From NCBI GenBank assembly GCA_958295955.1, contig OY282420.1:3238435-3302434 (forward strand): a stretch of 64,000 nt of DNA, in the 5' to 3' direction. The stretch is from an uncultured Bryobacterales bacterium (GTDB lineage: Bacteria; Acidobacteriota; Terriglobia; Bryobacterales; UBA6623). Positions 1 through 64,000 of the stretch are shown here, one piece after another. Each line of letters opens with the position of its first letter. The first letter of the stretch is position 1. A program made the position numbers and the translations under genes. The notes under the pieces are model-generated. The model was not told the origin of the DNA. It did no database searches and worked only from the letters and a program-made list of their open reading frames with translations.

Positions 1-2
1 TC

Positions 3-563
3 GAGTCGGGCTTTTTCCACATTCTCGAAGGCGTCGATCACCTGCTGTTCCTGCTTTGCCTGGTCATCCCCTTCCGCCGGCTGCGCCCTCTGGCGCTGAT
101 CGTCACGGCGTTTACCGCTGCTCATTCGCTGACGCTCATGGCCTCCGCCTTCGATTTCGCTCCGGATGCGCTATGGTTTCCGCCGCTGATCGAAACGCTG
201 ATCGCCGTCTCGATCTTCTACATGGCGCTCGAGAACATCTTCGGCGCCGTTGCCGGGCGGCGGCGTTGGATGTTCGCGCTCGGCTTCGGCCTGGTGCATG
301 GCTTCGGTTTTTCGTTCGCCTTGCGGGAAACGCTCCAGTTCGCCGGGGCGCATCTGGTCACGTCGCTGCTCGCGTTCAACGTCGGCGTGGAGCTCGGGCA
401 GATTCTCGTGCTGCTCTTCCTCGTTCCTCTGCTGCATGCGTTTTTTCGCTTCGCCGTCGCCGAAAGAATGGGCGTCATCGTCCTGTCGGCTCTGGTCGCC
501 CACGTCGGCTGGCACTGGATGATCGAGCGCGCCGAGCTCCTGATGCGGTATTCCATCGAGTAG
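3..563 (+). CDS. HupE/UreJ-like membrane protein, C-terminal part (5' truncated)
   Basis: The frame is open from base 3 without a start, so the N-terminus lies outside the window. The visible start has the HILEGVDHLLFLL block followed by FTAAHSLTL, which is the conserved core of the HupE/UreJ_2 family of small polytopic membrane proteins. At least four hydrophobic segments follow, with His residues in helices (GLVHGFGF, HVGWHWMIE) that are typical of the family and may bind metal. Family members are proposed Ni/Co permeases or secreted-metalloprotein helpers; the exact substrate cannot be read from sequence. The next gene is ferrochelatase, 106 bp downstream and co-directional. Confidence 0.8.
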   Translation, partial: ESGFFHILEGVDHLLFLLCLVIPFRRLRPLALIVTAFTAAHSLTLMASAFDFAPDALWFPPLIETLIAVSIFYMALENIFGAVAGRRRWMFALGFGLVHGFGFSFALRETLQFAGAHLVTSLLAFNVGVELGQILVLLFLVPLLHAFFRFAVAERMGVIVLSALVAHVGWHWMIERAELLMRYSIE

Positions 564-669
564 CCCGTCTTCGGCGCGGCGTTTTTTGCCGGTATTCCGG
601 AACGGCCGGTCCGCCCCCCTCCGTTCGTCACCGGGAATGTTCGCCTGCCCGATCTGCAATACTCGGGCC

Positions 670-1716
670 ATGCAGGGCGCGTACGACGCGGTGCTCGTGC
701 TCTCCTTCGGCGGGCCGGAGAAACGCGAGGATGTGATTCCGTTCCTGGAGAACGTGCTGCGCGGGAAACCCGTACCCCGCGAGCGGCTGCAAGCGGTCGC
801 CGAACACTACTACCGCTGCGGCGGACGCAGTCCGCTCAACGACCGCAACCGGGAGTTGATCGAGGCGCTGTCCGCGGAACTTGCGGCCGGGGGTCCCGCT
901 CTTCCGATCTATTGGGGCAACCGCAATTGGCGTCCTTTTCTGGCCGATGCGCTGCGGGAGATGCAGGCCGCCGGCGTCGCCAGGGCTCTTGCCTTCGTGA
1001 CCTCGGCCTTCGGCTCTTACTCCGGCTGCCGTCAATACCGCGAAGACATCGAGCGGGCGCGCGCGGCAATTGGAGAGGGAGCTCCGGTCGTCGACAAGAT
1101 CAGAGTGTTCTTCAACCATCCGGGGTTCATCGAGGCGATGATCGACCGGGTGAACGATGCGCTCGGAACGTTCTCCGCGGCCGAGCGGCCGGCGGTCAAG
1201 TTGCTCTACACGGCGCACAGCGTGCCGCTGTGGATGGCCGCGGGCAGCGATTACGCCGCGCAGCTTCGAGAGGCTGCGCGGTTGATCGCCGAGGGCGCCG
1301 GCGCCGGCGATTGGGAGCTCGCCTACCAAAGCCGCAGCGGTCCGCCCAGCCAGCCCTGGCTGGAGCCGGATATATGCGACCGGCTGCGGGAGTTGCAAGC
1401 GGACGGCTGCCGCAGCGTGTGCGTCGTGCCGGTCGGGTTCCTTTGCGACCACGTGGAAGTGCTGTTCGATCTCGATACCGAGGCGGCGGGGCTGGCCGCC
1501 AAATTGGGCATGAAAATGGCGCGGGCCGGCACGGTGGGCGCACATCCGGCTTTCATAGCGGGAATCCGCGATTTGATTGCCGAACGCGCCGGCGGCAGTC
1601 CGCGGCGCGCGGCAGTGGGACGGCTTCCCCCTTGCCCCGACGTCTGCCCCGCCGACTGCTGCCCCGCGCCCGCGCCCCGTCCCCTGCGCCGGAAAGCAGC
1701 GGGCGCCGGTCTGTAA
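670..1716 (+). CDS. hemH: Ferrochelatase
   Basis: Catalyses the last step of protoheme synthesis, Fe(II) insertion into protoporphyrin IX. The start at 670 is chosen because the family begins directly with the LVLSFGGPE block; an upstream ATG at 586 would add 28 unrelated residues. Visible hallmarks are the N-terminal SFGGPE, the YRCGGRSPLN loop, the catalytic His region in LLYTAHSVPL and the QSRSGPPSQPWLEPD block. Length is 348 residues, normal for bacterial enzymes. The C-terminus is odd: a Pro-rich tail with Cys at 322, 326, 330 and 331, resembling Cys-rich tails of ferrochelatases suspected of carrying an Fe-S cluster. galK follows after 6 bp, so the two are probably co-transcribed. Confidence 0.95.
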   Translation: MQGAYDAVLVLSFGGPEKREDVIPFLENVLRGKPVPRERLQAVAEHYYRCGGRSPLNDRNRELIEALSAELAAGGPALPIYWGNRNWRPFLADALREMQAAGVARALAFVTSAFGSYSGCRQYREDIERARAAIGEGAPVVDKIRVFFNHPGFIEAMIDRVNDALGTFSAAERPAVKLLYTAHSVPLWMAAGSDYAAQLREAARLIAEGAGAGDWELAYQSRSGPPSQPWLEPDICDRLRELQADGCRSVCVVPVGFLCDHVEVLFDLDTEAAGLAAKLGMKMARAGTVGAHPAFIAGIRDLIAERAGGSPRRAAVGRLPPCPDVCPADCCPAPAPRPLRRKAAGAGL

Positions 1717-1722
1717 AGCGGC

Positions 1723-2832
1723 ATGAAGGCCCCCTTGCCGATGCGAACGTTTCGCGCGCCCGGCCGCGTAAATCTGTGCGGCGAACACACGGACTACAAC
1801 CAGGGCTACGTCCTCCCCGTTGCCCTGGATATGGAGTGCCGCGCGGCTGCTGCGCCCGCCGGAGACGGACGGCTGACGATCGACAGCGCGCTGCTGGGCC
1901 CCGGAGGCAGCTACAGAGTAGAAGAATTGACGTCGATAGCGCCTCGCGGAGACTGGAGCGACTACCCGTTCGGAGTCGCCCGGCAGTTGGCCCTGGCGGG
2001 GATCGAGATTCCGCCGCTGGCGGTATCGATCACGAGCACCGTGCCGCTCGGCGCCGGGCTGGGCTCGTCGGCGGCGCTCGAGGCCGCCGTTGCGCTGGCG
2101 CTGACGCAACTCGCCGGACGGGAACTGCCGCGCCTGCAGACGGCCAAGCTCTGCCAAGCCGCCGAACGCGAATTCGCCGGTACGCAGTGCGGCATCATGG
2201 ATCAGTTCGCCGCCCTGTACGGAGCGGAGAATCGAGCGGTGCTGTTGGACTGCCGCAGCTTGGAGCACCGCCTGGTCGCCCTCCTGGCGGGGATGCGGAT
2301 TGTCGTTGTCGACTCGGGCGTGAAGCACAAGTTGGCGGCAAGCGCCTACAACCGGCGCGTGAGCGAATGCGCCGCCGCGGCGCGCCGTCTGGGCGTCGAG
2401 TCGCTGCGCGGCGTGTCAGTCGAAGACTGGCCCGCGCTGGAGCCGAAGCTGCCGGATATCCCGCGGAAGCGCGCGCGGCATGTCGTTCATGAGAACCGGC
2501 GGGTCCTCGCCTTCGTCGAAGCCTGCGCAAGAGGGGATGCCGGGGCGCTGCGGGAGATCATGCGCGCAGCCCATCGCAGCCTGTCCCGCGACTACGAAGT
2601 CAGTTGCCCGGAACTGGATTTTCTGGTCGAGGCCGCTCTGGAAATCGACGGCGTCGTCGGGGCGCGCATGACCGGCGGCGGGTTCGGCGGATGCACGGTC
2701 AATCTGGTTCGCGCAGAAGCCGTCGAATCGTTTTGCGCGGCAATCGCCGCGCGGTATGGGCAAGCCTTTCGCCGCGCGCCCCGCGTTTACTGTTGCCGCG
2801 CAGCGGCCGGAGCGGGCGAGGTCAAGGGATGA
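1723..2832 (+). CDS. galK: Galactokinase
   Basis: GHMP-family kinase that phosphorylates galactose at C1 with ATP (Leloir pathway). The family signature GRVNLCGEHTDYN is near the N-terminus, the ATP-binding motif PLGAGLGSSAALE is at about residues 107-119, and the C-terminal GHMP motif MTGGGFGGC is present. Length of 369 residues is normal. An ATG at 1741 is an alternative start six codons in. It sits 6 bp after hemH and its end abuts the next small exported protein. No other Leloir gene (galT, galE) is visible nearby, so the gene is isolated from its pathway here. Confidence 0.93.
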   Translation: MKAPLPMRTFRAPGRVNLCGEHTDYNQGYVLPVALDMECRAAAAPAGDGRLTIDSALLGPGGSYRVEELTSIAPRGDWSDYPFGVARQLALAGIEIPPLAVSITSTVPLGAGLGSSAALEAAVALALTQLAGRELPRLQTAKLCQAAEREFAGTQCGIMDQFAALYGAENRAVLLDCRSLEHRLVALLAGMRIVVVDSGVKHKLAASAYNRRVSECAAAARRLGVESLRGVSVEDWPALEPKLPDIPRKRARHVVHENRRVLAFVEACARGDAGALREIMRAAHRSLSRDYEVSCPELDFLVEAALEIDGVVGARMTGGGFGGCTVNLVRAEAVESFCAAIAARYGQAFRRAPRVYCCRAAAGAGEVKG

Positions 2833-2885
2833 CGGCGTATCGCCGCCGGCGGGCGGCTAAACTGAAAAGCGCGCCTCGGCCGGTC

Positions 2886-3614
2886 ATGCCCCGATTTTTG
2901 CTCCCGGTTCTCTTGCTCGCGGCCCTCGCGCCTTTGCCGGGCGCGGAGCCGATTCTGCCTCCGCTGCCGGCGGATGAGGACTCGCGCAAGCTGATTCAAC
3001 GTTGGCGGAACCGCCAGAAATGGCTGGCCGAGACGGAAGCGAACTTCCTCGGAACGGTGCAAGCCGACTCGACGCTGATGGATCTCGGCAAGGTCGGCTT
3101 TATCCTCGAGCAAATCGGCGGCCGGGCGCGCCGTTATCTGAACCGCAACGATCACGAATGGGTTTTCGAGGCCGTCGAAGGGCAGTCGGCCGCCGAGATG
3201 GAGCGCAACTTGCCGGCGATCGTGACCTATCTCCAACTGGGCACGGCGTCAGAGCTTTACTGGCGGCTGGCCAGGGCGAACAAGCCGCCGTTCGGTCAAC
3301 GCAAGGGATTGTTGGAAATCCGCGGCATCGCCAAGGACGTTTTCGATTTTCGCAACGAGCAGGTCGAGCGCGTGCGCAAGGGGCGCCTTGCCGTGGGCCG
3401 CGTGCTGACCGCCGGGAACCTGGGCGAGTTCGGCAGCGCAGAGAAACTGAAAAGTCTGCGCGCGGCCTTTCGGAACGGCCGGGACCAGTTCGTCAACCAG
3501 CGCAATCTGGTGATTCTCGTCGCGGTGGCGGTCGAGTTGGCGATCGGTCTGTTGATCGCGCTGGTCTTTCTGCGGCCCCGGTCCGCATTGATTACGGAAC
3601 TGAACGCCGGATAA
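2886..3614 (+). CDS. Exported/membrane-anchored protein of unknown function
   Basis: A 242-residue protein I do not recognise. The start at 2886 is preferred because it gives an immediate signal peptide (MPRFLLPVLLLAALAPLPGA). An ATG at 2829 overlapping the galK stop would put 19 basic residues in front of it. The middle is helical and charged, with an Arg/Glu-rich region, and one hydrophobic segment lies near the C-terminus (about residues 208-230), followed by a short tail. The topology suggests a periplasmic domain anchored to the inner membrane. It may be translationally linked to galK, but no functional link is evident. Confidence 0.7.
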   Translation: MPRFLLPVLLLAALAPLPGAEPILPPLPADEDSRKLIQRWRNRQKWLAETEANFLGTVQADSTLMDLGKVGFILEQIGGRARRYLNRNDHEWVFEAVEGQSAAEMERNLPAIVTYLQLGTASELYWRLARANKPPFGQRKGLLEIRGIAKDVFDFRNEQVERVRKGRLAVGRVLTAGNLGEFGSAEKLKSLRAAFRNGRDQFVNQRNLVILVAVAVELAIGLLIALVFLRPRSALITELNAG

Positions 3615-3641
3615 GACGGGGCGCCGGCGGCCGCGGACACG

Positions 3642-5192
3642 TCAAGGCCCTTCCCCGGTTTTGCGAAACTCGGTGAGCCGGTAATGGTGCGTGCGCGGCG
3701 GCCGGCCGAGCAGCCGGGCCGCCCAACGATTGGCCGCGTCATAGGGCGCAAAGAGATGTTCCTCTCCCGCATAACGCTCCGCGGCCTGCCGTTCAAGGCG
3801 GGTAACGACGTTTCCCGGCGAGGAGTCGTGCGTGTTGCGCAGATACCAAACCGTTTCGAACCGCTCTTCGCGGATGTGCTTTGCGGCCAGCGTCTCCGAC
3901 TGTTCGCCGTAAATCGTGAGGCGCTCCAGCCGCCCCTCCAGCGCAGCCAACAGGGGAGACGGGTCGGTATTGTATCCATCCGCCAACAGCAGCGCATCGG
4001 AACGCGGCGATTTCTCTTCTATGCGGCGAGCCATTTCGTCAAAGGGCACAAGATAACCCTGGTTGAGAAAACCCTGTTTTCCAAAATACGCGCTCAGAGA
4101 GCCGAGAGAGACGACCAATAGGCCGGCGCAGACCGCGTTGCCGGCCAAGGGACTGCGTTCCCGTCCGGCAATGAGCGCCGGCAGGTAAAACGGAAGCATG
4201 AACAACAGCCGGGCGCCCATGAAGGGGAATGACACCCAGGAGGCGGCGCCGAGATAACCGATCAGAGCAGCCAAGGCCGCCAACGGCAGCCAAGGCGCCG
4301 CCGGAGCCTTGACCCCCTGCCGGAGCAGCCACAAAACGGCAGGGCCGAGCGCCGCCCCCAGGAAGATTGCCCACGGCGGGAACGCCTCGCCGAAAGTGAA
4401 CGCCGTGAACCAGTAAGCGAGCTTGACCGCGGTTTCGAGCGCAAAGTTCTGCACCAGCCAATAAGGCTCGGACTGCGACACGCGGGACAGGGCGTAAGCG
4501 AACGTACCCGCCCAAGGGAGATAGAGCAAGGCCGCAATCGCGTGGGAAACCAGCAGCGCGCGCAAAAACTCGCTTCTCTTGCGGCGAACCCAACGCCAGG
4601 CGAGGATCAGCGTCGTCGCCCCGATAACCGAGATCGCCGGCAAATAGTGCGTATAGAGCAAGCCGGCGGCCGCCAACGCATAGGCGAGCACGCGCCCGCG
4701 CGAAGAGGGTCGGGCGATAAGCCGCAGCGCGCAATGTATCCCCAGGGTCGCCATGAGCAACTGCAAGCTATAGGAGCGCCCCATCCGCGAGTACATCAGC
4801 AACGTAGGCGACAGGCACCACAAAGCCGAAAACCACAAGCGGGAGGCGCCGGCAGCGCCCCTCAGCCAAAACGCGTGGACGACGACGGTCGCGCCCAGGC
4901 AGAGCAGCGCCGACAGCGCGCGCAACTGTGCGATATCGCTGCCGGGCCAAGGCAATTGAATCCACAGACGGGCGAGAAAGTAGTAGGCCGGCGGGTGGAT
5001 GTCGGGCTGGAGAAGAGGCGGGATTGCGGCCCACGGCTTGGCGGTGACGTGCAGGGTGAACTGCTCATCGCCCCAGATGGGAAGCAGATCGAGATTGTAA
5101 AAAAGCAGTCCGCATTGCACCGGTAAAAAGTAGAGCAGAGGCCGTTCCAACAACGCCGCTCTCCATGCCGCTGCCCCCGGTATGCCGGCCAT
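3642..5192 (-). CDS. GT39/ArnT-like membrane glycosyltransferase
   Basis: A 516-residue polytopic membrane protein with about ten hydrophobic segments. After the first segment it has WGDEQFTL, which matches the position of the catalytic Asp of the GT-C superfamily (PMT/ArnT, dolichyl-phosphate-mannose mannosyltransferase-like). A second loop has DIHPPAYY, also characteristic. These enzymes transfer a sugar from a polyprenyl-phosphate donor at the outer face of the inner membrane; donor and acceptor cannot be deduced. The gene is convergent with the upstream exported protein (27 bp apart) and is followed upstream by the ACT-domain gene on the same strand. Confidence 0.75.
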   Translation of the reverse strand: MAGIPGAAAWRAALLERPLLYFLPVQCGLLFYNLDLLPIWGDEQFTLHVTAKPWAAIPPLLQPDIHPPAYYFLARLWIQLPWPGSDIAQLRALSALLCLGATVVVHAFWLRGAAGASRLWFSALWCLSPTLLMYSRMGRSYSLQLLMATLGIHCALRLIARPSSRGRVLAYALAAAGLLYTHYLPAISVIGATTLILAWRWVRRKRSEFLRALLVSHAIAALLYLPWAGTFAYALSRVSQSEPYWLVQNFALETAVKLAYWFTAFTFGEAFPPWAIFLGAALGPAVLWLLRQGVKAPAAPWLPLAALAALIGYLGAASWVSFPFMGARLLFMLPFYLPALIAGRERSPLAGNAVCAGLLVVSLGSLSAYFGKQGFLNQGYLVPFDEMARRIEEKSPRSDALLLADGYNTDPSPLLAALEGRLERLTIYGEQSETLAAKHIREERFETVWYLRNTHDSSPGNVVTRLERQAAERYAGEEHLFAPYDAANRWAARLLGRPPRTHHYRLTEFRKTGEGP

Positions 5193-5239
5193 TCCACGAA
5201 ACTTATCACGTTCGCGGGGGGCGGGAGAAGAAAATCGGG

Positions 5240-5911
5240 TCAGAACCGTTTCCCGCGGAGACGCTCGATGTCGAACGCCGCCGTGTGCGCGACGGCCATC
5301 ACCGCCATCACGCCGGCCTGCACGGGGTCGGTAACGACGAGGTCCGCCGCGTCGGGCGCGGAGCCGGCCATGTTGAGCGAAATGACGAGCAGCCCCTTGG
5401 CCCGGACTTCGCGCACCGCCGTTTCGATGACGCCGCCCATCATCGCCCCGGCGAGCACCAGCGCCCGGACGCGCGGCAAGCGGGCCGTTGCGCGGACGGC
5501 CTCGGCCAATTGCTCTTCGCCCACCAGCGGAATCGTGTCAACCGAGATGCGCTCGCCCCGCAGATTGTGCCGGTCGGCTTCGGAGATCGCGCCGATAGCG
5601 ACCTGACCCACTTGGGAGCCGCCGCCGATAATGACGATGCGTTTGCCGAAGATGTGGCCCAGAGTGGGCTTTGGGGATACGGAAATTACAGCCGCGAGGG
5701 AGCGCAGCGCGTCGAGGAGCGCGGAGGCGGACCGCACGCCGGTCACTTCGAGGAAAACGGCGCCGGCCGGCTTATCCGCGTCGAGGATCGAAATCCAGAC
5801 GATCTGAGCGCCCCGGTCGGCGACGGCGCCGGCGATTTCGCGCAGCGATCCGTTTTCGTTGCGCACCTCGATCGCCAGCGCAAGGGTCGATTGCCGTTCG
5901 GAGTCCGCCAT
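5240..5911 (-). CDS. ACT-domain protein with DUF5612-like C-terminal domain
   Basis: A 223-residue protein. Residues about 8-80 form an ACT-type regulatory domain (ALAIEVRNENGSLREIAGAV). The rest is a highly patterned domain containing GKRIVIIGGGSQVGQVAIGAI, ISEADRHNLRGERISVDTIPL, LVLAGAMMGG and VTDPVQAGVMAVMAVAHTA. From memory this matches a family best known from methanogenic archaea (ACT plus DUF5612) whose function is unknown. ATG 5911 is preferred over a TTG at 5926. It may be co-transcribed with the GT39-like gene 47 bp downstream. ACT domains usually bind an amino acid, so a sensor role is possible but unproven. Confidence 0.7.
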   Translation of the reverse strand: MADSERQSTLALAIEVRNENGSLREIAGAVADRGAQIVWISILDADKPAGAVFLEVTGVRSASALLDALRSLAAVISVSPKPTLGHIFGKRIVIIGGGSQVGQVAIGAISEADRHNLRGERISVDTIPLVGEEQLAEAVRATARLPRVRALVLAGAMMGGVIETAVREVRAKGLLVISLNMAGSAPDAADLVVTDPVQAGVMAVMAVAHTAAFDIERLRGKRF

Positions 5912-5960
5912 CGCAGGAGCCGTCAACTCTCAGAATCGCATAAGCGCCGCGGTCCCGAGG

Positions 5961-7934
5961 TCAATTGACCCAGATGGGGCTGGAGATCGCTTTCTCGCCA
6001 TCGTCCTGAACGAGGTCCACGTAGTAGTAGGCGGAGCCGCCGTTTGCGCCGCGGTCGACGAATTCGAAATCCGTCCGCTCGGCCGGCGGATCGACGGCGT
6101 AAACGATGCCGCCGTTTTTAACGACGCGGACCGTCTTCAGACCGGCGGCGCCCACGGCGGACACTTGCAACGAGATGTCGCCGCCGGCGCGAATTTCGCT
6201 GCCCATCGGCTCGCCGTCCACTGCGAAGCGCAGGACGATGCGCTCGCCCGTCGTGGCGTAAGTGCGGCGGTGGTAGATGCCTTGGAAGACGCCTTCGCGG
6301 TCCAGATCGTCAGCGAATACGGCCATTAGAGCCGTACCCCGCTCGGCCGGGCTGTAGCGGGAGTACAACGGCCCGCCGGCGCCGCGGGCGACGGCTTCGC
6401 GGCGGATTCCGTAACCCGCGTTCCCGGAATGATTGTCGGTCGAAGCGACGACTCCGACGCGGCGGCCTTTTTCGAGGAACGTCGCCACCCAATCTTCCGA
6501 GCGCCGGTGGTCGGAGAAGATTTCGATCGCCCGCTGCAGCTTGTCGTTGTGCCAGGTCGGGTTCCCCGGCCTGCCGCCGAAGTGGGGAATGGTCAGCAGG
6601 TTCTCGCCGCGAAAGCTCTCCGCCAACATGCGGAACAGATCTTCCACGTGGCCCGCCTGCCGCTGCGGGCCGTGATAGTTGCGGACGTTCTCGTACCGAT
6701 AGCGCAGGTAGCTGCGGATCAGCGGCATATCGTCGCCGGTGGTATAGACGTTGTGATCGCCGCCCACTTCGCTGGGGCCGCTCCACTCGTAGCCCAAGAA
6801 CGTCACGTACTCGCCGGGCGCGTTGAACTCTTTGGCGGCGCGCTTGATGTCCTCCCACATTTCCGCCGTGGTGATGAAGGCGTGGTCGCTGACCGCGCAG
6901 AAATCGAGCGCGGCGTAGCGCTTGCCGAAATCGTAAAGCTCGGCGGGCGTGCCGCGTCCGTCCGAGTACTTGGTGTGCGTGTGCAAGTCGCCCCAGACGA
7001 TCGTCCGCCGGGGAAGCCGCTCATGGACCACGATCGGATTGCTCGCGGCTTCGCGCCCGCTGCGGTCCCGCGCGACGAGGCGATAGACGCCGGGCCGGTC
7101 AAAGCTGACCGGCCGAAAGCGGTGGGCGCCGCGGTCCCCCTCAGCGTAAGCGTAGGGCGGCGGCAGTTTTCCCCGCCCGGCGGGGTCTTCGAGCGCGACC
7201 GTGCCGCGGTAGGCCGCCGCCGGATTGCCCAGGCCGTCCTCCGCCCAAACGTTGACCCAGCGGGACTTGCCGACTTCCCAGTCGGTGGGCGCGGTCACGA
7301 TCAACTCTTGCGCTCCGCCCGCCAGTACCGCCAGCCGCGGGTTGCGCGCAAGCGGCAGGAATTCGCCTTTGCCGAAGGCGTCCACCCACACCTTCTGCTC
7401 GAAGGCGGACTCGTCCATCGGCTGCATCAGGACGCCGGGCGAGCCCGCGGAGCGGTCGCCGAAAACCAACTCGATGAAATCTCCCTCGACAAGACTTTCG
7501 CCGGCAAGCGTGAATTGATTGAGGCGCTGCCAGGGGAAGTACGCCTCCGCGCCGCCTGCGTACTCCCACTGCAACGGCGCGCCGGTGGAAGTCCGATAGG
7601 TGAGAAAGTTCGGGGCGCGCGGGTCGCGGGTTTGCAGCATTGTCCCGCCCCACATGTCCCACTGAAAATCGTGCTGAGTCGAGAGCCGCAGCCCGCCGCC
7701 GGCGGCCATGCCGGCCTTGCCCACGGTGAAGCGCAGCTTGATTTCCGCGTATCTCCCGGCGACAACCTCGGTGACGCCGGCGAACTCGGCGGCGCCGAGG
7801 CCGAGCTCTTCGGCCTGCGCGGCGGCTTCTTTCTCGGTCGCATACCGCGCCGGACTCTGGTAGGAGGATTGGCCGCTCAACGGGCAAGCGAAGATGCAGA
7901 GCGCGAAGAACGCAGCGGGATTCACGCGCCTCAT
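5961..7934 (-). CDS. DUF3604 protein with PHP phosphoesterase domain
   Basis: A 657-residue exported protein with an N-terminal signal peptide (MRRVNPAAFFALCIFACPLSG). The second half starts with VWGDLHTHTKYSDG, the H-X-H metal-binding motif of the PHP fold, followed by CAVSDHAFITT and later STDNHSGNAG, both with further metal-binding His/Asp residues. The N-terminal half is beta-rich. This arrangement is that of the DUF3604 family, common in Acidobacteria, Planctomycetes and marine bacteria; members are presumed metal-dependent phosphoesterases with undefined substrate. It is divergent from the antiporter gene at 8015. Confidence 0.85.
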   Translation of the reverse strand: MRRVNPAAFFALCIFACPLSGQSSYQSPARYATEKEAAAQAEELGLGAAEFAGVTEVVAGRYAEIKLRFTVGKAGMAAGGGLRLSTQHDFQWDMWGGTMLQTRDPRAPNFLTYRTSTGAPLQWEYAGGAEAYFPWQRLNQFTLAGESLVEGDFIELVFGDRSAGSPGVLMQPMDESAFEQKVWVDAFGKGEFLPLARNPRLAVLAGGAQELIVTAPTDWEVGKSRWVNVWAEDGLGNPAAAYRGTVALEDPAGRGKLPPPYAYAEGDRGAHRFRPVSFDRPGVYRLVARDRSGREAASNPIVVHERLPRRTIVWGDLHTHTKYSDGRGTPAELYDFGKRYAALDFCAVSDHAFITTAEMWEDIKRAAKEFNAPGEYVTFLGYEWSGPSEVGGDHNVYTTGDDMPLIRSYLRYRYENVRNYHGPQRQAGHVEDLFRMLAESFRGENLLTIPHFGGRPGNPTWHNDKLQRAIEIFSDHRRSEDWVATFLEKGRRVGVVASTDNHSGNAGYGIRREAVARGAGGPLYSRYSPAERGTALMAVFADDLDREGVFQGIYHRRTYATTGERIVLRFAVDGEPMGSEIRAGGDISLQVSAVGAAGLKTVRVVKNGGIVYAVDPPAERTDFEFVDRGANGGSAYYYVDLVQDDGEKAISSPIWVN

Positions 7935-8014
7935 TGCCGCCGATTGTAGCGCCTCCCCGAGCCGCTGGCGGATTTGCGTGGGCGTCGAGGCGGTTCGCTA
8001 CACTACAAGGCTTT

Positions 8015-9049
8015 ATGGCAGAGGGCTTCGAGCACTTTTTCGCCGGCGTGCATTGGAGCCTGCTCGTTCTTGTTATCGGGGTCACGCTATACGTTCTCGG
8101 CAAAGGGGCGGATTGGCTCGTCGACGAGGCCGTCGAGTTGTCGGAGCGGCTGAAGATTCCGCAGATGGTCGTGGGGGCGACGATCGTCAGCCTGGGCACG
8201 ACGGCTCCCGAGGCCGCGGTTTCCGTCTTGGCCGCGATTCAGGGCAAACCCGGCCTGGCGCTGGGCAACGCCGTGGGGTCGGTCATCACCGACACCGGAT
8301 TGATCCTCGGCCTGGCCTGCATCATCGCGCCGCTGCGGCTGGACCGGAAGATCGTTAACCGCCAGGGCTGGATGCAATTGGGAGCGGGCTTCCTGCTCGT
8401 TGTGTTGTGCGCCCCGTGGGGCGATCCGAGCCGGGTTTTCGCCTCCGGCGGCCGCTTGCCGCAGCTTGCCGGCTTTCTGCTGCTGGCGCTTCTGGCCGCG
8501 TACCTGTACCTGTCGGTTCGCTGGGCGCGCGAGCGGCGGGCGGAGCAGGAACACGAGCGCCGCGACGATGCGCCGATATGGCCGGGAGTTCTGAAACTCA
8601 GCGGCGCGGCCGCGGTTGTGGTGATCGCGGCCCGCGTGCTCATTCCGGCCGTGAACGAAGCGGCTTTGCGGCTCTCCGTGCCGGAAAGCGTCATCGCCGC
8701 GACGCTGGTGGCGTTCGGCACCTCGCTGCCGGAATTGGTCACGGCGGTCACGGCCGCCCGCCGCGGCCACGGCGAGATCGCCGTCGGCAACGTGGTCGGG
8801 GCGGATATCCTGAACGTGCTGTTCGTCGCCGGAACCGCGGCTTCCGTCACCGCGGCGGGGCTGGAGGCCGGCCCCAACTTCTTCACCGTGCTCTTTCCGG
8901 CGATGCTGTTTATCCTGCTCGTGTTCCGCGCCGGCGTGATGGCCTCGGGCGATACTTTACGGCGGCCTTTCGGCTACGTGCTGCTGGCCGCTTACTTGGC
9001 CTACATGGCCGCCGGTTACTACCTGCTGCCCGCAGGGGCTCCCGGCTGA
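8015..9049 (+). CDS. Calcium/sodium antiporter of the CaCA family
   Basis: Integral membrane cation exchanger of 344 residues. The two characteristic alpha repeats are visible: VGATIVSLGTTAPEAAVS in the N-terminal half and ATLVAFGTSLPELVTAV in the C-terminal half, each with the conserved Glu that binds Ca2+. About ten hydrophobic segments are arranged as two inverted halves joined by a basic loop (residues about 165-190). ATG 8015 is chosen because it starts just before the first helix; the frame is open back to 7934 but that stretch is non-hydrophobic and overlaps the divergent gene. It is similar in size to YrbG-type exchangers. Confidence 0.88.
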   Translation: MAEGFEHFFAGVHWSLLVLVIGVTLYVLGKGADWLVDEAVELSERLKIPQMVVGATIVSLGTTAPEAAVSVLAAIQGKPGLALGNAVGSVITDTGLILGLACIIAPLRLDRKIVNRQGWMQLGAGFLLVVLCAPWGDPSRVFASGGRLPQLAGFLLLALLAAYLYLSVRWARERRAEQEHERRDDAPIWPGVLKLSGAAAVVVIAARVLIPAVNEAALRLSVPESVIAATLVAFGTSLPELVTAVTAARRGHGEIAVGNVVGADILNVLFVAGTAASVTAAGLEAGPNFFTVLFPAMLFILLVFRAGVMASGDTLRRPFGYVLLAAYLAYMAAGYYLLPAGAPG

Positions 9050-9153
9050 CGCCATGCCCGGCGCGCAAGGCGTCCGCGCGGCCTGCGGGCGCCCCGCGGA
9101 AAATTATTTTTCGCTGAAGCCGGCGTTCAAACTGGACTTGAGCGCCCCGTTTC

Positions 9154-9184
9154 TGCTATAATCTCTATTATTCCGATAGAGATT
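9154..9184 (+). promoter_or_regulatory. Extended -10 promoter with overlapping inverted repeat, upstream of sat
   Basis: TATAAT lies at 9157-9162 preceded by TGC (an extended -10, TGN). No good -35 is visible at 17 bp, as expected for an extended -10 promoter. A perfect 9-bp inverted repeat, AATCTCTAT at 9160-9168 and ATAGAGATT at 9176-9184 with a 7-bp spacer, begins inside the -10 and covers the likely transcription start, so a repressor bound there would block RNA polymerase. The sat start codon follows at 9203. The site probably governs the whole sat-cysH-cysC operon in response to sulfur status. Confidence 0.6.
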
Positions 9185-9202
9185 CAGGGAATTCACTCGA
9201 GC

Positions 9203-10312
9203 ATGCCGCTTTTTGCAGAACAAGCCGACGCTGCCGCAGCGTCCGGCGCGTTTATCCACCAAGCCACCTTCCGCCAGTTGAGCGACTTGTACCTGCTCTC
9301 CACGGGCGGCTACCGGCCCGTCACGCGCTTTTTGAGCGCGCAAGAAACCGCGTCCGTCGCCGCAACGATGCATTTGCCCGGCGGCGAGCCCTGGAGCATC
9401 CCGGTGATTTTTCCCATCGACGAGGACACGAAGCGACGGATCGGCTCAGCGTCCCGCCTGGTTTTGAAGGATGGGGATTCCATAGCCGGGGCGCTGCACG
9501 TGGAGGATATCTTCAAGATCGACAAGAGCCGCTATGCGCAGAACATTTTCCGCACCGAGGACGAAGCTCATCCCGGCGTCGCCTGGCTGCGGGACGCCGG
9601 CGATTATTCCGTGGCCGGCAGCGTCGAAGCCGCCGCCGACTGGCAATTCGACATCCCCGGCAATCTGCCGATTTCTCCGCGCGAAACGCAAGCGATCGTC
9701 GCGCGGAAAGGCTGGAAAAAGGTTGTCGCCTTCCAGACCCGCAACCCGATCCACCGCGCGCACGAGTTCTGTACGAAGATCGCGCTCGAGACCGCCGACG
9801 GCCTGATCATTCACCCGCTTCTGGGCGAGACGAAAGCCGACGACACGCCCGTTGACGTGCGCCTCGCCTGCTACGACGCGCTGGTGAAGAATTACTACCC
9901 CGCGGAACATACGTTACTGGCCGGTTTCCCTGCCTGGATGCGCTACGCCGGCCCGCGGGAAGCCGTCTTTCACGCGCAAGTCCGCAAGAACTACGGCGCG
10001 ACGCATTTCATCGTGGGCCGCGACCACGCCGGCGTCGGCGACTACTACGGCCCGTTCGACGCGCAGCACATTTTCTCCGACTTCGCTCCGGGCGAATTGG
10101 GAATTGAGCCGATCTTCTTCGATTTCGTTCACTTCTGCAGGAAGTGCGGCGGCATGGCTTCGACCAAAACATGCCCGCATCCGCGGGAAGATCACGTACA
10201 TTTGGCGGGCAGGGCCGTCCGTCGGATGCTGGCCGAAGGCAAAAAGCCGCCTAACGAATTCACGCGGCCCGAGATCGCCGCAATCCTGCTCCAGGCGGCG
10301 CAAGCGGCATGA
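9203..10312 (+). CDS. sat: Sulfate adenylyltransferase (ATP sulfurylase)
   Basis: Makes APS and pyrophosphate from ATP and sulfate. The 369-residue protein has the family blocks in order: SDLYLLSTGGYRPVTRF, the nucleotide-binding QTRNPIHRAHEF, HPLLGETKADDTP, and GRDHAGVGDYYGP. A Cys-X2-Cys..Cys segment (FCRKCGGMASTKTCPH) lies near the end, as in homo-oligomeric bacterial and archaeal ATP sulfurylases. This is the Sat type and not the CysD/CysN type. Its stop overlaps the cysH start by four bases (ATGA), so the two are translationally coupled. First gene of a three-gene sulfate assimilation operon. Confidence 0.95.
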   Translation: MPLFAEQADAAAASGAFIHQATFRQLSDLYLLSTGGYRPVTRFLSAQETASVAATMHLPGGEPWSIPVIFPIDEDTKRRIGSASRLVLKDGDSIAGALHVEDIFKIDKSRYAQNIFRTEDEAHPGVAWLRDAGDYSVAGSVEAAADWQFDIPGNLPISPRETQAIVARKGWKKVVAFQTRNPIHRAHEFCTKIALETADGLIIHPLLGETKADDTPVDVRLACYDALVKNYYPAEHTLLAGFPAWMRYAGPREAVFHAQVRKNYGATHFIVGRDHAGVGDYYGPFDAQHIFSDFAPGELGIEPIFFDFVHFCRKCGGMASTKTCPHPREDHVHLAGRAVRRMLAEGKKPPNEFTRPEIAAILLQAAQAA

Positions 10313-11094
10313 CGAACCTCCGGCCCAAGTTCACTTGGCCCGCGCCGAACGCCTCGGCGGAGGACGTGCTGCGCTGGGGCATCGGCGAATTCGGCGAGGG
10401 GCTGGCGATCTGCACCAGCTTTCAGGCTACCGGGACCGTCGTTCTCGACATGGCCGCCTGCATGACCGCCGGCAACGTCAAGGTGTTCAGCCTCGATACG
10501 GGGAGGCTGCACGCAGAAACCTACGAGTTGATCGACAAGATTCGCGGCCGCTACGGAATCGCCGTCGAGCTCGTCGCGCCCGACAGCGCCGAGTTGACGT
10601 CGATGCTCACCATGCACGGACCGAATCTCATGTACAACAGCGTTTCCAAGCGCAAGCTGTGCTGCGAGATTCGCAAGGTGCGCTCGCTGAAGCGCAAGCT
10701 CGCCTCGCTGGACGCCTGGGTGACGGGCCTGCGGCGCAACCAGAGCAACGCCCGCGAACGCATCGAAAAAGTGGCGATCGACGAAGAGCACGGCGGCATC
10801 GTCAAGCTCGCCCCGCTGGCCGATTGGAGCGCGGAGCAGGTATTCGACTACATCGCGCGCAACGACGTGCCGCAGCACGGCTTGTACGCCCGGGGCTATC
10901 CCAGCATCGGCTGCGCTCCCTGCACGCGCGCCATCGAACCGGGCGAGCATCCCCGCGCCGGGCGCTGGTGGTGGGAAGAGAACGGCGACGGGGAATGCGG
11001 CATGCACTTCTCGCCAAGAGGCGACGTCCGCCGCGACTTCGACGTGCTGCTGGACGAAGTGCTGCCCTTGCGCCGGCCCTACCTCGTGAAATAA
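10309..11094 (+). CDS. cysH: Adenylyl-sulfate reductase (thioredoxin type, Fe-S)
   Basis: Reduces activated sulfate to sulfite with thioredoxin. The 261-residue protein has the PAPS/APS reductase fold with VFSLDTGRLHAETYE. The cysteines place it in the [4Fe-4S] APS reductase branch: a CC pair in KRKLCCEIRKV and a CXXC in SIGCAPCTRA. The catalytic Cys near the end is in GECGMH. These are absent from PAPS-specific enzymes such as that of E. coli, so the substrate is predicted to be APS, made directly by the adjacent sat. Overlaps sat by 4 bp and is followed by cysC after 46 bp. Confidence 0.93.
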   Translation: MTNLRPKFTWPAPNASAEDVLRWGIGEFGEGLAICTSFQATGTVVLDMAACMTAGNVKVFSLDTGRLHAETYELIDKIRGRYGIAVELVAPDSAELTSMLTMHGPNLMYNSVSKRKLCCEIRKVRSLKRKLASLDAWVTGLRRNQSNARERIEKVAIDEEHGGIVKLAPLADWSAEQVFDYIARNDVPQHGLYARGYPSIGCAPCTRAIEPGEHPRAGRWWWEENGDGECGMHFSPRGDVRRDFDVLLDEVLPLRRPYLVK

Positions 11095-11140
11095 CCGCGC
11101 GCCAAACCGCCCGCTCCACTCGCAAACAAGCAAAGGAATT

Positions 11141-11674
11141 ATGCAACACAAAGGATTCACTCTGTGGTTTACCGGACTCTCCGGCGCCGGCAAATCGACC
11201 GTCGCCAATCTCATCGGCGAGCGCCTGAAAAAAGGCGGCGCGAAGGTTGAGACGCTCGACGGCGACGTCGTGCGCACCAACCTTTCCAAGGGGCTGGGCT
11301 TCAGCAAGAAAGACCGCGACGAAAATATCCGCCGCATCGGCTTTGTCTGCAATCTGCTTTCGCGCAACGGAGTCGTGGCCATCGCGGCCGCGATCTCGCC
11401 CTACGCGGCAATCCGCAACGAAGTGCGCAGGGCGGCGGAGAACTTCGTTGAAGTCTATGTCGAATGCCCGCTCGACGCGTTGATCGCGCGCGACCCGAAG
11501 GGCCTCTACAAGAAGGCGCTGGCCGGCGAGATCGCGAATTTCACAGGGGTGTCCGACCCATACGAGGCCCCCGAAAACCCCGAGGTCCGCTTCAACTCAA
11601 GCGAGTGCTCGGCCGAAGAAGCCGCCGGCAAGATCTGGCGCTATCTGCTCGAAAAAGGGCTGCTGAGCGCATAG
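11141..11674 (+). CDS. cysC: Adenylyl-sulfate kinase
   Basis: Phosphorylates APS to PAPS. The 177-residue protein has the Walker A motif GLSGAGKSTVAN at residues 9-20, the DGDVVRTNLSKGLGFSKKDRDENIRR block that binds APS, and the YVECPLDALIARDPKGLY segment. Because the neighbouring CysH looks APS-specific, PAPS is probably not needed for assimilation and may instead feed sulfotransferases or storage. The last 10 codons end just before a non-coding stretch leading into the accessory island. Confidence 0.93.
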   Translation: MQHKGFTLWFTGLSGAGKSTVANLIGERLKKGGAKVETLDGDVVRTNLSKGLGFSKKDRDENIRRIGFVCNLLSRNGVVAIAAAISPYAAIRNEVRRAAENFVEVYVECPLDALIARDPKGLYKKALAGEIANFTGVSDPYEAPENPEVRFNSSECSAEEAAGKIWRYLLEKGLLSA

Positions 11675-11798
11675 CGGCCCGCAGCGAAAGCCGGGCAAGC
11701 GGTCTTGCCGTTCGCTATCACGATGCGCTCGTCGGTTTGCAGACGGAGAGCTTGCCTCTATCGACAGTGTGCTACATTGATGGTATAGGAGGCCGACA

Positions 11799-12053
11799 AT
11801 GACCAGCCAGGCGACAACCATTCGCTCGATTCATCGCAAGGGCGAGCCGTATGCGGGGAACGGGCTTTCGTTCAGTCCTCGTCCGGCGGAACGCTACGAG
11901 CGCATCGTTTCGGGGCAGACCAAGCCCTCGTACCTGCCGCGGCGGAGCAGGCTTTCGTTCAATCCCCGTCCGGCGGAACGCTACGAGCGCATCGTTTCGG
12001 GGCAGACCAAGCCCTCGTACCTGCCGCGGCGGAGCTTTAGCGCAAAACGTTGA
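11799..12053 (+). CDS. Small ORF containing two copies of a 29-residue repeat
   Basis: An 84-residue ORF with an unusually good ribosome binding site: AGGAGG at 11787-11792, six bases before ATG. Residues 1-22 are unique. Then come two nearly identical units, the second ending SGQTKPSYLPRRS, encoded by an 87-bp tandem duplication. The peptide is basic, rich in Arg, Ser, Pro and Tyr, has no Cys, and ends in FSAKR. I do not recognise it. It lies immediately upstream of a YcaO gene on the same strand, so it could be a RiPP precursor with a duplicated core, but it might equally be a decayed gene enlarged by a duplication. Confidence 0.45.
   Translation: MTSQATTIRSIHRKGEPYAGNGLSFSPRPAERYERIVSGQTKPSYLPRRSRLSFNPRPAERYERIVSGQTKPSYLPRRSFSAKR
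11864..12035 (+). repeat. 87-bp tandem duplication, two copies in frame
   Basis: Copy 1 is 11864-11950 and copy 2 is 11951-12035 (last two bases absent). The period is 87 bp, a multiple of three, so the reading frame is kept. Only a few differences are visible (for example cagtcctcg against caatccccg near the start of each unit), so the duplication is recent or conserved. Confidence 0.9.
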
Positions 12054-12118
12054 GCCCGCTTCCGGTCGGAATGCGGCGGATCGATCTTTCTGCAGAGGAA
12101 CATGCGGCCCGGTGAAAA

Positions 12119-13687
12119 TTGGGTAACGGGGATATTTGCGCCGGCGTGAGGCCGTTTTTTTTCCTGATACCGGGAATCGGTCTGGGGTTGGCTCGGGAAG
12201 GGCGCCACGAGGTGATTCCGATTTCCGAGAAACCCGAATATGTCAGGAAGGTCGCCGTCGCGGTATCCCGCTTGATCTGCAATCGCGAGGAGCCCCCGGA
12301 GGACGTTGCCGAGCACGCGCGTACGGCCTTCAGCCGCTGGCTGGAAGCGGGCGGCGTATGCAAGGCGGCTTGCATTCCGGACAAGCCCGGCCGAAGCTTC
12401 GACATGCGGCGGGAAGTAACCGAGCTTCAGCGGACCGCAGCAAATATCCCCGGTTCGGCGCAGGCGGTGAATTGGCAAGAGGTCGAGCGCTGCCTCGTCG
12501 ATCGCGGGTACCGCATTCGGCTGCGGCGGCGCGATTCCGAGACGACCGCGCCGTTCATTCCAAGCGACGACCTGCTGCCGATATACGATGTGGTTTCCCC
12601 TGACGACGAAGTTGTCGCCGAAGGGAAAGGCATCGACCGCGATCGGGCGAAGCGCTCCGCGCTTGGCGAGGCCGTCGAGCGCCTGGTGGGCGAGTCGGCT
12701 ATCGAGAACGCCCATCCTCCGGCCGCGGCGTTCGCCTCGCCCTCCGAGTTGAGCAAAGCCGGTTTTTCCCTGCCGGAGATCGTATCCGGACCGCGCGATA
12801 TCTATTCCTCCCCCGAGCTGTTCACCGATTGGGTTCGTGCGGAAACGTTCGCCGGCGGCCCTGCGTGGATTCCCGCCGAGGCCGCGTTCACGGCATACGA
12901 GCCCCATAGCGGCGTTTCCGCGTTGAATCTCTGCAACACTGTCGGCTTGGCTGCCGGCGCTACGCTCGCCGAGGCATTCGCCGGCGCTCTGCTTGAGTTG
13001 TTGGAGCTCGACGCCTGTTCGATCGCGTTCCGGTGCCGCCCCGGGTGCCCGGATGTATCCGCAGCTCAGATCGAGAGTCTCGACCCGCGCCTGTCCGCCG
13101 CCGTCGAGCGGATAAAGAAGAGTGGAATATCGGTTCATTGCAAGTGGATATCTTTGGATTGGCCCGTCCCCGTCGCTTTGACCGTCCTCGTCGACGAGCG
13201 CAATCGGATGCCGGCGTTCAGCAAAGGGAGCGGAGCGGCGTTGACTGCCGGAGACGCCCTGACGGAATCGATCGTTGAGGCATTCCAAGCCCATTCGGAC
13301 CTCTCCCTGGTCGCCAACGTCCAATGGCGGGAACTCATCCAATACGAACGGCTGTCGAACGACGAGCGTCTGGCTTGGTGCGACCCGTCCTTCCGTTCCT
13401 ATCTGACTCACCTGATATCCGAGGAGGCCGGCCCGGCGCCGCATTCCGCGGCAACAGATCAACGATCCGTCGCATCCATCGCAGATCTCTGCTATGCTCT
13501 CGAACGCAGGAAACACAAAGTGCATTGGTCTCGCCTCGGAACTCTCGCCGGCCTCCACGTCGTTCGCGTTCTCGTCGATGGGCTCGTTCCGCCCGACCCC
13601 CGCCTTGAGCGCGTGGGTCCCAGGCTCGGCGAGTGGTGCGAACGCGAAAGGATACCGGCGCCTTATGCCTGTCCGCTATACAATTAG
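12119..13687 (+). CDS. YcaO-domain cyclodehydratase-like protein
   Basis: YcaO proteins use ATP to activate peptide backbone amides, giving azolines, thioamides or amidines. The 522-residue protein has the ATP-binding motifs: S-X3-E-X2-E-R at S180/E184/E187/R188 (in KRSALGEAVERLVGE), E-X2-E at E293/E296 (in GALLELLELDA) and E387-X2-Q390 (in VEAFQAH, where the usual following Arg is His). The NTVGLAAGATLAEAF block is also typical. The C-terminus is Pro-rich (IPAPYACPLYN), loosely like the PXPXP tail of azoline-forming members. About 160 N-terminal residues match no domain I know. The start is uncertain: TTG 12119 directly follows a stop; GTG 12146 is possible. No ThiF/E1 or TfuA partner is adjacent. 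Confidence 0.78.
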   Translation: MGNGDICAGVRPFFFLIPGIGLGLAREGRHEVIPISEKPEYVRKVAVAVSRLICNREEPPEDVAEHARTAFSRWLEAGGVCKAACIPDKPGRSFDMRREVTELQRTAANIPGSAQAVNWQEVERCLVDRGYRIRLRRRDSETTAPFIPSDDLLPIYDVVSPDDEVVAEGKGIDRDRAKRSALGEAVERLVGESAIENAHPPAAAFASPSELSKAGFSLPEIVSGPRDIYSSPELFTDWVRAETFAGGPAWIPAEAAFTAYEPHSGVSALNLCNTVGLAAGATLAEAFAGALLELLELDACSIAFRCRPGCPDVSAAQIESLDPRLSAAVERIKKSGISVHCKWISLDWPVPVALTVLVDERNRMPAFSKGSGAALTAGDALTESIVEAFQAHSDLSLVANVQWRELIQYERLSNDERLAWCDPSFRSYLTHLISEEAGPAPHSAATDQRSVASIADLCYALERRKHKVHWSRLGTLAGLHVVRVLVDGLVPPDPRLERVGPRLGEWCERERIPAPYACPLYN

Positions 13688-13727
13688 CGACTTCCCTACT
13701 CCCTGCCATATTTAACCGGAAATTATC

Positions 13728-15350
13728 GTGTCAAACAATAATCCAGATTTCCTTCTAAAAATGCGCCAAGCATTTCAATGTAATTTTTGTAAAATTTCGT
13801 GTACATCCTTATGTGGGGAGAGAGTAGGAGAAATAAAAAAAATATACGGAAAACCGATTGAATGCGCAACAATAAAAAGAAAACTCAATGAATCGTGTAC
13901 TGATGTAAAGCTAGAATTAGAAAAGGAAGACATAAAAATAATATATATAACCTTGCTCGTAAATTTTATCTCAGAAATTAAAAATGATAAGGACAAGTTC
14001 ATGGAAAACATTAGATCTTTCCATGAACAATTTTGGACACTCTACTACGAGCCGTCATGCCGCGCAGGTTGCACCTCAAAACGCTCCAGTTTTGCGTTTG
14101 TAAAAAACCGCACAATCCGCATCAACCAAATTCCATTCACCGAGGCAGCGTTGATTCATATCATGGCCATTGTAGGGCAATCTAATGGAATCGATCTTGA
14201 AATTGTGAACGTTCCTTGGTCCGACACCTATCGAGCTTTGGAAAATAATCGAATCGACATTGCGTTCCACGATGAGGCTATCGAGACAGCGCAACGTCGT
14301 CTCGTACCGACTCAAGTATCTCAGCATAGGCCATTATTACGCACCAAAGAACCTCTCTATAACTACAAGGGTTACTATGTGCTCGAGCGCTCAGGATACC
14401 AAAACGACAGGAGGAATAGAATAGCTATCATAGGAAATTCAGAGCACGGTGATGTGTACAAAGAATACACAGTAAAAAGAGCAAGAAAAGAAGCAAAAGA
14501 TGCAAAAGATGCAGCAAGAAAAGCAAGACAGGGAGTAGTGGTAAGAACAAAAGAAGCAGCAAAAAGAGCAAACATGGAAGCGATAAAAGCAATAGCAAGG
14601 GAAGCAGTAGAAGTAGCAGAAGAGGCAAGGGTGAAAGCGGTAAAAGCAAAAAAAGCAGCAGAAGAAGCAGAAGCAAAAGTAGAAGAAGCAGAAGCAAAGG
14701 AAAAAGAGGCACAATCAGCAAGGGCAAGAGCAAAAGCAAGAGAAGAAACAAAATCAAAAGAAGCAGAAGCAAAAGAAAAAGCAAGAGAAGCAGAAGCAGC
14801 AGAAAAAGCAGCAGAAAAAGCAGCAAAAAAAGCAAAAGCAGTAGTAGAAAAAGCAGAAAAAAAGGGAGCGAGTAAAGGAGAAATGCAAAACATGTCTCCG
14901 TATCCTGTCGACAATGTGTACGAGTGTTTTAATGTGCTATTCAAAAAAAGTGTAGATGCTTGCATTGTCGGTGGTCGTGAGAATGAGTTTGCCCAAAAAT
15001 ATCTGGCAGGCATCATTGAAGCTGATAACGAAGTTTACGGTGAGGATTTAGGAGTAGATAAGGTTTATTTCTGGGCTTTGAAGTCCACAGAGGAAGAGAG
15101 TTGGAAATCCACCGAGATTATTGCTATCTGGAATCTAACCCAGAAGATATTGAATGACAACGCAGCGGCACTCAAAGAAATACAGAACGAGATTTTGTAC
15201 CGCGTGAACTGCGATCGCGATATCGCTTTTTTTACAGCTTTCAAAGATTTGTGGGATGTGTTGACGGAGCACAAGACGCCTATCAACGATGACGGGAACC
15301 TGTTTCAGATATGCAGCGAAATGACTGAATCACATCCCAAAGGAAAATAA
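13728..15350 (+). CDS. Cys-cluster / solute-binding-like protein split by a long Ala-Glu-Lys coiled coil
   Basis: A 540-residue protein, starting GTG, with no signal peptide, so probably cytoplasmic. Residues 18-29 hold C-X2-C-X3-C-X3-C (C18, C21, C25, C29), a possible metal or Fe-S site. Residues about 125-240 look like the first lobe of a type 2 periplasmic-binding fold (FTEAALIHIMAIV, then NNRIDIAFHD and YNYKGYYVLERSGY). Residues about 245-385 are an almost uninterrupted Ala/Glu/Lys/Arg helix. The fold then seems to resume (VYECFNVLFKKSVDACIVGG). The DNA is strongly A+T-rich beside its neighbours, with AAA, GAA, GCA and AGA codons dominating, so it is probably acquired. It starts 40 bp after the YcaO gene and ends 61 bp before the permease. 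Function unknown. Confidence 0.6.
   Translation: MSNNNPDFLLKMRQAFQCNFCKISCTSLCGERVGEIKKIYGKPIECATIKRKLNESCTDVKLELEKEDIKIIYITLLVNFISEIKNDKDKFMENIRSFHEQFWTLYYEPSCRAGCTSKRSSFAFVKNRTIRINQIPFTEAALIHIMAIVGQSNGIDLEIVNVPWSDTYRALENNRIDIAFHDEAIETAQRRLVPTQVSQHRPLLRTKEPLYNYKGYYVLERSGYQNDRRNRIAIIGNSEHGDVYKEYTVKRARKEAKDAKDAARKARQGVVVRTKEAAKRANMEAIKAIAREAVEVAEEARVKAVKAKKAAEEAEAKVEEAEAKEKEAQSARARAKAREETKSKEAEAKEKAREAEAAEKAAEKAAKKAKAVVEKAEKKGASKGEMQNMSPYPVDNVYECFNVLFKKSVDACIVGGRENEFAQKYLAGIIEADNEVYGEDLGVDKVYFWALKSTEEESWKSTEIIAIWNLTQKILNDNAAALKEIQNEILYRVNCDRDIAFFTAFKDLWDVLTEHKTPINDDGNLFQICSEMTESHPKGK
14460..14885 (+). repeat. Low-complexity purine-rich tract encoding a long helix
   Basis: About 425 bp made almost only of A, G and C on this strand, built from irregular GCA, GAA, AAA and AGA triplets (for example gaagcagaagcaaaa). 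Alanine is nearly always GCA. The coding frame is maintained throughout. The strand bias is extreme compared with the rest of the window and suggests growth by slippage of short triplet repeats. Confidence 0.85.
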
Positions 15351-15411
15351 ACTTGCGTCAAAGGGGCAAGTTCTGCTGAATGGCTGTGAAGAAAGAAGGA
15401 AAGGATTTGGA

Positions 15412-16668
15412 GTGAAGACAGCGATGCCGCTTAATTTAGGATCGAAATCGACGCGAGACGACTTTGTCGATAAAGCCGTGCCCGCTGACGCACGGGACAA
15501 CTGGCTTTCCGTGTTCGCCGTCTGGGTCGGCTTTATTGTCGTCATCGGCATCATGGCCGTAGGGGGCGGATTGGCCTCCCAGATGCAGCTTCGAGATCTA
15601 ATCCCGGCCGTTGTCGGGGGAAACGTTCTGCTTGCGGCATTCGCGTTTTTTTCCGGATGGATCGGCGCCGCTTCGGGAATGACCTTCAACCAACTGGCGG
15701 CAATCAGCTTTCCCGGCTTCTCCTGGAGGCTGGTAACGGCGTATGTGCCCATTGTCCTTATCGGTTGGTTCGGGGTCGAGGCGGCCATATTCGGCAACCT
15801 CATCGGTGAAATTCTGGATTTGCCGACACTCGGCCGCAGAGCTCTCATGTCCGGCGCGACTCTGGCGTTCGCGGTGAGTTCTTACTGGGGCTTCGTCGCC
15901 ATGCGATGGGTCAGCATGGTGGCGGTTCCTTGCGTCATCCTGCTGGGCGGCTATGCGCTACTGAGCATGACCGGCGGCAACGAAGCGCGCTTCGGCTTCG
16001 GAGAGGACGCCCTCGACCTTTCGACGGCCGTGTCGCTCGTGTCGGGAACCTGGATCATGGGCGTTCTCACGTGCCTGCCGGACCTGACGAGGTTTTGCCG
16101 AACTCCCCTGACCGGCGCCGTAGTCGGGTCGGCAGGCATTCTTTTCGGAAACAGCTTTACGCTGTTCGTCGGAGCTTCCGGCGCGGCGCTCGCCAATGAG
16201 TACGACCCCGCAAAGATTCTTGTCTCATTCGGCCTGATCCCGCTGGCCGTGCTGCTGGCCCTGGCGAACATTTGGACCACCAACGACAACAACATGTACT
16301 CGGCGGCGCTCAATGCGGCGAGAATTTTCTCGGTCAGCCGGCAGCGGGCCGTGATCGGCTGCGCCATATTGGCGGCGGCTTTTGCAGCTTTGGATCCGAC
16401 GCGCATCTCGTTTCTATTCTCGTTTTTGACGTTCATGGGCTCCACGTCGCCGGCCCTGGGCGGAGTTGTTCTCGGTTCCTGGGTCATGAGGCATGCGGCC
16501 GGATGGAAATGCGCCCGCGCTTGGCCGGCTTGGCTTGGCTGGATCGTCGGCAGCGTATGCGGAGTGGGGCTGGGAGGCATCTGGACCGTCCCGGTCGGCT
16601 TCGCCTCGGGCTGGATCGCGTGGATGGGGTTGGCGCGTTTACCTTCGGCGAGATTCTTGAAGAATTAA
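15412..16668 (+). CDS. NCS1-family nucleobase permease (cytosine permease-like)
   Basis: A 418-residue protein with about twelve hydrophobic segments. The N-terminal helix is followed by a Gly-rich segment (FIVVIGIMAVGGGLASQMQL), then WRLVTAYVPIVLIGWFGVEAA and LANIWTTNDNNMYSAALNAAR. The last block, with TNDNN, is typical of the CodB/cytosine permease group of NCS1 (nucleobase-cation symporters). The substrate could be cytosine, a purine, hydroxymethylpyrimidine or a relative. GTG 15412 is preceded by AGAAGGAAAGGA; ATG 15424 is an alternative start. Placement between the coiled-coil protein and the FRG gene, with short gaps, suggests one transcript. Confidence 0.78.
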   Translation: MKTAMPLNLGSKSTRDDFVDKAVPADARDNWLSVFAVWVGFIVVIGIMAVGGGLASQMQLRDLIPAVVGGNVLLAAFAFFSGWIGAASGMTFNQLAAISFPGFSWRLVTAYVPIVLIGWFGVEAAIFGNLIGEILDLPTLGRRALMSGATLAFAVSSYWGFVAMRWVSMVAVPCVILLGGYALLSMTGGNEARFGFGEDALDLSTAVSLVSGTWIMGVLTCLPDLTRFCRTPLTGAVVGSAGILFGNSFTLFVGASGAALANEYDPAKILVSFGLIPLAVLLALANIWTTNDNNMYSAALNAARIFSVSRQRAVIGCAILAAAFAALDPTRISFLFSFLTFMGSTSPALGGVVLGSWVMRHAAGWKCARAWPAWLGWIVGSVCGVGLGGIWTVPVGFASGWIAWMGLARLPSARFLKN

Positions 16669-16686
16669 GGCGCGCAGGGCGTATCG

Positions 16687-17517
16687 ATGGCATCTCGGGA
16701 ATTTGAAAAGCGCACGTTCTACTACGACAGGTGGGACACATTCAAGAAAGACCTGTATGATCAACTCGGCCTGAAAGACTTGTCTTCCGGCAAGCAATAC
16801 CCCAAGTATATATTCAGAGGACAGAGGAATCACACTTGGAAACCCCAAGCAACTTTTTTCAGAAATATCGAGCATGTTGAAGGGAATATACGAGATAAAA
16901 TATATGACTCTATGCTGGAACGATTTAGAACACAGCTCGAGAATGATAAGGAATACCGACACTTGTTTCGGAATGACAAGAAAGACATTGAGACAGAGAA
17001 GTTAGAGCAATTCGCTCGTCACTATGAACTGCCAAGCAAGCTCACAGACTGGTCCGAAAGCCCATACATAGCCGCGTTCTTTGCATTTTCCAAATTTCTG
17101 GCGGAAGACTTGTTTTCAAAATCCGATCCGCATTCGGGTTCGAGGAAGTTCGTGGGCGTCTGGGCGCTGAAAATGAAAAGGGAGAAAGATAAAAAGTCTA
17201 TACCTAAAGATAAAGAGGTAGAAATAATCGAGGGAGATACGCTGTTGGGATCCAATCCGAGATTACGGGGTCAACGCGGGTGGTTCGTACGGACGAAGGA
17301 AAATTTAGATCTCGAAGAATGCGCAACATGCGTAACACACGAAGTTGAGGGATTGACATTATTCGCGATTTCAGCCGAGAAGACGCAGGTCCTTCGCGCG
17401 CTTATCGATTTGGATTTGATGGGCATTACATACGCATCTTTGTACACGGGAATCACCGGCTACGTAGAGCATGCGAAGATGAGAATGCAGATGGAGTTTG
17501 TCGATTCGTCGAAGTAG
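16687..17517 (+). CDS. FRG-domain protein
   Basis: A 276-residue protein. It has the defining FRGQRNHTWKPQATFFR block of the FRG domain (residues about 40-58) and the second hallmark, QFARHYELPSKLTDWSESPYIAAFFAFS (about residues 103-130). FRG proteins are frequent in defence and mobile islands; their biochemical role is unsettled. The gene is visibly A+T-richer than the permease upstream, from which it is separated by 18 bp, and the codon style matches the coiled-coil gene at 13728, so both may share an origin. Confidence 0.82.
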   Translation: MASREFEKRTFYYDRWDTFKKDLYDQLGLKDLSSGKQYPKYIFRGQRNHTWKPQATFFRNIEHVEGNIRDKIYDSMLERFRTQLENDKEYRHLFRNDKKDIETEKLEQFARHYELPSKLTDWSESPYIAAFFAFSKFLAEDLFSKSDPHSGSRKFVGVWALKMKREKDKKSIPKDKEVEIIEGDTLLGSNPRLRGQRGWFVRTKENLDLEECATCVTHEVEGLTLFAISAEKTQVLRALIDLDLMGITYASLYTGITGYVEHAKMRMQMEFVDSSK

Positions 17518-17622
17518 CGGAAGCGCCCGATAGTCTAATGCGCCCCAGTCGAAATCCGGATGATCGGTACCCCTCTGCTTGAGGGAATTGCGCGCCGTCC
17601 CGAACCGCGCCCGATCCGGGAA

Positions 17623-18345
17623 CTACTTCCCCGAAGCCGTTGAAACCGCCCGCCCGGCCTTGTCGGCAACCACCAGGCCGTCCTTCAAGACGATGCGGCG
17701 GTCCGCTTGGGAGGCCAGCGCGGCGTCGTGGGTGACCAGGATCAACGTCGCGCCCTCGGCGCGGTTGAGCGAGCGCAGCATCTCCAGCACCAACGCCCCG
17801 TTGCGGCTGTCCAGGTTGCCCGTCGGCTCGTCGGCCAGCACGATGGGCGGCTTGGCGGCGAACGCCCGCGCCACCGCCACGCGCTGCTGCTCGCCGCCGG
17901 AAAGCTGCACCGGATAATGGTCCAGCCGATCGCCGAGCCCGAATTGCTCCAGCAACTCCACGGCCCGCTTTTCGGCATGGGAGTTCCACGAACCCGTCAG
18001 GTCGAGCGGCAGCGTGACGTTTTCGACCGCGTTGAGAGTGGGAACCAGTTGGTAGGACTGGAACACGAAGCCGATCTTGCGGCCCCGCAGCAAAGCCATC
18101 TCGTCTTCCGCGAGGCCGACGATCGATTGGCCGTCGATCGCGACATCGCCCGCGGTGGGCGTATCCAACCCGGCCATCAGCCCCAGCAAAGTGCTCTTCC
18201 CGCTGCCCGACGGGCCTTCGATAGCGGCGAATTGTCCGGCCGGGATCTCGAAGTCGATGCCGCGCAGAATATCTACCCGGTGGGTTCCGCTATGGATGGA
18301 CTTGGAGAGATTGCGGACTGCGAGGACGGACCGGGGATTCGACAT
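17623..18345 (-). CDS. ybbA: ABC transporter ATP-binding protein, YbbA/LolD type
   Basis: A 240-residue ATPase. Walker A is GPSGSGKSTLLG, the Q-loop is FVFQSYQLVPTLNAVENV, the signature is LSGGEQQRVAVARA, Walker B is IVLADEPTGNLD and the H-loop is VTHDAALA. ATG 18345 (MSNPRSVLAV) is chosen; the frame is open to 18420 but would run into the divergent tesA gene. The YbbA name rests on its divergent position next to a TesA-like esterase, the arrangement known in many Proteobacteria. The FtsX-like permease normally following ybbA is not next to it here; the FRG gene lies downstream, convergent. Confidence 0.85.
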   Translation of the reverse strand: MSNPRSVLAVRNLSKSIHSGTHRVDILRGIDFEIPAGQFAAIEGPSGSGKSTLLGLMAGLDTPTAGDVAIDGQSIVGLAEDEMALLRGRKIGFVFQSYQLVPTLNAVENVTLPLDLTGSWNSHAEKRAVELLEQFGLGDRLDHYPVQLSGGEQQRVAVARAFAAKPPIVLADEPTGNLDSRNGALVLEMLRSLNRAEGATLILVTHDAALASQADRRIVLKDGLVVADKAGRAVSTASGK

Positions 18346-18371
18346 CGGCCTCCGAAGAAACTTATTATGGC

Positions 18372-19103
18372 ATGGTGGCCGGCGCAACGGGTTGCAGTCC
18401 GTCGAAACCGGCGGCGGCATGGGGCCGCAAGCGGCTTTTCGGCGCCGTCTTGCTGCTGCTCGGCGCTTGCGGCGGCAACGTCGAGACGCCGCCGCCCGCG
18501 GCCGCGGAAAGCCCCTCCGCGCCTCCGCCGGCCGACGAACGCCCCGTCATAGTCGCCTTCGGCGACAGCCTCACCGCCGGGCATGGAGTTCCGGCCGGCG
18601 CCGGCTATCCCGACTTCCTGCAGCGCGAGCTCGACGAGCGCGGCCTCGAGTACCGTGTCGTCAACGAAGGCGTCAGCGGAGAAACGACGGCCCAGGGGCT
18701 GATTCGCAGCGGAATCGTGCTTGCGCGCAAGCCGCGCTGGGTGATTGTCTGCTACGGGGCGAACGACGGCCTGCGCGGCCTGTCAACGGAAAAGATGGAA
18801 GCGAACCTGCACACGATCGTCGGGCGGTTTCTGGAGGCGAACGTCAACGTGCTGCTTGCCGGAATGCGGCTGCCCCCGAACTACGGGAGCGAGTACGTGG
18901 GCATGTTCGAAGCCGTCTTCCCGCAACTGGCGGCGGAATTGGGCGTTCCGTTCATTCCGTTTTTGCTGGAAGGCGTCGCCGGCCGGCCCGAATTGAATCA
19001 GGCGGACGGGATTCATCCCAACGTCCAAGGCAATCGGATGGTTGCGGCCCACGTCGCCAATTTCTTCGAGAAAGCCGTAGCCGGAGAAGCAGCGCGACGC
19101 TGA
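18372..19103 (+). CDS. tesA: SGNH-hydrolase / TesA-like arylesterase, probable lipoprotein
   Basis: A 243-residue hydrolase of the GDSL/SGNH family (lysophospholipase L1 / arylesterase). Block I is VAFGDSLTAGHGV with the catalytic Ser, block II VNEGVSGETT has the Gly, block III is CYGANDGLRG with Asn, and block V is DGIHPNVQGN with the Asp-X2-His pair. The N-terminus has a hydrophobic stretch ending LLLGACGG, which fits a lipobox with Cys anchoring to a membrane. Divergent from ybbA, with 26 bp between the start codons. Convergent with nuoA. Confidence 0.88.
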   Translation: MVAGATGCSPSKPAAAWGRKRLFGAVLLLLGACGGNVETPPPAAAESPSAPPPADERPVIVAFGDSLTAGHGVPAGAGYPDFLQRELDERGLEYRVVNEGVSGETTAQGLIRSGIVLARKPRWVIVCYGANDGLRGLSTEKMEANLHTIVGRFLEANVNVLLAGMRLPPNYGSEYVGMFEAVFPQLAAELGVPFIPFLLEGVAGRPELNQADGIHPNVQGNRMVAAHVANFFEKAVAGEAARR

Positions 19104-19131
19104 CCGCCGGGGCAAGAAGCCGGCGCGGGCG

Positions 19132-19488
19132 CTACGCCCACTTCAAGGCGCGCTGCCGGAAAAGCCAGACGTAGCCGACGATCAGGATGGCCAGGAAGAC
19201 CAGCATCTCGATGAGACCGAAGAGACCCAGCGCGTCGAACTGTATGGCCCAGGGGAGCAGGAAAATCGTTTCCACGTCGAAGATGACGAACAGGATCGCA
19301 ACCAGGTAGAAACGGATCGAGTAACGCCCCCGCGTATCCGTTTCCGGAGCGATGCCGCATTCGTACGCCTCGAGCTTTGTCTTGCCGGGAGCGCTGGGAC
19401 GAATCAGCTTGGCAACCAACAGGGTCACAATCGGAAACGCCGCCGCGACAACGACGAAAATGAGGATGGGGATGTAATCTCGCGGCAT
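19132..19488 (-). CDS. nuoA: NADH-quinone oxidoreductase subunit A
   Basis: A 118-residue protein with three membrane helices, the small membrane subunit of complex I. Recognisable blocks are KLEAYECGIAPETDTRGRYSIRFY and LVAILFVIFDVETIFLLPWA, including the conserved acidic loop residues. ATG 19488 gives the usual length; the frame continues to 19584 but the extra residues are not conserved-looking. It is isolated: no nuoB, nuoC or nuoD is adjacent, and the neighbours are tesA (convergent) and an exported protein upstream. Confidence 0.92.
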   Translation of the reverse strand: MPRDYIPILIFVVVAAAFPIVTLLVAKLIRPSAPGKTKLEAYECGIAPETDTRGRYSIRFYLVAILFVIFDVETIFLLPWAIQFDALGLFGLIEMLVFLAILIVGYVWLFRQRALKWA

Positions 19489-19522
19489 ATTTCCCAATCG
19501 TACCACGCGCCGCGGGGCGAAT

Positions 19523-20389
19523 TCAGCGTTCGGCTGCGCTCGCGGGACGATCTTCGGGCTGTAATCCGCCTCCGCTCCCGGCATCCGGCAGCGCTTCGAC
19601 GGGGATGCGCTCGCTCGGCGGACCGACGTGGACGTGCGGTCCCGTCGATTGCCCGGGAACCGCGCTGCGAAAGGCGATGTAGGGGATGCCCCAGCCCTCC
19701 AGCAGGAACGTCAGATACATGCCCTCTTCGCTGTCCGGGTGAATCGCGATGTCCACGCGCCCGGTGTGATCGAGACCCAGCGAGCGGTGCAGAGGGGTAT
19801 CGCCCTCGGCGCTGATCGGCGGAGGTTCTCGGAACGCCTGGTAGTAGAGCTCGTCGATCTCGTTGAGCGCGTCCATTTCGTAGATGGTGAAACCCTCGAA
19901 CTTGTAGGCCAACTCTTCCTGCTCCAACTCGTCGAAGTAGCTCTCGGCGGACGCCTGCCGCACCATCTGACGAACGATTTTCGCCCGCGATTGGGCAAGC
20001 TCGAGTTGCCTCGCCGCGCTTTTCAGCGCCTCGGTCGCCTCGGCGAGGCGCCGGGCCGGCAAGGCGCCCGCTTCGACTTGCTTCATGGCCACGTCGAGGC
20101 GCTCTTTGGCGACGTTCCGCAGTCCCTCGGCCGCATCGAGCATGGCGGGGATCTCGGCTGCGGTCAGGTCTTGCTTGAGCAGCGTGCGGCGCAGGGTCTT
20201 GCGGTAGCCGGCCTGCAGGAACTCGCGCTGCGCCTGCCCCAAAGCCCGGCGCGGGAGCGCTCCCGCCGCGACCAACTCTTCGATGCGCCGCAACTCGGCC
20301 TCGGTCTCGACGGCGGCGCGCAGCGGCTGCAGGAGGCAGAGCAAGAGGCAGAGCAGGAGCCCCAGGCAAATACGGAATCCACGCGGCAC
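19523..20389 (-). CDS. Exported helical protein with LAS-metallopeptidase-like C-terminal domain
   Basis: A 288-residue protein with a signal peptide (MPRGFRICLGLLLCLLLCLL). Residues about 28-165 are helical with many Arg, Glu and Leu. The C-terminal part reads LGLDHTGRVDIAIHPDSEEG, then AFRSAVPGQSTGPHVHVGPPS. A His, an Asp and a closing HVH are spaced as in the LAS superfamily of zinc D,D-peptidases, suggesting a cell-wall function. The match is motif-level only and the catalytic set is incomplete to my eye. It lies 34 bp upstream of nuoA on the same strand. Confidence 0.55.
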   Translation of the reverse strand: MPRGFRICLGLLLCLLLCLLQPLRAAVETEAELRRIEELVAAGALPRRALGQAQREFLQAGYRKTLRRTLLKQDLTAAEIPAMLDAAEGLRNVAKERLDVAMKQVEAGALPARRLAEATEALKSAARQLELAQSRAKIVRQMVRQASAESYFDELEQEELAYKFEGFTIYEMDALNEIDELYYQAFREPPPISAEGDTPLHRSLGLDHTGRVDIAIHPDSEEGMYLTFLLEGWGIPYIAFRSAVPGQSTGPHVHVGPPSERIPVEALPDAGSGGGLQPEDRPASAAER

Positions 20390-20529
20390 GACAGTTATTT
20401 TAACGAGGCGGCATTTTAACGAGGCGGCTCGACGCCCGAAGCGGCGCGGAACGCCGCAAGCCCGACAGCACTTTAACGGCGCTAAGATAGAAGGGTTCGT
20501 TACGGCAACGCCGATCCCGCCCCCGCCGA

Positions 20530-20871
20530 ATGGAAGATTGGGAAGCAGCAGTTCAAGCCGCGCTTAGCCGCAAAGCTCTGAATCTGACAGTGCTGCACAT
20601 CGGCGCCGTCAGCACCTTTACCGACCATTTTATTATCTGCAGCGGCGCCAACAGCCGCCAGACGCAAGCCATTGCCGACGCGGTGCGCGCGGCGCTCAAG
20701 ACGGAGGGGCTGCGGCCGCTCAGCATCGAGGGCTACCAGGCGTCCGAATGGATCCTGCTGGACTACGGCGACTTCGTGATGCACGTTTTCTCCCCGGAGA
20801 AACGCCTCTATTACGACCTGGAACGCTTATGGAAGACCGCGCCGCGATTGCCTGTCCCCGCCGCCGCGTAG
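20530..20871 (+). CDS. rsfS: Ribosome silencing factor
   Basis: A 113-residue protein of the RsfS/Iojap family, which binds uL14 and blocks subunit joining under starvation. Family blocks are HIGAVSTFTDHFIICSGANSRQ and the C-terminal SEWILLDYGDFVMHVFSPEKR followed by YYDLERLW. The rlmH gene follows after 16 bp; this rsfS-rlmH pairing is widespread in bacteria and supports both names. A nadD gene, often upstream elsewhere, is not here. Confidence 0.93.
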   Translation: MEDWEAAVQAALSRKALNLTVLHIGAVSTFTDHFIICSGANSRQTQAIADAVRAALKTEGLRPLSIEGYQASEWILLDYGDFVMHVFSPEKRLYYDLERLWKTAPRLPVPAAA

Positions 20872-20887
20872 GAGCGGCCGCCGCGCG

Positions 20888-21292
20888 GTGAAAATTCGCC
20901 TCATCTCCGTCGGCAAGCCGCGCGCCGGACCCGCGAGCGCCATGACGGAGGAGTACGCCAAACGACTGGGGAGATACTGCCGCTTCGAGACGGTCGCCCT
21001 GAAATCTGCGCCCGCCGGGATGCCGGCGTCGAAGCGCCTCAGCGTCGTGTTCGACCCGCGGGGCAGGCAACTCGACTCCCCCGGTTTCGCCCGGTTGATC
21101 GAGAACGCGGGGCGGGACGTGGACTTCTACGTCGGCGGCGCGGACGGCTTTCCCGAGCTTTTCCGCAAGCAGGCCGACTGCGTGATCGCGTTGTCGGCAA
21201 TGACCTTCTCTCACGAACTGGCGCGGGTCGCCGCCGCCGAGCAGATCTACCGCGCCTTCACGATCATGAAGGGGCACCCTTACCCGCGCTGA
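20888..21292 (+). CDS. rlmH: 23S rRNA (pseudouridine1915-N3)-methyltransferase
   Basis: A 134-residue SPOUT methyltransferase (RlmH). The start is a GTG with MKIRLISVGKPR. Conserved parts are EEYAKRLGRYC, LDSPGFARLIEN, FYVGGADGFP and the C-terminal knot segment ALSAMTFSHELARVAAAEQIYRAFTIM ending in HPYPR. It is somewhat shorter than the typical 155 residues because the segment after the N-terminal helix is compact. Second gene of the rsfS-rlmH unit. Confidence 0.92.
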   Translation: MKIRLISVGKPRAGPASAMTEEYAKRLGRYCRFETVALKSAPAGMPASKRLSVVFDPRGRQLDSPGFARLIENAGRDVDFYVGGADGFPELFRKQADCVIALSAMTFSHELARVAAAEQIYRAFTIMKGHPYPR

Positions 21293-21295
21293 GCG

Positions 21296-21327
21296 AAAAA
21301 CTGCCGGCGCCCTCGTGCGGCGCCGGC
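21296..21327 (-). terminator. Intrinsic terminator for the minus-strand gene at 21360-22607
   Basis: Perfect 9-bp arms GCCGGCGCC (21303-21311) and GGCGCCGGC (21319-21327) with a 7-nt loop. On the minus strand the hairpin is followed by an AG and a run of five T (complement of 21296-21300), the form of a rho-independent terminator. It sits directly after the stop of the convergent PDDEXK-like gene. It may also stall transcription from rlmH on the other strand. Confidence 0.7.
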
Positions 21328-21359
21328 GGCATTGCAGACCGCCGCCGAACCTCTCGGCA

Positions 21360-22607
21360 TCAGTCCGGCGCTTCTTCCAGCCGCTTGCGCAGTTGCATAA
21401 AACGGGCCAACGTTTTGTCGATCAGAGCCAACCAGTCGTCGGATCGTTGCAGAACGGTCTCGACTCGCGGCAAGCTTTTGCCGGTGACGACCCGCCAAGT
21501 CCAGGAGTCGCCCTTCTTCAGCACCGCGGCCCCCGGAACCATCGCAGCGATACCGGCCAGGTAATCCACGCCGACCGAAATGTCTCCGGCTTCCTCGGCG
21601 CTTGCGCAAATGTAGTTCGTATTCAACAGCCCGTCGGGATAGACGGAGCCGAAGTTGAGCTTTCCCAGTAGATCGTCCGTATAGCGCAGGACGAGGGTGC
21701 GGTTGACGCTGGGGTAAATGCCGCGGTCTTTGCAGCTCCCGAGAAATTCGGCGACAGCCGGCGCCAAGTCCGGGTTGACGGACGAAAGTTGCTTGTAGAT
21801 TTCTTCAAGCGATAATTTTGGGCGTCCGGCTCTTGGCCCGCTTGCGTCGTCCCTGCCGGGCGATCCCCCGTCGGCAATGTCTTCGACCGCAATCCCGTCG
21901 TCCTCTCGTCGAACGACGAGGCGCTCGATCTCGACCGTACGGGACAGCACTCGCGGTTGAACGATGAAACCTTCCGGCCCTTCGGCGGGCATCCGATATA
22001 CGGCCATCTCCACAAGGGCGAATGAAAACCTGAGTCCTGCGTGGCTTTGCAAAAAAGTTGCGATGCTTTCCACGCTTTCCCTGATGCCGTCTCCGACAAT
22101 CGCAAGCAGGAAACGCCCCTCTTTGAGGTTCCGAGTTACGTCGTCGACGAAAGTCGCTTGATCGAGATTCGGGTCTTGTTCGGCGGCAATGTCGTACAGG
22201 GAATCTCCGCTTCGTCCGGCCGCACTGCCGACGGCCCGCGACAGGCGGTCGTAATCCCAGGCCGCAAGCTCTTTGGCGTAATCGAGAATTTGGCCAATCA
22301 CCTCCCGGCGGGCCTCCGGGTTCCGCCAGAGCTTGCATTCAATCAGCGTGATGCGTCCGGTGTCGCTCGTATAGGCCAAGTCAATGCGGCCGGCGTCTGT
22401 CGGCAGTTCCCGGCATAGCGGTATGGCAGGCGCGAAAGAAGGGTCGATCTCGCGAAACGGCAAAATTTCGGGATGTTCGAAGAGTTGCCGTTGCAGCCAG
22501 TCTTCATAAAATTTGCCGCCCTGTAGAGGGATGCGCTCCAGCGCGCGCCCTGGAAGCCCTTCGAGCGCGGCCATGTAAAGCGGCGGACAATACCGGTTCG
22601 TCGGCAT
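21360..22607 (-). CDS. PDDEXK-like nuclease-fold protein of unknown function
   Basis: A 415-residue protein. Near residues 74-92 it has RIDLAYTSDTGRITLIECK, giving D76, E90 and K92 in the order D..E-X-K, followed by a helix REVIGQILDYAKEL. This is the active-site layout of restriction-endonuclease-like folds used by NucS-type and DUF-type nucleases. The remaining 300 residues are not recognised. No methyltransferase or restriction partner is adjacent. It is convergent with rlmH and divergent from the sulfatase gene (76 bp gap). Confidence 0.6.
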   Translation of the reverse strand: MPTNRYCPPLYMAALEGLPGRALERIPLQGGKFYEDWLQRQLFEHPEILPFREIDPSFAPAIPLCRELPTDAGRIDLAYTSDTGRITLIECKLWRNPEARREVIGQILDYAKELAAWDYDRLSRAVGSAAGRSGDSLYDIAAEQDPNLDQATFVDDVTRNLKEGRFLLAIVGDGIRESVESIATFLQSHAGLRFSFALVEMAVYRMPAEGPEGFIVQPRVLSRTVEIERLVVRREDDGIAVEDIADGGSPGRDDASGPRAGRPKLSLEEIYKQLSSVNPDLAPAVAEFLGSCKDRGIYPSVNRTLVLRYTDDLLGKLNFGSVYPDGLLNTNYICASAEEAGDISVGVDYLAGIAAMVPGAAVLKKGDSWTWRVVTGKSLPRVETVLQRSDDWLALIDKTLARFMQLRKRLEEAPD

Positions 22608-22683
22608 TGCTCCACCTTACCCAAAGATCGGCGCCGCAAAAAGGAAAAACTGCCGGCATCTCGCGCGGCGCTATGATGGCGGG

Positions 22684-24051
22684 GTGCCGACACGGCGATC
22701 GTTCCTGGGTGGTTTGGCCGCAATGGGACTGAACGGCGCTCTCCTCGGCCGGCCGGCGGCCGGGAAACGCCCGAATGTCGTGATCGTTCTGAGCGACGAC
22801 CAAGGCTACGGCGATGTCGGCTGCTACGGCGCCCAAGACGCGCTGACGCCCCACCTCGACGCGCTGGCCGCATCGGGAGTCCGCCTGCTCGATTTCTACG
22901 CCAACGCGCCGATGTGCTCGCCGACGCGGGCCGCGCTGCTGACCGGACGCTACCCCTACCGCTGCGGCGTCCCCTTCGTCGTCGATTCGCGGCCGGGCAA
23001 GTTGGGGCTGCCCGGCGACGAGCTCACGATTGCCGAGCTCGTCCGCCGGCAGGGCTACCGCACCGCTCTGATCGGCAAATGGCACTTGGGCTCGCACCGC
23101 GACAGCTTGCCCAACAACCAGGGCTTCGACGAGTTTTACGGTTTCCATGCCGGTTGCGTCGATTACTATTCGCATCGCTTCTATTGGGGCCTGGGCGCGG
23201 GCGCGCCTTCGTTCCACGATCTGTGGCGCAACGACCGCGAAATCGACGCTTCGGGCGTTTACGCCACCGATTTGATCACCCGCGAGTCCGTGCGCTTTCT
23301 GGAAGAGCGGGGCGAGGAGCCGTTTCTCCTGGTCGTTGCTTACAACGCCCCGCATTACCCCATGCATGCGCCGGAGGAATACCTGCGGCGCTTCCCGCAA
23401 GACATGGACCCCGAGCGCCGCATGCACCTCGCTCTCTGCGCGGCAATGGACGACGGCATCGGCCGCATCGTCGCAACCCTCGATCACCGGGGGCTGCGCG
23501 AGAACACGTTCGTATTTTTCCAGAGCGACAACGGCGCCACGATCGAAGACCGCGCCGGACTCGGCGGGCGGAACACGCCTTTCCGCGGCTTCAAGTTCAG
23601 CCTGTTCGAGGGCGGCATCCGCGTGCCGGCGATTGCCAACTGGCCCGGAGTCCTGCCGGCGGGCGAGACGCGCACCCAGCCGGCGGCCTCGATGGATCTG
23701 TTCCCGACGGTCGCCGAGCTTTGCGGCGCCGGCGCGCCGACCGACCGGGTCATCGACGGCCGGAACATTTGGCCCGTGCTGGCGGAAAACGCGCCGTCGC
23801 CGCACGAGCGCTTGTGCTGGAAGCGCTACGACCAGGCCGCGATCCGCGAAGGCGATTGGAAGCTCGTCGTCAACGGCATCATGGCCTTGGGCGAAGAATA
23901 CGCGCTGCAAGGCAGCGGCAAGGCGTTTCTCTCGAATCTGGCCGCAGACGCCCGTGAAATCCGCAACCTCGCGGGCCGAGAGCCGGAAACCGCCGCGCGG
24001 CTCCAACGCAAGTTGCGTCAATGGGAGCTCGACGTGCAGAGCGGCGGGTAG
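22684..24051 (+). CDS. Type I sulfatase with Tat-like signal
   Basis: A 455-residue arylsulfatase-family protein. The N-terminus has twin Arg and a hydrophobic stretch (RRSFLGGLAAMGL), so Tat export is likely. Metal-binding IVLSDDQGYGD is followed by the active-site signature CSPTRAALLTG, whose Cys would be oxidised to formylglycine by a sulfatase-modifying enzyme (not in the window). Later blocks include IGKWHLG and QSDNGA. The start is a GTG at 22684. Substrate not predictable; such genes target sulfated polysaccharides in related organisms. Confidence 0.9.
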   Translation: MPTRRSFLGGLAAMGLNGALLGRPAAGKRPNVVIVLSDDQGYGDVGCYGAQDALTPHLDALAASGVRLLDFYANAPMCSPTRAALLTGRYPYRCGVPFVVDSRPGKLGLPGDELTIAELVRRQGYRTALIGKWHLGSHRDSLPNNQGFDEFYGFHAGCVDYYSHRFYWGLGAGAPSFHDLWRNDREIDASGVYATDLITRESVRFLEERGEEPFLLVVAYNAPHYPMHAPEEYLRRFPQDMDPERRMHLALCAAMDDGIGRIVATLDHRGLRENTFVFFQSDNGATIEDRAGLGGRNTPFRGFKFSLFEGGIRVPAIANWPGVLPAGETRTQPAASMDLFPTVAELCGAGAPTDRVIDGRNIWPVLAENAPSPHERLCWKRYDQAAIREGDWKLVVNGIMALGEEYALQGSGKAFLSNLAADAREIRNLAGREPETAARLQRKLRQWELDVQSGG

Positions 24052-24146
24052 AGCGGCGAGCTCTTGCCCCGACAAGACGAGAATCCCGTCCCCATTGGAT
24101 CTATTAGGAAAGTCCGCTTCGGCCGCGGCCGCGTTACAGTGGCCCC

Positions 24147-25166
24147 ATGCGCGCGCAGTTCAAGGCGGTTGCGGTCGGGGCCGGCTATTTTTCGGATTTT
24201 CACTACGAGGCGTGGACGCGGATTCCCGAAGTCGCTCTAACCGCCGTCCATAACAGAACCGAGAGCAAGGCGCGCGAGAAGATGGCGGCCTACGGGATCG
24301 AGCGCTACTACGCCGATTGGCGCGAGATGATCGACCGCGAGCGGCCGGACTTCGTCGATATCGTGACTCCCCCCGAGACCCACGCCGAAATCTGCGCCTA
24401 CGCCGCCGAGCGGGGCGTACACATCGTTTGCCAGAAACCGCTTGCGCCGACGTTCGCCCAAAGCCGGCGGATTGTCGAGGCGACGCGCGGAGTGCGCTTC
24501 ATGGTTCACGAGAACTTTCGTTGGCAGCCCTGGCACCGGCGCATCAAGGCGATCCAGCGCGAAGGGGCGATCGGCGACTTCACCCACGTCTATTTCCGTA
24601 TGCGCACCGGCGACGGCTGGGGGCCGGACGCCTATCTCTCGCGGCAGCCGTTTTTTCGCTCGTACCCCCGGCTGCTGATTTATGAAACGGGTGTTCACTT
24701 CATCGACACGTTCCGCTATCTGCTGGGCGAGGCGCGCGAGGCGTACGCCCATTTGCGGCGGCTGAACCCGGTTATCCGCGGCGAGGACGCCGGGCAGGTT
24801 TTCTTCAAGTTCGAGAACGGGGCGACGGCGCTGCTCGACGCCAACCGCTACAACGAAGGCGAGTCGGCGAACCCGCGCTACACGTTCGGACGGATGCGCA
24901 TCGACGCTTCGGGCGGCCACCTGGAGCTGGATACGGAAGCGAATCTGAGGATCAAGCCGCTGGGCCGGACCGCGGCGGACATCGTTTATTGCCATGAGAA
25001 CAGGGGGTTCGCCGGCGATTGCGTGTACGCCCTGCAGCGGCATTTCACCGACTGCCTGCTGAGCGGCGAGCCCTTCGAGAGCACGGGGGAGGATTATTTG
25101 CAGACGCTCGCCGTCGTCGAGGCGGTTTACGAGTCGGCCGGCAAGGGCGAGGTCGTGCGGCTGTAG
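24147..25166 (+). CDS. Gfo/Idh/MocA-family oxidoreductase
   Basis: A 339-residue NAD(P)-dependent oxidoreductase. The N-terminal Rossmann region has VGAGYFSDFHYEAW, an unusual form of GXGXX(G/A). The family signature appears as CQKPLAP (in place of the usual EKP), and the C-terminal domain has the ETGVHFIDTFRYLLGE block with the conserved His. It follows the sulfatase by 95 bp in the same direction and probably acts on a sugar or sugar derivative. Confidence 0.85.
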   Translation: MRAQFKAVAVGAGYFSDFHYEAWTRIPEVALTAVHNRTESKAREKMAAYGIERYYADWREMIDRERPDFVDIVTPPETHAEICAYAAERGVHIVCQKPLAPTFAQSRRIVEATRGVRFMVHENFRWQPWHRRIKAIQREGAIGDFTHVYFRMRTGDGWGPDAYLSRQPFFRSYPRLLIYETGVHFIDTFRYLLGEAREAYAHLRRLNPVIRGEDAGQVFFKFENGATALLDANRYNEGESANPRYTFGRMRIDASGGHLELDTEANLRIKPLGRTAADIVYCHENRGFAGDCVYALQRHFTDCLLSGEPFESTGEDYLQTLAVVEAVYESAGKGEVVRL

Positions 25167-25290
25167 CGGCCGGCGCGCTCCGCCGACTGACGGCGCGGAC
25201 CTACGCGGCGGCGGTTTCCTTTCAGTGGATGCAAGCGATGGGTCCCTCCGGTCCCGATAAGCTCAAGCGGTTTTGTAGTTCCCTGCGCGA

Positions 25291-25339
25291 GGACGCGTGA
25301 TTTGGGCCCCACCAGGGACGCCTGATTTGGGACCACTGA
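25291..25339 (+). repeat. Imperfect 25-bp direct repeat, two copies
   Basis: GGACGCGTGATTTGGG at 25291 and GGACGCCTGATTTGGG at 25316 recur at a 25-bp period in the long intergenic region before the first Oar receptor. They could be paired regulator sites or part of a decayed mobile element. Confidence 0.5.
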
Positions 25340-25345
25340 CGGCTA

Positions 25346-25390
25346 CGCGAAGGAACGCGAAGGAACCCGAAGGAACGCGAAGGAACGCGA
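25346..25390 (+). repeat. 10-bp tandem repeat, about 4.5 copies
   Basis: The unit AGGAACGCGA is repeated (25351, 25361, 25371, 25381) with one variant (CCCGA at 25366), preceded by a half copy at 25346. It is non-coding and of slippage type. Confidence 0.85.
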
Positions 25391-25440
25391 ACCGCTGCAA
25401 CGCCTTGCTCTTGAATCTCTCAATCGCCGTTACTTTTCTG

Positions 25441-25461
25441 TTGTATCCGATATAGATACAA
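25441..25461 (+). promoter_or_regulatory. 7-bp inverted repeat, possible operator
   Basis: TTGTATC (25441-25447) and GATACAA (25455-25461) form a perfect inverted repeat with a 7-bp spacer, about 80 bp upstream of the promoter-like sequence. Arm spacing resembles the repeat at the sat promoter, although the arm sequences differ. Confidence 0.45.
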
Positions 25462-25540
25462 AATGCAAGGCGGGACGACAGCGGCTTTGGCCTGCGCCGG
25501 CCCGGCGGGAGTCCCGCCTAAAAAAATTTGCCGCGGCCTA

Positions 25541-25570
25541 TTGACAGCCGATCATCGATTCTGCTTTATA
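25541..25570 (+). promoter_or_regulatory. Sigma-70-like promoter upstream of the first Oar receptor
   Basis: A perfect -35 hexamer TTGACA at 25541-25546 is followed after 18 bp by TTTATA at 25565-25570, in a locally A+T-rich stretch. This would start a leader of about 115 nt before the receptor gene at 25693. Confidence 0.6.
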
Positions 25571-25692
25571 TATTTACCGAGTAAGGTGTTGGGGATACGG
25601 GCTAGGAAACCCGCGGGTTTTGGGCGATACGGTCCTTTGGTTCCAAGGGTGCTTGAATTCCTTTCCCCCGATCTTTGAGTAGGAGATTATCG

Positions 25693-28600
25693 ATGAAGAA
25701 ATCGCAATTCCGCTGCCTCTGCGCAGCGCTTGTTCTATTGCTCGCGGCGGCCCCGTTCGCCGCGGCCCAGTTGGCCGACACGGCGTTGATCGTCGGCACG
25801 GTCTCAGACACCACGGGCGCCGTCATCCCGGGCGTTGACGTCACCTTCAACCATGTCGAGACGGGCATCGTATCCACCACGCAGACCAACGAATCCGGGA
25901 ACTACCGCTCGAATCCGCTGCGTATCGGCAACTACATCGTTGTCGTCGAGGCGGACGGATTCAAGGCGTATTCCGGGTCGGGCGTCACCTTGTCCATCGG
26001 CGACGTCCGCGAGTTGAACGTCGCCCTCGAGGTCGGCGCGGTGACCGAGGTCATCGAAGTCGAGGCGTCCGCGCCGCTGCTGCAGACCACCGAGAGCTCG
26101 GCCGGCACGGTGATCGAAAACCGTCAGATCGTGGACTTGCCGCTCAACGGCCGCGACTACCTGCAGCTTGCCGTGATCTCGGCGGGCACCGTCGTCTCCC
26201 GCGGCCAGGGCATTTCGATCGGCGGCCAGCGCGGCACCGAAATCAACTTCATGATCGACGGCATGGACAACAACAACCAGTCCATCGCCTCGCAGGGCGC
26301 GCAGAAAGAAACCGTCAAGCCTTCGGTGGACGCGGTGGCCGAGTTCAAGGTCATCACCAACGGCTTTGCCGCCGAATACGGCAAGTCGTCTTCGGGCATC
26401 GTCTCGCTGGCCATCAAGTCGGGCACCAACGACCTGCACGGCACGGGCTTCTTCTTCATGCGCGATGAAACGATGGACGCCAAGCCCTACTTCGCCCCCG
26501 GCGAGAAGGCGCAGTTCGGCCGCAAGCAGTACGGCTTCGCCGTCGGCGGTCCGGTCAAGAGGAACAAGTCGTTCCTGTTCGGCGACATGGAGTTGACCGA
26601 CATCCGCGAGACGTCGACGTTCGTGCGGACGATTCCGACGGCGCTCATGCGGCAGGGCGACTTTTCCCAGCTTTCCAACACGATCTACGATCCGTTCACC
26701 TCCGAGGGCGCCGTTGCCAATGCGCGGGAACCCTTTGCCAATCAGACGATCCCGTCGTCGCGGTTCGATCCGATCTCGTCGGTCGCCAAAGACTTCTACC
26801 CCGATCCCCAGAACGACAGTCTGACCCGGAACCACACGTTTCAGACGCCCCGCAACCAGGACTTCAGCAAATGGGATATCCGCTGGGACCACAACCTGTC
26901 GGACAAAGACAATCTGTTCGCGCGCTGGAGCAGCCAGCAGCAGTTCCGCGGCAGCACTCCCGCTTTGCCGGCGACCCAATACGGCTCGCTCTTCCCGGGC
27001 GGCAACTCGCTCGACGTGACCAGCAACAATACGGTGTTCGGCTGGAACCGCATCTGGAGCCCGTCGTTGATCTCCAACATCCGTCTCGGCTGGAACTATC
27101 TCGATACCGACGCCGAAATCCACGACGACGTCGAAGGAAACGTCAACAAACTGATCGGACTGCCGGGGTTCGACGAGAATCTGCGCGGCATGGCCATTTT
27201 CGAAATCGGCGGTTATCAGCAACTCGGCAACTCCAACTGGGCGCCCAACCTGATCCAGTCGCAGACGCGGCAGGTGTCGGTGGATAACACCTGGACGAAG
27301 GGTGACCACGCCATCAAGTTCGGCGCGCAAATCTTCTTCATGCAGACCGGCATCGTCAACCCGCAGTTGGCGCTCGGCCGGATGGCCTTCCCCAGGAACT
27401 TCACGCGGGACGAGCCTCTGGGCGCAGGCGGCGACGGCTTCGCCGATTTCCTGCTGGGCACCTCCTCCGGCATCCGCGGCTCGGACACGATCTACATGAA
27501 CATGCGCTCGCCCTACCAGCACTTCTACGTGCAGGACGACTGGAAGGTCAACGACAAGCTGACGCTCAACATCGGCGTGCGTTACGAGTACAACCCGCCG
27601 TTTCTGGAAACCCGCGACGGCATCGGCTTTTTCGACCCGGGGCCGCGCGGCTCGCCGGGCGAGATCAAGATCGCCGGCCTGGACGGCACGCCGCGACGCC
27701 TCACCGAGCCGGACACCACCAACTTCGGGCCGCGCCTGGGCATCGCCTACAAGCTCAACGACAAGACCGTGCTGCGCATGGCCTACGGCATCTTCTACGG
27801 CACCTTCTCCAACACCGGCGGCGGCGAGTACAAGGAAACCCAACCGCCTTTCCACTTCAAGGTGGGACTTTCCGCCGACCCCAACAACCCTGCGCAGTAT
27901 CCGTTCAAGGACGGCATGCCGCCGGGCACGATCAGCGCGGCGAATGCCGTGGCGGTCGAGATGTCGGGCTGGGAGCCGGCCCCGGACTGGCCGATGGCGC
28001 AGAACTGGAACTTCAACGTCCAGTATTCGCTTCCCGGCGATACGCTCTGGGAGATCGGCTACTTCGGCAACAAGATGAACCACATGATGGGCCGCTGGGA
28101 CGAGAACGTGCCGCGGCCGGGCGAAGCGGTGTGGGATCCTTATACGCAGAAAATGATTCCCCCGACGGGCGGCATCAACGAGCGGCGCCCGTGGCGCACG
28201 GCGTTCGTGCCCACCGCCAGCCGCGGCGACGTGCCGTACCCGGGCAGCGACCCGAACGGACAATGCACCGCGGCTGCGAAGTCGATGGGAGTGCCCAGTT
28301 CTTGCATCACCTTGGGGCGGTCGAACATGCACTCGTTCCGCTGGAATTCGCTCTACCACGGGCTCCAGACCAAGCTCGAGAAGCGCTACTCGCAGGGCAT
28401 GACCTACATCGTTTCCTACACGTGGTCGCACGCCATCGGCGACTGGCGCTCGATCCCCGGCTCGGGCGGCGCCCCGGGCGAAAACGCGCGGATCGTCAAC
28501 GACGTTCTCGATCTGAGCCACGAGCGTGGGCCGAGCCCGCAGGACATCCGGCACCGTCTGATCGGCAGCATCGTTTACGAATTGCCCTTCCTCAAGAGCG

Positions 28601-29076
28601 CCACAGGCGCCAAGAGGACGCTGCTCGGCGGCTGGTCGATCGGCAGCATCGTGACCTTGATGGGCGGAACTCCCGCCACGCCGGGCGTGCAGGGCGCGAG
28701 CCGCTCGAACGTCAACGACCTCAATCACCTCGACCGTCCCGATGTCGTCGCCGGGCAGGATGTGAATCCGGCCAAGCAGGATCCCAGTCTTTGGTGGAAT
28801 CCTGCGGCGCTGGCGCCCAACCAGCCTCTGGCGTTCGGCAACGCGGGCAAGGGCATCCTGCGCATTCCCGGCAGAACGCAGTGGGATTTCTCGGCTTACA
28901 AGAGCTTCCAGTTCGGCGAGAAGTACTCGGCGCAGTTGCGCTTCGAGGCGTTCAACTTCACCAACACGCCGCAGTTCGGCGCTCCGAACACCCGTGTCGG
29001 TAATGCGAACTTCGGCATCATCAGCGGTGCCGGCAACCCACGCAACCTGCAGTTGGGCTTCAAGTTCATCTTCTAA
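25693..29076 (+). CDS. Oar-like TonB-dependent receptor with carboxypeptidase-regulatory-like domain
   Basis: A 1127-residue outer-membrane beta-barrel protein. A signal peptide (LCAALVLLLAAAPFAAAQ) is followed by a carboxypeptidase-regulatory-like domain with VSDTTGAVIPGVDVTF, then a plug region with VIENRQIVDLPLNGRDY, and a large barrel ending LQLGFKFIF. The terminal Phe is the usual barrel signal. ATG 25693 has AGGAG at 25681-25685. Oar-like receptors are heavily expanded in Acidobacteria and probably import oligosaccharides or peptides with TonB/ExbBD energy. Monocistronic, with its own promoter and terminator. Confidence 0.92.
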   Translation: MKKSQFRCLCAALVLLLAAAPFAAAQLADTALIVGTVSDTTGAVIPGVDVTFNHVETGIVSTTQTNESGNYRSNPLRIGNYIVVVEADGFKAYSGSGVTLSIGDVRELNVALEVGAVTEVIEVEASAPLLQTTESSAGTVIENRQIVDLPLNGRDYLQLAVISAGTVVSRGQGISIGGQRGTEINFMIDGMDNNNQSIASQGAQKETVKPSVDAVAEFKVITNGFAAEYGKSSSGIVSLAIKSGTNDLHGTGFFFMRDETMDAKPYFAPGEKAQFGRKQYGFAVGGPVKRNKSFLFGDMELTDIRETSTFVRTIPTALMRQGDFSQLSNTIYDPFTSEGAVANAREPFANQTIPSSRFDPISSVAKDFYPDPQNDSLTRNHTFQTPRNQDFSKWDIRWDHNLSDKDNLFARWSSQQQFRGSTPALPATQYGSLFPGGNSLDVTSNNTVFGWNRIWSPSLISNIRLGWNYLDTDAEIHDDVEGNVNKLIGLPGFDENLRGMAIFEIGGYQQLGNSNWAPNLIQSQTRQVSVDNTWTKGDHAIKFGAQIFFMQTGIVNPQLALGRMAFPRNFTRDEPLGAGGDGFADFLLGTSSGIRGSDTIYMNMRSPYQHFYVQDDWKVNDKLTLNIGVRYEYNPPFLETRDGIGFFDPGPRGSPGEIKIAGLDGTPRRLTEPDTTNFGPRLGIAYKLNDKTVLRMAYGIFYGTFSNTGGGEYKETQPPFHFKVGLSADPNNPAQYPFKDGMPPGTISAANAVAVEMSGWEPAPDWPMAQNWNFNVQYSLPGDTLWEIGYFGNKMNHMMGRWDENVPRPGEAVWDPYTQKMIPPTGGINERRPWRTAFVPTASRGDVPYPGSDPNGQCTAAAKSMGVPSSCITLGRSNMHSFRWNSLYHGLQTKLEKRYSQGMTYIVSYTWSHAIGDWRSIPGSGGAPGENARIVNDVLDLSHERGPSPQDIRHRLIGSIVYELPFLKSATGAKRTLLGGWSIGSIVTLMGGTPATPGVQGASRSNVNDLNHLDRPDVVAGQDVNPAKQDPSLWWNPAALAPNQPLAFGNAGKGILRIPGRTQWDFSAYKSFQFGEKYSAQLRFEAFNFTNTPQFGAPNTRVGNANFGIISGAGNPRNLQLGFKFIF

Positions 29077-29099
29077 CCGACGGCAAATATCGACCTCCA

Positions 29100-29141
29100 A
29101 CCCGCCCGCTCCCGAGTTCCGGGGGTGGGCGGTTTTTTTTT
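29100..29141 (+). terminator. Intrinsic terminator after the Oar receptor
   Basis: CCGCCC...GGGCGG outer arms with an inner CCCG/CGGG pairing form a long hairpin at 29100-29132, followed by nine T at 29133-29141. Textbook rho-independent terminator 23 bp after the receptor stop. Confidence 0.9.
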
Positions 29142-29232
29142 GGGGAAGCGGCGGGATGCGCGCCGGAAAACCTGTGGCGCGACCTACCGGCTAAAATGCA
29201 AGGGTATCGATCCTGCGCCGCGAGGAAACCGC

Positions 29233-30333
29233 ATGCATCTTTCGGATTTGGCTATAGAGGGCTTCCGGGGCATCGAGCGCCTGTCGATTCCCCGCTTGGG
29301 GCATGTCACGTTGCTCGCGGGCAGAAACGGCGTCGGCAAAACGACGGTGCTGGATGCCGTTCGCCTCTATGCCGCGCGGGGGCGCCCCGCGATTTTGACA
29401 GAACTGCTGAACGGACGCGAGGAATTCAATACCGCATCCGATGAAGCAGGCGACGAAATTTTGTTCCCTGACCTTACGGCTTTTTTTCATGGAAGAGAGA
29501 TGTCGGCGGACGCTGCCATCTCGATCGGCCCGGATGCCAAGGATCGCCTCGGTATCGACATATCCACGACAGACGAACTGCCCGGTTCACAGCAGAAAAT
29601 GTTTTCCGATCTTTCTCCGAATGGAAAGATGAAAGCATTGCAAATTATGTTCCGGGGCAAAAAATGGCTGCTGCCCGTGGACATTTTCCCGGACGAAATA
29701 CAATTCAGCCGCGGTCGGGGAATTAGAAGATGGCAACGGCTGTTCGACGAAGACCAATGGGAGCCCGCAATCGAATGCGCATCGTTGGGACCGGGACTGC
29801 TCGGCAACAGCGACATGGCGCGATTCTGGGACAAAATTGCACTGACAGACAGCGAAAACCTGCCGCTCCAGGCTCTGCAGTCGATCCTCGGCGATGTCTT
29901 GGAGCGGGTCACCGTGATTGGAGACGGCAGGATGCGCAGCCGCCGCGTGATCGTAAGGCTGCGGGGTAGCACGGAACCGGTTCCGTTGAAGAGCCTGGGC
30001 GACGGAGCAGTCCGACTGTTCAGCGCCGCTCTGGCATTGGCCAACAGCCGCAACGGCTTTCTGCTCATCGACGAAGCGGAAAACGGTATCCACTATTCCG
30101 TACAGCGCAACTTCTGGCGCATGGTCTTGCGCAGCGCGCATAAGGATAACGTTCAGGTTCTGGCGACGACCCATAGTTGGGATTGCGTTAGAGGCTTCGC
30201 GCAGGCGGCGGCGACCGAGGATGCCGAAGGCGTTCTCGTGCGACTCGATAGGGACGGCGAAGAGATGCGCGCAGTCGAGTACTCGGAAGCCGAGCTCGAG
30301 ACCGCCGCCGAGCAAGGGATCGAAGTGAGATAA
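29233..30333 (+). CDS. OLD/AriA-like ABC-type ATPase
   Basis: A 366-residue P-loop ATPase of the AAA_15/AAA_21 kind. The N-terminus is typical: LSDLAIEGFRGIERLSI then Walker A GRNGVGKTT at residues 30-38. A signature-like SLGDGAVRLFSAALALANS precedes Walker B FLLIDEAENGIHY and an H-switch ATTHSWD. ATG 29233 is chosen; the frame is open to 29125 but that part overlaps the terminator. Its stop is 4 bp before a DUF3226 TOPRIM-like gene, so ATPase and TOPRIM, fused in OLD nucleases, are here separate proteins. A role in phage defence is suggested by analogy with OLD, Gabija and PARIS. Confidence 0.8.
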   Translation: MHLSDLAIEGFRGIERLSIPRLGHVTLLAGRNGVGKTTVLDAVRLYAARGRPAILTELLNGREEFNTASDEAGDEILFPDLTAFFHGREMSADAAISIGPDAKDRLGIDISTTDELPGSQQKMFSDLSPNGKMKALQIMFRGKKWLLPVDIFPDEIQFSRGRGIRRWQRLFDEDQWEPAIECASLGPGLLGNSDMARFWDKIALTDSENLPLQALQSILGDVLERVTVIGDGRMRSRRVIVRLRGSTEPVPLKSLGDGAVRLFSAALALANSRNGFLLIDEAENGIHYSVQRNFWRMVLRSAHKDNVQVLATTHSWDCVRGFAQAAATEDAEGVLVRLDRDGEEMRAVEYSEAELETAAEQGIEVR

Positions 30334-30337
30334 GCGC

Positions 30338-30949
30338 ATGGCCGACCGCAAGCCGGAGCGCGTTCTGCTTGTGGAAGGGCAGGACGACAAACACGTCGTT
30401 CTACAACTCTTCCTCCGCAGCGATGCCATGCCGTCATTCGACATTAAGGATAAGGGCGGTATCGATGAGCTTCTTAAGTCCATCGGCCCGGAGATCAAAG
30501 TACCCGGCAGAAAGACGCTCGGCATCCTCGTGGATGCGAACGACAACCCGGGAAACCGCTGGAAGGCGATAAGACGCCGACTTCAAAAACAGGGTTTTCA
30601 GCCGCCTGCAAGTCCCCATCCAACCGGGACAATCCTATCGGGAAGGCCCCGTATCGGGATCTGGTTGTGTCCCGACAACGGACGCCCCGGCGAGCTTGAG
30701 GACTTCGTAGAAGCGATGATCCCGCAGGGCGACTCGGTATGGCCGAGGTCCCAGGCGTACATCGACGACATCCCGGAGTCTGTCCGCCGGTTCCGGGAGG
30801 ATAAAGCGCTTAAAGCCAAGCTCTACGCTTGGCTGGCAACGCGAAAGACCCCCCAGCGCATGGGCACGGCCATTCAAGCGCAGGAACTGGACATCGATGG
30901 GGCGCTCGCTATGAGGTTCGCCGATTGGCTTCGACAATTGTTTGCCTGA
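30338..30949 (+). CDS. DUF3226 TOPRIM-like protein
   Basis: A 203-residue protein matching DUF3226: VLLVEGQDDKHVVLQLF, LGILVDANDNPGNRW, IGIWLCPDNGRPGELEDFVEAMIP and the closing FADWLRQLF. The early Glu and the D-X-N-D motif fit the acidic metal site of TOPRIM nucleases. It begins 4 bp after the ATPase gene, so the two proteins are almost certainly made together. In PARIS the partner is a DUF4435 TOPRIM; here a DUF3226 protein takes the equivalent place. Confidence 0.8.
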   Translation: MADRKPERVLLVEGQDDKHVVLQLFLRSDAMPSFDIKDKGGIDELLKSIGPEIKVPGRKTLGILVDANDNPGNRWKAIRRRLQKQGFQPPASPHPTGTILSGRPRIGIWLCPDNGRPGELEDFVEAMIPQGDSVWPRSQAYIDDIPESVRRFREDKALKAKLYAWLATRKTPQRMGTAIQAQELDIDGALAMRFADWLRQLFA

Positions 30950-31057
30950 CCGGCGGCGCCGCAATTCGCCCCGATTCCATCAATGCAGCCCCCGTTTTCG
31001 GCTGCGATGCCGGCGTCGGGGAAACGGCAATGCTGCCGATTGCGCGAAAATAAGTCC

Positions 31058-32473
31058 TTGAGCTTCGCAGCATCGCCGCGGACGTGCGGGCTGCCGGCGG
31101 CGGCCGCGCTGGCCGCGTCGGCATTGTCCTGCGGCGCCGCGCCGCCCCTGCCGCCGCTGCCGGCGCCCGCCCTCGACGAGTTCTCGCCGGCGGTGCGCGA
31201 GCGGATGCAGCCGGTCCTGGACAAGGCGCGGGCCGAGCCCGGCAACGCTTCCCCGGCCGGCGACTGGGGCCGCGCGCTCTATGCCTACGGGCTGCGCGAG
31301 GCCGCGGCGCAAGCCTTCTCGAGAGCCCGCGCCATCGAGCCCGAAGCGTTCGAATGGGCTTACTTTCTGGGGGTTGCGCAAGCCGACCTGGGGCGGTTCG
31401 CGGAGGCGGAAGAGGCATTGCGCGCCGCCGCGGCGCTGCGGCCCGGCGATCTGCCGGCGTCCCTGCATCTGGCGGACTTGCTGGAAAAGGCCGGCGACGG
31501 GCAGCAGGCGCTGCGCATGCTCGAAGCCGCGCTGCAGCGGGAGCCCGACGTTGCGGCGGTGCATTACAGGCTCGGCCGCCTGTACGCCTCGCGCGACCGC
31601 GCCAAGTCGAGCGCCTACCTGGAACGGGCGATCGGCATCGAGCCGGACTACCGCGAAGCGCATTATCTCCTCGCCAATGCCTACACTCTGGCGGGCCGCG
31701 CCGCGGACGCCCGCAGGCATCTCGAGCTTTTCGAGCAGGCGGACCCGCGGCCGCGGCGCCACTACGCGGACCCGCTGCTCGATGCTCTGGATGAGCTCCG
31801 GGCGCAAGACGCGCGCACGCTCTACGAAGAGGGCCTCGCTCAGCAGAACGCCGGCGAGTTGCAGCAGGCTCTTGCCCTCTACAACGCCGTGTTGGAAATC
31901 GACCCCGACCATGCGCAGGCGCACGTCAGCCTCATCGCGGTGCATGGCATGTTGGGCGATGACCGGCAGGCCGTGCTGCACTTCGAGCGGGCGACCGCCC
32001 TGAACCCCGATATCGCCGAGGCGCACTACAACCTGGGGTTGCTGCGGCACTACGCCCGAGACTTCAAGGCCGCGGCCGCGGCGTTCTCCAAAGCTCTGGA
32101 GATCAACCCGACGGATGCCAAGGCGCACGGCAACCTGGGCGTCTCCCTGGAACAACTCGGCCGCGGCGCCGAGGCCGAAGAACATTTCCGCTCCGCTCTG
32201 CAGCACGACCCCGCCGACTCGACGGCCAATTTCCATCTGGGGCGGCGGCTTGCCGAGCGCGGACGCTACCGCCAGGCGCTGCCCTATTTGCAGCGGGCGC
32301 TGGAGAGCGAAGGCGGGCAGCCGGCGCTGGCGGCATACGTTCTGGCCCTGACGCACCGCCGGCTCGGCAACGCATCGCAGGCGCGCGAGTACGGCGCTCT
32401 CGCCCTGGCGCAAGCCCGCGCGGGAGGACAAGACGCTCTGGCGGCGCAAATCGCGGCCGAACTGGGTCTATAG
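31058..32473 (+). CDS. TPR-repeat lipoprotein
   Basis: A protein of about 471 residues built from tandem tetratricopeptide repeats (for example YRLGRLYASRDRAKSSAYLERAIGIEPDY-type units and GLLRHYARDFKAAAAAFSKALEINPTD). TTG 31058 is proposed as start because it gives a signal sequence with a lipobox ending ALSCGA; the frame is open from 30983, an ATG that would add 25 residues. Genes of this type usually precede CRTAC1-type lipoproteins in Acidobacteria, and one follows after a short intervening gene here. Confidence 0.75.
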   Translation: MSFAASPRTCGLPAAAALAASALSCGAAPPLPPLPAPALDEFSPAVRERMQPVLDKARAEPGNASPAGDWGRALYAYGLREAAAQAFSRARAIEPEAFEWAYFLGVAQADLGRFAEAEEALRAAAALRPGDLPASLHLADLLEKAGDGQQALRMLEAALQREPDVAAVHYRLGRLYASRDRAKSSAYLERAIGIEPDYREAHYLLANAYTLAGRAADARRHLELFEQADPRPRRHYADPLLDALDELRAQDARTLYEEGLAQQNAGELQQALALYNAVLEIDPDHAQAHVSLIAVHGMLGDDRQAVLHFERATALNPDIAEAHYNLGLLRHYARDFKAAAAAFSKALEINPTDAKAHGNLGVSLEQLGRGAEAEEHFRSALQHDPADSTANFHLGRRLAERGRYRQALPYLQRALESEGGQPALAAYVLALTHRRLGNASQAREYGALALAQARAGGQDALAAQIAAELGL

Positions 32474-32524
32474 ATCGTTTTCGAGTAGAATGAGGTGGTG
32501 GGGGCGCCGGCGCGGGCCGAAAGC

Positions 32525-32956
32525 ATGAGTCTGATCGTCACCGAGGTTTACGAAGCCCTGTTGCTCGCCGGCGTTCCCGACGACAAGGCCAAGGCTGCGG
32601 CCGGGGCCATCCCCGCGGCGCGGGATATCGCCGGCAAAGACGACATCGCCGAGTTGCAAGCGGCCACGCTGGAAAAGATCGCCAAGCTGCATGTGGCCAC
32701 GCAGCAGGATATCGCTGAGTTGCGGGCGTCCACGCAGGAAAAGATCGCCAAACTCGAAGTGTCCACGCAACAGAGCATTGCCAATCTGCAAGCGCCCACG
32801 CAGAAAAAGATCGCCGAATCTCTAGAGCTTACACGGCGGGATATCGCCAAGATGCAGCGGGATATCGCCGAGTTGCGGTCTTCTATAATGTTCATGAAAT
32901 TCGTTTACGGTCCGACGGTTATCGTTCTCCTGCTCAAGCTTGTGTTCTTCCCGTAG
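32525..32956 (+). CDS. Hendecad-repeat coiled-coil membrane protein (DUF1640-like)
   Basis: A 143-residue protein. After about 40 residues it has consecutive 11-residue units beginning IAEL, IAKL, IAEL, IAKL, IANL and IAES (for example IAELRASTQEK), then shorter units and a C-terminal hydrophobic anchor (IVLLLKLVFFP). This is the layout of DUF1640/CCDC90-like coiled-coil proteins with one membrane helix. ATG 32525 is chosen over an open frame from 32495. It lies between the TPR lipoprotein and the CRTAC1 gene, which starts two bases after its stop. Confidence 0.7.
   Translation: MSLIVTEVYEALLLAGVPDDKAKAAAGAIPAARDIAGKDDIAELQAATLEKIAKLHVATQQDIAELRASTQEKIAKLEVSTQQSIANLQAPTQKKIAESLELTRRDIAKMQRDIAELRSSIMFMKFVYGPTVIVLLLKLVFFP
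32645..32842 (+). repeat. Six 33-bp (11-codon) coding repeats
   Basis: Units start at 32645, 32678, 32711, 32744, 32777 and 32810, each beginning ATCGCC except the last codon variants. The period of 11 residues gives a right-handed coiled coil. Confidence 0.85.
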
Positions 32957-32958
32957 GG

Positions 32959-34686
32959 ATGCGCAGACGGTTCGCCCGCGCTTTCGCCGGCCCTTGTGCG
33001 CGAAGCGCCTTGCTCGCGGCTCTCCTTCCGGCGGCCTGCTCCCCCCCCCTTGAGCAGGGAACCGAAACCCCCGCCGAGCCGTTGCTCTTCCGCGAGGCGG
33101 CGGCGGAGACCGGGCTCGTCTTCCACCACTTCGTCGGCGCTTCGGGGAAATATTTCCTGCCGGAGATCATGGGGCCGGGCGTTGCGCTGCTGGATTTCGA
33201 CGGGGACGGCGACCTCGACGTTTATTTTCCCCAGGGCGTCATGCTCGACAAGAGCGTTGCGGCCGAGAAATCGCTGTTTCCGCCCCGCATGGGCCTCGGC
33301 AACCGCCTCTTCGAGAACCGCATCGCGCCCGACGGGAAGCTCTCGTTTCGGGACGCGACGGAGCGGTCCGGCCTCGGTTTCGAGGGCTACGGCATGGGCG
33401 CCGCCGCGGGCGACTACGACGGCGACGGCGACACTGACCTTTACCTCACCAACCTCGGCCCCAACGCGCTGTTCCAGAACAACGGAGACGGGACCTTTCG
33501 GCAGGCCGCAGGGCCGCAAGACGAGCGCTGGAGCACGTCGGCGGCATTCGTCGACTACGACGGGGACGGCGATCTCGACCTGTTCTTTACGAACTACGTC
33601 GATTTCACGGTGCGCGGCAACAAGGACTGTTTTTCCCCCGCAGGCGCCAAGGACTACTGCCACCCGACGGTTTATAACCCCGTCCCGGACCGCCTGTTCC
33701 GCAATGACGGCGGCCGCTTCGTCGATGTTTCCATTCAGGCGGGTCTCGGCGCGGCCTTCGGCAACGGCCTGGGGGTTACGGCCGCCGATTTCGACAACGA
33801 CGGACGGACGGATCTCTACGTCGCCAACGACGGCACGGACAACCAACTCTGGCTCAACCGGGGGAACGGCCGGTTCGAGAACCGGGGGCTGCTCGCGGGC
33901 GCGGCCGTCAACGCCGACGGCCGCGCCGAGGCGGGGATGGGCGTGCTTGCGGCCGATTTCGATCATGACGGCGACGAAGACCTGCTGCTGACCCACAACA
34001 CCGCGGAGACGAACACGCTCTATTTGAACGACGGGAAGGGGATCTTTCTCGACGCCACCAACCGCTTCGGACTGGGCGCCGCGAGTCTGCCCTACACAGG
34101 CTTCGGTCTGGCCTGGGCCGACTTCGACCGTGACGGCCGGCTCGATGTCTTTGTCGGCAACGGCGCCGTCACGGTGACGGAGACGCGCAACGGAATCCGC
34201 TATCCCTCAGCGCAGGACAACCAGTTTTTCCGCGGCGCGGCGGAGGGGTTCGCCTTGGCCGCCGGCGCGCGCGTCTGGGGCGAATTGGAGCCCCTGCTCA
34301 GCCGCGGCGCGGCCGCGGGAGACCTCGACCTGGACGGCGACCGGGATGTCGTGGTCGCCAACAACAACGGCCCGGCCCGCCTGTATCTCAATCGAACCGG
34401 GGGCGGCCAATGGCTGCGCGTCAAGCTTGTCGGACGGCGCGCCAACCGCAACGGCCTCGGGGCGCGCGTCGGCCTCAGTCTGCGCAGCGGCGCGTATATT
34501 TGGCGGCGGGTGCGGCGCGACGGCAGCTACCTCAGCTCGAGCGAGGCGGCGGCGTACTTCGGCCCGGCCGCCGGCGGCGAAGCGCTGTCTCTCGAAGTCC
34601 GCTGGCCGGGCGGCGTCCGCGAGAGCTTTCCGCCGCCGCCGCCGGGCGCGACCGTGACCCTGGAAGAGGGAACGGGGCGGCCTTGA
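32959..34686 (+). CDS. CRTAC1-family lipoprotein (FG-GAP/VCBS plus ASPIC/UnbV)
   Basis: A 575-residue exported protein. The signal ends ALLPAACSPP, a lipobox. Multiple Ca-binding-like repeats with DFDGDGDLDVYFP, DYDGDGDTDLYLTN and DYDGDGDLDLFFTNY form a beta-propeller, and the C-terminal third (WLRVKLVGRRANRNGLGARV and LEVRWPGGVRESF) is the ASPIC/UnbV domain. Function unknown; the family is expanded in Solibacteres and usually pairs with TPR proteins, as here. Starts 2 bp after the hendecad-repeat gene, so probably in one operon with it and the TPR gene. Confidence 0.9.
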   Translation: MRRRFARAFAGPCARSALLAALLPAACSPPLEQGTETPAEPLLFREAAAETGLVFHHFVGASGKYFLPEIMGPGVALLDFDGDGDLDVYFPQGVMLDKSVAAEKSLFPPRMGLGNRLFENRIAPDGKLSFRDATERSGLGFEGYGMGAAAGDYDGDGDTDLYLTNLGPNALFQNNGDGTFRQAAGPQDERWSTSAAFVDYDGDGDLDLFFTNYVDFTVRGNKDCFSPAGAKDYCHPTVYNPVPDRLFRNDGGRFVDVSIQAGLGAAFGNGLGVTAADFDNDGRTDLYVANDGTDNQLWLNRGNGRFENRGLLAGAAVNADGRAEAGMGVLAADFDHDGDEDLLLTHNTAETNTLYLNDGKGIFLDATNRFGLGAASLPYTGFGLAWADFDRDGRLDVFVGNGAVTVTETRNGIRYPSAQDNQFFRGAAEGFALAAGARVWGELEPLLSRGAAAGDLDLDGDRDVVVANNNGPARLYLNRTGGGQWLRVKLVGRRANRNGLGARVGLSLRSGAYIWRRVRRDGSYLSSSEAAAYFGPAAGGEALSLEVRWPGGVRESFPPPPPGATVTLEEGTGRP

Positions 34687-34717
34687 TGGGGTCGGCGGGC
34701 CGCGGGTTTCGCAGGCT

Positions 34718-36187
34718 CTAAAATTTCCGCGACCACTCTTTGGGCCAGCGCTCGACGATCACTTTTTTGTCGGTGTAAAACTCGACCGCATCGCGGCCCT
34801 GGCCGTGCATCACGCCCATGAAGCTGTCTTTCCAGCCGCTGAACGGAAAATAGGCCATCGGCGCGGCCACTCCGATGTTGACGCCCACGTTGCCGGTCGT
34901 CGTTTCGTTGCGGAATTTGCGCGCCGCGGCGCCGCCGGCGGTGAAGATCGACGATGCGTTGCCGTACGGATTGCGGGCGATGACGGCCAGCGCTTCGTCG
35001 AGCGTCGCGGCGGGGGTCAAGCTCAGCACCGGCCCGAAGATTTCCGTCGTCGCCAGCGCGCTCGCGGGACTGACGCCGTCGAGAACGGTCGGCCCGACGA
35101 AGTTGCCCGAAGCGTAGCCGGCGACTTTCGCGCCGCGCCCGTCGAGCACCGGGTTCGCGCCTTCGCCGGCGCCTCCGGCGATCGCTCCTTCGATGCGCGC
35201 CCGGCTTTGCGCAGTGATGACCGGCCCCATCTGCACGCCGTCATCGAGTCCGCAGCCTACCTTGAGCGAGCCGGCGATATCGACGATGGCCTCGCGGAAG
35301 ATATCGTGCGCCTCGCCGACGGTCACCGCCGCGGCCACGGCTAGGCAGCGCTGGCCCGCGCAGCCGAAGGCGCTGTCGCTGACGATGCGGGTAGTCGTTT
35401 CGAAGTCGGCGTCGGGCATGACGACAACGTGGTTCTTCGCGCCGCCTTGGCACTGCACGCGCTTGCCGCGCCGCGCTCCCTGGGCGTAAACGTACTTGGC
35501 GACCGGCGTCGAGCCGACAAAGCTGACCGCCCGCACGTCCGGATGCTCGAGCAGCGTATCGACCGCCCCTTTGCCGCCATTCACCAGATTGACGACGCCT
35601 CGGGGCAGGTCGAGTTGCTCGATCAACTCGAACATGGCGCGCATCGCCAGCGGCACTTTTTCCGAGGGCTTGAGCACGAGGGTATTGCCGCAAGCGATGG
35701 CGTAGGGCATGAACCAGAGAGGGATCATGACCGGAAAATTGAAGGGCGTGACGACCCCGACCACGCCGAGCGGTTGGCGGACCATCGTCTCGTCGATGCC
35801 GCGGGCGATGTCTTCGAGGTTGTAGCCCTGCATCAGCGTCGGAATGCCGCAGGCCACCTCGACGTTTTCGATGCCGCGGCGCAACTCGCCCCGGGATTCG
35901 GCGAGCGTCTTGCCGTTCTCGGTGGTGACGATGCGCGCGATGGCGTCGAAATTGTCTTCCAGCAGCGTCTTGAGCTTGAAAAGGTACTGGATGCGTTCCC
36001 CGGGCGGCACGGCGCGCCATGCGGGAAACGCGGCCGCGGCGGCTTCGACGGCGGCCGCAGCCTCCGCCGACCCGTCGCTTGCGACGACGCCGAGCACTTC
36101 CGCCGTGGCCGGATTGACAACCGGCGAAACCTCGCCGGCGGCGAAGCCGGTCCAGCGGCCGCCGATATAGTTGGGCACGCGATCCAT
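34718..36187 (-). CDS. mmsA: CoA-acylating methylmalonate-semialdehyde dehydrogenase
   Basis: A 489-residue aldehyde dehydrogenase. The blocks GVVTPFNFPVMIPLWFMPYAIACGN, VSFVGSTPVAKYVYAQGARRGKRVQ, and the active-site segment FGCAGQRCLAV are characteristic of MmsA/IolA, which converts methylmalonate or malonate semialdehyde with CoA and NAD+ in valine or myo-inositol degradation. The nearby inositol-dehydrogenase-like gene at 41956 makes an inositol link attractive, though the two are not in one operon. The start at 36187 is 63 bp from the tRNA-Leu. Confidence 0.9.
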   Translation of the reverse strand: MDRVPNYIGGRWTGFAAGEVSPVVNPATAEVLGVVASDGSAEAAAAVEAAAAAFPAWRAVPPGERIQYLFKLKTLLEDNFDAIARIVTTENGKTLAESRGELRRGIENVEVACGIPTLMQGYNLEDIARGIDETMVRQPLGVVGVVTPFNFPVMIPLWFMPYAIACGNTLVLKPSEKVPLAMRAMFELIEQLDLPRGVVNLVNGGKGAVDTLLEHPDVRAVSFVGSTPVAKYVYAQGARRGKRVQCQGGAKNHVVVMPDADFETTTRIVSDSAFGCAGQRCLAVAAAVTVGEAHDIFREAIVDIAGSLKVGCGLDDGVQMGPVITAQSRARIEGAIAGGAGEGANPVLDGRGAKVAGYASGNFVGPTVLDGVSPASALATTEIFGPVLSLTPAATLDEALAVIARNPYGNASSIFTAGGAAARKFRNETTTGNVGVNIGVAAPMAYFPFSGWKDSFMGVMHGQGRDAVEFYTDKKVIVERWPKEWSRKF

Positions 36188-36250
36188 GACAATTATTTTC
36201 CGCTATTCGTATTCTCTGCTATGCGGGCGCGCGCCGCGGGCCGCCGGATT

Positions 36251-36335
36251 TGGTGCGAACGGAGAGACTCGAACTCTCACGGGTTGCCCCACTAGAACCT
36301 AAATCTAGCGCGTCTGCCGATTCCGCCACGTTCGC
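36251..36335 (-). tRNA. tRNA-Leu, anticodon UAG
   Basis: Read on the minus strand, an 85-nt sequence folds with 7-bp acceptor GCGAACG/CGTTCGC, anticodon stem CTAGA/TCTAG with loop TTTAGGT (anticodon TAG), a long variable arm typical of class II tRNA, a TTCGAGT-containing T arm and an encoded CCA end. Decodes CUA (and probably other CUN) codons. Confidence 0.95.
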
Positions 36336-36383
36336 GTATCGAAAAAAACGGATTGGGCGCCGCCGGGCGGACGTTTCACGTTA

Positions 36384-39300
36384 TCAGAAATAAAACTTCA
36401 GGCCCAGTTGCATCTCGCGGTGCGAGTTGCCCGCGTTGACAACGCCGAAGCCCGATTGCCCGACCTGGTCGCGCGGGTTGTTGAACTCCGGGGTATTGAA
36501 GCTGTTGAACGTCTCCCAGCGGATCTGCATGCGAACTTTCTCGCTCAGTTGCGTGTTCTTGGCGAGACTGATGTTGAAGATGTGCGGCGTGCCCGGCCCG
36601 AGGATGCCGCGCACCTTGCGGCCGGCGTTGCCCAGCGTGAACGGATCGGGCGACTCGAACGCCGCTTCGTTGGTCCACAGCACGCCGCGGCGCCCGCCGA
36701 GGGCCGGGTCGCCTTGGTTGGGATGCTTCGGCTCTCCCACGAGGTTGGCGTAGAGCGTCGCGTCGGCGGCGTTGTCGCCCTTGACGTCGCGGGCGCCGTT
36801 CTGCACGGTGACCCCGAAGGGCGAGCCGCTCTGGAAAGTGTAGATGCCCGAGATTTGCCATCCGCCCACGATCTTGTCGGCGACCCTGCCCATGTTCGCG
36901 CCGAAACGCTTGCCTTTGCCGAAAGGCAGCTCATAGACCGGGCTGAAGACTACGCGATGGGGCGAGTTGTTGCCTGAAAGCGACCACTCCGAGGCGAAGT
37001 CGTGGATGTTCTGGAACCAGTCGTGGTCGCCGAGAGTGGCGCCGTCTTCTCCTACGAACGGCGCATTGTCGTACCAGCGCGAGAACGTATAGAGGAAGAT
37101 GTAGCCGACCCCTTCGTTGAAGCGTTTCTCCGTCTTGAAGCTGAGGCCCTGGTAGTCCGATTTGAAGAAGTTCGGGTTATTCATGCGGATCTGGCCGGTG
37201 CCGCCGTACTGGGTAAACGGTTTGAGCAGGCGCTGCGTCTGGCTGCCGAACTCGTTCGTCCCCACGCGGGGCAGGTTGAGCGGGTGAATCTGGTTGAGGT
37301 TCATCCGGCGCAGGTTGACCTTCTTGGCGAATTTGGCGAAGTAGCGCACCTCGAAGAGTTGCTCGCCGATCTGGTGCTGCCAAGTGAGATTCCAATCGAA
37401 CGAGTACGGCGTGCGGTGGTTGATGTCCACGTAGTCCACCCGGCCCTGCACGAACTTCGTGCCGCGCGTGCCGAAGTCGGCATTGAGTTCCGACGGATCG
37501 GGGATGGTGAGGAACGTGTCCGGCATGCCGTCCTTGAGCAGCGGAACCTGTCCGCCGCCGATGTTCCCCGCCCCCCCGAAGCCCTGGCTGCCGGTCTGCA
37601 GGACGTTCCCGTCGTAGTTGCCGCCGTACATCACGGCGAACCCGCCGCGGATGACCGACTTGTTATTGCCGCCGGGCCTGTAGGCGAAGCCGAAGCGCGG
37701 GCTGATGTTGTTCTTGTCGGGGCGAATGGGGTTTCGCGGAAAGCCGTCGCGGCCGGCGAAATAATAGGCGCCCCGCTGGCCCGGCGCGATGCCGTTCGTT
37801 CCGGCGGCCGGCAGGGGCAGGCCGGGGTCCCAGCCGGCGACGCGGTCGGCGACCTCGGTGAACGGCGCCTCGTACTCGTAGCGCAGTCCGAGGTTGACCG
37901 TGAAATTGGCGTTGACCCGCCAGTCGTCCTGGAAAAACCCGGCGGTGTACCAGGAGCGGCGCCCAAAGGTCGGGTTGGCCTGGACGCGGGCGCGGTCGGC
38001 TTGGCCGATCAGGAACGAGGCCAGGTCGGCGCCCGTGCCGCCGATGACGCTGCCGTCGGGGTTCAGCCCGCGCGTGTCCGTGTTCGCGAAATCGAATACG
38101 CCGGAACCCTGCTGGCGGCCGATCTCGCTGCCTTGATAGCGGCGGAAGTCCCAGCCGAATTTGTACGTGTGGGCGCCCGATACCTTCGTGAAGTGCGCGG
38201 TGTATTCGAAGTTCGTAAAGGCGAACAGCCGGTTGTGGTTGCCCGTGCCGAAATTGGTGAAGCCCGGGTTGCCGCCGATGTTGAAGCGCGGGAAGGCGTC
38301 CGGGCCGACCCCGCGGAGACCGAGGGTTTGACCGGCCACGTCTTCGTTCAGGCTGAATCCCTGATTGTGTTGGCGGAAACGGAAGAATCCGCCGGTCGCC
38401 GTCATGAAAAACGTCGGCGAAAAGAGCTTCGTATAAGACAGCAGAATGTTCTGCTGCCGCACCGGCGCCCGGGTCGCATTCGGATCGGAGATGCCGAAGT
38501 CGTCGGCCGGGACATTGTCGACCCTGACGGGCATGAACAGGTTGTAGCGGAACATCAATTTGTTGGCGGAGTTCAATTCGTGGTCCACGCGGCCCGTGTG
38601 GCTCGTCCGGCGCAGCTCGAAGGGCAGGTTGCGCTGCCAGTTGCCTTCGTTCGAGACATCGACCTGCGCGAAATTCGCGCTCGGCAGGAAGCCCAGGACG
38701 CTCTGGGCAACCGGATCCAGGCGGGCGCCGGGAATCACGTTGTTGGGGAACTGCATTTCCCCGCCGCGCCCTTGAGAAGTCAACGGATCGTAAACTCTGC
38801 GCAATTGACCGTTGGATTGCAGCATGGTCGAGAGATCACCGTTCTTCCACTCGGTCAGCCCGACGCTGCGCACCCGCAGGTTGTCGCGATTTTCGATCGT
38901 GTGGTCGTAGTTGTAAAAGAAAAAGGTGCGGTTCTTGACGATCGGCCCGCCGATCGTGCCGCCCACTACGTTGCGGCGGAGCTTGGTTTTGCTTCTGGCG
39001 TCCCAACCGCGGGCGTTGAGCGCGTCGTTGCGCAGGAACCAGTAGCCGGAGCCGTGAATCTCGTTGGTGCCCGCTTTGGTGGTGGCGTTGATGAAGCCGG
39101 CTGCCGAGCGGCCCAGCTCGGCCGTCGCCGCGTTGGCCTCGACGCGCACTTCCTGGATGGCGTCGATGGGCGTGCTGAGCTCGGTGATCGTCGCGCCGAT
39201 GCCGGTGCGGCTGTTGACCACGCCGTCGATGAAGACGCCGGCGGCGCGCGTGCGGCCCCCGGCGATGGTCACGTCTCCCCCGCCGGCGCGGTTGCTGTTG

Positions 39301-39803
39301 CGCATGCGCTGCGCGCCCGGCGTCAGATCGATCAGATCGAAGACCTCGCGGGTCTGCAAGGGCAACTCCAGCACGCGCTTGTTTTCGACGACCGCGCCGA
39401 GCGAGCCGCGCGACGTCTCGACCAAGGGCGTCGCGGCTTCGACGGTGACCGTTTCGGTAACGGCGCCGACTTCGAGCACCGCGTCGTAGGTGAGAATGCT
39501 GCCGACCTCGACGCGCAGGTTCTGCACCAAGTGGCTGCGGAAGCCGTCGGCTTCGATGCGGATCGAATAAGAACCGGGCTGCACGCCGGGCAGGCGGTAC
39601 GAGCCGTCGCTCTGCGTCGAAACGACGCTGGAGGTACCCTGCTCCTCATTCGTGATTTCAACGTCGACCCCGGGAATTACGGCTCCGGTGTCGTCCGTGA
39701 CGGCGCCGATGATGGAGCCCAAGGTTTGGGCGCTCGCCGCGCCCCCAAAAAACGACAGCAACATAACCGCGAACAGCAGCCGCGGCAGCGAAAGGAGAGA
39801 CAT
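36384..39803 (-). CDS. Oar-like TonB-dependent receptor, second copy
   Basis: A 1139-residue outer-membrane receptor. The signal peptide (LLFAVMLLSFFGGAASAQ) leads into a carboxypeptidase-regulatory domain (VTDDTGAVIPGVDVEITNE), a plug with VVENKRVLELPLQTREVF and ITELSTPIDAIQEVRVEAN, and a barrel that ends LQLGLKFYF. A strong ribosome binding site (CAGGAGGT on the minus strand, just upstream of 39803) is present. Transcription ends toward the tRNA. It is more diverged from the 25693 and 58523 copies than those look from each other in the plug region, but I did not align them. Confidence 0.92.
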   Translation of the reverse strand: MSLLSLPRLLFAVMLLSFFGGAASAQTLGSIIGAVTDDTGAVIPGVDVEITNEEQGTSSVVSTQSDGSYRLPGVQPGSYSIRIEADGFRSHLVQNLRVEVGSILTYDAVLEVGAVTETVTVEAATPLVETSRGSLGAVVENKRVLELPLQTREVFDLIDLTPGAQRMRNSNRAGGGDVTIAGGRTRAAGVFIDGVVNSRTGIGATITELSTPIDAIQEVRVEANAATAELGRSAAGFINATTKAGTNEIHGSGYWFLRNDALNARGWDARSKTKLRRNVVGGTIGGPIVKNRTFFFYNYDHTIENRDNLRVRSVGLTEWKNGDLSTMLQSNGQLRRVYDPLTSQGRGGEMQFPNNVIPGARLDPVAQSVLGFLPSANFAQVDVSNEGNWQRNLPFELRRTSHTGRVDHELNSANKLMFRYNLFMPVRVDNVPADDFGISDPNATRAPVRQQNILLSYTKLFSPTFFMTATGGFFRFRQHNQGFSLNEDVAGQTLGLRGVGPDAFPRFNIGGNPGFTNFGTGNHNRLFAFTNFEYTAHFTKVSGAHTYKFGWDFRRYQGSEIGRQQGSGVFDFANTDTRGLNPDGSVIGGTGADLASFLIGQADRARVQANPTFGRRSWYTAGFFQDDWRVNANFTVNLGLRYEYEAPFTEVADRVAGWDPGLPLPAAGTNGIAPGQRGAYYFAGRDGFPRNPIRPDKNNISPRFGFAYRPGGNNKSVIRGGFAVMYGGNYDGNVLQTGSQGFGGAGNIGGGQVPLLKDGMPDTFLTIPDPSELNADFGTRGTKFVQGRVDYVDINHRTPYSFDWNLTWQHQIGEQLFEVRYFAKFAKKVNLRRMNLNQIHPLNLPRVGTNEFGSQTQRLLKPFTQYGGTGQIRMNNPNFFKSDYQGLSFKTEKRFNEGVGYIFLYTFSRWYDNAPFVGEDGATLGDHDWFQNIHDFASEWSLSGNNSPHRVVFSPVYELPFGKGKRFGANMGRVADKIVGGWQISGIYTFQSGSPFGVTVQNGARDVKGDNAADATLYANLVGEPKHPNQGDPALGGRRGVLWTNEAAFESPDPFTLGNAGRKVRGILGPGTPHIFNISLAKNTQLSEKVRMQIRWETFNSFNTPEFNNPRDQVGQSGFGVVNAGNSHREMQLGLKFYF

Positions 39804-41930
<2,127 letters not shown>

Positions 41931-41955
41931 AGGGGCGGCGTTTTCGGAGAGGCTC

Positions 41956-42954
41956 ATGCTGCAATTCGGACTCTTTGGGGCCGGCCGCATCGGCCGCATG
42001 CATGCGCGCAATCTCGCCGCCAATCCGCGGGTCCGGCTGGTTTCGATCTACGATGTCGCCGCGGCCGCGGCGAGCGCAGCGGCTGCTGAATGCGCAGCGG
42101 CGGCAGTCGATTCCGCGCAGGCGATCCTCGGCGACTCGTCCATCGACGCGGTTTTTATCGCTTCGGCGACCGACACCCACTGCGATCTGATCGAGCAGTC
42201 GGTCCGCGCCGGCAAGGCGGTTCTTTGCGAAAAGCCGATCCACCTCGACCTCAACCGCGTCAACGCCTGCCGCGAGGCGGTTGCCGGCAGCGGCGTCCCG
42301 ATTCAGATCGGTTTCAACCGCCGTTTCGACCCCAGCCATCTCGCCCTGCAGCGGGCGGTTCGCGCCGGCAAGATCGGGACGCTGGAAAAATTGATTCTCA
42401 CCAGCCGCGACCCGGCGCCGCCGGGGCTCGATTATCTCAGCGTGTCGGGCGGTTTGTTCCGTGACATGGCGATCCACGATTTCGATCTCGCGAGATTTGT
42501 CTTCGGCGAAGAGTTCGTCGAGGTTGCCGCCATGGGCAGCGTGCTCGTGGATGCGCGGATCGGCGCCATCGGCGACGTCGATACGGCCATGATCACCATG
42601 AAAACGGCGTCCGGCGCCCTGTGCTGCATCAACTGCTCGCGCCGTTGCGCGTACGGTTACGACCAGCGTGTCGAGGCGTTCGGCGCGCAGGGCATGCTCG
42701 TCTCGACAAACCCGACGCCGGCGCATGTCGAGCGCTGGAGCGGGTCCGCAACCGCGGCGAGACCGCCGTTGCACCACTTCTTCATCGAGCGCTATGCCGA
42801 CTCTTACGTTGCCGAGGTCGATGCGTTCGTCGAGGCCGTCGAGCAGGGCCGACAGCCCTCGCCGGCGTTCGAAGACGGCCGCCGGGCGCTCATCCTGGCC
42901 GAAGCCGCCGGCGAATCGGCGAAAACGGGCCGCGCGGTTTCCGTCAGCGGTTAG
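41956..42954 (+). CDS. iolG: Inositol 2-dehydrogenase-like oxidoreductase
   Basis: A 332-residue Gfo/Idh/MocA enzyme. The N-terminus FGLFGAGRIGRMHARNL binds NAD, and CEKPIHLDLNRV carries the EKP motif, with GFNRRFDPSH and the catalytic block FRDMAIHDFDLARF (Asp and His). This pattern is that of myo-inositol 2-dehydrogenase, which oxidises inositol to scyllo-inosose. Specificity in this superfamily is hard to assign. Its end overlaps the end of the DsbD-alpha-like gene by 4 bp (convergent). Confidence 0.75.
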   Translation: MLQFGLFGAGRIGRMHARNLAANPRVRLVSIYDVAAAAASAAAAECAAAAVDSAQAILGDSSIDAVFIASATDTHCDLIEQSVRAGKAVLCEKPIHLDLNRVNACREAVAGSGVPIQIGFNRRFDPSHLALQRAVRAGKIGTLEKLILTSRDPAPPGLDYLSVSGGLFRDMAIHDFDLARFVFGEEFVEVAAMGSVLVDARIGAIGDVDTAMITMKTASGALCCINCSRRCAYGYDQRVEAFGAQGMLVSTNPTPAHVERWSGSATAARPPLHHFFIERYADSYVAEVDAFVEAVEQGRQPSPAFEDGRRALILAEAAGESAKTGRAVSVSG

Positions 42955-43499
42955 TCCGCCCGCACCTTCGTCAGCGTCCGGATATCCAACTCGGTCTTCG
43001 CGCCCGCCGGCGGGAGCGGCACTGCCAACCGGGTCTCGACCGCCCGGCAACTCACGCTGTCGCAGATTTGCGCATGGATCGCCACGACCGCCGGACCCGC
43101 TCCGGAGCGCTTGACCCGGGCGGCCAGCAGGGCCGGGCCGTCAAAGCCCCAGGTGAACCAGCGCAGCTTCGGCTGCGAAAAGTCCTTGGGTTCCGACTGA
43201 TACCAGGGTCCCGTCACTTGCAGGCCCTCCGAGACGGTCACTTGCGTATTTTCTTCGACCCCCAGCGACATCTTGCCCGCCAGCGCCTCTTTGGCGCGTT
43301 GCTTGTTGTCCATCGCATAGGTGTGCCAACCGTCGGCGGTCTTGACCTGAACGACCAAGTAGTCTCCGTCGAGCTTCGCGCGGTACGAAGCCAGCGGCCG
43401 GCCGTTGCGCGAGGCGTGCGCCTCGGGCGTCCATTCGCCGCAGAAAACCGGACCGGCCAGCAAGGCCGAGACCGCCAGGATGCGCAGTGAAAACGTCAT
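42951..43499 (-). CDS. DsbD N-terminal-domain-like exported protein
   Basis: A 182-residue protein with a signal peptide (LRILAVSALLAGPVFCG). The body has DGYLVVQ-type beta strands, VKTADGWHTYAM, and a Cys pair in AQICDSVSCRAVE, the position of the redox-active pair of the DsbD alpha domain, which passes electrons to periplasmic thioredoxin-like partners. The membrane and C-terminal domains of DsbD are absent. Its ATG overlaps the stop of the selenoprotein gene (43496-43499), so the two are translationally coupled and probably a redox pair. Confidence 0.7.
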   Translation of the reverse strand: MTFSLRILAVSALLAGPVFCGEWTPEAHASRNGRPLASYRAKLDGDYLVVQVKTADGWHTYAMDNKQRAKEALAGKMSLGVEENTQVTVSEGLQVTGPWYQSEPKDFSQPKLRWFTWGFDGPALLAARVKRSGAGPAVVAIHAQICDSVSCRAVETRLAVPLPPAGAKTELDIRTLTKVRAD

Positions 43500-44740
43500 T
43501 TCCGAAAGCTCATTCTATCCGTTTTGAGCGCGGTCTCCATCCGCTCGCCGTTGCGCACGATCTGCAGGGTATAGCGGTCGCCGGCCTGCTTGCGGAGCTT
43601 GAGGAAAAGCTCCGCTGTGTTCGCAATTTCGTCCCGTGTCTCGCCGTCCACCGCATACACGATGTCGCCGGCGGCGAGCTCGTGGTTGCCGAGCAATTCC
43701 GCGACCCGGTCGATGTAGGTCACGCGGCTGGCGAACCCGTCGGGATCGAGGCCGAGGTTTCTTTTTTCCGCGGCGGTCAGAGGCTCCGAGTCGAAGTAAA
43801 CGCGCGGGTCGACGCTCCAGTTGCGATAGGAGATATCGGTCAGCCACCAGAAATCGGGCAGGGCGATATCGAGTTCCACGCTCTTCCCGCCGCGGCTCGC
43901 CTGGAGTTGAATTTTCTGCGCGCGGCGATCCACGCGGTCGTACTCCCACTGCAGGTCGCCGAACGTCCGGATGCGCTTGCCGTTGAAGTGGGTGATCGTA
44001 TCGCCGGCCTGCATTCCCGCTGCGGCCGCCGCCTTCGTTGCTTGCGCCACGCGAAGACCCTTGGGGATATCGAGGCCGATGCCGATCGTGCGGATGTCGG
44101 GCGAGCGGAACATCTGCGAAAGCTTGTCGAGATTGCCGTCGATCTCGCGCTGCACGTTCTCGAGATCGCCGATCAGATGGCACTCGACGCAGCGCCCCGC
44201 GCCGATCGTCCGTTTATAGAGTTCTGGAATGTCCCGCGGATACCGCGCCGGCGGCCGAGTCTTGCGGGCGATCTTCCCGGCCCGGTACGAGCGGTGCTGC
44301 TCCAGCCCTTGCTCCAGCGCCAGCTCGAGGCTCTCCAGATCGAGGTACGTCGTCGGCGAGCGCTGGTCCCTGCCGCCGTAGCGCATGTAGATGTGCTCGT
44401 CTGCGTTGAGAATGAAGAAGTACAGCGTGTTATAGCGGTCGTAATCGAACAGACCGATATCGATCCCGTTCATCCGTACGATGCGGGCGGTGACGTATTG
44501 CTTGAGCAAATCGCCGCGTTTCGTTCCTGCCTCGGTCAGCACAACCTGTGCGTCGAATTCACGTCCGGCGCGTCAAGGCGCGCAGCGGAACTCGAGAAAG
44601 ATGGGCTTCCCGGTCCGCCGTGCCTCCTCCAGGGCTTCTGCGTACGACGTGATCCAACCGACCGCCTCTTCAGCCGTCGCCGGCGTTGAGAGCAGCGAGA
44701 TTGCGAGCGAGACTTGTAGTGCAAGGAGTCCGGTTCGCAT
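43496..44740 (-). CDS. Predicted selenoprotein: thioredoxin-like CXXU, CXXCH and two PDZ-like domains
   Basis: One 414-residue protein if the TGA at 44575-44573 is read as selenocysteine. Residues 1-23 are a signal peptide. Residues 24-66 are a thioredoxin-like start (ALEEARRTGKPIFLEF) with C53-A-P-U56, the CXXC active-site position. Residues 184-188 are CVECH, a c-type haem motif. Two PDZ-like domains follow (about 230-300, with GMQAGDTITHFNGKRI, and 325-405, with LAAGDIVYAVDGET). The TGA frame is unchanged on both sides; without recoding, translation would restart at a GTG at 44542 and lose the signal and active site. It lies 28 bp after selA and overlaps the DsbD-alpha-like gene. Confidence 0.85.
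44539..44575 (-). promoter_or_regulatory. Selenocysteine UGA with bacterial SECIS-like hairpin
   Basis: On the minus strand UGA (44575-44573) is followed by 21 nt and then GCACA-GGU-UGUGC (44551-44539), a perfect 5-bp stem with a three-base loop starting with G. UGA to the apical loop is 26 nt, within the range I know for bacterial SECIS elements (about 16-37 nt), and the GGU loop matches the SelB-contacting loop of the E. coli fdhF element. Confidence 0.75.
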
Positions 44741-44768
44741 ATAAGAATGGTATTCCGTTACGACGTTT

Positions 44769-46205
44769 TCAGCAGGGCGAAGGTAACTCCGGTTCGCCCC
44801 GGCTCGCCGGGCGCAGGGCGGCTTGCAGCGCCCGGAGCAGGTCGGCCTCTTCCGCTGCGGCAACGGTGCGCAGGTCGATCAGCAGACAGCCCCGCTCGAT
44901 CCGGGCGATCACCGGCGGATCGTCGGCCCGCAGCCGGCGCTCGATTCGCTGCGCCGCCGCGCCGCCGCCCGGCTCGACCGCGATCACCGGCGAAGGCAGT
45001 GAGCGGAGCGGGGTCGAGCCGCCGCCGAGCAGCGATTCGCCCTCGCGGACGGCGATGCCGGGACAGTCCAGTTTTTTGACGAAAAGAGCGGCCCGCTCGC
45101 GCAGCGCGGCGGCCGGCGCGCGCATCATGCTTAAAGCAGGGATGCCTTCCAGATTGCCCCGAATATACTCGCGCAGGGTGGCCCCCAGCGCGGCGTAGGT
45201 CAACTTATCGACGCGCAAGGCGCGGAACAGGGGGTTCCGCCGAATGCGCTGCACGAGTTCCGGCTTGCCGGCGATAATGCCGGCTTGCGGACCGCCGAGC
45301 AGCTTGTCGCCGGAAAACGTCACCACGTCCACGCCGGCTTCGAGGCCGGCGCCGACCGGCGCCTCGTCGTCGATGCCGATTGCGCGCAGGTCGTGCAGGC
45401 AGCCGCTGCCGAGATCTTCGACGAGGGGCAGGGAACTTTCGCGCGCGAGCGCGACCAGCTCGGCCAGGCTCGGGCGGCCGGTGAACCCGATCTGCCGAAA
45501 ATTGCTGGGGTGAACCCGCATGAGCATGCGGGTCCGTTCGCCGACCGCGCCGCGGTAATCTTCGATCCGTGTCCGATTCGTGGTTCCGACTTCGCGCAAT
45601 GCCGCGCCCGAGCGTTCGAGGATTTGGGGGATGCGGAATCCGTCGCCGATCTCGATCAACTCGCCGCGGGAGACGATCGTTTCACCGTCCCGCGACAGTT
45701 CGTTCAGCACCAGCAGAATCGCCGCGGCATTGTTATTGACGACAATGGCCGGCGCGCCCAGAAGTTGTTCGAGCAGCTCGCCGGCATGGACGTCGCGCTT
45801 GCCGCGCCCGCCCGCGGCCGAATCGTATTCCAGGTTGGAATATCCGCCCGCCGTTTCGCGGATCGCCTCGATAGCTGAGGCGGCGAGCGGCGCGCGCCCC
45901 AGATTCGTGTGCAAGATCACCCCGGAAGCGTTAATGACCCGCCGCAGCGAAGGCCGCGTCAGTCGGGTCAGCTTGGCCGTGACGCGGGCCTTGACCGCGG
46001 CGAGGCCGTCGAACCCGCCGGGCTGCTCGCCCGCGAGAATGGCGGCGCGTATCTCCGCCAGCGCATCCCGCGCCAGGGCCGTAACGCGTTCCCGCGGCAG
46101 CGCTTGCAGCCACTCCGCGCCCGTGTCGGATTGGAGCAGCGCGTCCACCGACGGCAGGCCGCGCAGCAGGATTTCTCTGTCGCTCATGGGCTCCGCGCCG
46201 CTCAT
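44769..46205 (-). CDS. selA: L-seryl-tRNA(Sec) selenium transferase
   Basis: PLP enzyme that converts seryl-tRNA(Sec) to selenocysteyl-tRNA(Sec) with selenophosphate. The 478-residue protein has VINASGVILHTNLGRAPL, YSNLEYDSAAGGRGKRD, VNNNAAAILLVLNEL, VHPSNFRQIGF and the PLP-lysine block FSGDKLLGGPQAGII. Its ATG overlaps the stop of the upstream TPR gene (46202-46205); ATG 46187 is an alternative. The next gene downstream, 28 bp on, is the predicted selenoprotein, so the maker and user of selenocysteine are co-transcribed. selB and tRNA-Sec are not in the window. Confidence 0.95.
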   Translation of the reverse strand: MSGAEPMSDREILLRGLPSVDALLQSDTGAEWLQALPRERVTALARDALAEIRAAILAGEQPGGFDGLAAVKARVTAKLTRLTRPSLRRVINASGVILHTNLGRAPLAASAIEAIRETAGGYSNLEYDSAAGGRGKRDVHAGELLEQLLGAPAIVVNNNAAAILLVLNELSRDGETIVSRGELIEIGDGFRIPQILERSGAALREVGTTNRTRIEDYRGAVGERTRMLMRVHPSNFRQIGFTGRPSLAELVALARESSLPLVEDLGSGCLHDLRAIGIDDEAPVGAGLEAGVDVVTFSGDKLLGGPQAGIIAGKPELVQRIRRNPLFRALRVDKLTYAALGATLREYIRGNLEGIPALSMMRAPAAALRERAALFVKKLDCPGIAVREGESLLGGGSTPLRSLPSPVIAVEPGGGAAAQRIERRLRADDPPVIARIERGCLLIDLRTVAAAEEADLLRALQAALRPASRGEPELPSPC

Positions 46206-47692
46206 TGTTCGGCGCCGGTAAAGGGCGCGGCCAGACCGTCCTCGGCGAATTTCTTGGTGATCGGCGAAGTATCCCCCGCGGCCAGCGCATTGTTGTAATG
46301 CTCGACCGCCAACTCGCGGTTGCCCAGGATGTCCTCTATCCGGCCCATGTAGATGTGCGACATGGCCACCAGCCGCGCGCCGCCGCCGGCCGCCGCGGCC
46401 GCGGCGAAATGCTCCAGCGCCAGATCCGGATCCGCTTCGTCCAGCGCCACCCGGCCCAGCCCGTAACTGGCCTGCGCATTTGCGCCGCCCGCTTTTTCAA
46501 GGGCTTCCTCGAAGGTCTTGCGGGCGTTGTCGAGCTCTTCGAGCTGCAGCAGCCCTTCCGCCCGCGCCAACAGCTTTTCCACTGCGGAAACCTCGGGCTT
46601 GGCCACCGGACGCGGGCGCGGCGCGGGCCGGCTGCGTCGCTCGGCGAAGCGCGCTTCCTGCAGCCTCGCGCCCTCGCGCTTGAGGTCGATGTCGCCGATC
46701 ATGGATTCGTAGTAGCGGCGCATCGACTGCGGCTGCTTTTCGTACTCGGCGAGTTTCTCGTAGAAATAGGGCGTCAAGATGAACCCCTCGCGCAGGCGCG
46801 CATCGACCCGGTCGAGCTTTTTTTCTTCCGTTTCGTAGCGCATGCGCGTCTCGACCGCATGCGCCAGCGATTTCGTCACGAGCAGTTGGAAGTTCGTCTT
46901 GTACGCCTCCTCGAGCGCCGGGGCGAACAGCGCGAACCGCGCCAGCACGTTCTTCTTGGCGACGACGTCGGCGTGGCGGATCGACAGGCGGTCCAGCAGA
47001 TGCAGCAGATACGCCGCGCGCAGCTCTTCGATGCGGATCTCCGCCGAAGGGTGTACGACAACCTTCACGTCGCCGCCGTAAGCGCGCGTGTTGACGCTGC
47101 CGGGCGCGGCCAGCAAGTCGAAGTAAACCTGAAACCCGCGGGCTTCCCGGCTCGTGGAGGAAAGACGCAAATAGCCGTTCGTCTCGAAGACTATCCGCAC
47201 CAGGGCGTCCTGGTAGCGCAGCATCTCGGCTTCATACGCGGGCAGGTATTTTCGCCAGAGGCTCGCGATGTCGGCCTTTTCGTAAAATTCGCGCAGCAGC
47301 CCCGAAAGCCCGCGAATCGCCCGGACATCCGCCGGCAGGTCTGTCGGCACCTCCGCCTTGAGATCGAAAAACGGCGGCTCCCCGCACATCAGCGCGAACG
47401 AGATGTACTGCGACAAGTTGAGGTCGGGGTTTTCCAGGCGGTTCTGCTCGAAAAACGTTTTGAGGCGGGTTACGACCGTTGCGTCGAGCGCGCTCAGGTC
47501 GTCGCGCAGCGCCTTGCGCGCCGGACTGTCGGATGCCGCGTTGAGCCCGTCGTCATAGCCTGCGACGTTGATCGCCGCCATAACGGCGAACATGCGCACG
47601 TCGGCGTTCAGTTGCTCGGCTTCCTGCGCCGGCATGGGCCATGCCGCGGCGGCCGGCAGGGCGGCGGCCAGAATCCACTGCGGGACGGACAT
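46202..47692 (-). CDS. Exported TPR-repeat protein
   Basis: A 496-residue protein with an N-terminal signal peptide (MSVPQWILAAALPAAAAWP). The first two thirds are helical and not recognised (VFETNGYLRLSSTS, FEQNRLENPDLNLSQYISF). The C-terminal third has TPR units (ARKTFEEALEKAGGANAQASYGLG and YMGRIEDILGNRELAVEHYNNALAAGD). A Pro/Arg-rich linker separates them. Stop overlaps the selA start, so expression is tied to selenium metabolism, which may be coincidental. The FecR-like gene lies 76 bp upstream in the same direction. Confidence 0.75.
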   Translation of the reverse strand: MSVPQWILAAALPAAAAWPMPAQEAEQLNADVRMFAVMAAINVAGYDDGLNAASDSPARKALRDDLSALDATVVTRLKTFFEQNRLENPDLNLSQYISFALMCGEPPFFDLKAEVPTDLPADVRAIRGLSGLLREFYEKADIASLWRKYLPAYEAEMLRYQDALVRIVFETNGYLRLSSTSREARGFQVYFDLLAAPGSVNTRAYGGDVKVVVHPSAEIRIEELRAAYLLHLLDRLSIRHADVVAKKNVLARFALFAPALEEAYKTNFQLLVTKSLAHAVETRMRYETEEKKLDRVDARLREGFILTPYFYEKLAEYEKQPQSMRRYYESMIGDIDLKREGARLQEARFAERRSRPAPRPRPVAKPEVSAVEKLLARAEGLLQLEELDNARKTFEEALEKAGGANAQASYGLGRVALDEADPDLALEHFAAAAAAGGGARLVAMSHIYMGRIEDILGNRELAVEHYNNALAAGDTSPITKKFAEDGLAAPFTGAEQ

Positions 47693-47768
47693 CGAAGTTT
47701 TAGTGTAGGCGAGCCGGAAAACCCGAGTCTATGGATGCGCAATACGCCCGGACCCGGGAGCCTGCGGC

Positions 47769-48542
47769 TTATTTGCGGAACCGCCGCCCGCCGCCCGGCA
47801 TGCCGCCGAGACCGCCGCCGTATCCGCCTCCCCCGCTGCGCCGGCCTCGCCCGCGGCGGCCGCCCATGCCGGATTCGACTCCCGTCAGCGGGCGTTTGCG
47901 CTTGGCTCCGGCTCGCGCCATGCGCGCCGCGGCCCGGCTGCGGTAGGCGTTCCACTCGTCCAATTCGTCCTTGAAGTCGGGGTCGAAGCGCCGGGGCAGG
48001 GCGAGCGGGCCGCCGTCGATTTCGAGCGCTTGCGTTTTCGCGACCGTTCGGCTCTCGTTACCCGAGCGCACGACTGCGCGGCCTTTGTAAACGCGCAGGC
48101 GCGCCGGCCGGCCGGGTACGGCGTCGAAACGGTAAAGGCCCTTGCGCGCAAGCTCCATCGCGGCGCCGCCGTAAGCCAGAGTCATGCGTTCCTTCTTCGA
48201 GACCGCTCGGCGAAAGTCGATGATGACGGAGCCGCCGCTCAGCCGCAGCTTGGGATCGGCGATGTCGTCGGACAGCAGCCGCACCTCGGTCCGCCGGCCG
48301 CTGCGCGCGAATCCCTGAGGCGTCAGCAGCAGTTCGGCGCGGCCGTCCTCCGTGCGCAAGCTCTGCCCGGCGGAAAGCTGCGCCAACTCGGCGGCCCTCG
48401 GTTGGAACGGTTCGCCGTCGATGCGGACTTCGCCTTCGGCGTGGTGAATGAGCCCCGCCCGCGCCGATACCGCCATCTGCGGCTGCGCCGGCGGGCAGAG
48501 GGCAAAGGCAAGCGCCGGGATACCCAGGAATCGTAAGTGCAT
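47769..48542 (-). CDS. Exported FecR-domain protein with Gly/Arg-rich tail
   Basis: A 257-residue protein. The signal peptide is followed by a FecR-like beta domain (IHHAEGEVRIDGEPFQP, LSAGQSLRTEDGRAELLLTPQGFARSG, RLSGGSVIIDFRR) and VYKGRAVVRSGN. The C-terminus is a low-complexity Gly/Arg segment (RGRGRRSGGGGYGGG). FecR domains usually bind anti-sigma or wall-associated partners; here no FecI is adjacent. ATG 48542 is preferred over an open frame from 48566. It is first in the minus-strand run that continues through the TPR gene, selA and the selenoprotein. Confidence 0.7.
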   Translation of the reverse strand: MHLRFLGIPALAFALCPPAQPQMAVSARAGLIHHAEGEVRIDGEPFQPRAAELAQLSAGQSLRTEDGRAELLLTPQGFARSGRRTEVRLLSDDIADPKLRLSGGSVIIDFRRAVSKKERMTLAYGGAAMELARKGLYRFDAVPGRPARLRVYKGRAVVRSGNESRTVAKTQALEIDGGPLALPRRFDPDFKDELDEWNAYRSRAAARMARAGAKRKRPLTGVESGMGGRRGRGRRSGGGGYGGGLGGMPGGGRRFRK

Positions 48543-48661
48543 TGCGACTATCGTATTCTGGCGCAACGAAGCGGGGCCGGGTAACGGCGTCGAGACTCGA
48601 GCGGCAATCGCTTCCGACTCTGCAATCGTGACAAAATCAGAATTCCGCCGCCGGCATCGGA

Positions 48662-50929
48662 ATGATCCCGCAATCTACGCCTGTCGCTAAAGATCTGGTG
48701 CTTCTGGGCGGCGGGCATGCGCACGTCATCGTGCTCAAGCGCCTGGGGATGAAGCCGATTCCCGGAGTGCGCATAACCCTCGTCTGCCGCGACATGCATA
48801 CGCCCTATTCGGGCATGCTCCCCGGACTGATCGCCGGCCATTACACTTACGACGAGGCGCACATCGATCTCCGCCCCCTGGCCAATTTCGCCGGCGCTCG
48901 ATTGTTCCACGCCGGCGCAACCGCGCTCGACCCCGAGAAACGCCTTGTCCATTTTGCGGACCGCCCCCCGCTCGGCTACGACCTGCTGTCGCTCGACATC
49001 GGTTCGACGCCGGGATTCGACAACGTTCCCGGAGCGCGCGAGTTCGCGGTTCCGGTGAAGCCCATCGGCAATTTTCTGCCGCGTTGGGAAGCGTTCGTCG
49101 GCCGGGTCTTGAGCGCCGGCGAACGCCCGCGCATCGCCGTGGTCGGAGCGGGCGCCGGCGGAGTCGAGTTGACGCTCGCCATCCAGCACCGCCTGCGCCG
49201 GCTGCTCGCCGCTGCCGGACGCACGTTCCGCGAACCCGAGATGCACCTCTTCAGCCGGACCGCCGACATCCTGCCCACGCACAACGCCCGCGTCCGCCGC
49301 AAGCTCCACCGGCTGCTGCTGGAGCGCGGCGTAAACGTGCATTGCGGCGCCCGCGTGTCGGCAGTGTCGCCGAACGGCCTATGCACGGATTCCGGCTTAC
49401 GGGAAAGCTTCCACGAAATCGTTTGGGTTACCGGCGCGGCGGCGCCCCCGTGGTTGGCCGCATCCGGCTTGGCGGCGGATGCGGACGGCTTCGCCGCGGT
49501 GGACGATTGCTTGCGGTCGCTTTCCCACGGAGATACCGTCTTCGCCGCCGGCGACATCGCCGCCGTCGTCAACCACGAACGCGAAAAGGCCGGGGTTTTC
49601 GCGGTGCGCCAGGGGCCTCCGCTGGAACGGAACCTGCGCCGCGTCCTCCACGGCGCCGCGCCGCGGCCGTTCCGCCCGCAGAAGAAGTTCCTCAGCCTGA
49701 TTAGTACCGGAGACAAGCGCGCCGTCGGTTCCCGAGGCGGGTGGTCGGTCGCGGGCAAGTGGGTTTGGACTTGGAAGGATTGGATCGACCGCCGCTTCAT
49801 GGCCAAGTTCAGCGATCTGCCGGCAATGGACGAAGCCGGCGCCGCGCTTGCGTCCGAGGCGGCGGCCGGCCAAGAATCGCCGCGCAAGCGTTCGGCCTTT
49901 GCGATGCGCTGCAAGGGTTGCGGGTCGAAGCTCGGCGCGAGCGTGCTCGACCGCGTGCTCGCGGACATCGACCCGTTGCCGCGCCCCGACGTTCCGAGCG
50001 GAATGGATGCGCGGGACGACGCCGCCCTCGTGGAAGTCCCTCCCGGCAAGGTGCAGGTGCAGTCCGTCGACTTTTTCCCCGCCATCGTCGACGACCCGTT
50101 CATCTTCGGGCGCATTGCCGCCAATCACGCGCTCGGCGACATTTTCGCCATGGGCGCCGAACCGCAATCCGCGTTGGCGCTGGCCGGCGTGCCCTTCGGG
50201 CCGCCGGAGAAGACCGAGGACTTGCTCCGCCAACTCCTGCTGGGGGCGAACCGAACCTTGCGCGAAGCCGGCGCGGCGCTGGCCGGCGGACATTCCAGCG
50301 AAGCGCCCGAGCTCGCGCTCGGTTTTGCGATGAGCGGCTTGGCCGAGCGCGGGCGGATCTTGTCGAAAGGCGGCCTGCGCGCGGGCGATGCGCTGATCCT
50401 GACCAAGCCCATCGGCACGGGGGCTCTGTTCGCGGCCGACGCCCGGCGGCGGGCAAAAGGCCGCTGGGTCGAGGCCGCCCTGACAGCCATGCTGCAATCG
50501 GCAGGCGCCGCCGCCGAAGAATTCCGCCGGCGCGGGGCGCGCGCCTGCACGGATGTCACCGGCTTCGGACTCCTCGGCCACCTCTTGGAAATGCTGCGCG
50601 CGTCGGAAAAGTCCGCCGAGCTCGTTTTGCCTGACGTACCGATCCTCGACGGCGCGGCCGCCTGCGTCGCAGAGGGGATTTTCAGCTCGCTCCACCCGGA
50701 GAATCTCAAATTCGGGCAAGAGGCGGCGAATGCGGAGCGGTTCGCGGGCGATCCGGGATATTTGTTGCTGTTCGACCCGCAAACGGCGGGCGGTCTGCTG
50801 GCCGGCGTGCCCCAAAACGAGGCTCAAGAGTGCGTTGAAGAACTGCGGCGCCGGGGGTATGCGCAAGCGGCGATCGTCGGCCGCGTGACGGACGGCGGGT
50901 CCGACGACGGCCTCGTAACCTTGCGCTGA
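48662..50929 (+). CDS. selD: Selenide, water dikinase fused to a NADH-dehydrogenase-like oxidoreductase
   Basis: A 755-residue fusion. Residues 1-about 400 are an FAD/NAD-dependent oxidoreductase (LVLLGGGHAHVIVLKRLG, VVGAGAGGVELTLAI, VFAAGDIAAVVNHE). Residues about 415-755 are SelD, with MRCKGCGSKLGASVLDRVL carrying the active-site Cys, DARDDAALVEVPPG, VDFFPAIVDDPFIFGRIAANHALGDIFAMGA, and CTDVTGFGLLGH. It makes selenophosphate from selenide and ATP. The catalytic residue is Cys, not selenocysteine. The fusion is known in other bacteria; the oxidoreductase may supply reduced selenium. Divergent from the FecR gene with a 119-bp gap. Confidence 0.93.
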   Translation: MIPQSTPVAKDLVLLGGGHAHVIVLKRLGMKPIPGVRITLVCRDMHTPYSGMLPGLIAGHYTYDEAHIDLRPLANFAGARLFHAGATALDPEKRLVHFADRPPLGYDLLSLDIGSTPGFDNVPGAREFAVPVKPIGNFLPRWEAFVGRVLSAGERPRIAVVGAGAGGVELTLAIQHRLRRLLAAAGRTFREPEMHLFSRTADILPTHNARVRRKLHRLLLERGVNVHCGARVSAVSPNGLCTDSGLRESFHEIVWVTGAAAPPWLAASGLAADADGFAAVDDCLRSLSHGDTVFAAGDIAAVVNHEREKAGVFAVRQGPPLERNLRRVLHGAAPRPFRPQKKFLSLISTGDKRAVGSRGGWSVAGKWVWTWKDWIDRRFMAKFSDLPAMDEAGAALASEAAAGQESPRKRSAFAMRCKGCGSKLGASVLDRVLADIDPLPRPDVPSGMDARDDAALVEVPPGKVQVQSVDFFPAIVDDPFIFGRIAANHALGDIFAMGAEPQSALALAGVPFGPPEKTEDLLRQLLLGANRTLREAGAALAGGHSSEAPELALGFAMSGLAERGRILSKGGLRAGDALILTKPIGTGALFAADARRRAKGRWVEAALTAMLQSAGAAAEEFRRRGARACTDVTGFGLLGHLLEMLRASEKSAELVLPDVPILDGAAACVAEGIFSSLHPENLKFGQEAANAERFAGDPGYLLLFDPQTAGGLLAGVPQNEAQECVEELRRRGYAQAAIVGRVTDGGSDDGLVTLR

Positions 50930-50955
50930 GCATCCGCCTGTGGGCGGAAGTCGGT

Positions 50956-51993
50956 CTATTGAAAAAACAGAGTCTGCGCGACGACTACCAGGGTGTGGGT
51001 GATCATTGCCGGGACGACGCTGCCCGACTTGGCGTAAGCCCGCCCGCAGAACCAGCCCATCACGACGGTCGTAGCAAAATACGGCAAATTGGGGAAGCCG
51101 CCGCGTCCGAGGTGAGTCGCTCCGAACAAGACCGCCGCCGCCGCCTGCGCCGACAACGGGCGGCCGCTGCGCCGCGCCAGCAGATTCTGGACGACGCCGC
51201 GCAGCAGGAACTCCTCGGCCAGCGCCGTCGTCAGGTAGATGCCCAGCAGCTTCCCGGCGGCATCCAGCAGCAGGCGGTCGGGATCGTCGAACCGCGGATT
51301 CCAGCGGGCATAGCCGGTACTCAAAGCCGCGGCTGCAATGAACGGCATTCCCAGCAGGAAATTCTCGAGCGCCGGCCGCCAGTCCCGCCGCCGCGGGACG
51401 AGATGGAAGCCCGCTCCGGGCAGCTTGCGCAACTCCAGAAACACGAACAAGCCCAGCGGAATCAGCATCAACTTGCCGAGGGATTCCAGGCGGTTCAGCG
51501 GGTAGTCGAAACCCTGGTAAACGTCCCGCAGCAGCGGACTCAATCCGCTAATCATGGGAAAGGCGATGACCGCCGCGGCGGCCGCGTCCTGCCGGACGAG
51601 CTTGCATTGCCGCGTCGGAAACACGACATAGAGGAAGGCTATGGCTGCGCACAACGCGGCAAGCTTCGCGGCCGCGCCCGGCGAGAAAACGCCGGTCGGC
51701 AGGGAATAGATGCAGTAGGGGGCGACCGAGGCGGCGGCCAAGGCGGCGGCGAGCCGCGAACCCGGCAGCAGCGCCGCGATCCTGCTCCGAGTCCGCTCGA
51801 AGACCGCCGCCCAATAGAGCGTAATCTGCCAGGCGAAGGCCGCGGCTACCGGCGCGCCGACCGAGGCGGGAATGCCGTATTTCCGTGCGAGAATGACGGA
51901 CGCGATGGCCAGTGCCGGATACAGCGCGGCCAAGCTGAGCCAAAACGGCTTCAAGCCGGCTTGGGTTGGGCCGCCGGTCGTCAAGCTTCTCAT
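50956..51993 (-). CDS. CPBP-family intramembrane metalloprotease
   Basis: A polytopic protein of about 345 residues. The motifs of the CAAX-protease/bacteriocin-processing (CPBP, Abi) family are in the last third: EEFLLRGVVQNLLAR, VLFGATHLGRGGF and the final His region MITHTLVV. About eight hydrophobic segments precede or surround them. ATG 51993 is one start; the frame is open to 52107, which would overlap the divergent gene. Convergent with selD (26 bp). Confidence 0.85.
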   Translation of the reverse strand: MRSLTTGGPTQAGLKPFWLSLAALYPALAIASVILARKYGIPASVGAPVAAAFAWQITLYWAAVFERTRSRIAALLPGSRLAAALAAASVAPYCIYSLPTGVFSPGAAAKLAALCAAIAFLYVVFPTRQCKLVRQDAAAAAVIAFPMISGLSPLLRDVYQGFDYPLNRLESLGKLMLIPLGLFVFLELRKLPGAGFHLVPRRRDWRPALENFLLGMPFIAAAALSTGYARWNPRFDDPDRLLLDAAGKLLGIYLTTALAEEFLLRGVVQNLLARRSGRPLSAQAAAAVLFGATHLGRGGFPNLPYFATTVVMGWFCGRAYAKSGSVVPAMITHTLVVVAQTLFFQ

Positions 51994-52708
51994 GGTAGCT
52001 TTGCTTGCCGCCGCCGCGGTCACGGCCGCCGACCGGCCTCCCCCGGGACTGATTGCGAAAGTTGCGGAACAGGGCAGCCTCTTCGCGGCCGAGCGCGCCA
52101 AATACACCTACCGGCAATCGTTCAAGCTGTGGGAATACCGCAAGGGAATGCCGGCCGGGTTCTATAGCGAGGTCCGCGACATCGTTTTCACCGCCGGCGG
52201 AGAGCGCGACGAAAAGTTTATCGAGGGTCCCCGGAACAACCTCGAGCGCCTGCGTCTCACCGCGGAGGACTTTCAGGATCTGCGCGAAATCAACCCCTTC
52301 GTCTTGACTGCCGACAGCCTTTGGCGCTACGCCGTCAAATACAAGGGCGTCGAGTTGCTGGACGGTGTGGAGTGCTACGTTTACCGGGTGGCGCCGCGCC
52401 AAATCCTGGACGGGCAGCGCTTTTTCGAGGGCGTCATCTGGATCGGCATCGAACAGGCGCAAGTGATTCGCGTTTCCGGCCGGCCGGTCCCCCAGCTTCA
52501 CCGCATCGAAGAAAGCAACCTGTTCCCCGGATTCACGACCTTCTACGAGCCGGTTGACGGCAAGTTCTGGTTTCCGGTGAAAACTCTCGCCGACGATGTT
52601 CTGCCGTTCCCCTCCGGAGGAGTCCGCGTCCGGCACGAGATCGAATACACCGACTACAAGCGCTTCAGCGCCGAATCGACCGTCGCATTCGAAGAAATCG
52701 AACGATGA
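51992..52708 (+). CDS. LolA-fold-like exported protein of unknown function
   Basis: A 238-residue protein. ATG 51992 gives a signal peptide (MVALLAAAAVTAA). The body is rich in beta strands with Tyr, Phe and Trp (YTYRQSFKLWEY, YRVAPRQILDGQRFFEGVIWIG, VDGKFWFPVKTLADDVLPF), resembling outer-membrane lipoprotein-sorting-like proteins. I cannot name it. The start codon shares the CATG with the divergent protease start at 51993. Confidence 0.65.
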   Translation: MVALLAAAAVTAADRPPPGLIAKVAEQGSLFAAERAKYTYRQSFKLWEYRKGMPAGFYSEVRDIVFTAGGERDEKFIEGPRNNLERLRLTAEDFQDLREINPFVLTADSLWRYAVKYKGVELLDGVECYVYRVAPRQILDGQRFFEGVIWIGIEQAQVIRVSGRPVPQLHRIEESNLFPGFTTFYEPVDGKFWFPVKTLADDVLPFPSGGVRVRHEIEYTDYKRFSAESTVAFEEIER

Positions 52709-52758
52709 GCCTCGCCGGCTGCTTGCCTGCAACCTTCGTGTGCTAAAACGATGGCTGC

Positions 52759-53748
52759 ATGCCGCTCGACCGCCGTTGCTTTCTACGCTCGCTCTGCGGA
52801 ACCGCAGCGGCTTCCCTCTGGCGTTGCTCGCAGCCCGATCTTGCCCCCGAACCGCCCGCCGCCGCGCATGCATTCGTCCCCTACGTCGTGGGCGCCAACA
52901 CCGCCATCACCGGTTGGGGGTTCTTCGAGGTTGCCGCGCTGCTCGCGGACATCGGCTACCGTTCGGTCGAAGTCCAGAACCTGAGCGGCAAGCTCGACCC
53001 CGTCGAAGGTGAATTCCCGGGCTTCACTTACGACAAAATCTCTGAGGAGGACAAGGAGCGCATCCTCGCCGCCCTCAAGCCTTTCGACCATCTCACGGCG
53101 CATCTTCCTTACGCGGCGGATATGAACTACATCGCGCCCGCTGCCGATGAAGCCGTCAGCCGGCTCGGAAACGCGATGGACGCCGCCGAATTCCTGGGCG
53201 CCAAGCTCGCCGTCCTGCATCCCCAACCCAGCGGCGCCGATCTCTACGCCAACTGGGACCTCGCCGTCAGCCGCATCCGGGAGTGGGGCTCGATTGCCGC
53301 CGACAAGGGCTTCCGGATCGCCTTCGAGACCGCCATGCCGAACTCCGTCCCCGACCTGGTGCGCTTTCAGGAAGAGATCGGGCACGACAATGTCGGCGTC
53401 ACGCTGGACGTCGGCCACCAAGCCCGTTTCAAGGAGCTCGCGCACGTCGAGCCCGAGGAGCGCGGCTCGCCGCAAGCCGTCCAAGCTTACAACGACTTGA
53501 ACCTGCGCATTGTCGAAGCGCTCGGCGGCAAGCTGTTCCACGTGCATACCAACGACATCGAGCCCGATACCTGGGCCGAGCACAAGCCGTTGATCCACGG
53601 CTTCATCGACTATCCGCGCCTCATCGCCAAGCTGCGCGAGACGCGGTTCGGCGGCGTGCTCATGTTCGAAATCGGCGGCGACGCCGAAAAAATGCCGGGC
53701 TGGCTGCGCGAAGGCAAGAGCAAGATGGACGCTTTCGTCGGCGCCTAG
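52759..53748 (+). CDS. Sugar-phosphate isomerase/epimerase-like TIM-barrel protein
   Basis: A 329-residue protein of the AP-endonuclease-2/xylose-isomerase-like family. The N-terminus (LDRRCFLRSLCGTAAASLWR) has a Tat-like twin Arg, so it is probably exported. The barrel shows VVGANTAITGWGFFEVAALLADIGYRSVEV, HLPYAADMN, LAVLHPQP, AFETAMP, VGVTLDVGHQARF and KLFHVHTNDIEPD; the Glu, Asp and His are the usual metal ligands. Substrate unknown. Next gene HAD at 53838. Confidence 0.8.
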   Translation: MPLDRRCFLRSLCGTAAASLWRCSQPDLAPEPPAAAHAFVPYVVGANTAITGWGFFEVAALLADIGYRSVEVQNLSGKLDPVEGEFPGFTYDKISEEDKERILAALKPFDHLTAHLPYAADMNYIAPAADEAVSRLGNAMDAAEFLGAKLAVLHPQPSGADLYANWDLAVSRIREWGSIAADKGFRIAFETAMPNSVPDLVRFQEEIGHDNVGVTLDVGHQARFKELAHVEPEERGSPQAVQAYNDLNLRIVEALGGKLFHVHTNDIEPDTWAEHKPLIHGFIDYPRLIAKLRETRFGGVLMFEIGGDAEKMPGWLREGKSKMDAFVGA

Positions 53749-53837
53749 TCGAGAAGACAGGGCGGCAAGCGTACGGTACGGCCATTGTTAAGACTGCAAG
53801 GTAACGCCACCCCGCCGCGGTTTGGTAGAACTGGTAA

Positions 53838-54656
53838 TTGCTCCCGCCCGCTCTGGAAACTCTCAACCCCAAGGCGCACGCCGCCGCCGCGCGCGTTGCC
53901 GTCTTCGATTTCGACGGCACGATCTCTCTGATTCGAACCGGCTGGTTCGACGTCATGGTGGCGATGATGGTGGAGGAATTGTCGGCTCTCGGCAGCGGAG
54001 AGTCGGAGGCGGAGTTGACCGCCGTTGTCGAAGAGTACGTGGGGCGTCTGACCGGACGGCAGACGATCTATCAGATGATCGAGTTCGCCGAAAATATCGC
54101 CGCGCGCGGCGGAGCCCCGAAGGAGCCCCTGGAGTACAAGCACATCTACCTCGGCCTGCTCCTGGAGAAAATCAGGCATCGCCGCGAAAATCTGCGGGAA
54201 GGCCGCGCCGCTCCCGAAGAGATGATGGTTCCGGGCGCGCGGCGGCTGCTCGAAGAGTTGAGCGGGCGCGGCCTGACGATGTTTCTGGCGAGCGGAACCG
54301 ACCAGCCCTTCATGCGCGAAGAAGCGAAACTGCTGGGCGTGGACCGCTATTTCGACGGCGGCATGTTCGGCGCGCTCGACGACTACAAGAATTTCTCGAA
54401 GAAGATACTGGTCGAAAAGATCATCCGCGAAAGCGATTTCAAGGGCGAGGAGTTTATCGGCTTCGGCGACGGCTTCGTCGAAATCGAAGCGGTCAAGCGG
54501 GTCGGGGGAGTCGCCGTCGGCGTGGCCAGCGACGAACCCGACTGCGCCGCCGTCGATGCGGTCAAGCGCAAGAGGCTGATCGGCGTCGGCGCCGACTGGA
54601 TTGTTCCCAACTTCAACGCGCACAATGAACTGATAGGCGCGCTGTTCCCGCAATAA
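53838..54656 (+). CDS. HAD-family hydrolase
   Basis: A 272-residue phosphatase-type protein starting TTG. Motif I VAVFDFDGTISLI has the nucleophile Asp, motif II is FLASGTDQPF, and motifs III/IV are in IIRESDFKGEEFIGFGDGFVEIEA with the Lys and acidic pair. The cap domain (residues about 60-130) is helical. First gene of a tight five-gene group with DHS-like, PfkB, SIS and mandelate-racemase-like genes, so it probably dephosphorylates a sugar phosphate of that pathway. Confidence 0.85.
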   Translation: MLPPALETLNPKAHAAAARVAVFDFDGTISLIRTGWFDVMVAMMVEELSALGSGESEAELTAVVEEYVGRLTGRQTIYQMIEFAENIAARGGAPKEPLEYKHIYLGLLLEKIRHRRENLREGRAAPEEMMVPGARRLLEELSGRGLTMFLASGTDQPFMREEAKLLGVDRYFDGGMFGALDDYKNFSKKILVEKIIRESDFKGEEFIGFGDGFVEIEAVKRVGGVAVGVASDEPDCAAVDAVKRKRLIGVGADWIVPNFNAHNELIGALFPQ

Positions 54657-54705
54657 ACGCCGCGTTCTGCCGGAAAGGGCGGCCGGCGGCCGACAAGAAA
54701 ACCGG

Positions 54706-55689
54706 ATGCCATCGAAATACCCCATCTTTGACCGCTCCAGGCTCCACGTCCGCCCGCTTGTCGAGCGCGACCATGACATGAGCCTGGGGCACGTGCTCCG
54801 GATCGACGACAACCCCGGCGAGATCGACGAGGCGTATCGCGGCGATCTGCAAACGGTTGCCTCGCGATTGGCCGCCCGCGGGGAAGCCGCCGGCATCTTG
54901 ATGATGGGCGCGCACGTCGTCAAGTGCGGCGTCTCGCGTCATCTGATCGATTTGCTCCGGCGCGGCGTCTTCAGCCACGTGGCGATGAACGGCGCGGGGG
55001 CCATCCATGATTTCGAGTTGGCCTCGATCGGCGCCACCACCGAGAGCGTCGCCCGCTATATTCGGACGGGCGAGTTCGGCCTCTGGGATCGAACCGGCGC
55101 GCTGAACGACTGGGCCGTCTATGCCGCCGAGCGCGGCCTGGGTCTCGGCGAAGGCTTCGGGCGCAAGATACTCGAAGAAAATCTGCCGCACCGCGAGGTC
55201 AGCATTCTGGCCGCCGCCTACGAGCTCGGCATCCCGGTAACGGTCCATGTCGGCCTGGGGTACGACATCACGCACGAGCACCCCAACTGCGACGGCGGCG
55301 CCTATGGACAGGCAAGCTACCGCGATTTTCTGATCTTCACCAGAGCAGTCGAGAACCTGGAAGGCGGCGTCATGGTCAGCTTCGGCTCCGCGGTCATGGC
55401 GCCCGAGGTTTACCTGAAAGCGTTGTCGATGGCGCGCAACGTCGCGCGGCAGGAAGGCCGCCGCATCGCCGACCTCACCACCGCGGTTTTCGACTTGACG
55501 CCGATTCAAGGCGATATCCACAGCGAGTTGCCGAAGAGCGATCCCGGCTATTACTTCCGCCCGCACAAGACCATCCTGGTGCGCACCGTCGCCGACGGGG
55601 GGCGGAGCATCTACATTCGCGGAGACCATCGCCTTGCCTTTCCGGCGCTGCGCCGCGCGGTGCTCGCGCATGGGGAGCGCAGCGGATAG
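54706..55689 (+). CDS. Deoxyhypusine-synthase-like protein
   Basis: A 327-residue protein. GAHVVKCGVSRHLIDLLRRGVFSHVAMNGAGAIHDFELASIGATTE resembles the NAD-binding core of deoxyhypusine synthase in order and spacing, and a later GSAVMAPEVYLKALS matches its GSATQ-like segment. The active-site Lys motif of true DHS and the eIF5A substrate are absent in bacteria, so another NAD-dependent reaction is likely. It follows the HAD gene after 49 bp, and the PfkB gene begins 3 bp after it. Confidence 0.7.
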   Translation: MPSKYPIFDRSRLHVRPLVERDHDMSLGHVLRIDDNPGEIDEAYRGDLQTVASRLAARGEAAGILMMGAHVVKCGVSRHLIDLLRRGVFSHVAMNGAGAIHDFELASIGATTESVARYIRTGEFGLWDRTGALNDWAVYAAERGLGLGEGFGRKILEENLPHREVSILAAAYELGIPVTVHVGLGYDITHEHPNCDGGAYGQASYRDFLIFTRAVENLEGGVMVSFGSAVMAPEVYLKALSMARNVARQEGRRIADLTTAVFDLTPIQGDIHSELPKSDPGYYFRPHKTILVRTVADGGRSIYIRGDHRLAFPALRRAVLAHGERSG

Positions 55690-55692
55690 CGC

Positions 55693-56688
55693 ATGGATTG
55701 GGCCGCCTTGACCGCCGGTTTCAAGGCGGCGCGCGTGCTGGTCGTCGGGGATATCTGCCTCGACTTCCGAAGCCGCTACGACCCGGCGCTGGCGGAGCCG
55801 TCGCGCGAAACCGGCATTCCTCGCACGGGCGTTGTCCACAGCGAGGCGACTCCCGGTGCGGGCGGCACGGTCGCCGGCAACCTGGCGGCGCTCGGTGTGG
55901 GCCGCGTTGCAGTTCTCGGCGCCATTGGCCGCGACGGCTTCGGTTTCGAGTTGAAGCGCGCCCTCCACGCCCGCCAAATCGACGCCGGCCTGCTGGTCGA
56001 ATGCGCGGACGTGCAGACGTTCACCTACACCAAGCTGATCAATGCCGAGACAGGCGTGGAGGACAAGCCGCGGACGGACTTTGTCAACACGAAGCCGTTG
56101 CCGCGGGCAATCGAACGGCGGCTGATCGCCAATCTCTCCGCCGTCCACGGCGATTACGATGCGATTCTCGTTGCCGACCAAGCCGAGACCGACAGCGGAG
56201 GCGTTGTGACGCCGGCCCTGCGCGCGGCGGTCGGCGAGATAGCCGCTCGGTCTCCCGGCAAGACGATCGTCGCCGACTCGCGCAATCGGATTCACGAATT
56301 CCGCAACGTCATCGTCAAGCCCAACGAATCCGAGGCCGAACGGGCTTGCCTGCGGTTGTTCGGCGAAATCGACTATCAGCGTCTGCGGCGGGTCGTCGGC
56401 GTTCGGCCGCTGGTCGTGACGCGGGGAGAGCGGGGAATCCTGCTGATCGACGACCGCGGCGAGCGGCTTGTCCCGGCCTTCGCGGCAGGCGCAGTGGTCG
56501 ATACCTGCGGGGCGGGCGACGGCTTCGCCGCGGGGCTCGCTGCGGCCTTGTGCGCCGGCGCCGGCATGGAAACCGCCGTACGCTTCGGCGCGATGGTTGC
56601 CGGCGTCACGGTGACCAAGCCCGGCACGGGCGCCGCCTCCGCGGACGAAGTCCTCGCCGCCGCGGATTCCGCTGCCGTGAGAGAATAG
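55693..56688 (+). CDS. PfkB-family carbohydrate kinase (RfaE/HldE-like)
   Basis: A 331-residue ribokinase-like enzyme. The N-terminal block is VVGDICLDFRSRYDP, then GAGGTVAGNLAALGVGRVAVLGAIGRDGFG, and the C-terminal signature is VDTCGAGDGFAAG with the catalytic Asp. The layout resembles the kinase domain of HldE (heptose-7-phosphate kinase) and related sugar-phosphate kinases. No nucleotidyltransferase domain is attached. It is followed after 7 bp by an SIS gene, the partner that in the heptose pathway is GmhA. Confidence 0.82.
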   Translation: MDWAALTAGFKAARVLVVGDICLDFRSRYDPALAEPSRETGIPRTGVVHSEATPGAGGTVAGNLAALGVGRVAVLGAIGRDGFGFELKRALHARQIDAGLLVECADVQTFTYTKLINAETGVEDKPRTDFVNTKPLPRAIERRLIANLSAVHGDYDAILVADQAETDSGGVVTPALRAAVGEIAARSPGKTIVADSRNRIHEFRNVIVKPNESEAERACLRLFGEIDYQRLRRVVGVRPLVVTRGERGILLIDDRGERLVPAFAAGAVVDTCGAGDGFAAGLAAALCAGAGMETAVRFGAMVAGVTVTKPGTGAASADEVLAAADSAAVRE

Positions 56689-56695
56689 GGGCAAG

Positions 56696-57250
56696 GTGTT
56701 CCCCGGGAATTACAAGTCCGACCTGCTGCGCGCGCTCGACACCCTCGATCTTGCGCGCGTCGAAGAGCTCATCGGCGTGTTCGCCAAGGCGCGGGACGAG
56801 GGGCGCCGGATCTTCGTCTTCGGCAACGGCGGCAGCGCGGCAAGCGCCAATCACTTCGCCTGCGACATCGTTAAGGGCGCCAGTTACGGCCGGGACAAGC
56901 GCTTCAGGATCATGGCTTTGAGCGAGCAAATCCCGACCATGACCGCTTATGCCAACGACGTGGGCTACGATGTCGTATTCGAGGAGCCGCTGAAGAACTT
57001 CGCCAACCCGGGCGACGTCGTGATGGCCATCAGCGCCGGCGGAAACTCCGAAAACGTTATCCGCGCCATCGCCTACGCCAATGCGGCAGGCTGCTACACC
57101 GTCGGGCTCAGCGGCAAGGACGGCGGCCGCCTGCGCCCCGCCGTCGATCTGAGCATCCACGTCGATGCGCAGCACATGGGCCGCATCGAAGACGCCCACA
57201 TGATCGTCTGCCACATGGTTTGCTATCACTTCATGGACAACGCCGCATAA
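56696..57250 (+). CDS. SIS-domain sugar isomerase (GmhA-like)
   Basis: A 184-residue protein starting GTG. IFVFGNGGSAASANHFACDIVKGA is the sugar-phosphate-binding SIS motif of GmhA (sedoheptulose-7-phosphate isomerase) and DiaA, and MAISAGGNSENVIRAIAYANAAG is the second. A GmhA-like His near the C-terminus (MIVCHMVCYHFM) supports the isomerase over the regulator. A full nucleotide-heptose pathway would also need a nucleotidyltransferase and GmhB; only the HAD protein could stand in for GmhB here. Confidence 0.8.
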   Translation: MFPGNYKSDLLRALDTLDLARVEELIGVFAKARDEGRRIFVFGNGGSAASANHFACDIVKGASYGRDKRFRIMALSEQIPTMTAYANDVGYDVVFEEPLKNFANPGDVVMAISAGGNSENVIRAIAYANAAGCYTVGLSGKDGGRLRPAVDLSIHVDAQHMGRIEDAHMIVCHMVCYHFMDNAA

Positions 57251-57258
57251 AATCGGCT

Positions 57259-58344
57259 ATGAAGATCACCGCCTTCGAAACCCGAGCGATCGACCTCAGC
57301 GCCGCTCCCGCGCCCATCGCCAACAGCCCCGGAGAGGTCGTGGCCAACTTCGTTACGCTGGAGTTGCGCACCGATGCAGGCGTCGCGGGCATCGGCTACG
57401 CGGGATTCGTCCCGGCGGTGATGCTGCCCGCGCTCAAGGCCGCCCTCGACGGCCTTGCCGGTCTCGCCGTCGGCCGCGACCCGCTCGCCCGCGAGGCCGT
57501 CTGCCCGGACTTGCTGCGGCAGGGCGGGTTCGGCTCGCCCGCCGGCTTGGTGACCCGCGCGGTTGCGGCCATCGATATCGCCCTGTGGGACATCGCGGGC
57601 AAAGTCCATGCGCAGCCGCTATGGAAGCTGCTCGGCGGGTTGCGCAACCGCGTTCCCTGCTACGCCAGCGGTTGGCTGTGGCGCAATCACGGCCTCGCCG
57701 AGCTTGCCGCGACGGCGCCCCGCCTGGTCGAGCAAGGCTTTCGCGCGATGAAATTCCGCATCGGCGCGCAGAAATCGGCGGCTGCCGAGGTCGAGCGCCT
57801 GAAGGTTCTGCGCCAAGCCGTCGGCCCCGAGATCGACCTCATGGTCGATATCAATCTCGGTTGGGACGTCAACCGCGCGATCCGCATCGGGCGCATGATG
57901 GAAGCCTACGATCTCTACTGGCTCGAAGACCCGATTCATTTCGAGGACTACGACGGCATGGCGCGCATCGCCGGCGCTCTCGACACGCCGCTTGCCTCCG
58001 GCGAGTACCACTACGGCATGGCGCCCTTCGCCCACATGCTCAAGCGCGGCGCGATCGATATCGCCATGGTCGATGTTTTCCGCGCCGCCGGCGTCACGGG
58101 CTGGATGAAGATCGCCCACATGGCCGAGGGGATGAACGTTCCCGTGGTGAGTCATCTCGCGCCCGAGGTTCAGGCGCATACGGTCGCCGCCGCGCCCAAT
58201 GGGTTGACCGTCGAGCACATGCCCTGGACATTCGCGATGTTCGAGCAGGAGCCGATCGTCGAAGACGGGGAGATCGTCTTGTCTTCTGCGCCGGGACTGG
58301 GCCTCTCGTTCGACGCCAAAGCGCTCGACCGCTACGCCGCATAG
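57259..58344 (+). CDS. Mandelate racemase/enolase-superfamily protein
   Basis: A 361-residue protein with the two-domain fold of the superfamily. Motifs are FRAMKFRIG (catalytic Lys), DLMVDINLGWD, YWLEDPIHFED and ASGEYHYG (the three metal-binding acidic residues), and VVSHLAPEVQAH (His). These fit the mandelate racemase subgroup, acting on sugar acids. It starts 8 bp after the SIS gene and is the last of the operon. ATG 57259 is used; the frame is open 39 bp further up, inside the SIS gene. Confidence 0.85.
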   Translation: MKITAFETRAIDLSAAPAPIANSPGEVVANFVTLELRTDAGVAGIGYAGFVPAVMLPALKAALDGLAGLAVGRDPLAREAVCPDLLRQGGFGSPAGLVTRAVAAIDIALWDIAGKVHAQPLWKLLGGLRNRVPCYASGWLWRNHGLAELAATAPRLVEQGFRAMKFRIGAQKSAAAEVERLKVLRQAVGPEIDLMVDINLGWDVNRAIRIGRMMEAYDLYWLEDPIHFEDYDGMARIAGALDTPLASGEYHYGMAPFAHMLKRGAIDIAMVDVFRAAGVTGWMKIAHMAEGMNVPVVSHLAPEVQAHTVAAAPNGLTVEHMPWTFAMFEQEPIVEDGEIVLSSAPGLGLSFDAKALDRYAA

Positions 58345-58522
58345 GGTCGCTGACGCGGCCGGTGAGTAGCGGATAGCAAGACCGCGGCGCTCGCACCGCG
58401 GATCGTCCCGCCTTTGGGGTTGCAGAGAACGCCCTTTACAGATTTTTTACAGATGCCTTCGCAGGGGATGGGTACACTGAACAAAGCGAGCTTGGGGACT
58501 TGCCTTTCAGGGGGTACTTATC
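58345..58522. other. Intergenic region upstream of the third Oar receptor
   Basis: 178 bp. A nine-base direct repeat TTTACAGAT occurs at 58435-58443 and 58446-58454 (one helical turn apart). A TACACT at 58473-58478 is 21 bp from the nearer TTTACA, too far for a normal -35/-10 pair. No gene is visible. Confidence 0.5.
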
Positions 58523-61500
58523 ATGCAGATTGCCGGTTTTGCCATTCGTTTTCTTGCTGCGTCCGCGTTCTTGGGCGCTTTCGCGGTTTCCGCTCTCGCT
58601 CAAACTCAAACCGCGACCGTGCGCGGCACGGTGACCGACTCTTCCGGCGCCGTGATTCCGGGCGCCGCGTTGACGTTGACCAACGTGGACCAGAACCGGC
58701 CTTGGGCCGCCGAGTCCAACGCCGCCGGCGCGTATGTCTTCCAGCAGATTCCGCCGGGCAACTACAGCCTCGCAGTGGAGACCGAGGGCTTCAAGCGCTA
58801 CGAGCGCCGGCAGTTCATCCTGCAAGTCGCTCAGGTCGCGGAGATCGATGTCCCGCTGGAGATCGGCGACATCACCGAGGTCGTGGAAATCTCGGCGGAA
58901 GCCCCCTTGCTCGAGACGGCGACATCCGACTTGGGAGAGGTGGTCAACTCGCGCACCGCCGAGTCCCTGCCGCTGAACGGCCGCAACGTTATGCAGTTGA
59001 TCGGCCTTACGCCCGGCGTCAACACCACGCGCAACTTCCGCAACTCGACCAACGGCAACGGCTCGATTGCCGCGGTCGCGTTTTCGGCCAACGGCGGCCG
59101 CAACGTGGCCAACTCGATCATGCTCGATGGATCGTCGCAAGAGGTGATGGGCTACAACCAGCCCTCGTACATTCCGTCGCCCGACACGCTGCAGGAATTC
59201 AAAGTGCAAACGAACGCCTTTTCCGCCCAGTACGGGCGCACCGCCGGAGCGGTCGTCAATATGGTCACGCGCTCGGGCGGGAGCGAGTTCCACGGCGTGC
59301 TCTACGAGTTCCTGCGCAACGACAAGCTGCAGGCCAACAACTGGTTCGCGAACGCCAACGGCGCCGACCGCGCGCCGTTCCGCTTCAACCAATTCGGCGG
59401 AACCCTCGGCGGCCCCCTGTCTCCTTCGCGCAGCAAGCTCTTTTTCTTCCAGAGCGTGGAATTCCGCCGGCAAGTCAACCCGGCGTCGGTTACGCAATCG
59501 GTGCCGACGCCGCTGATGAAGCAGGGCGACTTCCTCGAGGACAACCGCACCATCTACGATCCGCTTACGCTCAAGGAGAACGGCACCAGGGATCCGTTTC
59601 CCAACGGCTTCGTGCCCGCGGACCGACGCAGCCCGCAGGCGCAGAATCTGCTGTCGTTCTACCCCGAACCGACCGCCCCGGGCATCCGCAACAACTTCTT
59701 CTCGCAGCTTGGGTCGCGCCCGAGCACGTGGGACACGTCCACGAAGATCGACTACCGCGTGAACGACAGGAATACGCTGTTCGCCCGCGTGTCCCTCAAC
59801 AAAACGATCAATACGCTGCCGAGCCGCTGGAACAACATCGCCTCGCCCGGCTCGGGCTGGAACGGCAGCATCAACCGCTCGGCCACGTTCGACGATACGC
59901 ACCTGGCGGGCGGATGGGTGCTGCACGGCAACTACGGCTGGTCGTATCACGCAAACCCCCGGCGATATATCGAAGAGGACGTCTCCCAGGCGTCGCTTGG
60001 GTTTCCGTCCGAGATCGACGGCCAGACGCAGTTCCCCGTCTTTCCGCGGATTCAGGTCGCGGACTTCCAGCAGATGGGCAACAACGCCTTCTGGTACATC
60101 GGGAACAAGTTCGAATCGCACACCTGGGTCGGGGACATGTCGCGTCTGTTCGGCGACCACACCATCAAGTTCGGCGGCGTGTTCCGGCTGAACCGCGTCT
60201 CGAATCACCGTCCCGCCGACCCGGCGGGTTTCTATCAGTTCAACCGCAACTGGACTCGCGAGCGGTTCAACCGCGGTTCGCAGGGCAATTCCGTCGCCAG
60301 CATGCTGCTGGGATTCATGAACGGCGGCCGAATCCGTTTCGAGCCGGCTCTTTCGCAGCAGACCCCGTACTGGGGCTTCTACATTCAAGACGACTGGCGC
60401 GTTACTGACAAGCTGACCCTCAATATCGGTTTCCGCTGGGATCAGGACCGTCCGATCACCGAGCGGTTCAACCGGGCCGGCTGGTTCGACTTCGAAGCGG
60501 CGCAATCCGCGCTCGTGCTGGACACCCCCGGCATCGAGCGCCCGGTCGTCGGCGGCCTCCAATTCGCCGGCGTCAACGGCAATCCCCGCCACATCAAGGA
60601 TTACGACAACAACAACTTCGCGCCGCGGCTCGGCTTGGCCTACAAGCTCACCGAGCGGCTGGTCATCCGTACCGGCGCGGGCATATTCTTCAACCCGACG
60701 ACCGGCTTCGGACCCGGAACGGCAACGGCCGGCGCAGTCAGCTTCAACGCCCTCTCGCCCGTCATCGGCAGTCAGGACGGCGGCCGCACGCCCTTCACCG
60801 ATGTTTCCGATCCGTTTCCTCTGGGCTTCAATGCGCCCTCGAACGGAGCCGAGGGACTGGCGACGTTCCTGGGGCAGAGCCCGGCGGCCATCGTCCGCAG
60901 GGACCGCACTCCGTATTCGATGCAGTGGAATTTAAACCTGCAGTACGAATTGCCCGACTCCTGGCTGATCGATGCCGCCTACGCGGGCAACGGGGGCGTC
61001 AAGCTGCTCGGTACGGGCGTGCAATTCAATCAGTTGCCGAACGTTTACCAGTCGTTGGGCGACCGCTTGAACGAGCAGGTGGCCAACCCCTTCTTCGGCG
61101 TCATCCCCAGCAATTTGGGACTGGGGCGGCAACAGGTTTCGCTGGGGCAGTTGCTGCGCCCCTACCCGCATTTCTCGGGAGTGAATACGCCGCGCGGCTA
61201 CGAGTTCCATTCCACCTATCACGCTCTGCAGATAAAGATGCGCAAGCGTTATACGAGCGGTCTGCAACTGCTGGGCGCTTACACCTGGTCGAAGATGATC
61301 GACGACGTCAGTTCGGTCGCCGGATTCGTCGGCGCCCAGAACCCCGGTTACACCAACCACTACGACAAGCGCCTGGACAAGTCCCTGTCGGGCCTCGACG
61401 TGGCGCACCGGCTGGTCATCAACTACCAGTACGAATTGCCGTTCGGCAAGGGCAATGCCTTGTTCAACCGGGGCGGTTGGGTGAATCAGGTGATGGGCGG

Positions 61501-61969
61501 ATGGAATCTGAACGGCGTCACGACCATCCAGAGCGGCCTGCCCATAGGGGTCACTTCGCGGTTCAACAATCTCAACGCTTTCGGCGGACGCCAGACGCCG
61601 AACCGGGTCGTCGGCCAGGAGGCCGAGACGTCGGGACCGCTCAGCAGCCGCCTGGGCGGCCGGTTTTCCGATCAGCCGTACTTGAACGCGAGCGCATTCG
61701 AGCAGCCGGAGGACTTCACCTTCGGCAATATGGGCAACTTCCTGCCGGACGCCCGCGAGCCCGCTTACGTGAACTGGGACCTGTCGATCGTGAAGGATTT
61801 TCCCTTCAACGAGAGGGTTCGGCTCCAGTTCCGCGCGGAGTTCTTCAATTTCTTCAACAACACGGTGTTCCGGCGGCCGAATACGAGTTTCGGGAACAAC
61901 AACTTCGGCAACATCACGGCGGCCGAGTCCGCCCGCGTCGGGCAACTGGGACTCAAGCTGTATTTCTGA
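58523..61969 (+). CDS. Oar-like TonB-dependent receptor, third copy
   Basis: A 1148-residue outer-membrane receptor. The signal peptide (FLAASAFLGAFAVSALAQ) leads to a carboxypeptidase-regulatory domain (VTDSSGAVIPGAALTLTNV), a plug with VVNSRTAESLPLNGRNVMQL and ALANSIM-type loops, and a barrel ending LGLKLYF. It is similar in length and organisation to the other two copies. The gene is followed by a G+C-rich hairpin and then a sigma-factor gene, which might control it or the beta-barrel gene downstream. Confidence 0.92.
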   Translation: MQIAGFAIRFLAASAFLGAFAVSALAQTQTATVRGTVTDSSGAVIPGAALTLTNVDQNRPWAAESNAAGAYVFQQIPPGNYSLAVETEGFKRYERRQFILQVAQVAEIDVPLEIGDITEVVEISAEAPLLETATSDLGEVVNSRTAESLPLNGRNVMQLIGLTPGVNTTRNFRNSTNGNGSIAAVAFSANGGRNVANSIMLDGSSQEVMGYNQPSYIPSPDTLQEFKVQTNAFSAQYGRTAGAVVNMVTRSGGSEFHGVLYEFLRNDKLQANNWFANANGADRAPFRFNQFGGTLGGPLSPSRSKLFFFQSVEFRRQVNPASVTQSVPTPLMKQGDFLEDNRTIYDPLTLKENGTRDPFPNGFVPADRRSPQAQNLLSFYPEPTAPGIRNNFFSQLGSRPSTWDTSTKIDYRVNDRNTLFARVSLNKTINTLPSRWNNIASPGSGWNGSINRSATFDDTHLAGGWVLHGNYGWSYHANPRRYIEEDVSQASLGFPSEIDGQTQFPVFPRIQVADFQQMGNNAFWYIGNKFESHTWVGDMSRLFGDHTIKFGGVFRLNRVSNHRPADPAGFYQFNRNWTRERFNRGSQGNSVASMLLGFMNGGRIRFEPALSQQTPYWGFYIQDDWRVTDKLTLNIGFRWDQDRPITERFNRAGWFDFEAAQSALVLDTPGIERPVVGGLQFAGVNGNPRHIKDYDNNNFAPRLGLAYKLTERLVIRTGAGIFFNPTTGFGPGTATAGAVSFNALSPVIGSQDGGRTPFTDVSDPFPLGFNAPSNGAEGLATFLGQSPAAIVRRDRTPYSMQWNLNLQYELPDSWLIDAAYAGNGGVKLLGTGVQFNQLPNVYQSLGDRLNEQVANPFFGVIPSNLGLGRQQVSLGQLLRPYPHFSGVNTPRGYEFHSTYHALQIKMRKRYTSGLQLLGAYTWSKMIDDVSSVAGFVGAQNPGYTNHYDKRLDKSLSGLDVAHRLVINYQYELPFGKGNALFNRGGWVNQVMGGWNLNGVTTIQSGLPIGVTSRFNNLNAFGGRQTPNRVVGQEAETSGPLSSRLGGRFSDQPYLNASAFEQPEDFTFGNMGNFLPDAREPAYVNWDLSIVKDFPFNERVRLQFRAEFFNFFNNTVFRRPNTSFGNNNFGNITAAESARVGQLGLKLYF

Positions 61970-61983
61970 GACCGCCTCCGCGT

Positions 61984-62012
61984 CGGGCGGCGGCCCCGCG
62001 CGCCGCCGCCCG
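61984..62012 (+). terminator. G+C-rich hairpin after the third Oar receptor
   Basis: Perfect 10-bp arms CGGGCGGCGG (61984-61993) and CCGCCGCCCG (62003-62012). No T run follows, so it is at best a weak terminator or an mRNA 3' stabiliser. Confidence 0.35.
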
Positions 62013-62049
62013 CTTGCAGTAACCTTGGCCCGCGGCTGAAGACGCGCCT

Positions 62050-62697
62050 ATGCCGAGCAAGCCCGGCGACAAGCAAGAGTCCGCTCCCGCTGCGGAGCTT
62101 CGCGTCTTCCATTCCCCGGCGCTCGAGCGCGCCGTCAAGGAGTGCCCTCTGCTCAAGGGCGACAAGGAAGCTTGGCTCCAGTGCTGTACGAAGCAATTCA
62201 TGCGTTTGGCTGCGCGCATCGCCGGCGGAAACGCGCAGGCGCAGGATGCCTTGCAGAAAAGCTGGATCCGGGTCTGGCAGCACGTCGAAGAATACGACGG
62301 CAAGTCCCCGGCTTGCGCCTGGGTGCATGCCATCGTCGTCAACTGCGCCCATGATGTTCGCAACGAGGAAACGCGCATGGCTCAGATGCCGGAGCCGGCG
62401 CCCGACCCCGAAGATGCCGCCGCCATCTTCCCCGAAGACTTTGCCCGGCAGAAGGAGTTGTACCGCCTGCTCGACGCCGCGGTCAAGGAACTGCCCGAGA
62501 TATACCGCCAGGTAGTCGAATTGCACTACGGGAAGGAAGAGCTTTCCATGCATCAAACCGCCGACCGGCTGCATATCTCCGACGCCGCCGCCGCCAAGCG
62601 CCTGACCCGCGCCGTGAAAATGCTTCGCAGCAGCCTTGCCAAACGTCTCCGCGGCGATTCTTCCAAGCCGCCGTCAAACGGCAAACCCCTTCCGTAA
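62050..62697 (+). CDS. ECF-type RNA polymerase sigma factor
   Basis: A 215-residue protein. The sigma-2 region is VWQHVEEYDGKSPACAWVHAIVVNCAHDVRNEE, and the sigma-4 helix-turn-helix is ELPEIYRQVVELHYGKEELSMHQTADRLHISDAAAAKRLTRAVKMLRSSL. There is a Cys-containing N-terminus (KECPLLKGDKEAWLQCC). No anti-sigma gene is adjacent. The C-terminal tail is Ser/Pro-rich. Candidate targets are the neighbouring receptor and beta-barrel genes. Confidence 0.85.
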   Translation: MPSKPGDKQESAPAAELRVFHSPALERAVKECPLLKGDKEAWLQCCTKQFMRLAARIAGGNAQAQDALQKSWIRVWQHVEEYDGKSPACAWVHAIVVNCAHDVRNEETRMAQMPEPAPDPEDAAAIFPEDFARQKELYRLLDAAVKELPEIYRQVVELHYGKEELSMHQTADRLHISDAAAAKRLTRAVKMLRSSLAKRLRGDSSKPPSNGKPLP

Positions 62698-62874
62698 AGC
62701 GCCCGGAACCGGCTCCGCAACGGCCGGCCGCGGCGTCTTTCTGCACCGCGATCAAAAAAAGTTGCGAAAAAGTGAAAAAATTTGTCCTGGGATCGGCGTC
62801 TCGCTCAGTCTCTTGGATAGAAGGGCAAAAAGGCAGCGATTGAGATTGCCGACCCGCCCAAGGAGATAAAAGAG

Positions 62875-63588
62875 ATGCTTATTCGGTTGATTTTGCTGAT
62901 CGCGTTGGCGTTGGCCGCGGCGGTTGCGGTCTCCGCCCAGGAAGCCGGCGCCCCGATGCCGAACGACGAAAACACCGGGGCGAAGCGGCTTTCCTTTTTC
63001 GGCGAGAAGCTGACCTTCGGCTTTACCACGGGAGCGACTGTGACGCCGGATTACAGAACCGGATACGAAGCGACGGGCGAGGCAGGAGGAGTCTTCATCG
63101 ACGGTAAAATCGTGGAGTCCGCTACCGCGATCCAATACATTGTGCCCAACTTTACGCGGCCGCTCGTCGGCGTATTCGCGGAGACGAAATTGACCCGCAA
63201 TTTTTCGCTGCAGGCGACCGTCCTGTTCCGTGCGCTGGGCTGGAAGCTTGACCTCATCTTCCCCGACCACGACGCACACGAGTTGATTGACGGTAAATCG
63301 CAGGACATTTGGGAGATTCCGGTTCTGTTCAAATACCGGTTCGGGACATCGAAAGTCCGTCCGTTCCTCGGCGCCGGCCCGACTTTCCGCATCAATAAGG
63401 CGGGTAGGAATCCGCCGCGTCCCTATGGAGCGGCCGCCGCCTTGGGCGTCGACATCCCTTTCGGGCGCCGCTGGACGATTACGCCCCAGGTCAACTACAC
63501 GCACTGGTCAGGGGGTGAATCTCTCTCTAGAGTCCAGGGACACAGAGCCCGGAACCAGGTCCAGGCGCTGATCAGTTTTTCCTTTTGA
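62875..63588 (+). CDS. Outer-membrane beta-barrel protein
   Basis: A 237-residue protein with a signal peptide (LILLIALALAAAVAVSAQ) and an alternating beta-strand body ending VQALISFSF, the terminal Phe barrel signal. Strands include PLVGVFAETKLTRNFSLQATVLF and IPVLFKYRF, as in OmpA/OmpW-like small porins. AAGGAGAT about 8 bp before the ATG is a strong ribosome binding site. An A-tract-rich stretch of about 35 bp (62753-62787) lies in the 177-bp upstream gap. Confidence 0.75.
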   Translation: MLIRLILLIALALAAAVAVSAQEAGAPMPNDENTGAKRLSFFGEKLTFGFTTGATVTPDYRTGYEATGEAGGVFIDGKIVESATAIQYIVPNFTRPLVGVFAETKLTRNFSLQATVLFRALGWKLDLIFPDHDAHELIDGKSQDIWEIPVLFKYRFGTSKVRPFLGAGPTFRINKAGRNPPRPYGAAAALGVDIPFGRRWTITPQVNYTHWSGGESLSRVQGHRARNQVQALISFSF

Positions 63589-63609
63589 GCGGGCCGGCGC
63601 GCAGGGCCC

Positions 63610-63999
63610 TTAAAGCTCGCGGATGCGCATATTGCGGAAGCGAACCTCGATCGGCGGGCCGGAATGCGCCTGCACGGCGACGATGCCCGTTTGCGGGATG
63701 TTGTCGTCCGTCTCGGTGTAGTCCGCCGTGACGATGCCGTTGAGCTTCAGCACGATGTGCTTGCCCGCGGCGTGGATCTCGTAGTCGTTCCAGTCGTTGC
63801 GCTTGACCGCGCGGGCGATCAGCGCCTCCGACGGCTGGGCCAGCATGACCCGCCGCCGGTGCTCGTCGTACAGCGCGCCCCAGAAAACATCGCTGATATC
63901 GGCCTGGTAGCCGATTACGGCCATCGAGCCGCTCTCGCGCCGGCTGCGGAACTGGACGCCGCTGTTGCCCTCGTTGTCCGCCAGCAGGATTTCGAAGCG
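63610..63999 (-). CDS. DUF1080 (3-keto-disaccharide hydrolase-like) domain protein, 5' truncated
   Basis: The frame is open to the window edge. Visible residues include NSGVQFRSRRESGSMAVIGYQADI, then DVFWGALYDE, KRNDWNDYEIHAAGKHIVLKLNGI and HSGPPIEVRFRNMRIREL. These form the concanavalin-like fold of DUF1080, whose members cleave 3-keto-glucosides. Only about 130 C-terminal residues are in the window. Confidence 0.85.
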   Translation of the reverse strand, partial: RFEILLADNEGNSGVQFRSRRESGSMAVIGYQADISDVFWGALYDEHRRRVMLAQPSEALIARAVKRNDWNDYEIHAAGKHIVLKLNGIVTADYTETDDNIPQTGIVAVQAHSGPPIEVRFRNMRIREL

Positions 64000-64000
64000 C

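Follow-up and report, generated by a model that had tools for sequence, protein, structure and literature searches.

Gene content of the locus

The window analysed here is a stretch of 64,000 nucleotides from an uncultured Bryobacterales bacterium, and all coordinates refer to it. The gene under study (13728-15350, + strand) starts with GTG and comprises 540 codons and a stop. Its stop-to-stop frame corresponds to 544 aa, with at most four extra open codons upstream of the GTG, and so leaves almost no space for a longer N-terminus. By eye, no clear ribosome-binding site was found upstream of 13728. The protein contains 12 cysteines (positions 18, 21, 25, 29, 46, 57, 111, 115, 400, 412, 495 and 529) and is described below in four parts: a Cys-rich N-terminal part (residues 1-104, 13728-14039), a part preceding a rod (residues 105-243, 14040-14456), the Ala/Lys/Glu-rich rod itself (residues 244-382, 14457-14873) and a part following it (residues 383-540, 14874-15347).

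Computation supports a foreign base composition of the gene, with a GC content of ~40% against ~63% in the surrounding region. GC content and A-ending codons amount to 30% and 46% in residues 1-104, 47% and 25% in residues 105-243, and 42% and 22% in residues 383-540. The rod DNA stands apart from these other parts (22-46%) with 86% A-ending codons; it has 40% GC and 82% purine. A foreign origin of the gene is probable.

Four genes lie on the + strand with gaps of only 40, 61 and 18 nt. The first, at 12119-13687, encodes a YcaO-domain protein (PF02624, E 6.3e-42) of 522 aa as listed, whose true start may be downstream; it also matches TOMM_cyclo_SagD with E 4.2e-31, under the cut-off of that model. 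The 540-codon gene follows, and then a gene for an NCS1-type, cytosine-permease-like transporter of 418 aa (15412-16668; PF02133, E 2.5e-12), which matches NF008241 with E 2.1e-51, again under the cut-off. The last gene (16687-17517) is AT-rich and encodes an FRG-domain protein of 276 aa (PF08867, E 3.3e-17; PADLOC candidate PDC-S15, E 2.2e-45). Sulphate-assimilation genes are located further upstream (PAPS reductase, 10309-11094; APS kinase, 11141-11674). Among the other genomes of the order, the YcaO protein is matched in 1 of 256 at 1e-20 and the FRG protein in 1 of 256 at E 1e-10; within the family, the permease has no match at 1e-20 in any of 17 further genomes. Because these three proteins are nearly or wholly absent from the sampled relatives, the block looks accessory.

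Some smaller features accompany these genes. Just before the YcaO gene, an 84-aa open reading frame (11799-12053, + strand) with AGGAGG ahead of its ATG contains two 29-aa tandem repeats, which correspond to an 87-nt DNA repeat, and is single-copy in the genome. It matches DUF2277 with E 0.23, below the cut-off, and could be either a substrate peptide of the YcaO protein or a doubled DUF2277 relative. A relative of the FRG protein is carried by a Rhizobium conjugative plasmid, where a SIR2 gene and an IS21 element are nearby. Beyond the block, a perfect 16-nt tandem duplication lies in an intergenic-looking stretch at 20397-20428.

The N-terminal part and predicted cell location

Half of the cysteines (18, 21, 25, 29, 46 and 57) fall within residues 1-104. 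The Cys cluster claimed in the initial annotation, C18-X2-C21-X3-C25-X3-C29, has exactly this spacing by residue positions. It sits outside the predicted binding fold. From spacing alone it is a candidate metal or Fe-S site, a proposal that is not supported so far. The segment 13728-14060 had no match to Pfam families, and residues 1-104 are predicted, with low confidence, to be helical in the alignment-based AlphaFold2 model described below.

Hydropathy revealed no signal peptide, lipobox or membrane helix in the 540-aa protein. The Kyte-Doolittle maximum over 19 residues is 1.27 and is located inside the fold, and that over 11 residues, for starts within the first 35 positions, is 1.09. Both values agree with the earlier statement that a signal peptide is lacking. 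Since no segment has membrane-like hydropathy, and none occurs at the protein start, the protein is likely cytosolic. The same lack of a hydrophobic segment sets it apart from exported ABC binding proteins. Moreover, no ABC transporter permease and ATPase lie beside the gene, its neighbours being the YcaO, NCS1-type permease and FRG genes. An ATP-binding-type open reading frame at 17623-18420, LolD-like by eye, is on the opposite (-) strand.

The part before the rod resembles a type-2 periplasmic-binding fold

In Pfam, SBP_bac_3 (PF00497) matches 41 residues of the protein (145-185) with E 6.9e-5; the score of 23.1 bits is under the curated cut-off of 26.4 bits for family membership. When the segment 14040-14465 was searched alone, overlapping matches to SBP_bac_3 (8e-4), OpuAC (0.022) and NMT1 (0.08) were obtained. 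These three families belong to one Pfam clan, that of the type-2 periplasmic-binding fold. By these matches and the profile comparisons below, the sequence pattern of lobe 1 of this fold is present. No other SBP_bac_3 match is present in the host genome at E 0.01.

A profile was built from solute-binding domains found in other genomes; it used 28 of 30 fetched loci (L008-L037), two partial matches (L023 and L036) having been dropped. The part preceding the rod scored 14.4 bits on this profile, a value equalled by none of 1000 shuffles (best shuffle, 3.1). Among 45 non-overlapping open reading frames of the window, the 540-aa protein took first place; it scored 11.0 bits and the runner-up 3.2. 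Together, these sequence comparisons strongly support the assignment of residues 105-243 to a type-2 periplasmic-binding fold, of which they would form lobe 1 as well as the beginning of lobe 2, with its first strand and the start of a helix.

The part after the rod

Residues 383-540 are proposed to supply the rest of lobe 2 (to ~440) and a C-terminal part returning to lobe 1. Alone, this part scored 0.5 bits at profile positions 147-175, the place expected for the continuation of lobe 2. Anywhere in the profile, that score was equalled by 18 of 1000 shuffles and by 5 of 104 chunks of matching length taken from the window's other open reading frames; none of the 104 real-protein chunks gave a domain scoring at least 0 within positions 125-200. 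When the rod was skipped, a second profile domain spanned the junction (positions 133-175). The score then rose to 15.9, which was equalled after replacement of the C part by 4 of 1000 shuffled sequences and 1 of the 104 real-protein chunks. The hhalign probability was 0.2% for the part following the rod alone and 30.9%, over 222 aligned columns, for the joined sequence without the rod. This weak, correctly placed match extends to about residue 415, and it is likely, judging from these scores, that the fold continues after the rod, which is not proven.

In profile coordinates, the rod lies between positions ~143 and ~147, where the first helix of lobe 2 has just ended. The initial annotation had proposed a periplasmic-binding fold on both sides of an interrupting helix, each side being one half. 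The half before the rod holds up (SBP_bac_3, 6.9e-5), and the half after it is represented by the weak but correctly placed match only. The interruption itself is supported; the rod does not, however, part the protein into its two lobes, but interrupts lobe 2.

Composition and periodicity of the rod

The Ala/Glu/Lys character previously noted is borne out by residues 244-382, which include 42 Ala, 29 Lys, 27 Glu and 12 Arg. With 41 Lys/Arg, the rod has a net charge of +12, and residues 270-379 are without Gly or Pro. GCA encodes 39 of the 42 alanines. The rod DNA contains short, overlapping tandem repeats with periods of 9, 12, 21, 27 and 81 nt and is single-copy in the host genome. A 135-aa Leu-rich open frame on the opposite strand (14428-14835) is likely a by-product of its purine-rich composition.

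Between residues 272 and 341, apolar residues fill 0.75-0.92 of the a and d positions of windows read in one heptad register, and the register shifts by one from ~328, near the predicted turn described below. Few shuffles equalled the rod moments at 98.2 and 105 degrees (9 and 4 of 1000), and those at 100 and 102.86 degrees were at chance level (273 and 946 of 1000). Thirteen E-to-K i+4 pairs were counted, a number equalled by 86 of 2000 shuffles, so that the salt-bridge spacing that characterises single helices is not clearly above chance.

Structure models

AlphaFold2 run on the single sequence gave a mean pLDDT of 45.2, with blocks of ten residues above 70 in the rod alone. In this model the rod consists of two helices (241-327 and 331-382), and it matched antiparallel coiled coils, among them colicin receptor-binding hairpins and MORC2, with Z up to 12.0 among the matches listed, a range in which helical matches may mean little. 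Among the best 50 matches listed, none was a periplasmic-binding protein and all were rod matches. With a pLDDT of 45, the model is too poor to decide on the fold.

A second model was based on an alignment (A2) of 24 distant solute-binding domains and two fragments of the 540-aa protein. A2 took 24 of the 28 profile loci (L009, L010, L026 and L032 were left out) and was picked among several arrangements for placing the C halves after the rod, and so leans towards a periplasmic-binding reading. An earlier alignment (A1), in which the rod was set against lobe 2, was not used for folding. The A2-based model has a mean pLDDT of 60.5. Blocks of ten in residues 105-243 are mostly at ~54-84, with 41-42 at 181-200, and residues 391-420 reach 80-88; the model is confident to ~435, and from 437 on nearly all values are below 50, except at 509-510. 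The predicted two-lobed structure aligns over residues 108-441 with amino-acid-binding proteins (VIA Z up to 11.9, rmsd 3.5, 163 aligned), a match that is partly built in because solute-binding domains formed the alignment. Foldseek returned 44 matches at E 0.001, including solute-binding proteins and LysR regulators; whole-model TM-scores are low, the best target-normalised value being ~0.55. A viral structure library gave no match at E 0.001. Structure prediction of the full protein thus did not refute the earlier proposal, the A2-based model aligning to amino-acid-binding proteins across the rod.

The A2-based model also folds the rod into two helices (239-317 and 329-378), and both models place a turn between ~318 and ~330. 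This hairpin is not built in, since no solute-binding domain in the alignment covers the rod and the model made without alignment shows it too. The rod is accordingly predicted to be helical, as had been claimed, and to form an antiparallel hairpin and not a single straight rod. A one-piece helix of 110 residues (270-379) was set aside, as both models turn at ~318-330 and a straight rod would separate the two halves of lobe 2. From a 50-residue second arm paired with the first and 0.15 nm per residue, the projection of the hairpin is estimated at ~7 nm. Among the publications listed by our literature searches, none describes a coiled coil naturally inserted into a type-2 periplasmic-binding fold.

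Search for relatives

No relative of the 540-aa protein was detected in its own genome, 61 relatives, 257 genomes of the order or 396 of the phylum, nor, with the segment 14040-14465 only, in 399 genomes of the class; these sets overlap and include the host genome. Two matches in the 256 other genomes of the order (L004 and L005, E 0.003-0.006) were taken as chance: both are short, with other long frames running opposite to them or across them, and one has an internal stop. Scans of viral and genome contigs found no relative, and as they relied on exact octapeptides only close relatives were detectable. Plasmids yielded no relative at 0.1 and one chance match at E 3. A phage match (E 0.03), which came from one phage in two records, lies on the strand opposite the annotated gene. 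In all collections searched, the protein is an orphan.

Proposed nature of the protein and alternatives

Tentatively, we favour the view that the gene encodes a cytosolic ligand-sensing protein of type-2 periplasmic-binding fold with a Cys-rich, helical N-terminus and an antiparallel coiled-coil hairpin inserted in lobe 2, the rod being a lever or docking arm. The closest counterparts of the fold, both in the sequence matches and in the A2-based model, are family-3, amino-acid-type solute-binding domains. A small molecule would bind between the two lobes; as lobe 2 carries the rod, their closure would swing it with respect to lobe 1 and to the N-terminal part. With its net charge of +12 and its length of ~7 nm, the rod could engage a partner, nucleic acid or protein, in the manner of a lever or docking arm, and the protein may act as a signal transducer or a scaffold, as the initial annotation had suggested. 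Counting against this explanation are the absence of relatives that could show conservation and the A-ending codons and short tandem repeats of the rod, which resemble slippage and would require no function. A more specific version, in which a cytosolic sensor of periplasmic-binding type has a hairpin born from repeat expansion in a lobe-2 helix as a natural ligand-gated lever that moves when ligand binds and switches a partner, perhaps an effector of the same block, appears rather improbable to us.

The rod may instead be a tolerated spacer that has no specific role. In this reading the gene, an orphan descended from periplasmic-binding proteins, was acquired recently and is perhaps on its way out, and an A/G-rich repeat grew by slippage in one of the protein's helices. 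The predominance of GCA among the Ala codons (39/42), the excess of A-ending codons in the rod (86% vs 22-46% elsewhere), the overlapping repeats of 9 to 81 nt (9, 12, 21, 27 and 81), the low GC content (~40% vs 63% around), the lack of any relative in the collections searched and that of a clear ribosome-binding site are all in line with this. However, the frame is intact across 540 codons, the heptad-like apolar spacing is strong over part of the rod (0.75-0.92 of a/d, windows 272-341) and shuffles seldom attain the moments at 98.2 and 105 degrees (9/1000 and 4/1000), although those at 100 and 102.86 degrees are at chance; we regard this reading as possible but doubtful. It is unlikely, in turn, that the protein is not of periplasmic-binding type at all, with residues 145-185 matching only locally, through a widespread beta-alpha-beta unit, and the remainder unrelated. 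The SBP_bac_3 match does span just 41 residues and fall short of the curated cut-off, the part following the rod is weak and the model made without alignment is uninformative, but three families of the fold match one stretch and the C part falls at its expected place in the profile.

NMT1/THI5 proteins combine a type-2 periplasmic-binding fold with a Cys-rich iron motif, CCCFC. A cytosolic enzyme of this kind (thiamin pyrimidine synthesis), partnered with the neighbouring permease, would account for the NMT1 match of lobe 1 (E 0.08) and for the weak resemblance of the permease to a model of hydroxymethylpyrimidine transporters (E 5.7e-10, below the cut-off). Yet the CCCFC string is absent from the 540-aa translation, the Cys cluster is not part of the binding fold and the cytosine permease model fits the neighbouring permease far better, which makes such an enzyme very improbable. 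Given the FRG protein as a defence candidate, a defence role as the context of the block is possible but unproven. There is, in our estimate, only a small chance that the block is an anti-phage unit in which the 540-aa protein senses and the FRG protein, encoded two genes downstream, acts. The PADLOC candidate status of the FRG protein fits such a unit, as does the description of FRG in PMC9503650 as a possible NADase belonging to the ART superfamily, with a potential role as antiviral effector; both genes are also AT-rich and on one strand. Against it, a GC-rich permease gene sits between the two, the two FRG neighbourhoods inspected (the Rhizobium plasmid, and G106, compared over the first 70 residues per open reading frame) show nothing annotated or recognised as similar, and the matches of PADLOC models to the 540-aa protein are weak and fall mostly within the rod. 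Membership of the protein in a LysR, THI5 or defence family was not confirmed.

If the favoured reading, with a coiled-coil hairpin as lever or docking arm, is true, repeat expansion in nature made a reporter arm in a ligand-binding fold, as biosensor engineers do, and a slippage-prone rod was able to enter a compact domain without destroying its fold. Should the rod be a tolerated expansion, it would still illustrate clearly that a large repeat can grow within a folded domain.

Likeness to known systems

Family-3 solute-binding proteins provide the best Pfam match, and SocA and the glutamate/aspartate- and arginine-binding proteins are among the structure matches over residues 108-441. Unlike them, the 540-aa protein has no signal peptide, scores below the family cut-off and adds a Cys-rich N-terminal extension of ~104 aa and the 139-residue rod in lobe 2. 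LysR-type regulators sense ligands in the cytosol through effector domains of type-2 periplasmic-binding fold and are among the best Foldseek matches of the A2-based model; the 540-aa protein differs from them in its N-terminus, which matches no helix-turn-helix family of Pfam, and in the inserted rod.

As far as is known, the insertion sites of engineered periplasmic-binding biosensors differ from the site of the rod. These sensors carry inserted domains (PMC6335823, PMC11213343, as far as the available parts of these texts go) and resemble the predicted arrangement in that an insert within the fold can report lobe closure; one of them, iGluSnFR, is among the structure matches listed. They are, in contrast, man-made, and their inserts are fluorescent or enzymatic. 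A working likeness is offered by MORC2, one of the structure matches of the rod, whose CC1 is described in the accessible text as a charged antiparallel coiled-coil insertion of 80 residues and 6 nm in an ATPase module (PMC5811534). MORC2 is eukaryotic, with another host fold and a known role in gene silencing; what it shares with the protein proposed here is a positively charged hairpin jutting from a globular module.

Follow-up and report, generated by a model that had tools for sequence, protein, structure and literature searches.

The family NF041199, named "Trx7/PDZ domain-containing (seleno)protein" (trx7_PDZ_seleno), is given as CxxU in the accessible text of PMC13188914, and a Thioredoxin_7 "PDZ domain-containing protein" with CxxU is listed in that of PMC9312934, where it is attributed to a 2008 ocean metagenome survey (PMC2398784). 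The corresponding text of the survey names a "putative secreted serine protease MucD" with CxxU; going by these descriptions, the "MucD" entry looks like the Thioredoxin_7/PDZ protein of PMC9312934. Extra conserved Cys residues, their function unclear, are described for a MucD-PDZ protein in part of PMC9402790, and no function is stated for the NF041199 family in the excerpts of the literature searched. Two further systems invite comparison, DsbD with its alpha, beta and gamma parts, and TsoB, a rhodanese/DsbD fusion-like selenoprotein (NF045694).

Here we describe a locus in a window of 64,000 nucleotides from an uncultured Bryobacterales bacterium (contig OY282420.1, positions 3,238,435 to 3,302,434). 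It encodes a protein that resembles NF041199 in its whole-length match and its CxxU, and in which nothing was seen to set it apart from the family. The excerpts available from the NF041199 literature are without the partner gene, the haem reading of the CXXCH motif and the register of the selenocysteine (Sec) that are discussed below.

Gene organization and family membership

The selenoprotein gene, its domains and the neighbouring genes for Sec synthesis are arranged as follows.

43496–44740, minus strand: Trx7/CXXCH/PDZ-PDZ selenoprotein gene (NF041199), 414 aa, Sec at codon 56
44573–44575, minus strand: in-frame TGA, predicted selenocysteine codon (Sec56); TGA in relatives, TGC in homolog L055
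44669–44740, minus strand: putative signal peptide, residues 1–24, read by eye from the sequence
44465–44656, minus strand: Thioredoxin_7 (DsbD-gamma-like) domain, residues 29–92, with C53 and Sec56 (Pfam and alignments)
43859–44089, minus strand: PDZ domain 1, about residues 218–294 (Pfam, structure comparison)
43511–43810, minus strand: PDZ domain 2, about residues 311–410 (Pfam, structure comparison)
44769–46205, minus strand: selA, L-seryl-tRNA(Sec) selenium transferase (TIGR00474, 518 bits, cut-off 267.9)
48662–50929, plus strand: selD fused to an N-terminal flavoprotein domain (TIGR00476, 292.6 bits, cut-off 125; TIGR03169, 486.2 bits, cut-off 310)

The region 43496–44740 is a single minus-strand frame of 414 codons, interrupted only by the TGA at codon 56 (44575–44573) and closed by its own TGA stop at 43498–43496. 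Translation table 11 splits it into a 96-aa ORF ending at the internal TGA, with a mechanical TTG start inside selA (the likely start is the ATG at 44740), and a 348-aa ORF at 43496–44542. The initial annotation had proposed that these two ORFs, which look like a broken gene, are one frame, and translation of the region bears this out. It had also placed selA 28 bp upstream and selD divergent nearby, as the positions of the two genes confirm; between them lie two ORFs on the minus strand (496 and 265 aa). We note that the SelD fusion falls below the cut-off of the look-alike TIGR04369 (451.5 versus 700 bits).

The translated protein matches NF041199 over model positions 2–389 of 390, with 423.6 bits against a cut-off of 300, and the CxxU/CxxC motif that the family carries in its Thioredoxin_7 domain is present as C53-A-P-U56. 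In the Pfam scan it matches Thioredoxin_7 (28.4 bits, cut-off 27) and, in two stretches, PDZ_2, and residues 1–24 are, judged from their sequence, a probable signal peptide. This full-length match and the published CxxU entries together make the window protein a member of a catalogued family. The suggestion that the domain combination lies outside the standard selenoprotein families, made where its cataloguing could not be checked, has therefore to be corrected, with the family catalogued as NF041199 and given as CxxU in the accessible text of PMC13188914 and PMC9312934; a new selenoprotein family is ruled out by the NF041199 score.

The relationship to HtrA/DegP/MucD serine proteases is confined to the PDZ part. 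A Pfam scan at E 0.1 found no trypsin-type protease domain, so that a protease of this type is rejected, and HtrA-family NCBIfam matches cover only the PDZ part and score far below cut-off. The CxxU is shared with the "MucD" selenoprotein as described in the available text of PMC2398784, but the window protein lacks the protease domain and only its PDZ pair is HtrA/MucD-like. The likeness to TsoB is a weak match of residues 2–65 (17.8 bits), far below the cut-off of 805 bits, and no rhodanese match was reported. AlphaFold modelled the selenoprotein poorly (mean pLDDT 65.6, falling below 50 at the active site and at the CXXCH). Comparison of this model with known structures dealt mostly with its PDZ part (residues 190–390 of the model), and searching the PDB by sequence with the thioredoxin domain returned nothing meaningful.

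Decoding of the in-frame TGA

A phylum-wide search with the whole NF041199 model gave PDZ matches in all 396 genomes, two of them over cut-off, and because PDZ matches swamped this search, later ones used residues 25–227. Within the window's order, 63 of 257 genomes match the Trx-CXXCH part (E 1e-10), and a TGA lies within the match in all 63, its codon position having been checked in the 30 best, which were taken as loci. Two other orders of the phylum yielded matches in 2 of 72 and 1 of 162 genomes, every one with TGA and one of the three with a TAG as well. A scan of genome contigs found five relatives, with TGA in three Bryobacterales and one Puniceicoccaceae and TGC in one Lentisphaerales (L055). 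At the same codon, TGA is present in 38 of 39 loci and TGC in one, some of these loci being the same genome taken twice. Cys in place of Sec in a homolog had been named in the initial annotation as something to look for, and L055 supplies it.

The machinery for Sec insertion is complete in the window's genome, where selA and selD are joined by selB (376.1 bits over its cut-off) and a tRNA-Sec gene, selC (75.9 bits, anticodon tca), both of which had been singled out earlier as genes to seek. Across the order, tRNA-Sec is found in 192 of 257 genomes against 63 with the Trx7/PDZ selenoprotein, so other selenoproteins probably sustain the Sec trait in much of the order. Among the 63 gene-bearing genomes selC was found in 60, an overlap counted by eye from two genome lists, and not in G457, G485 and G546.

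The TGA might instead be a true stop or a sequencing error, and the locus a pseudogene or two genes, as the two table-11 ORFs and the in-frame TAG of two relatives (genomes G310 and G491) could suggest. Against this stand the TGA in 63 of 63 matching order genomes, a dN that stays well below dS both before and after it (8 pairs, with one upstream dS saturated and upstream stretches of 25–38 codons) and the complete Sec machinery, which make such an account extremely improbable. Pseudogene, frameshift and sequencing error are ruled out by the first two of these, and an error at 44573–44575, which had earlier been held open, is excluded because all 63 genomes carry the TGA. Decoding of the UGA at 44573–44575 as Sec is thus well supported by these comparisons, and with it the core of the earlier proposal, a selenoprotein that combines a CXXU, a CXXCH and PDZ domains and whose sequence is conserved downstream of the TGA.

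The TAG codons are observations of their own. In locus L024 (genome G310) the TAG is in frame just after CIECHMIGDY, in addition to the Sec TGA, and may reflect an error, a pseudogene or something else; in genome G491 one TAG falls in the match besides the TGA.

Downstream of the UGA lies a candidate signal for Sec insertion.

44539–44551, minus strand: bSECIS-like hairpin GCAC-AGGUU-GUGC (GCACAGGUUGUGC), with weaker outer pairs reaching 44535–44554

This 13-nt hairpin starts 21 nt after the UGA. The available text of PMC13188914 gives, as bSECIS rules beside one on free energy, a loop of 3–9 nt, a stem of 4–16 bp, a G in the first two loop positions and a distance of 16–37 nt from the UGA; in a comparison that covered the loop, stem, G and spacing rules, the hairpin agrees with them, having a 4-bp GCAC/GUGC stem, the loop AGGUU and a UGA-to-loop spacing of 25 nt. 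Among the 39 loci, some of which are one genome taken twice, GCAC-AGGUU-GUGC occurs in 29, the loop AGGUG in six and other single forms in four, one of these being the Cys homolog L055, where the stem is kept and the loop is AGUUG.

Synonymous sites are strongly conserved here. Over 116 conserved codons in 34 sequences the lowest codon entropies belong to Q65, V67, A64 and L68, which lie within the hairpin or next to it; codon 56 and D63 rank next. Q65 is CAG and V67 is GTG in 34 of 34 sequences, and A64 is GCA in 33 of 34, compared with a GCA share of Ala codons of 0.116 outside the hairpin stretch in these genes. Mean codon entropy is 0.17 for codons 63–68 versus 0.71 overall (Mann-Whitney p 2.8e-5, a value that is only indicative since the sequences share a tree). 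The region folds no better than shuffled sequences (z +1.06 for 46 nt, +0.93 for 43 nt and −0.25 for the 25-nt core), the hairpin is absent from the minimum-energy fold of longer stretches and present only in the centroid of one, and no two-sided compensatory changes were seen in 29 distinct Sec sequences, with the Cys locus L055 left out. In an Rfam search of the window only tRNA reached the gathering score. The hairpin is supported by synonymous-site conservation, without support from covariation or folding energy.

Active-site register and the CXXCH motif

Family-profile alignments that run gap-free through the active site were obtained with the DsbD-gamma, DsbH-type and TrxA domains encoded in this genome (hmmsearch, MAFFT) and, by hhalign, with DsbD. 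In them the first Cys of the motif (CTNC, CHWC or CGPC) is paired with Sec56 and the second with Gly59. BLASTP with DsbD and hhalign with the DsbH-type domain disagree, introducing a gap that places CXXU on CXXC, and hhalign of the family against TrxA gave no usable alignment. With the selenoprotein model poor over the active site, the register rests on weak sequence alignments, and because the hmmsearch scores are low (19.7, 10.3 and 1.7 bits) we rate it as probable rather than settled: Sec56 would occupy the attacking, first-Cys position, with Cys53 three residues upstream and Gly59 at the usual resolving position. The initial annotation had seated the TGA at the second Cys of a CXXC in a thioredoxin-like fold; the letters C-x-x-U stand, while most alignments assign the Sec to the first Cys.

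Further along the chain are two candidate haem features.

44177–44191, minus strand: CVECH motif (C184, C187, H188), candidate c-type haem site, invariant in 35 of 35 distinct homologs
44294–44296, minus strand: His149, candidate second haem ligand, the only other invariant His (35 of 35)

For residue counts the 39 loci reduce to 35 distinct proteins, with L053/L079, L054/L077, L057/L071 and L025/L090 identical; L024, which has a second in-frame stop, was counted as a 192-residue piece, the codon counts above having used the other 34. The Cys/Sec and His positions conserved in all 35 are C53, position 56, H149, C184, C187 and H188, in loci extracted with a pattern that called for C at −3 and G at +3 as well as a CXXCH further on; 39 of 39 passed it, and none was dropped on its account.

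The invariant CXXCH suggests a c-type haem site, and the window's genome makes haem attachment possible, since the cytochrome c assembly family PF01578 has three matches in it above the cut-off. The selenoprotein could function chiefly as a redox sensor or electron carrier based on haem c; the CXXCH would then bind the haem, His149 or some other residue would be its second ligand, and the CXXU would undergo redox change by way of the haem. The structures most similar to the PDZ part include MamP, a PDZ protein with CXXCH haem domains; this agrees with such a role, as do the invariant C184, C187, H188 and H149 and the PF01578 matches. However, the Pfam scan at E 0.1 found no cytochrome domain in the selenoprotein, the CXXCH surroundings are modelled at pLDDT below 50, and the motif could serve as a simple thiol pair or bind a metal. 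We regard a mainly haem-based function as less likely than not.

A DsbD-alpha-like partner and a possible thiol relay

The gene directly downstream overlaps that of the selenoprotein.

42951–43499, minus strand: partner gene for a stand-alone DsbD-alpha-like protein with C-x4-C, assigned from fold match and co-occurrence

The partner ATG and the selenoprotein stop share the sequence ATGA (43499–43496). The AlphaFold model of the partner has a pLDDT of 86.8, and in a fold search with it all 19 PDB matches at E ≤ 0.001 fall to the N-terminal domain of DsbD, by itself or within a complex, or to ScsB; a partner sequence profile run against the PDB found no DsbD and no real relative. PF11412 matches six of six aligned partner members, with the window partner just under cut-off (24.2 versus 25), and the C-x4-C pair is invariant in six of six; the alpha part of the DsbD of the same genome also has C-x4-C. 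The partner is accordingly modelled as an nDsbD fold with a putatively redox-active Cys pair.

Among the 257 genomes of the order, the partner (E 1e-8) turned up in 61 of the 63 selenoprotein-bearing ones and in none of the other 194; these genomes are related and not independent, each gene occurring in 18 of 84 genera. All 61 pairs lie on the same contig and strand, 55 as direct neighbours and six with about 0.4 to 2.7 kb more between them. The two genomes where the partner was not found, G495 and G512, have the selenoprotein gene, by its coordinates, so near a contig end that a partner would fall off. Around the selenoprotein a partner match is present in 37 of 39 loci, both misses coming from genome G206. 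A selA match is found in 12 of the 39, all from the window's own family and most loci reaching only about 1.5 kb to each side, so the selA linkage looks local and the DsbD-alpha linkage general. That the two genes occur nearly always together suggests that their products form one thiol electron-transfer pair; no report of such a pairing was found in the excerpts searched, all of them from open-access literature.

Read by eye, the DsbD-alpha domain ends an EF-hand-like protein in loci L055 and L056 and precedes EF-hand-like sequence in L024. EF-hand-like genes also flank the pair (L055, 1642–2961 and 4244–5080; L056, 1608–2963 and 4283–5134), and the fusion hints, from its sequence, at calcium control in the L055 and L056 lineages. 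In L056 a SelB-like C-terminal part was noticed by eye (6205–7242, minus strand), some 2 kb downstream of the gene for the selenoprotein.

Alternatively, the selenoprotein could be a peroxide-reducing or detoxifying enzyme, in which the Sec attacks and Cys53 resolves and which the DsbD-alpha-like protein recycles. The Sec at the attacking position, the unusual Cys three residues upstream and the Gly at the usual resolving place fit that scheme, and the available part of PMC9402790 describes a selenoprotein of peroxiredoxin-like type that is joined to a PF11412 domain. The selenoprotein has no peroxiredoxin or glutathione-peroxidase family match in NCBIfam or Pfam, however, and its PDZ domains suggest protein clients; we consider a peroxidase unlikely.

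The organization resembles that of DsbD in that a thioredoxin domain of gamma-like type is joined by an alpha-like protein, here from neighbouring genes, but without the membrane beta domain, with Sec for Cys, and with the CXXCH and PDZ domains added. The only DsbD_TM match in the genome is away from the window (C1:200532–201164), with none in the pair or the next gene, and a separate full-length DsbD is encoded elsewhere in the same genome (L094). A gamma-like and an alpha-like protein, encoded by overlapping genes and both lacking a membrane domain, suggest a relay, and our preferred reading, to which we give a probability of roughly 0.7, is that the Sec-decoded NF041199 protein and its DsbD-alpha-like partner form an envelope selenol/thiol relay with PDZ-held clients. 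Comparison and models support its Sec decoding, domain make-up, partner fold and gene linkage; export, joint translation, the path and direction of the electrons, the haem and the clients are what we infer.

On this reading Sec insertion at the UGA is directed by the hairpin, its loop 25 nt downstream, together with SelA, SelB, SelD and tRNA-Sec, a step that is well supported, and it gives a product with a DsbD-gamma-like thioredoxin domain, then the CXXCH segment and then two HtrA-type PDZ domains. Both proteins would be exported to the envelope, where the Sec site may swap electrons with the C-x4-C pair of the partner, as DsbD-gamma does with DsbD-alpha, while the PDZ tandem would hold client proteins. 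The CXXCH, perhaps with haem c, could be a second redox centre or a point of electron entry or exit, and the electrons may come from the full-length DsbD of the genome or from haem at the CXXCH. A narrower version is a self-contained two-protein "DsbD without a membrane domain", combining a Sec-containing gamma-like domain (Cys at −3, Sec attacking, Gly at the resolving position), a c-type haem on the same chain, an alpha-like shuttle, electron flow in the envelope between haem and protein thiols, and PDZ-bound clients; all of this together is improbable.

The family itself is already catalogued, and what is new here is its near-obligate partner and, probably, a shifted active site. If the proposed register is true, a literal "CxxU" can hide a Sec at the attacking, not the resolving, position of a thioredoxin fold, and the co-occurrence of 61 of 63 versus 0 of 194 gives a named selenoprotein family a likely redox partner.
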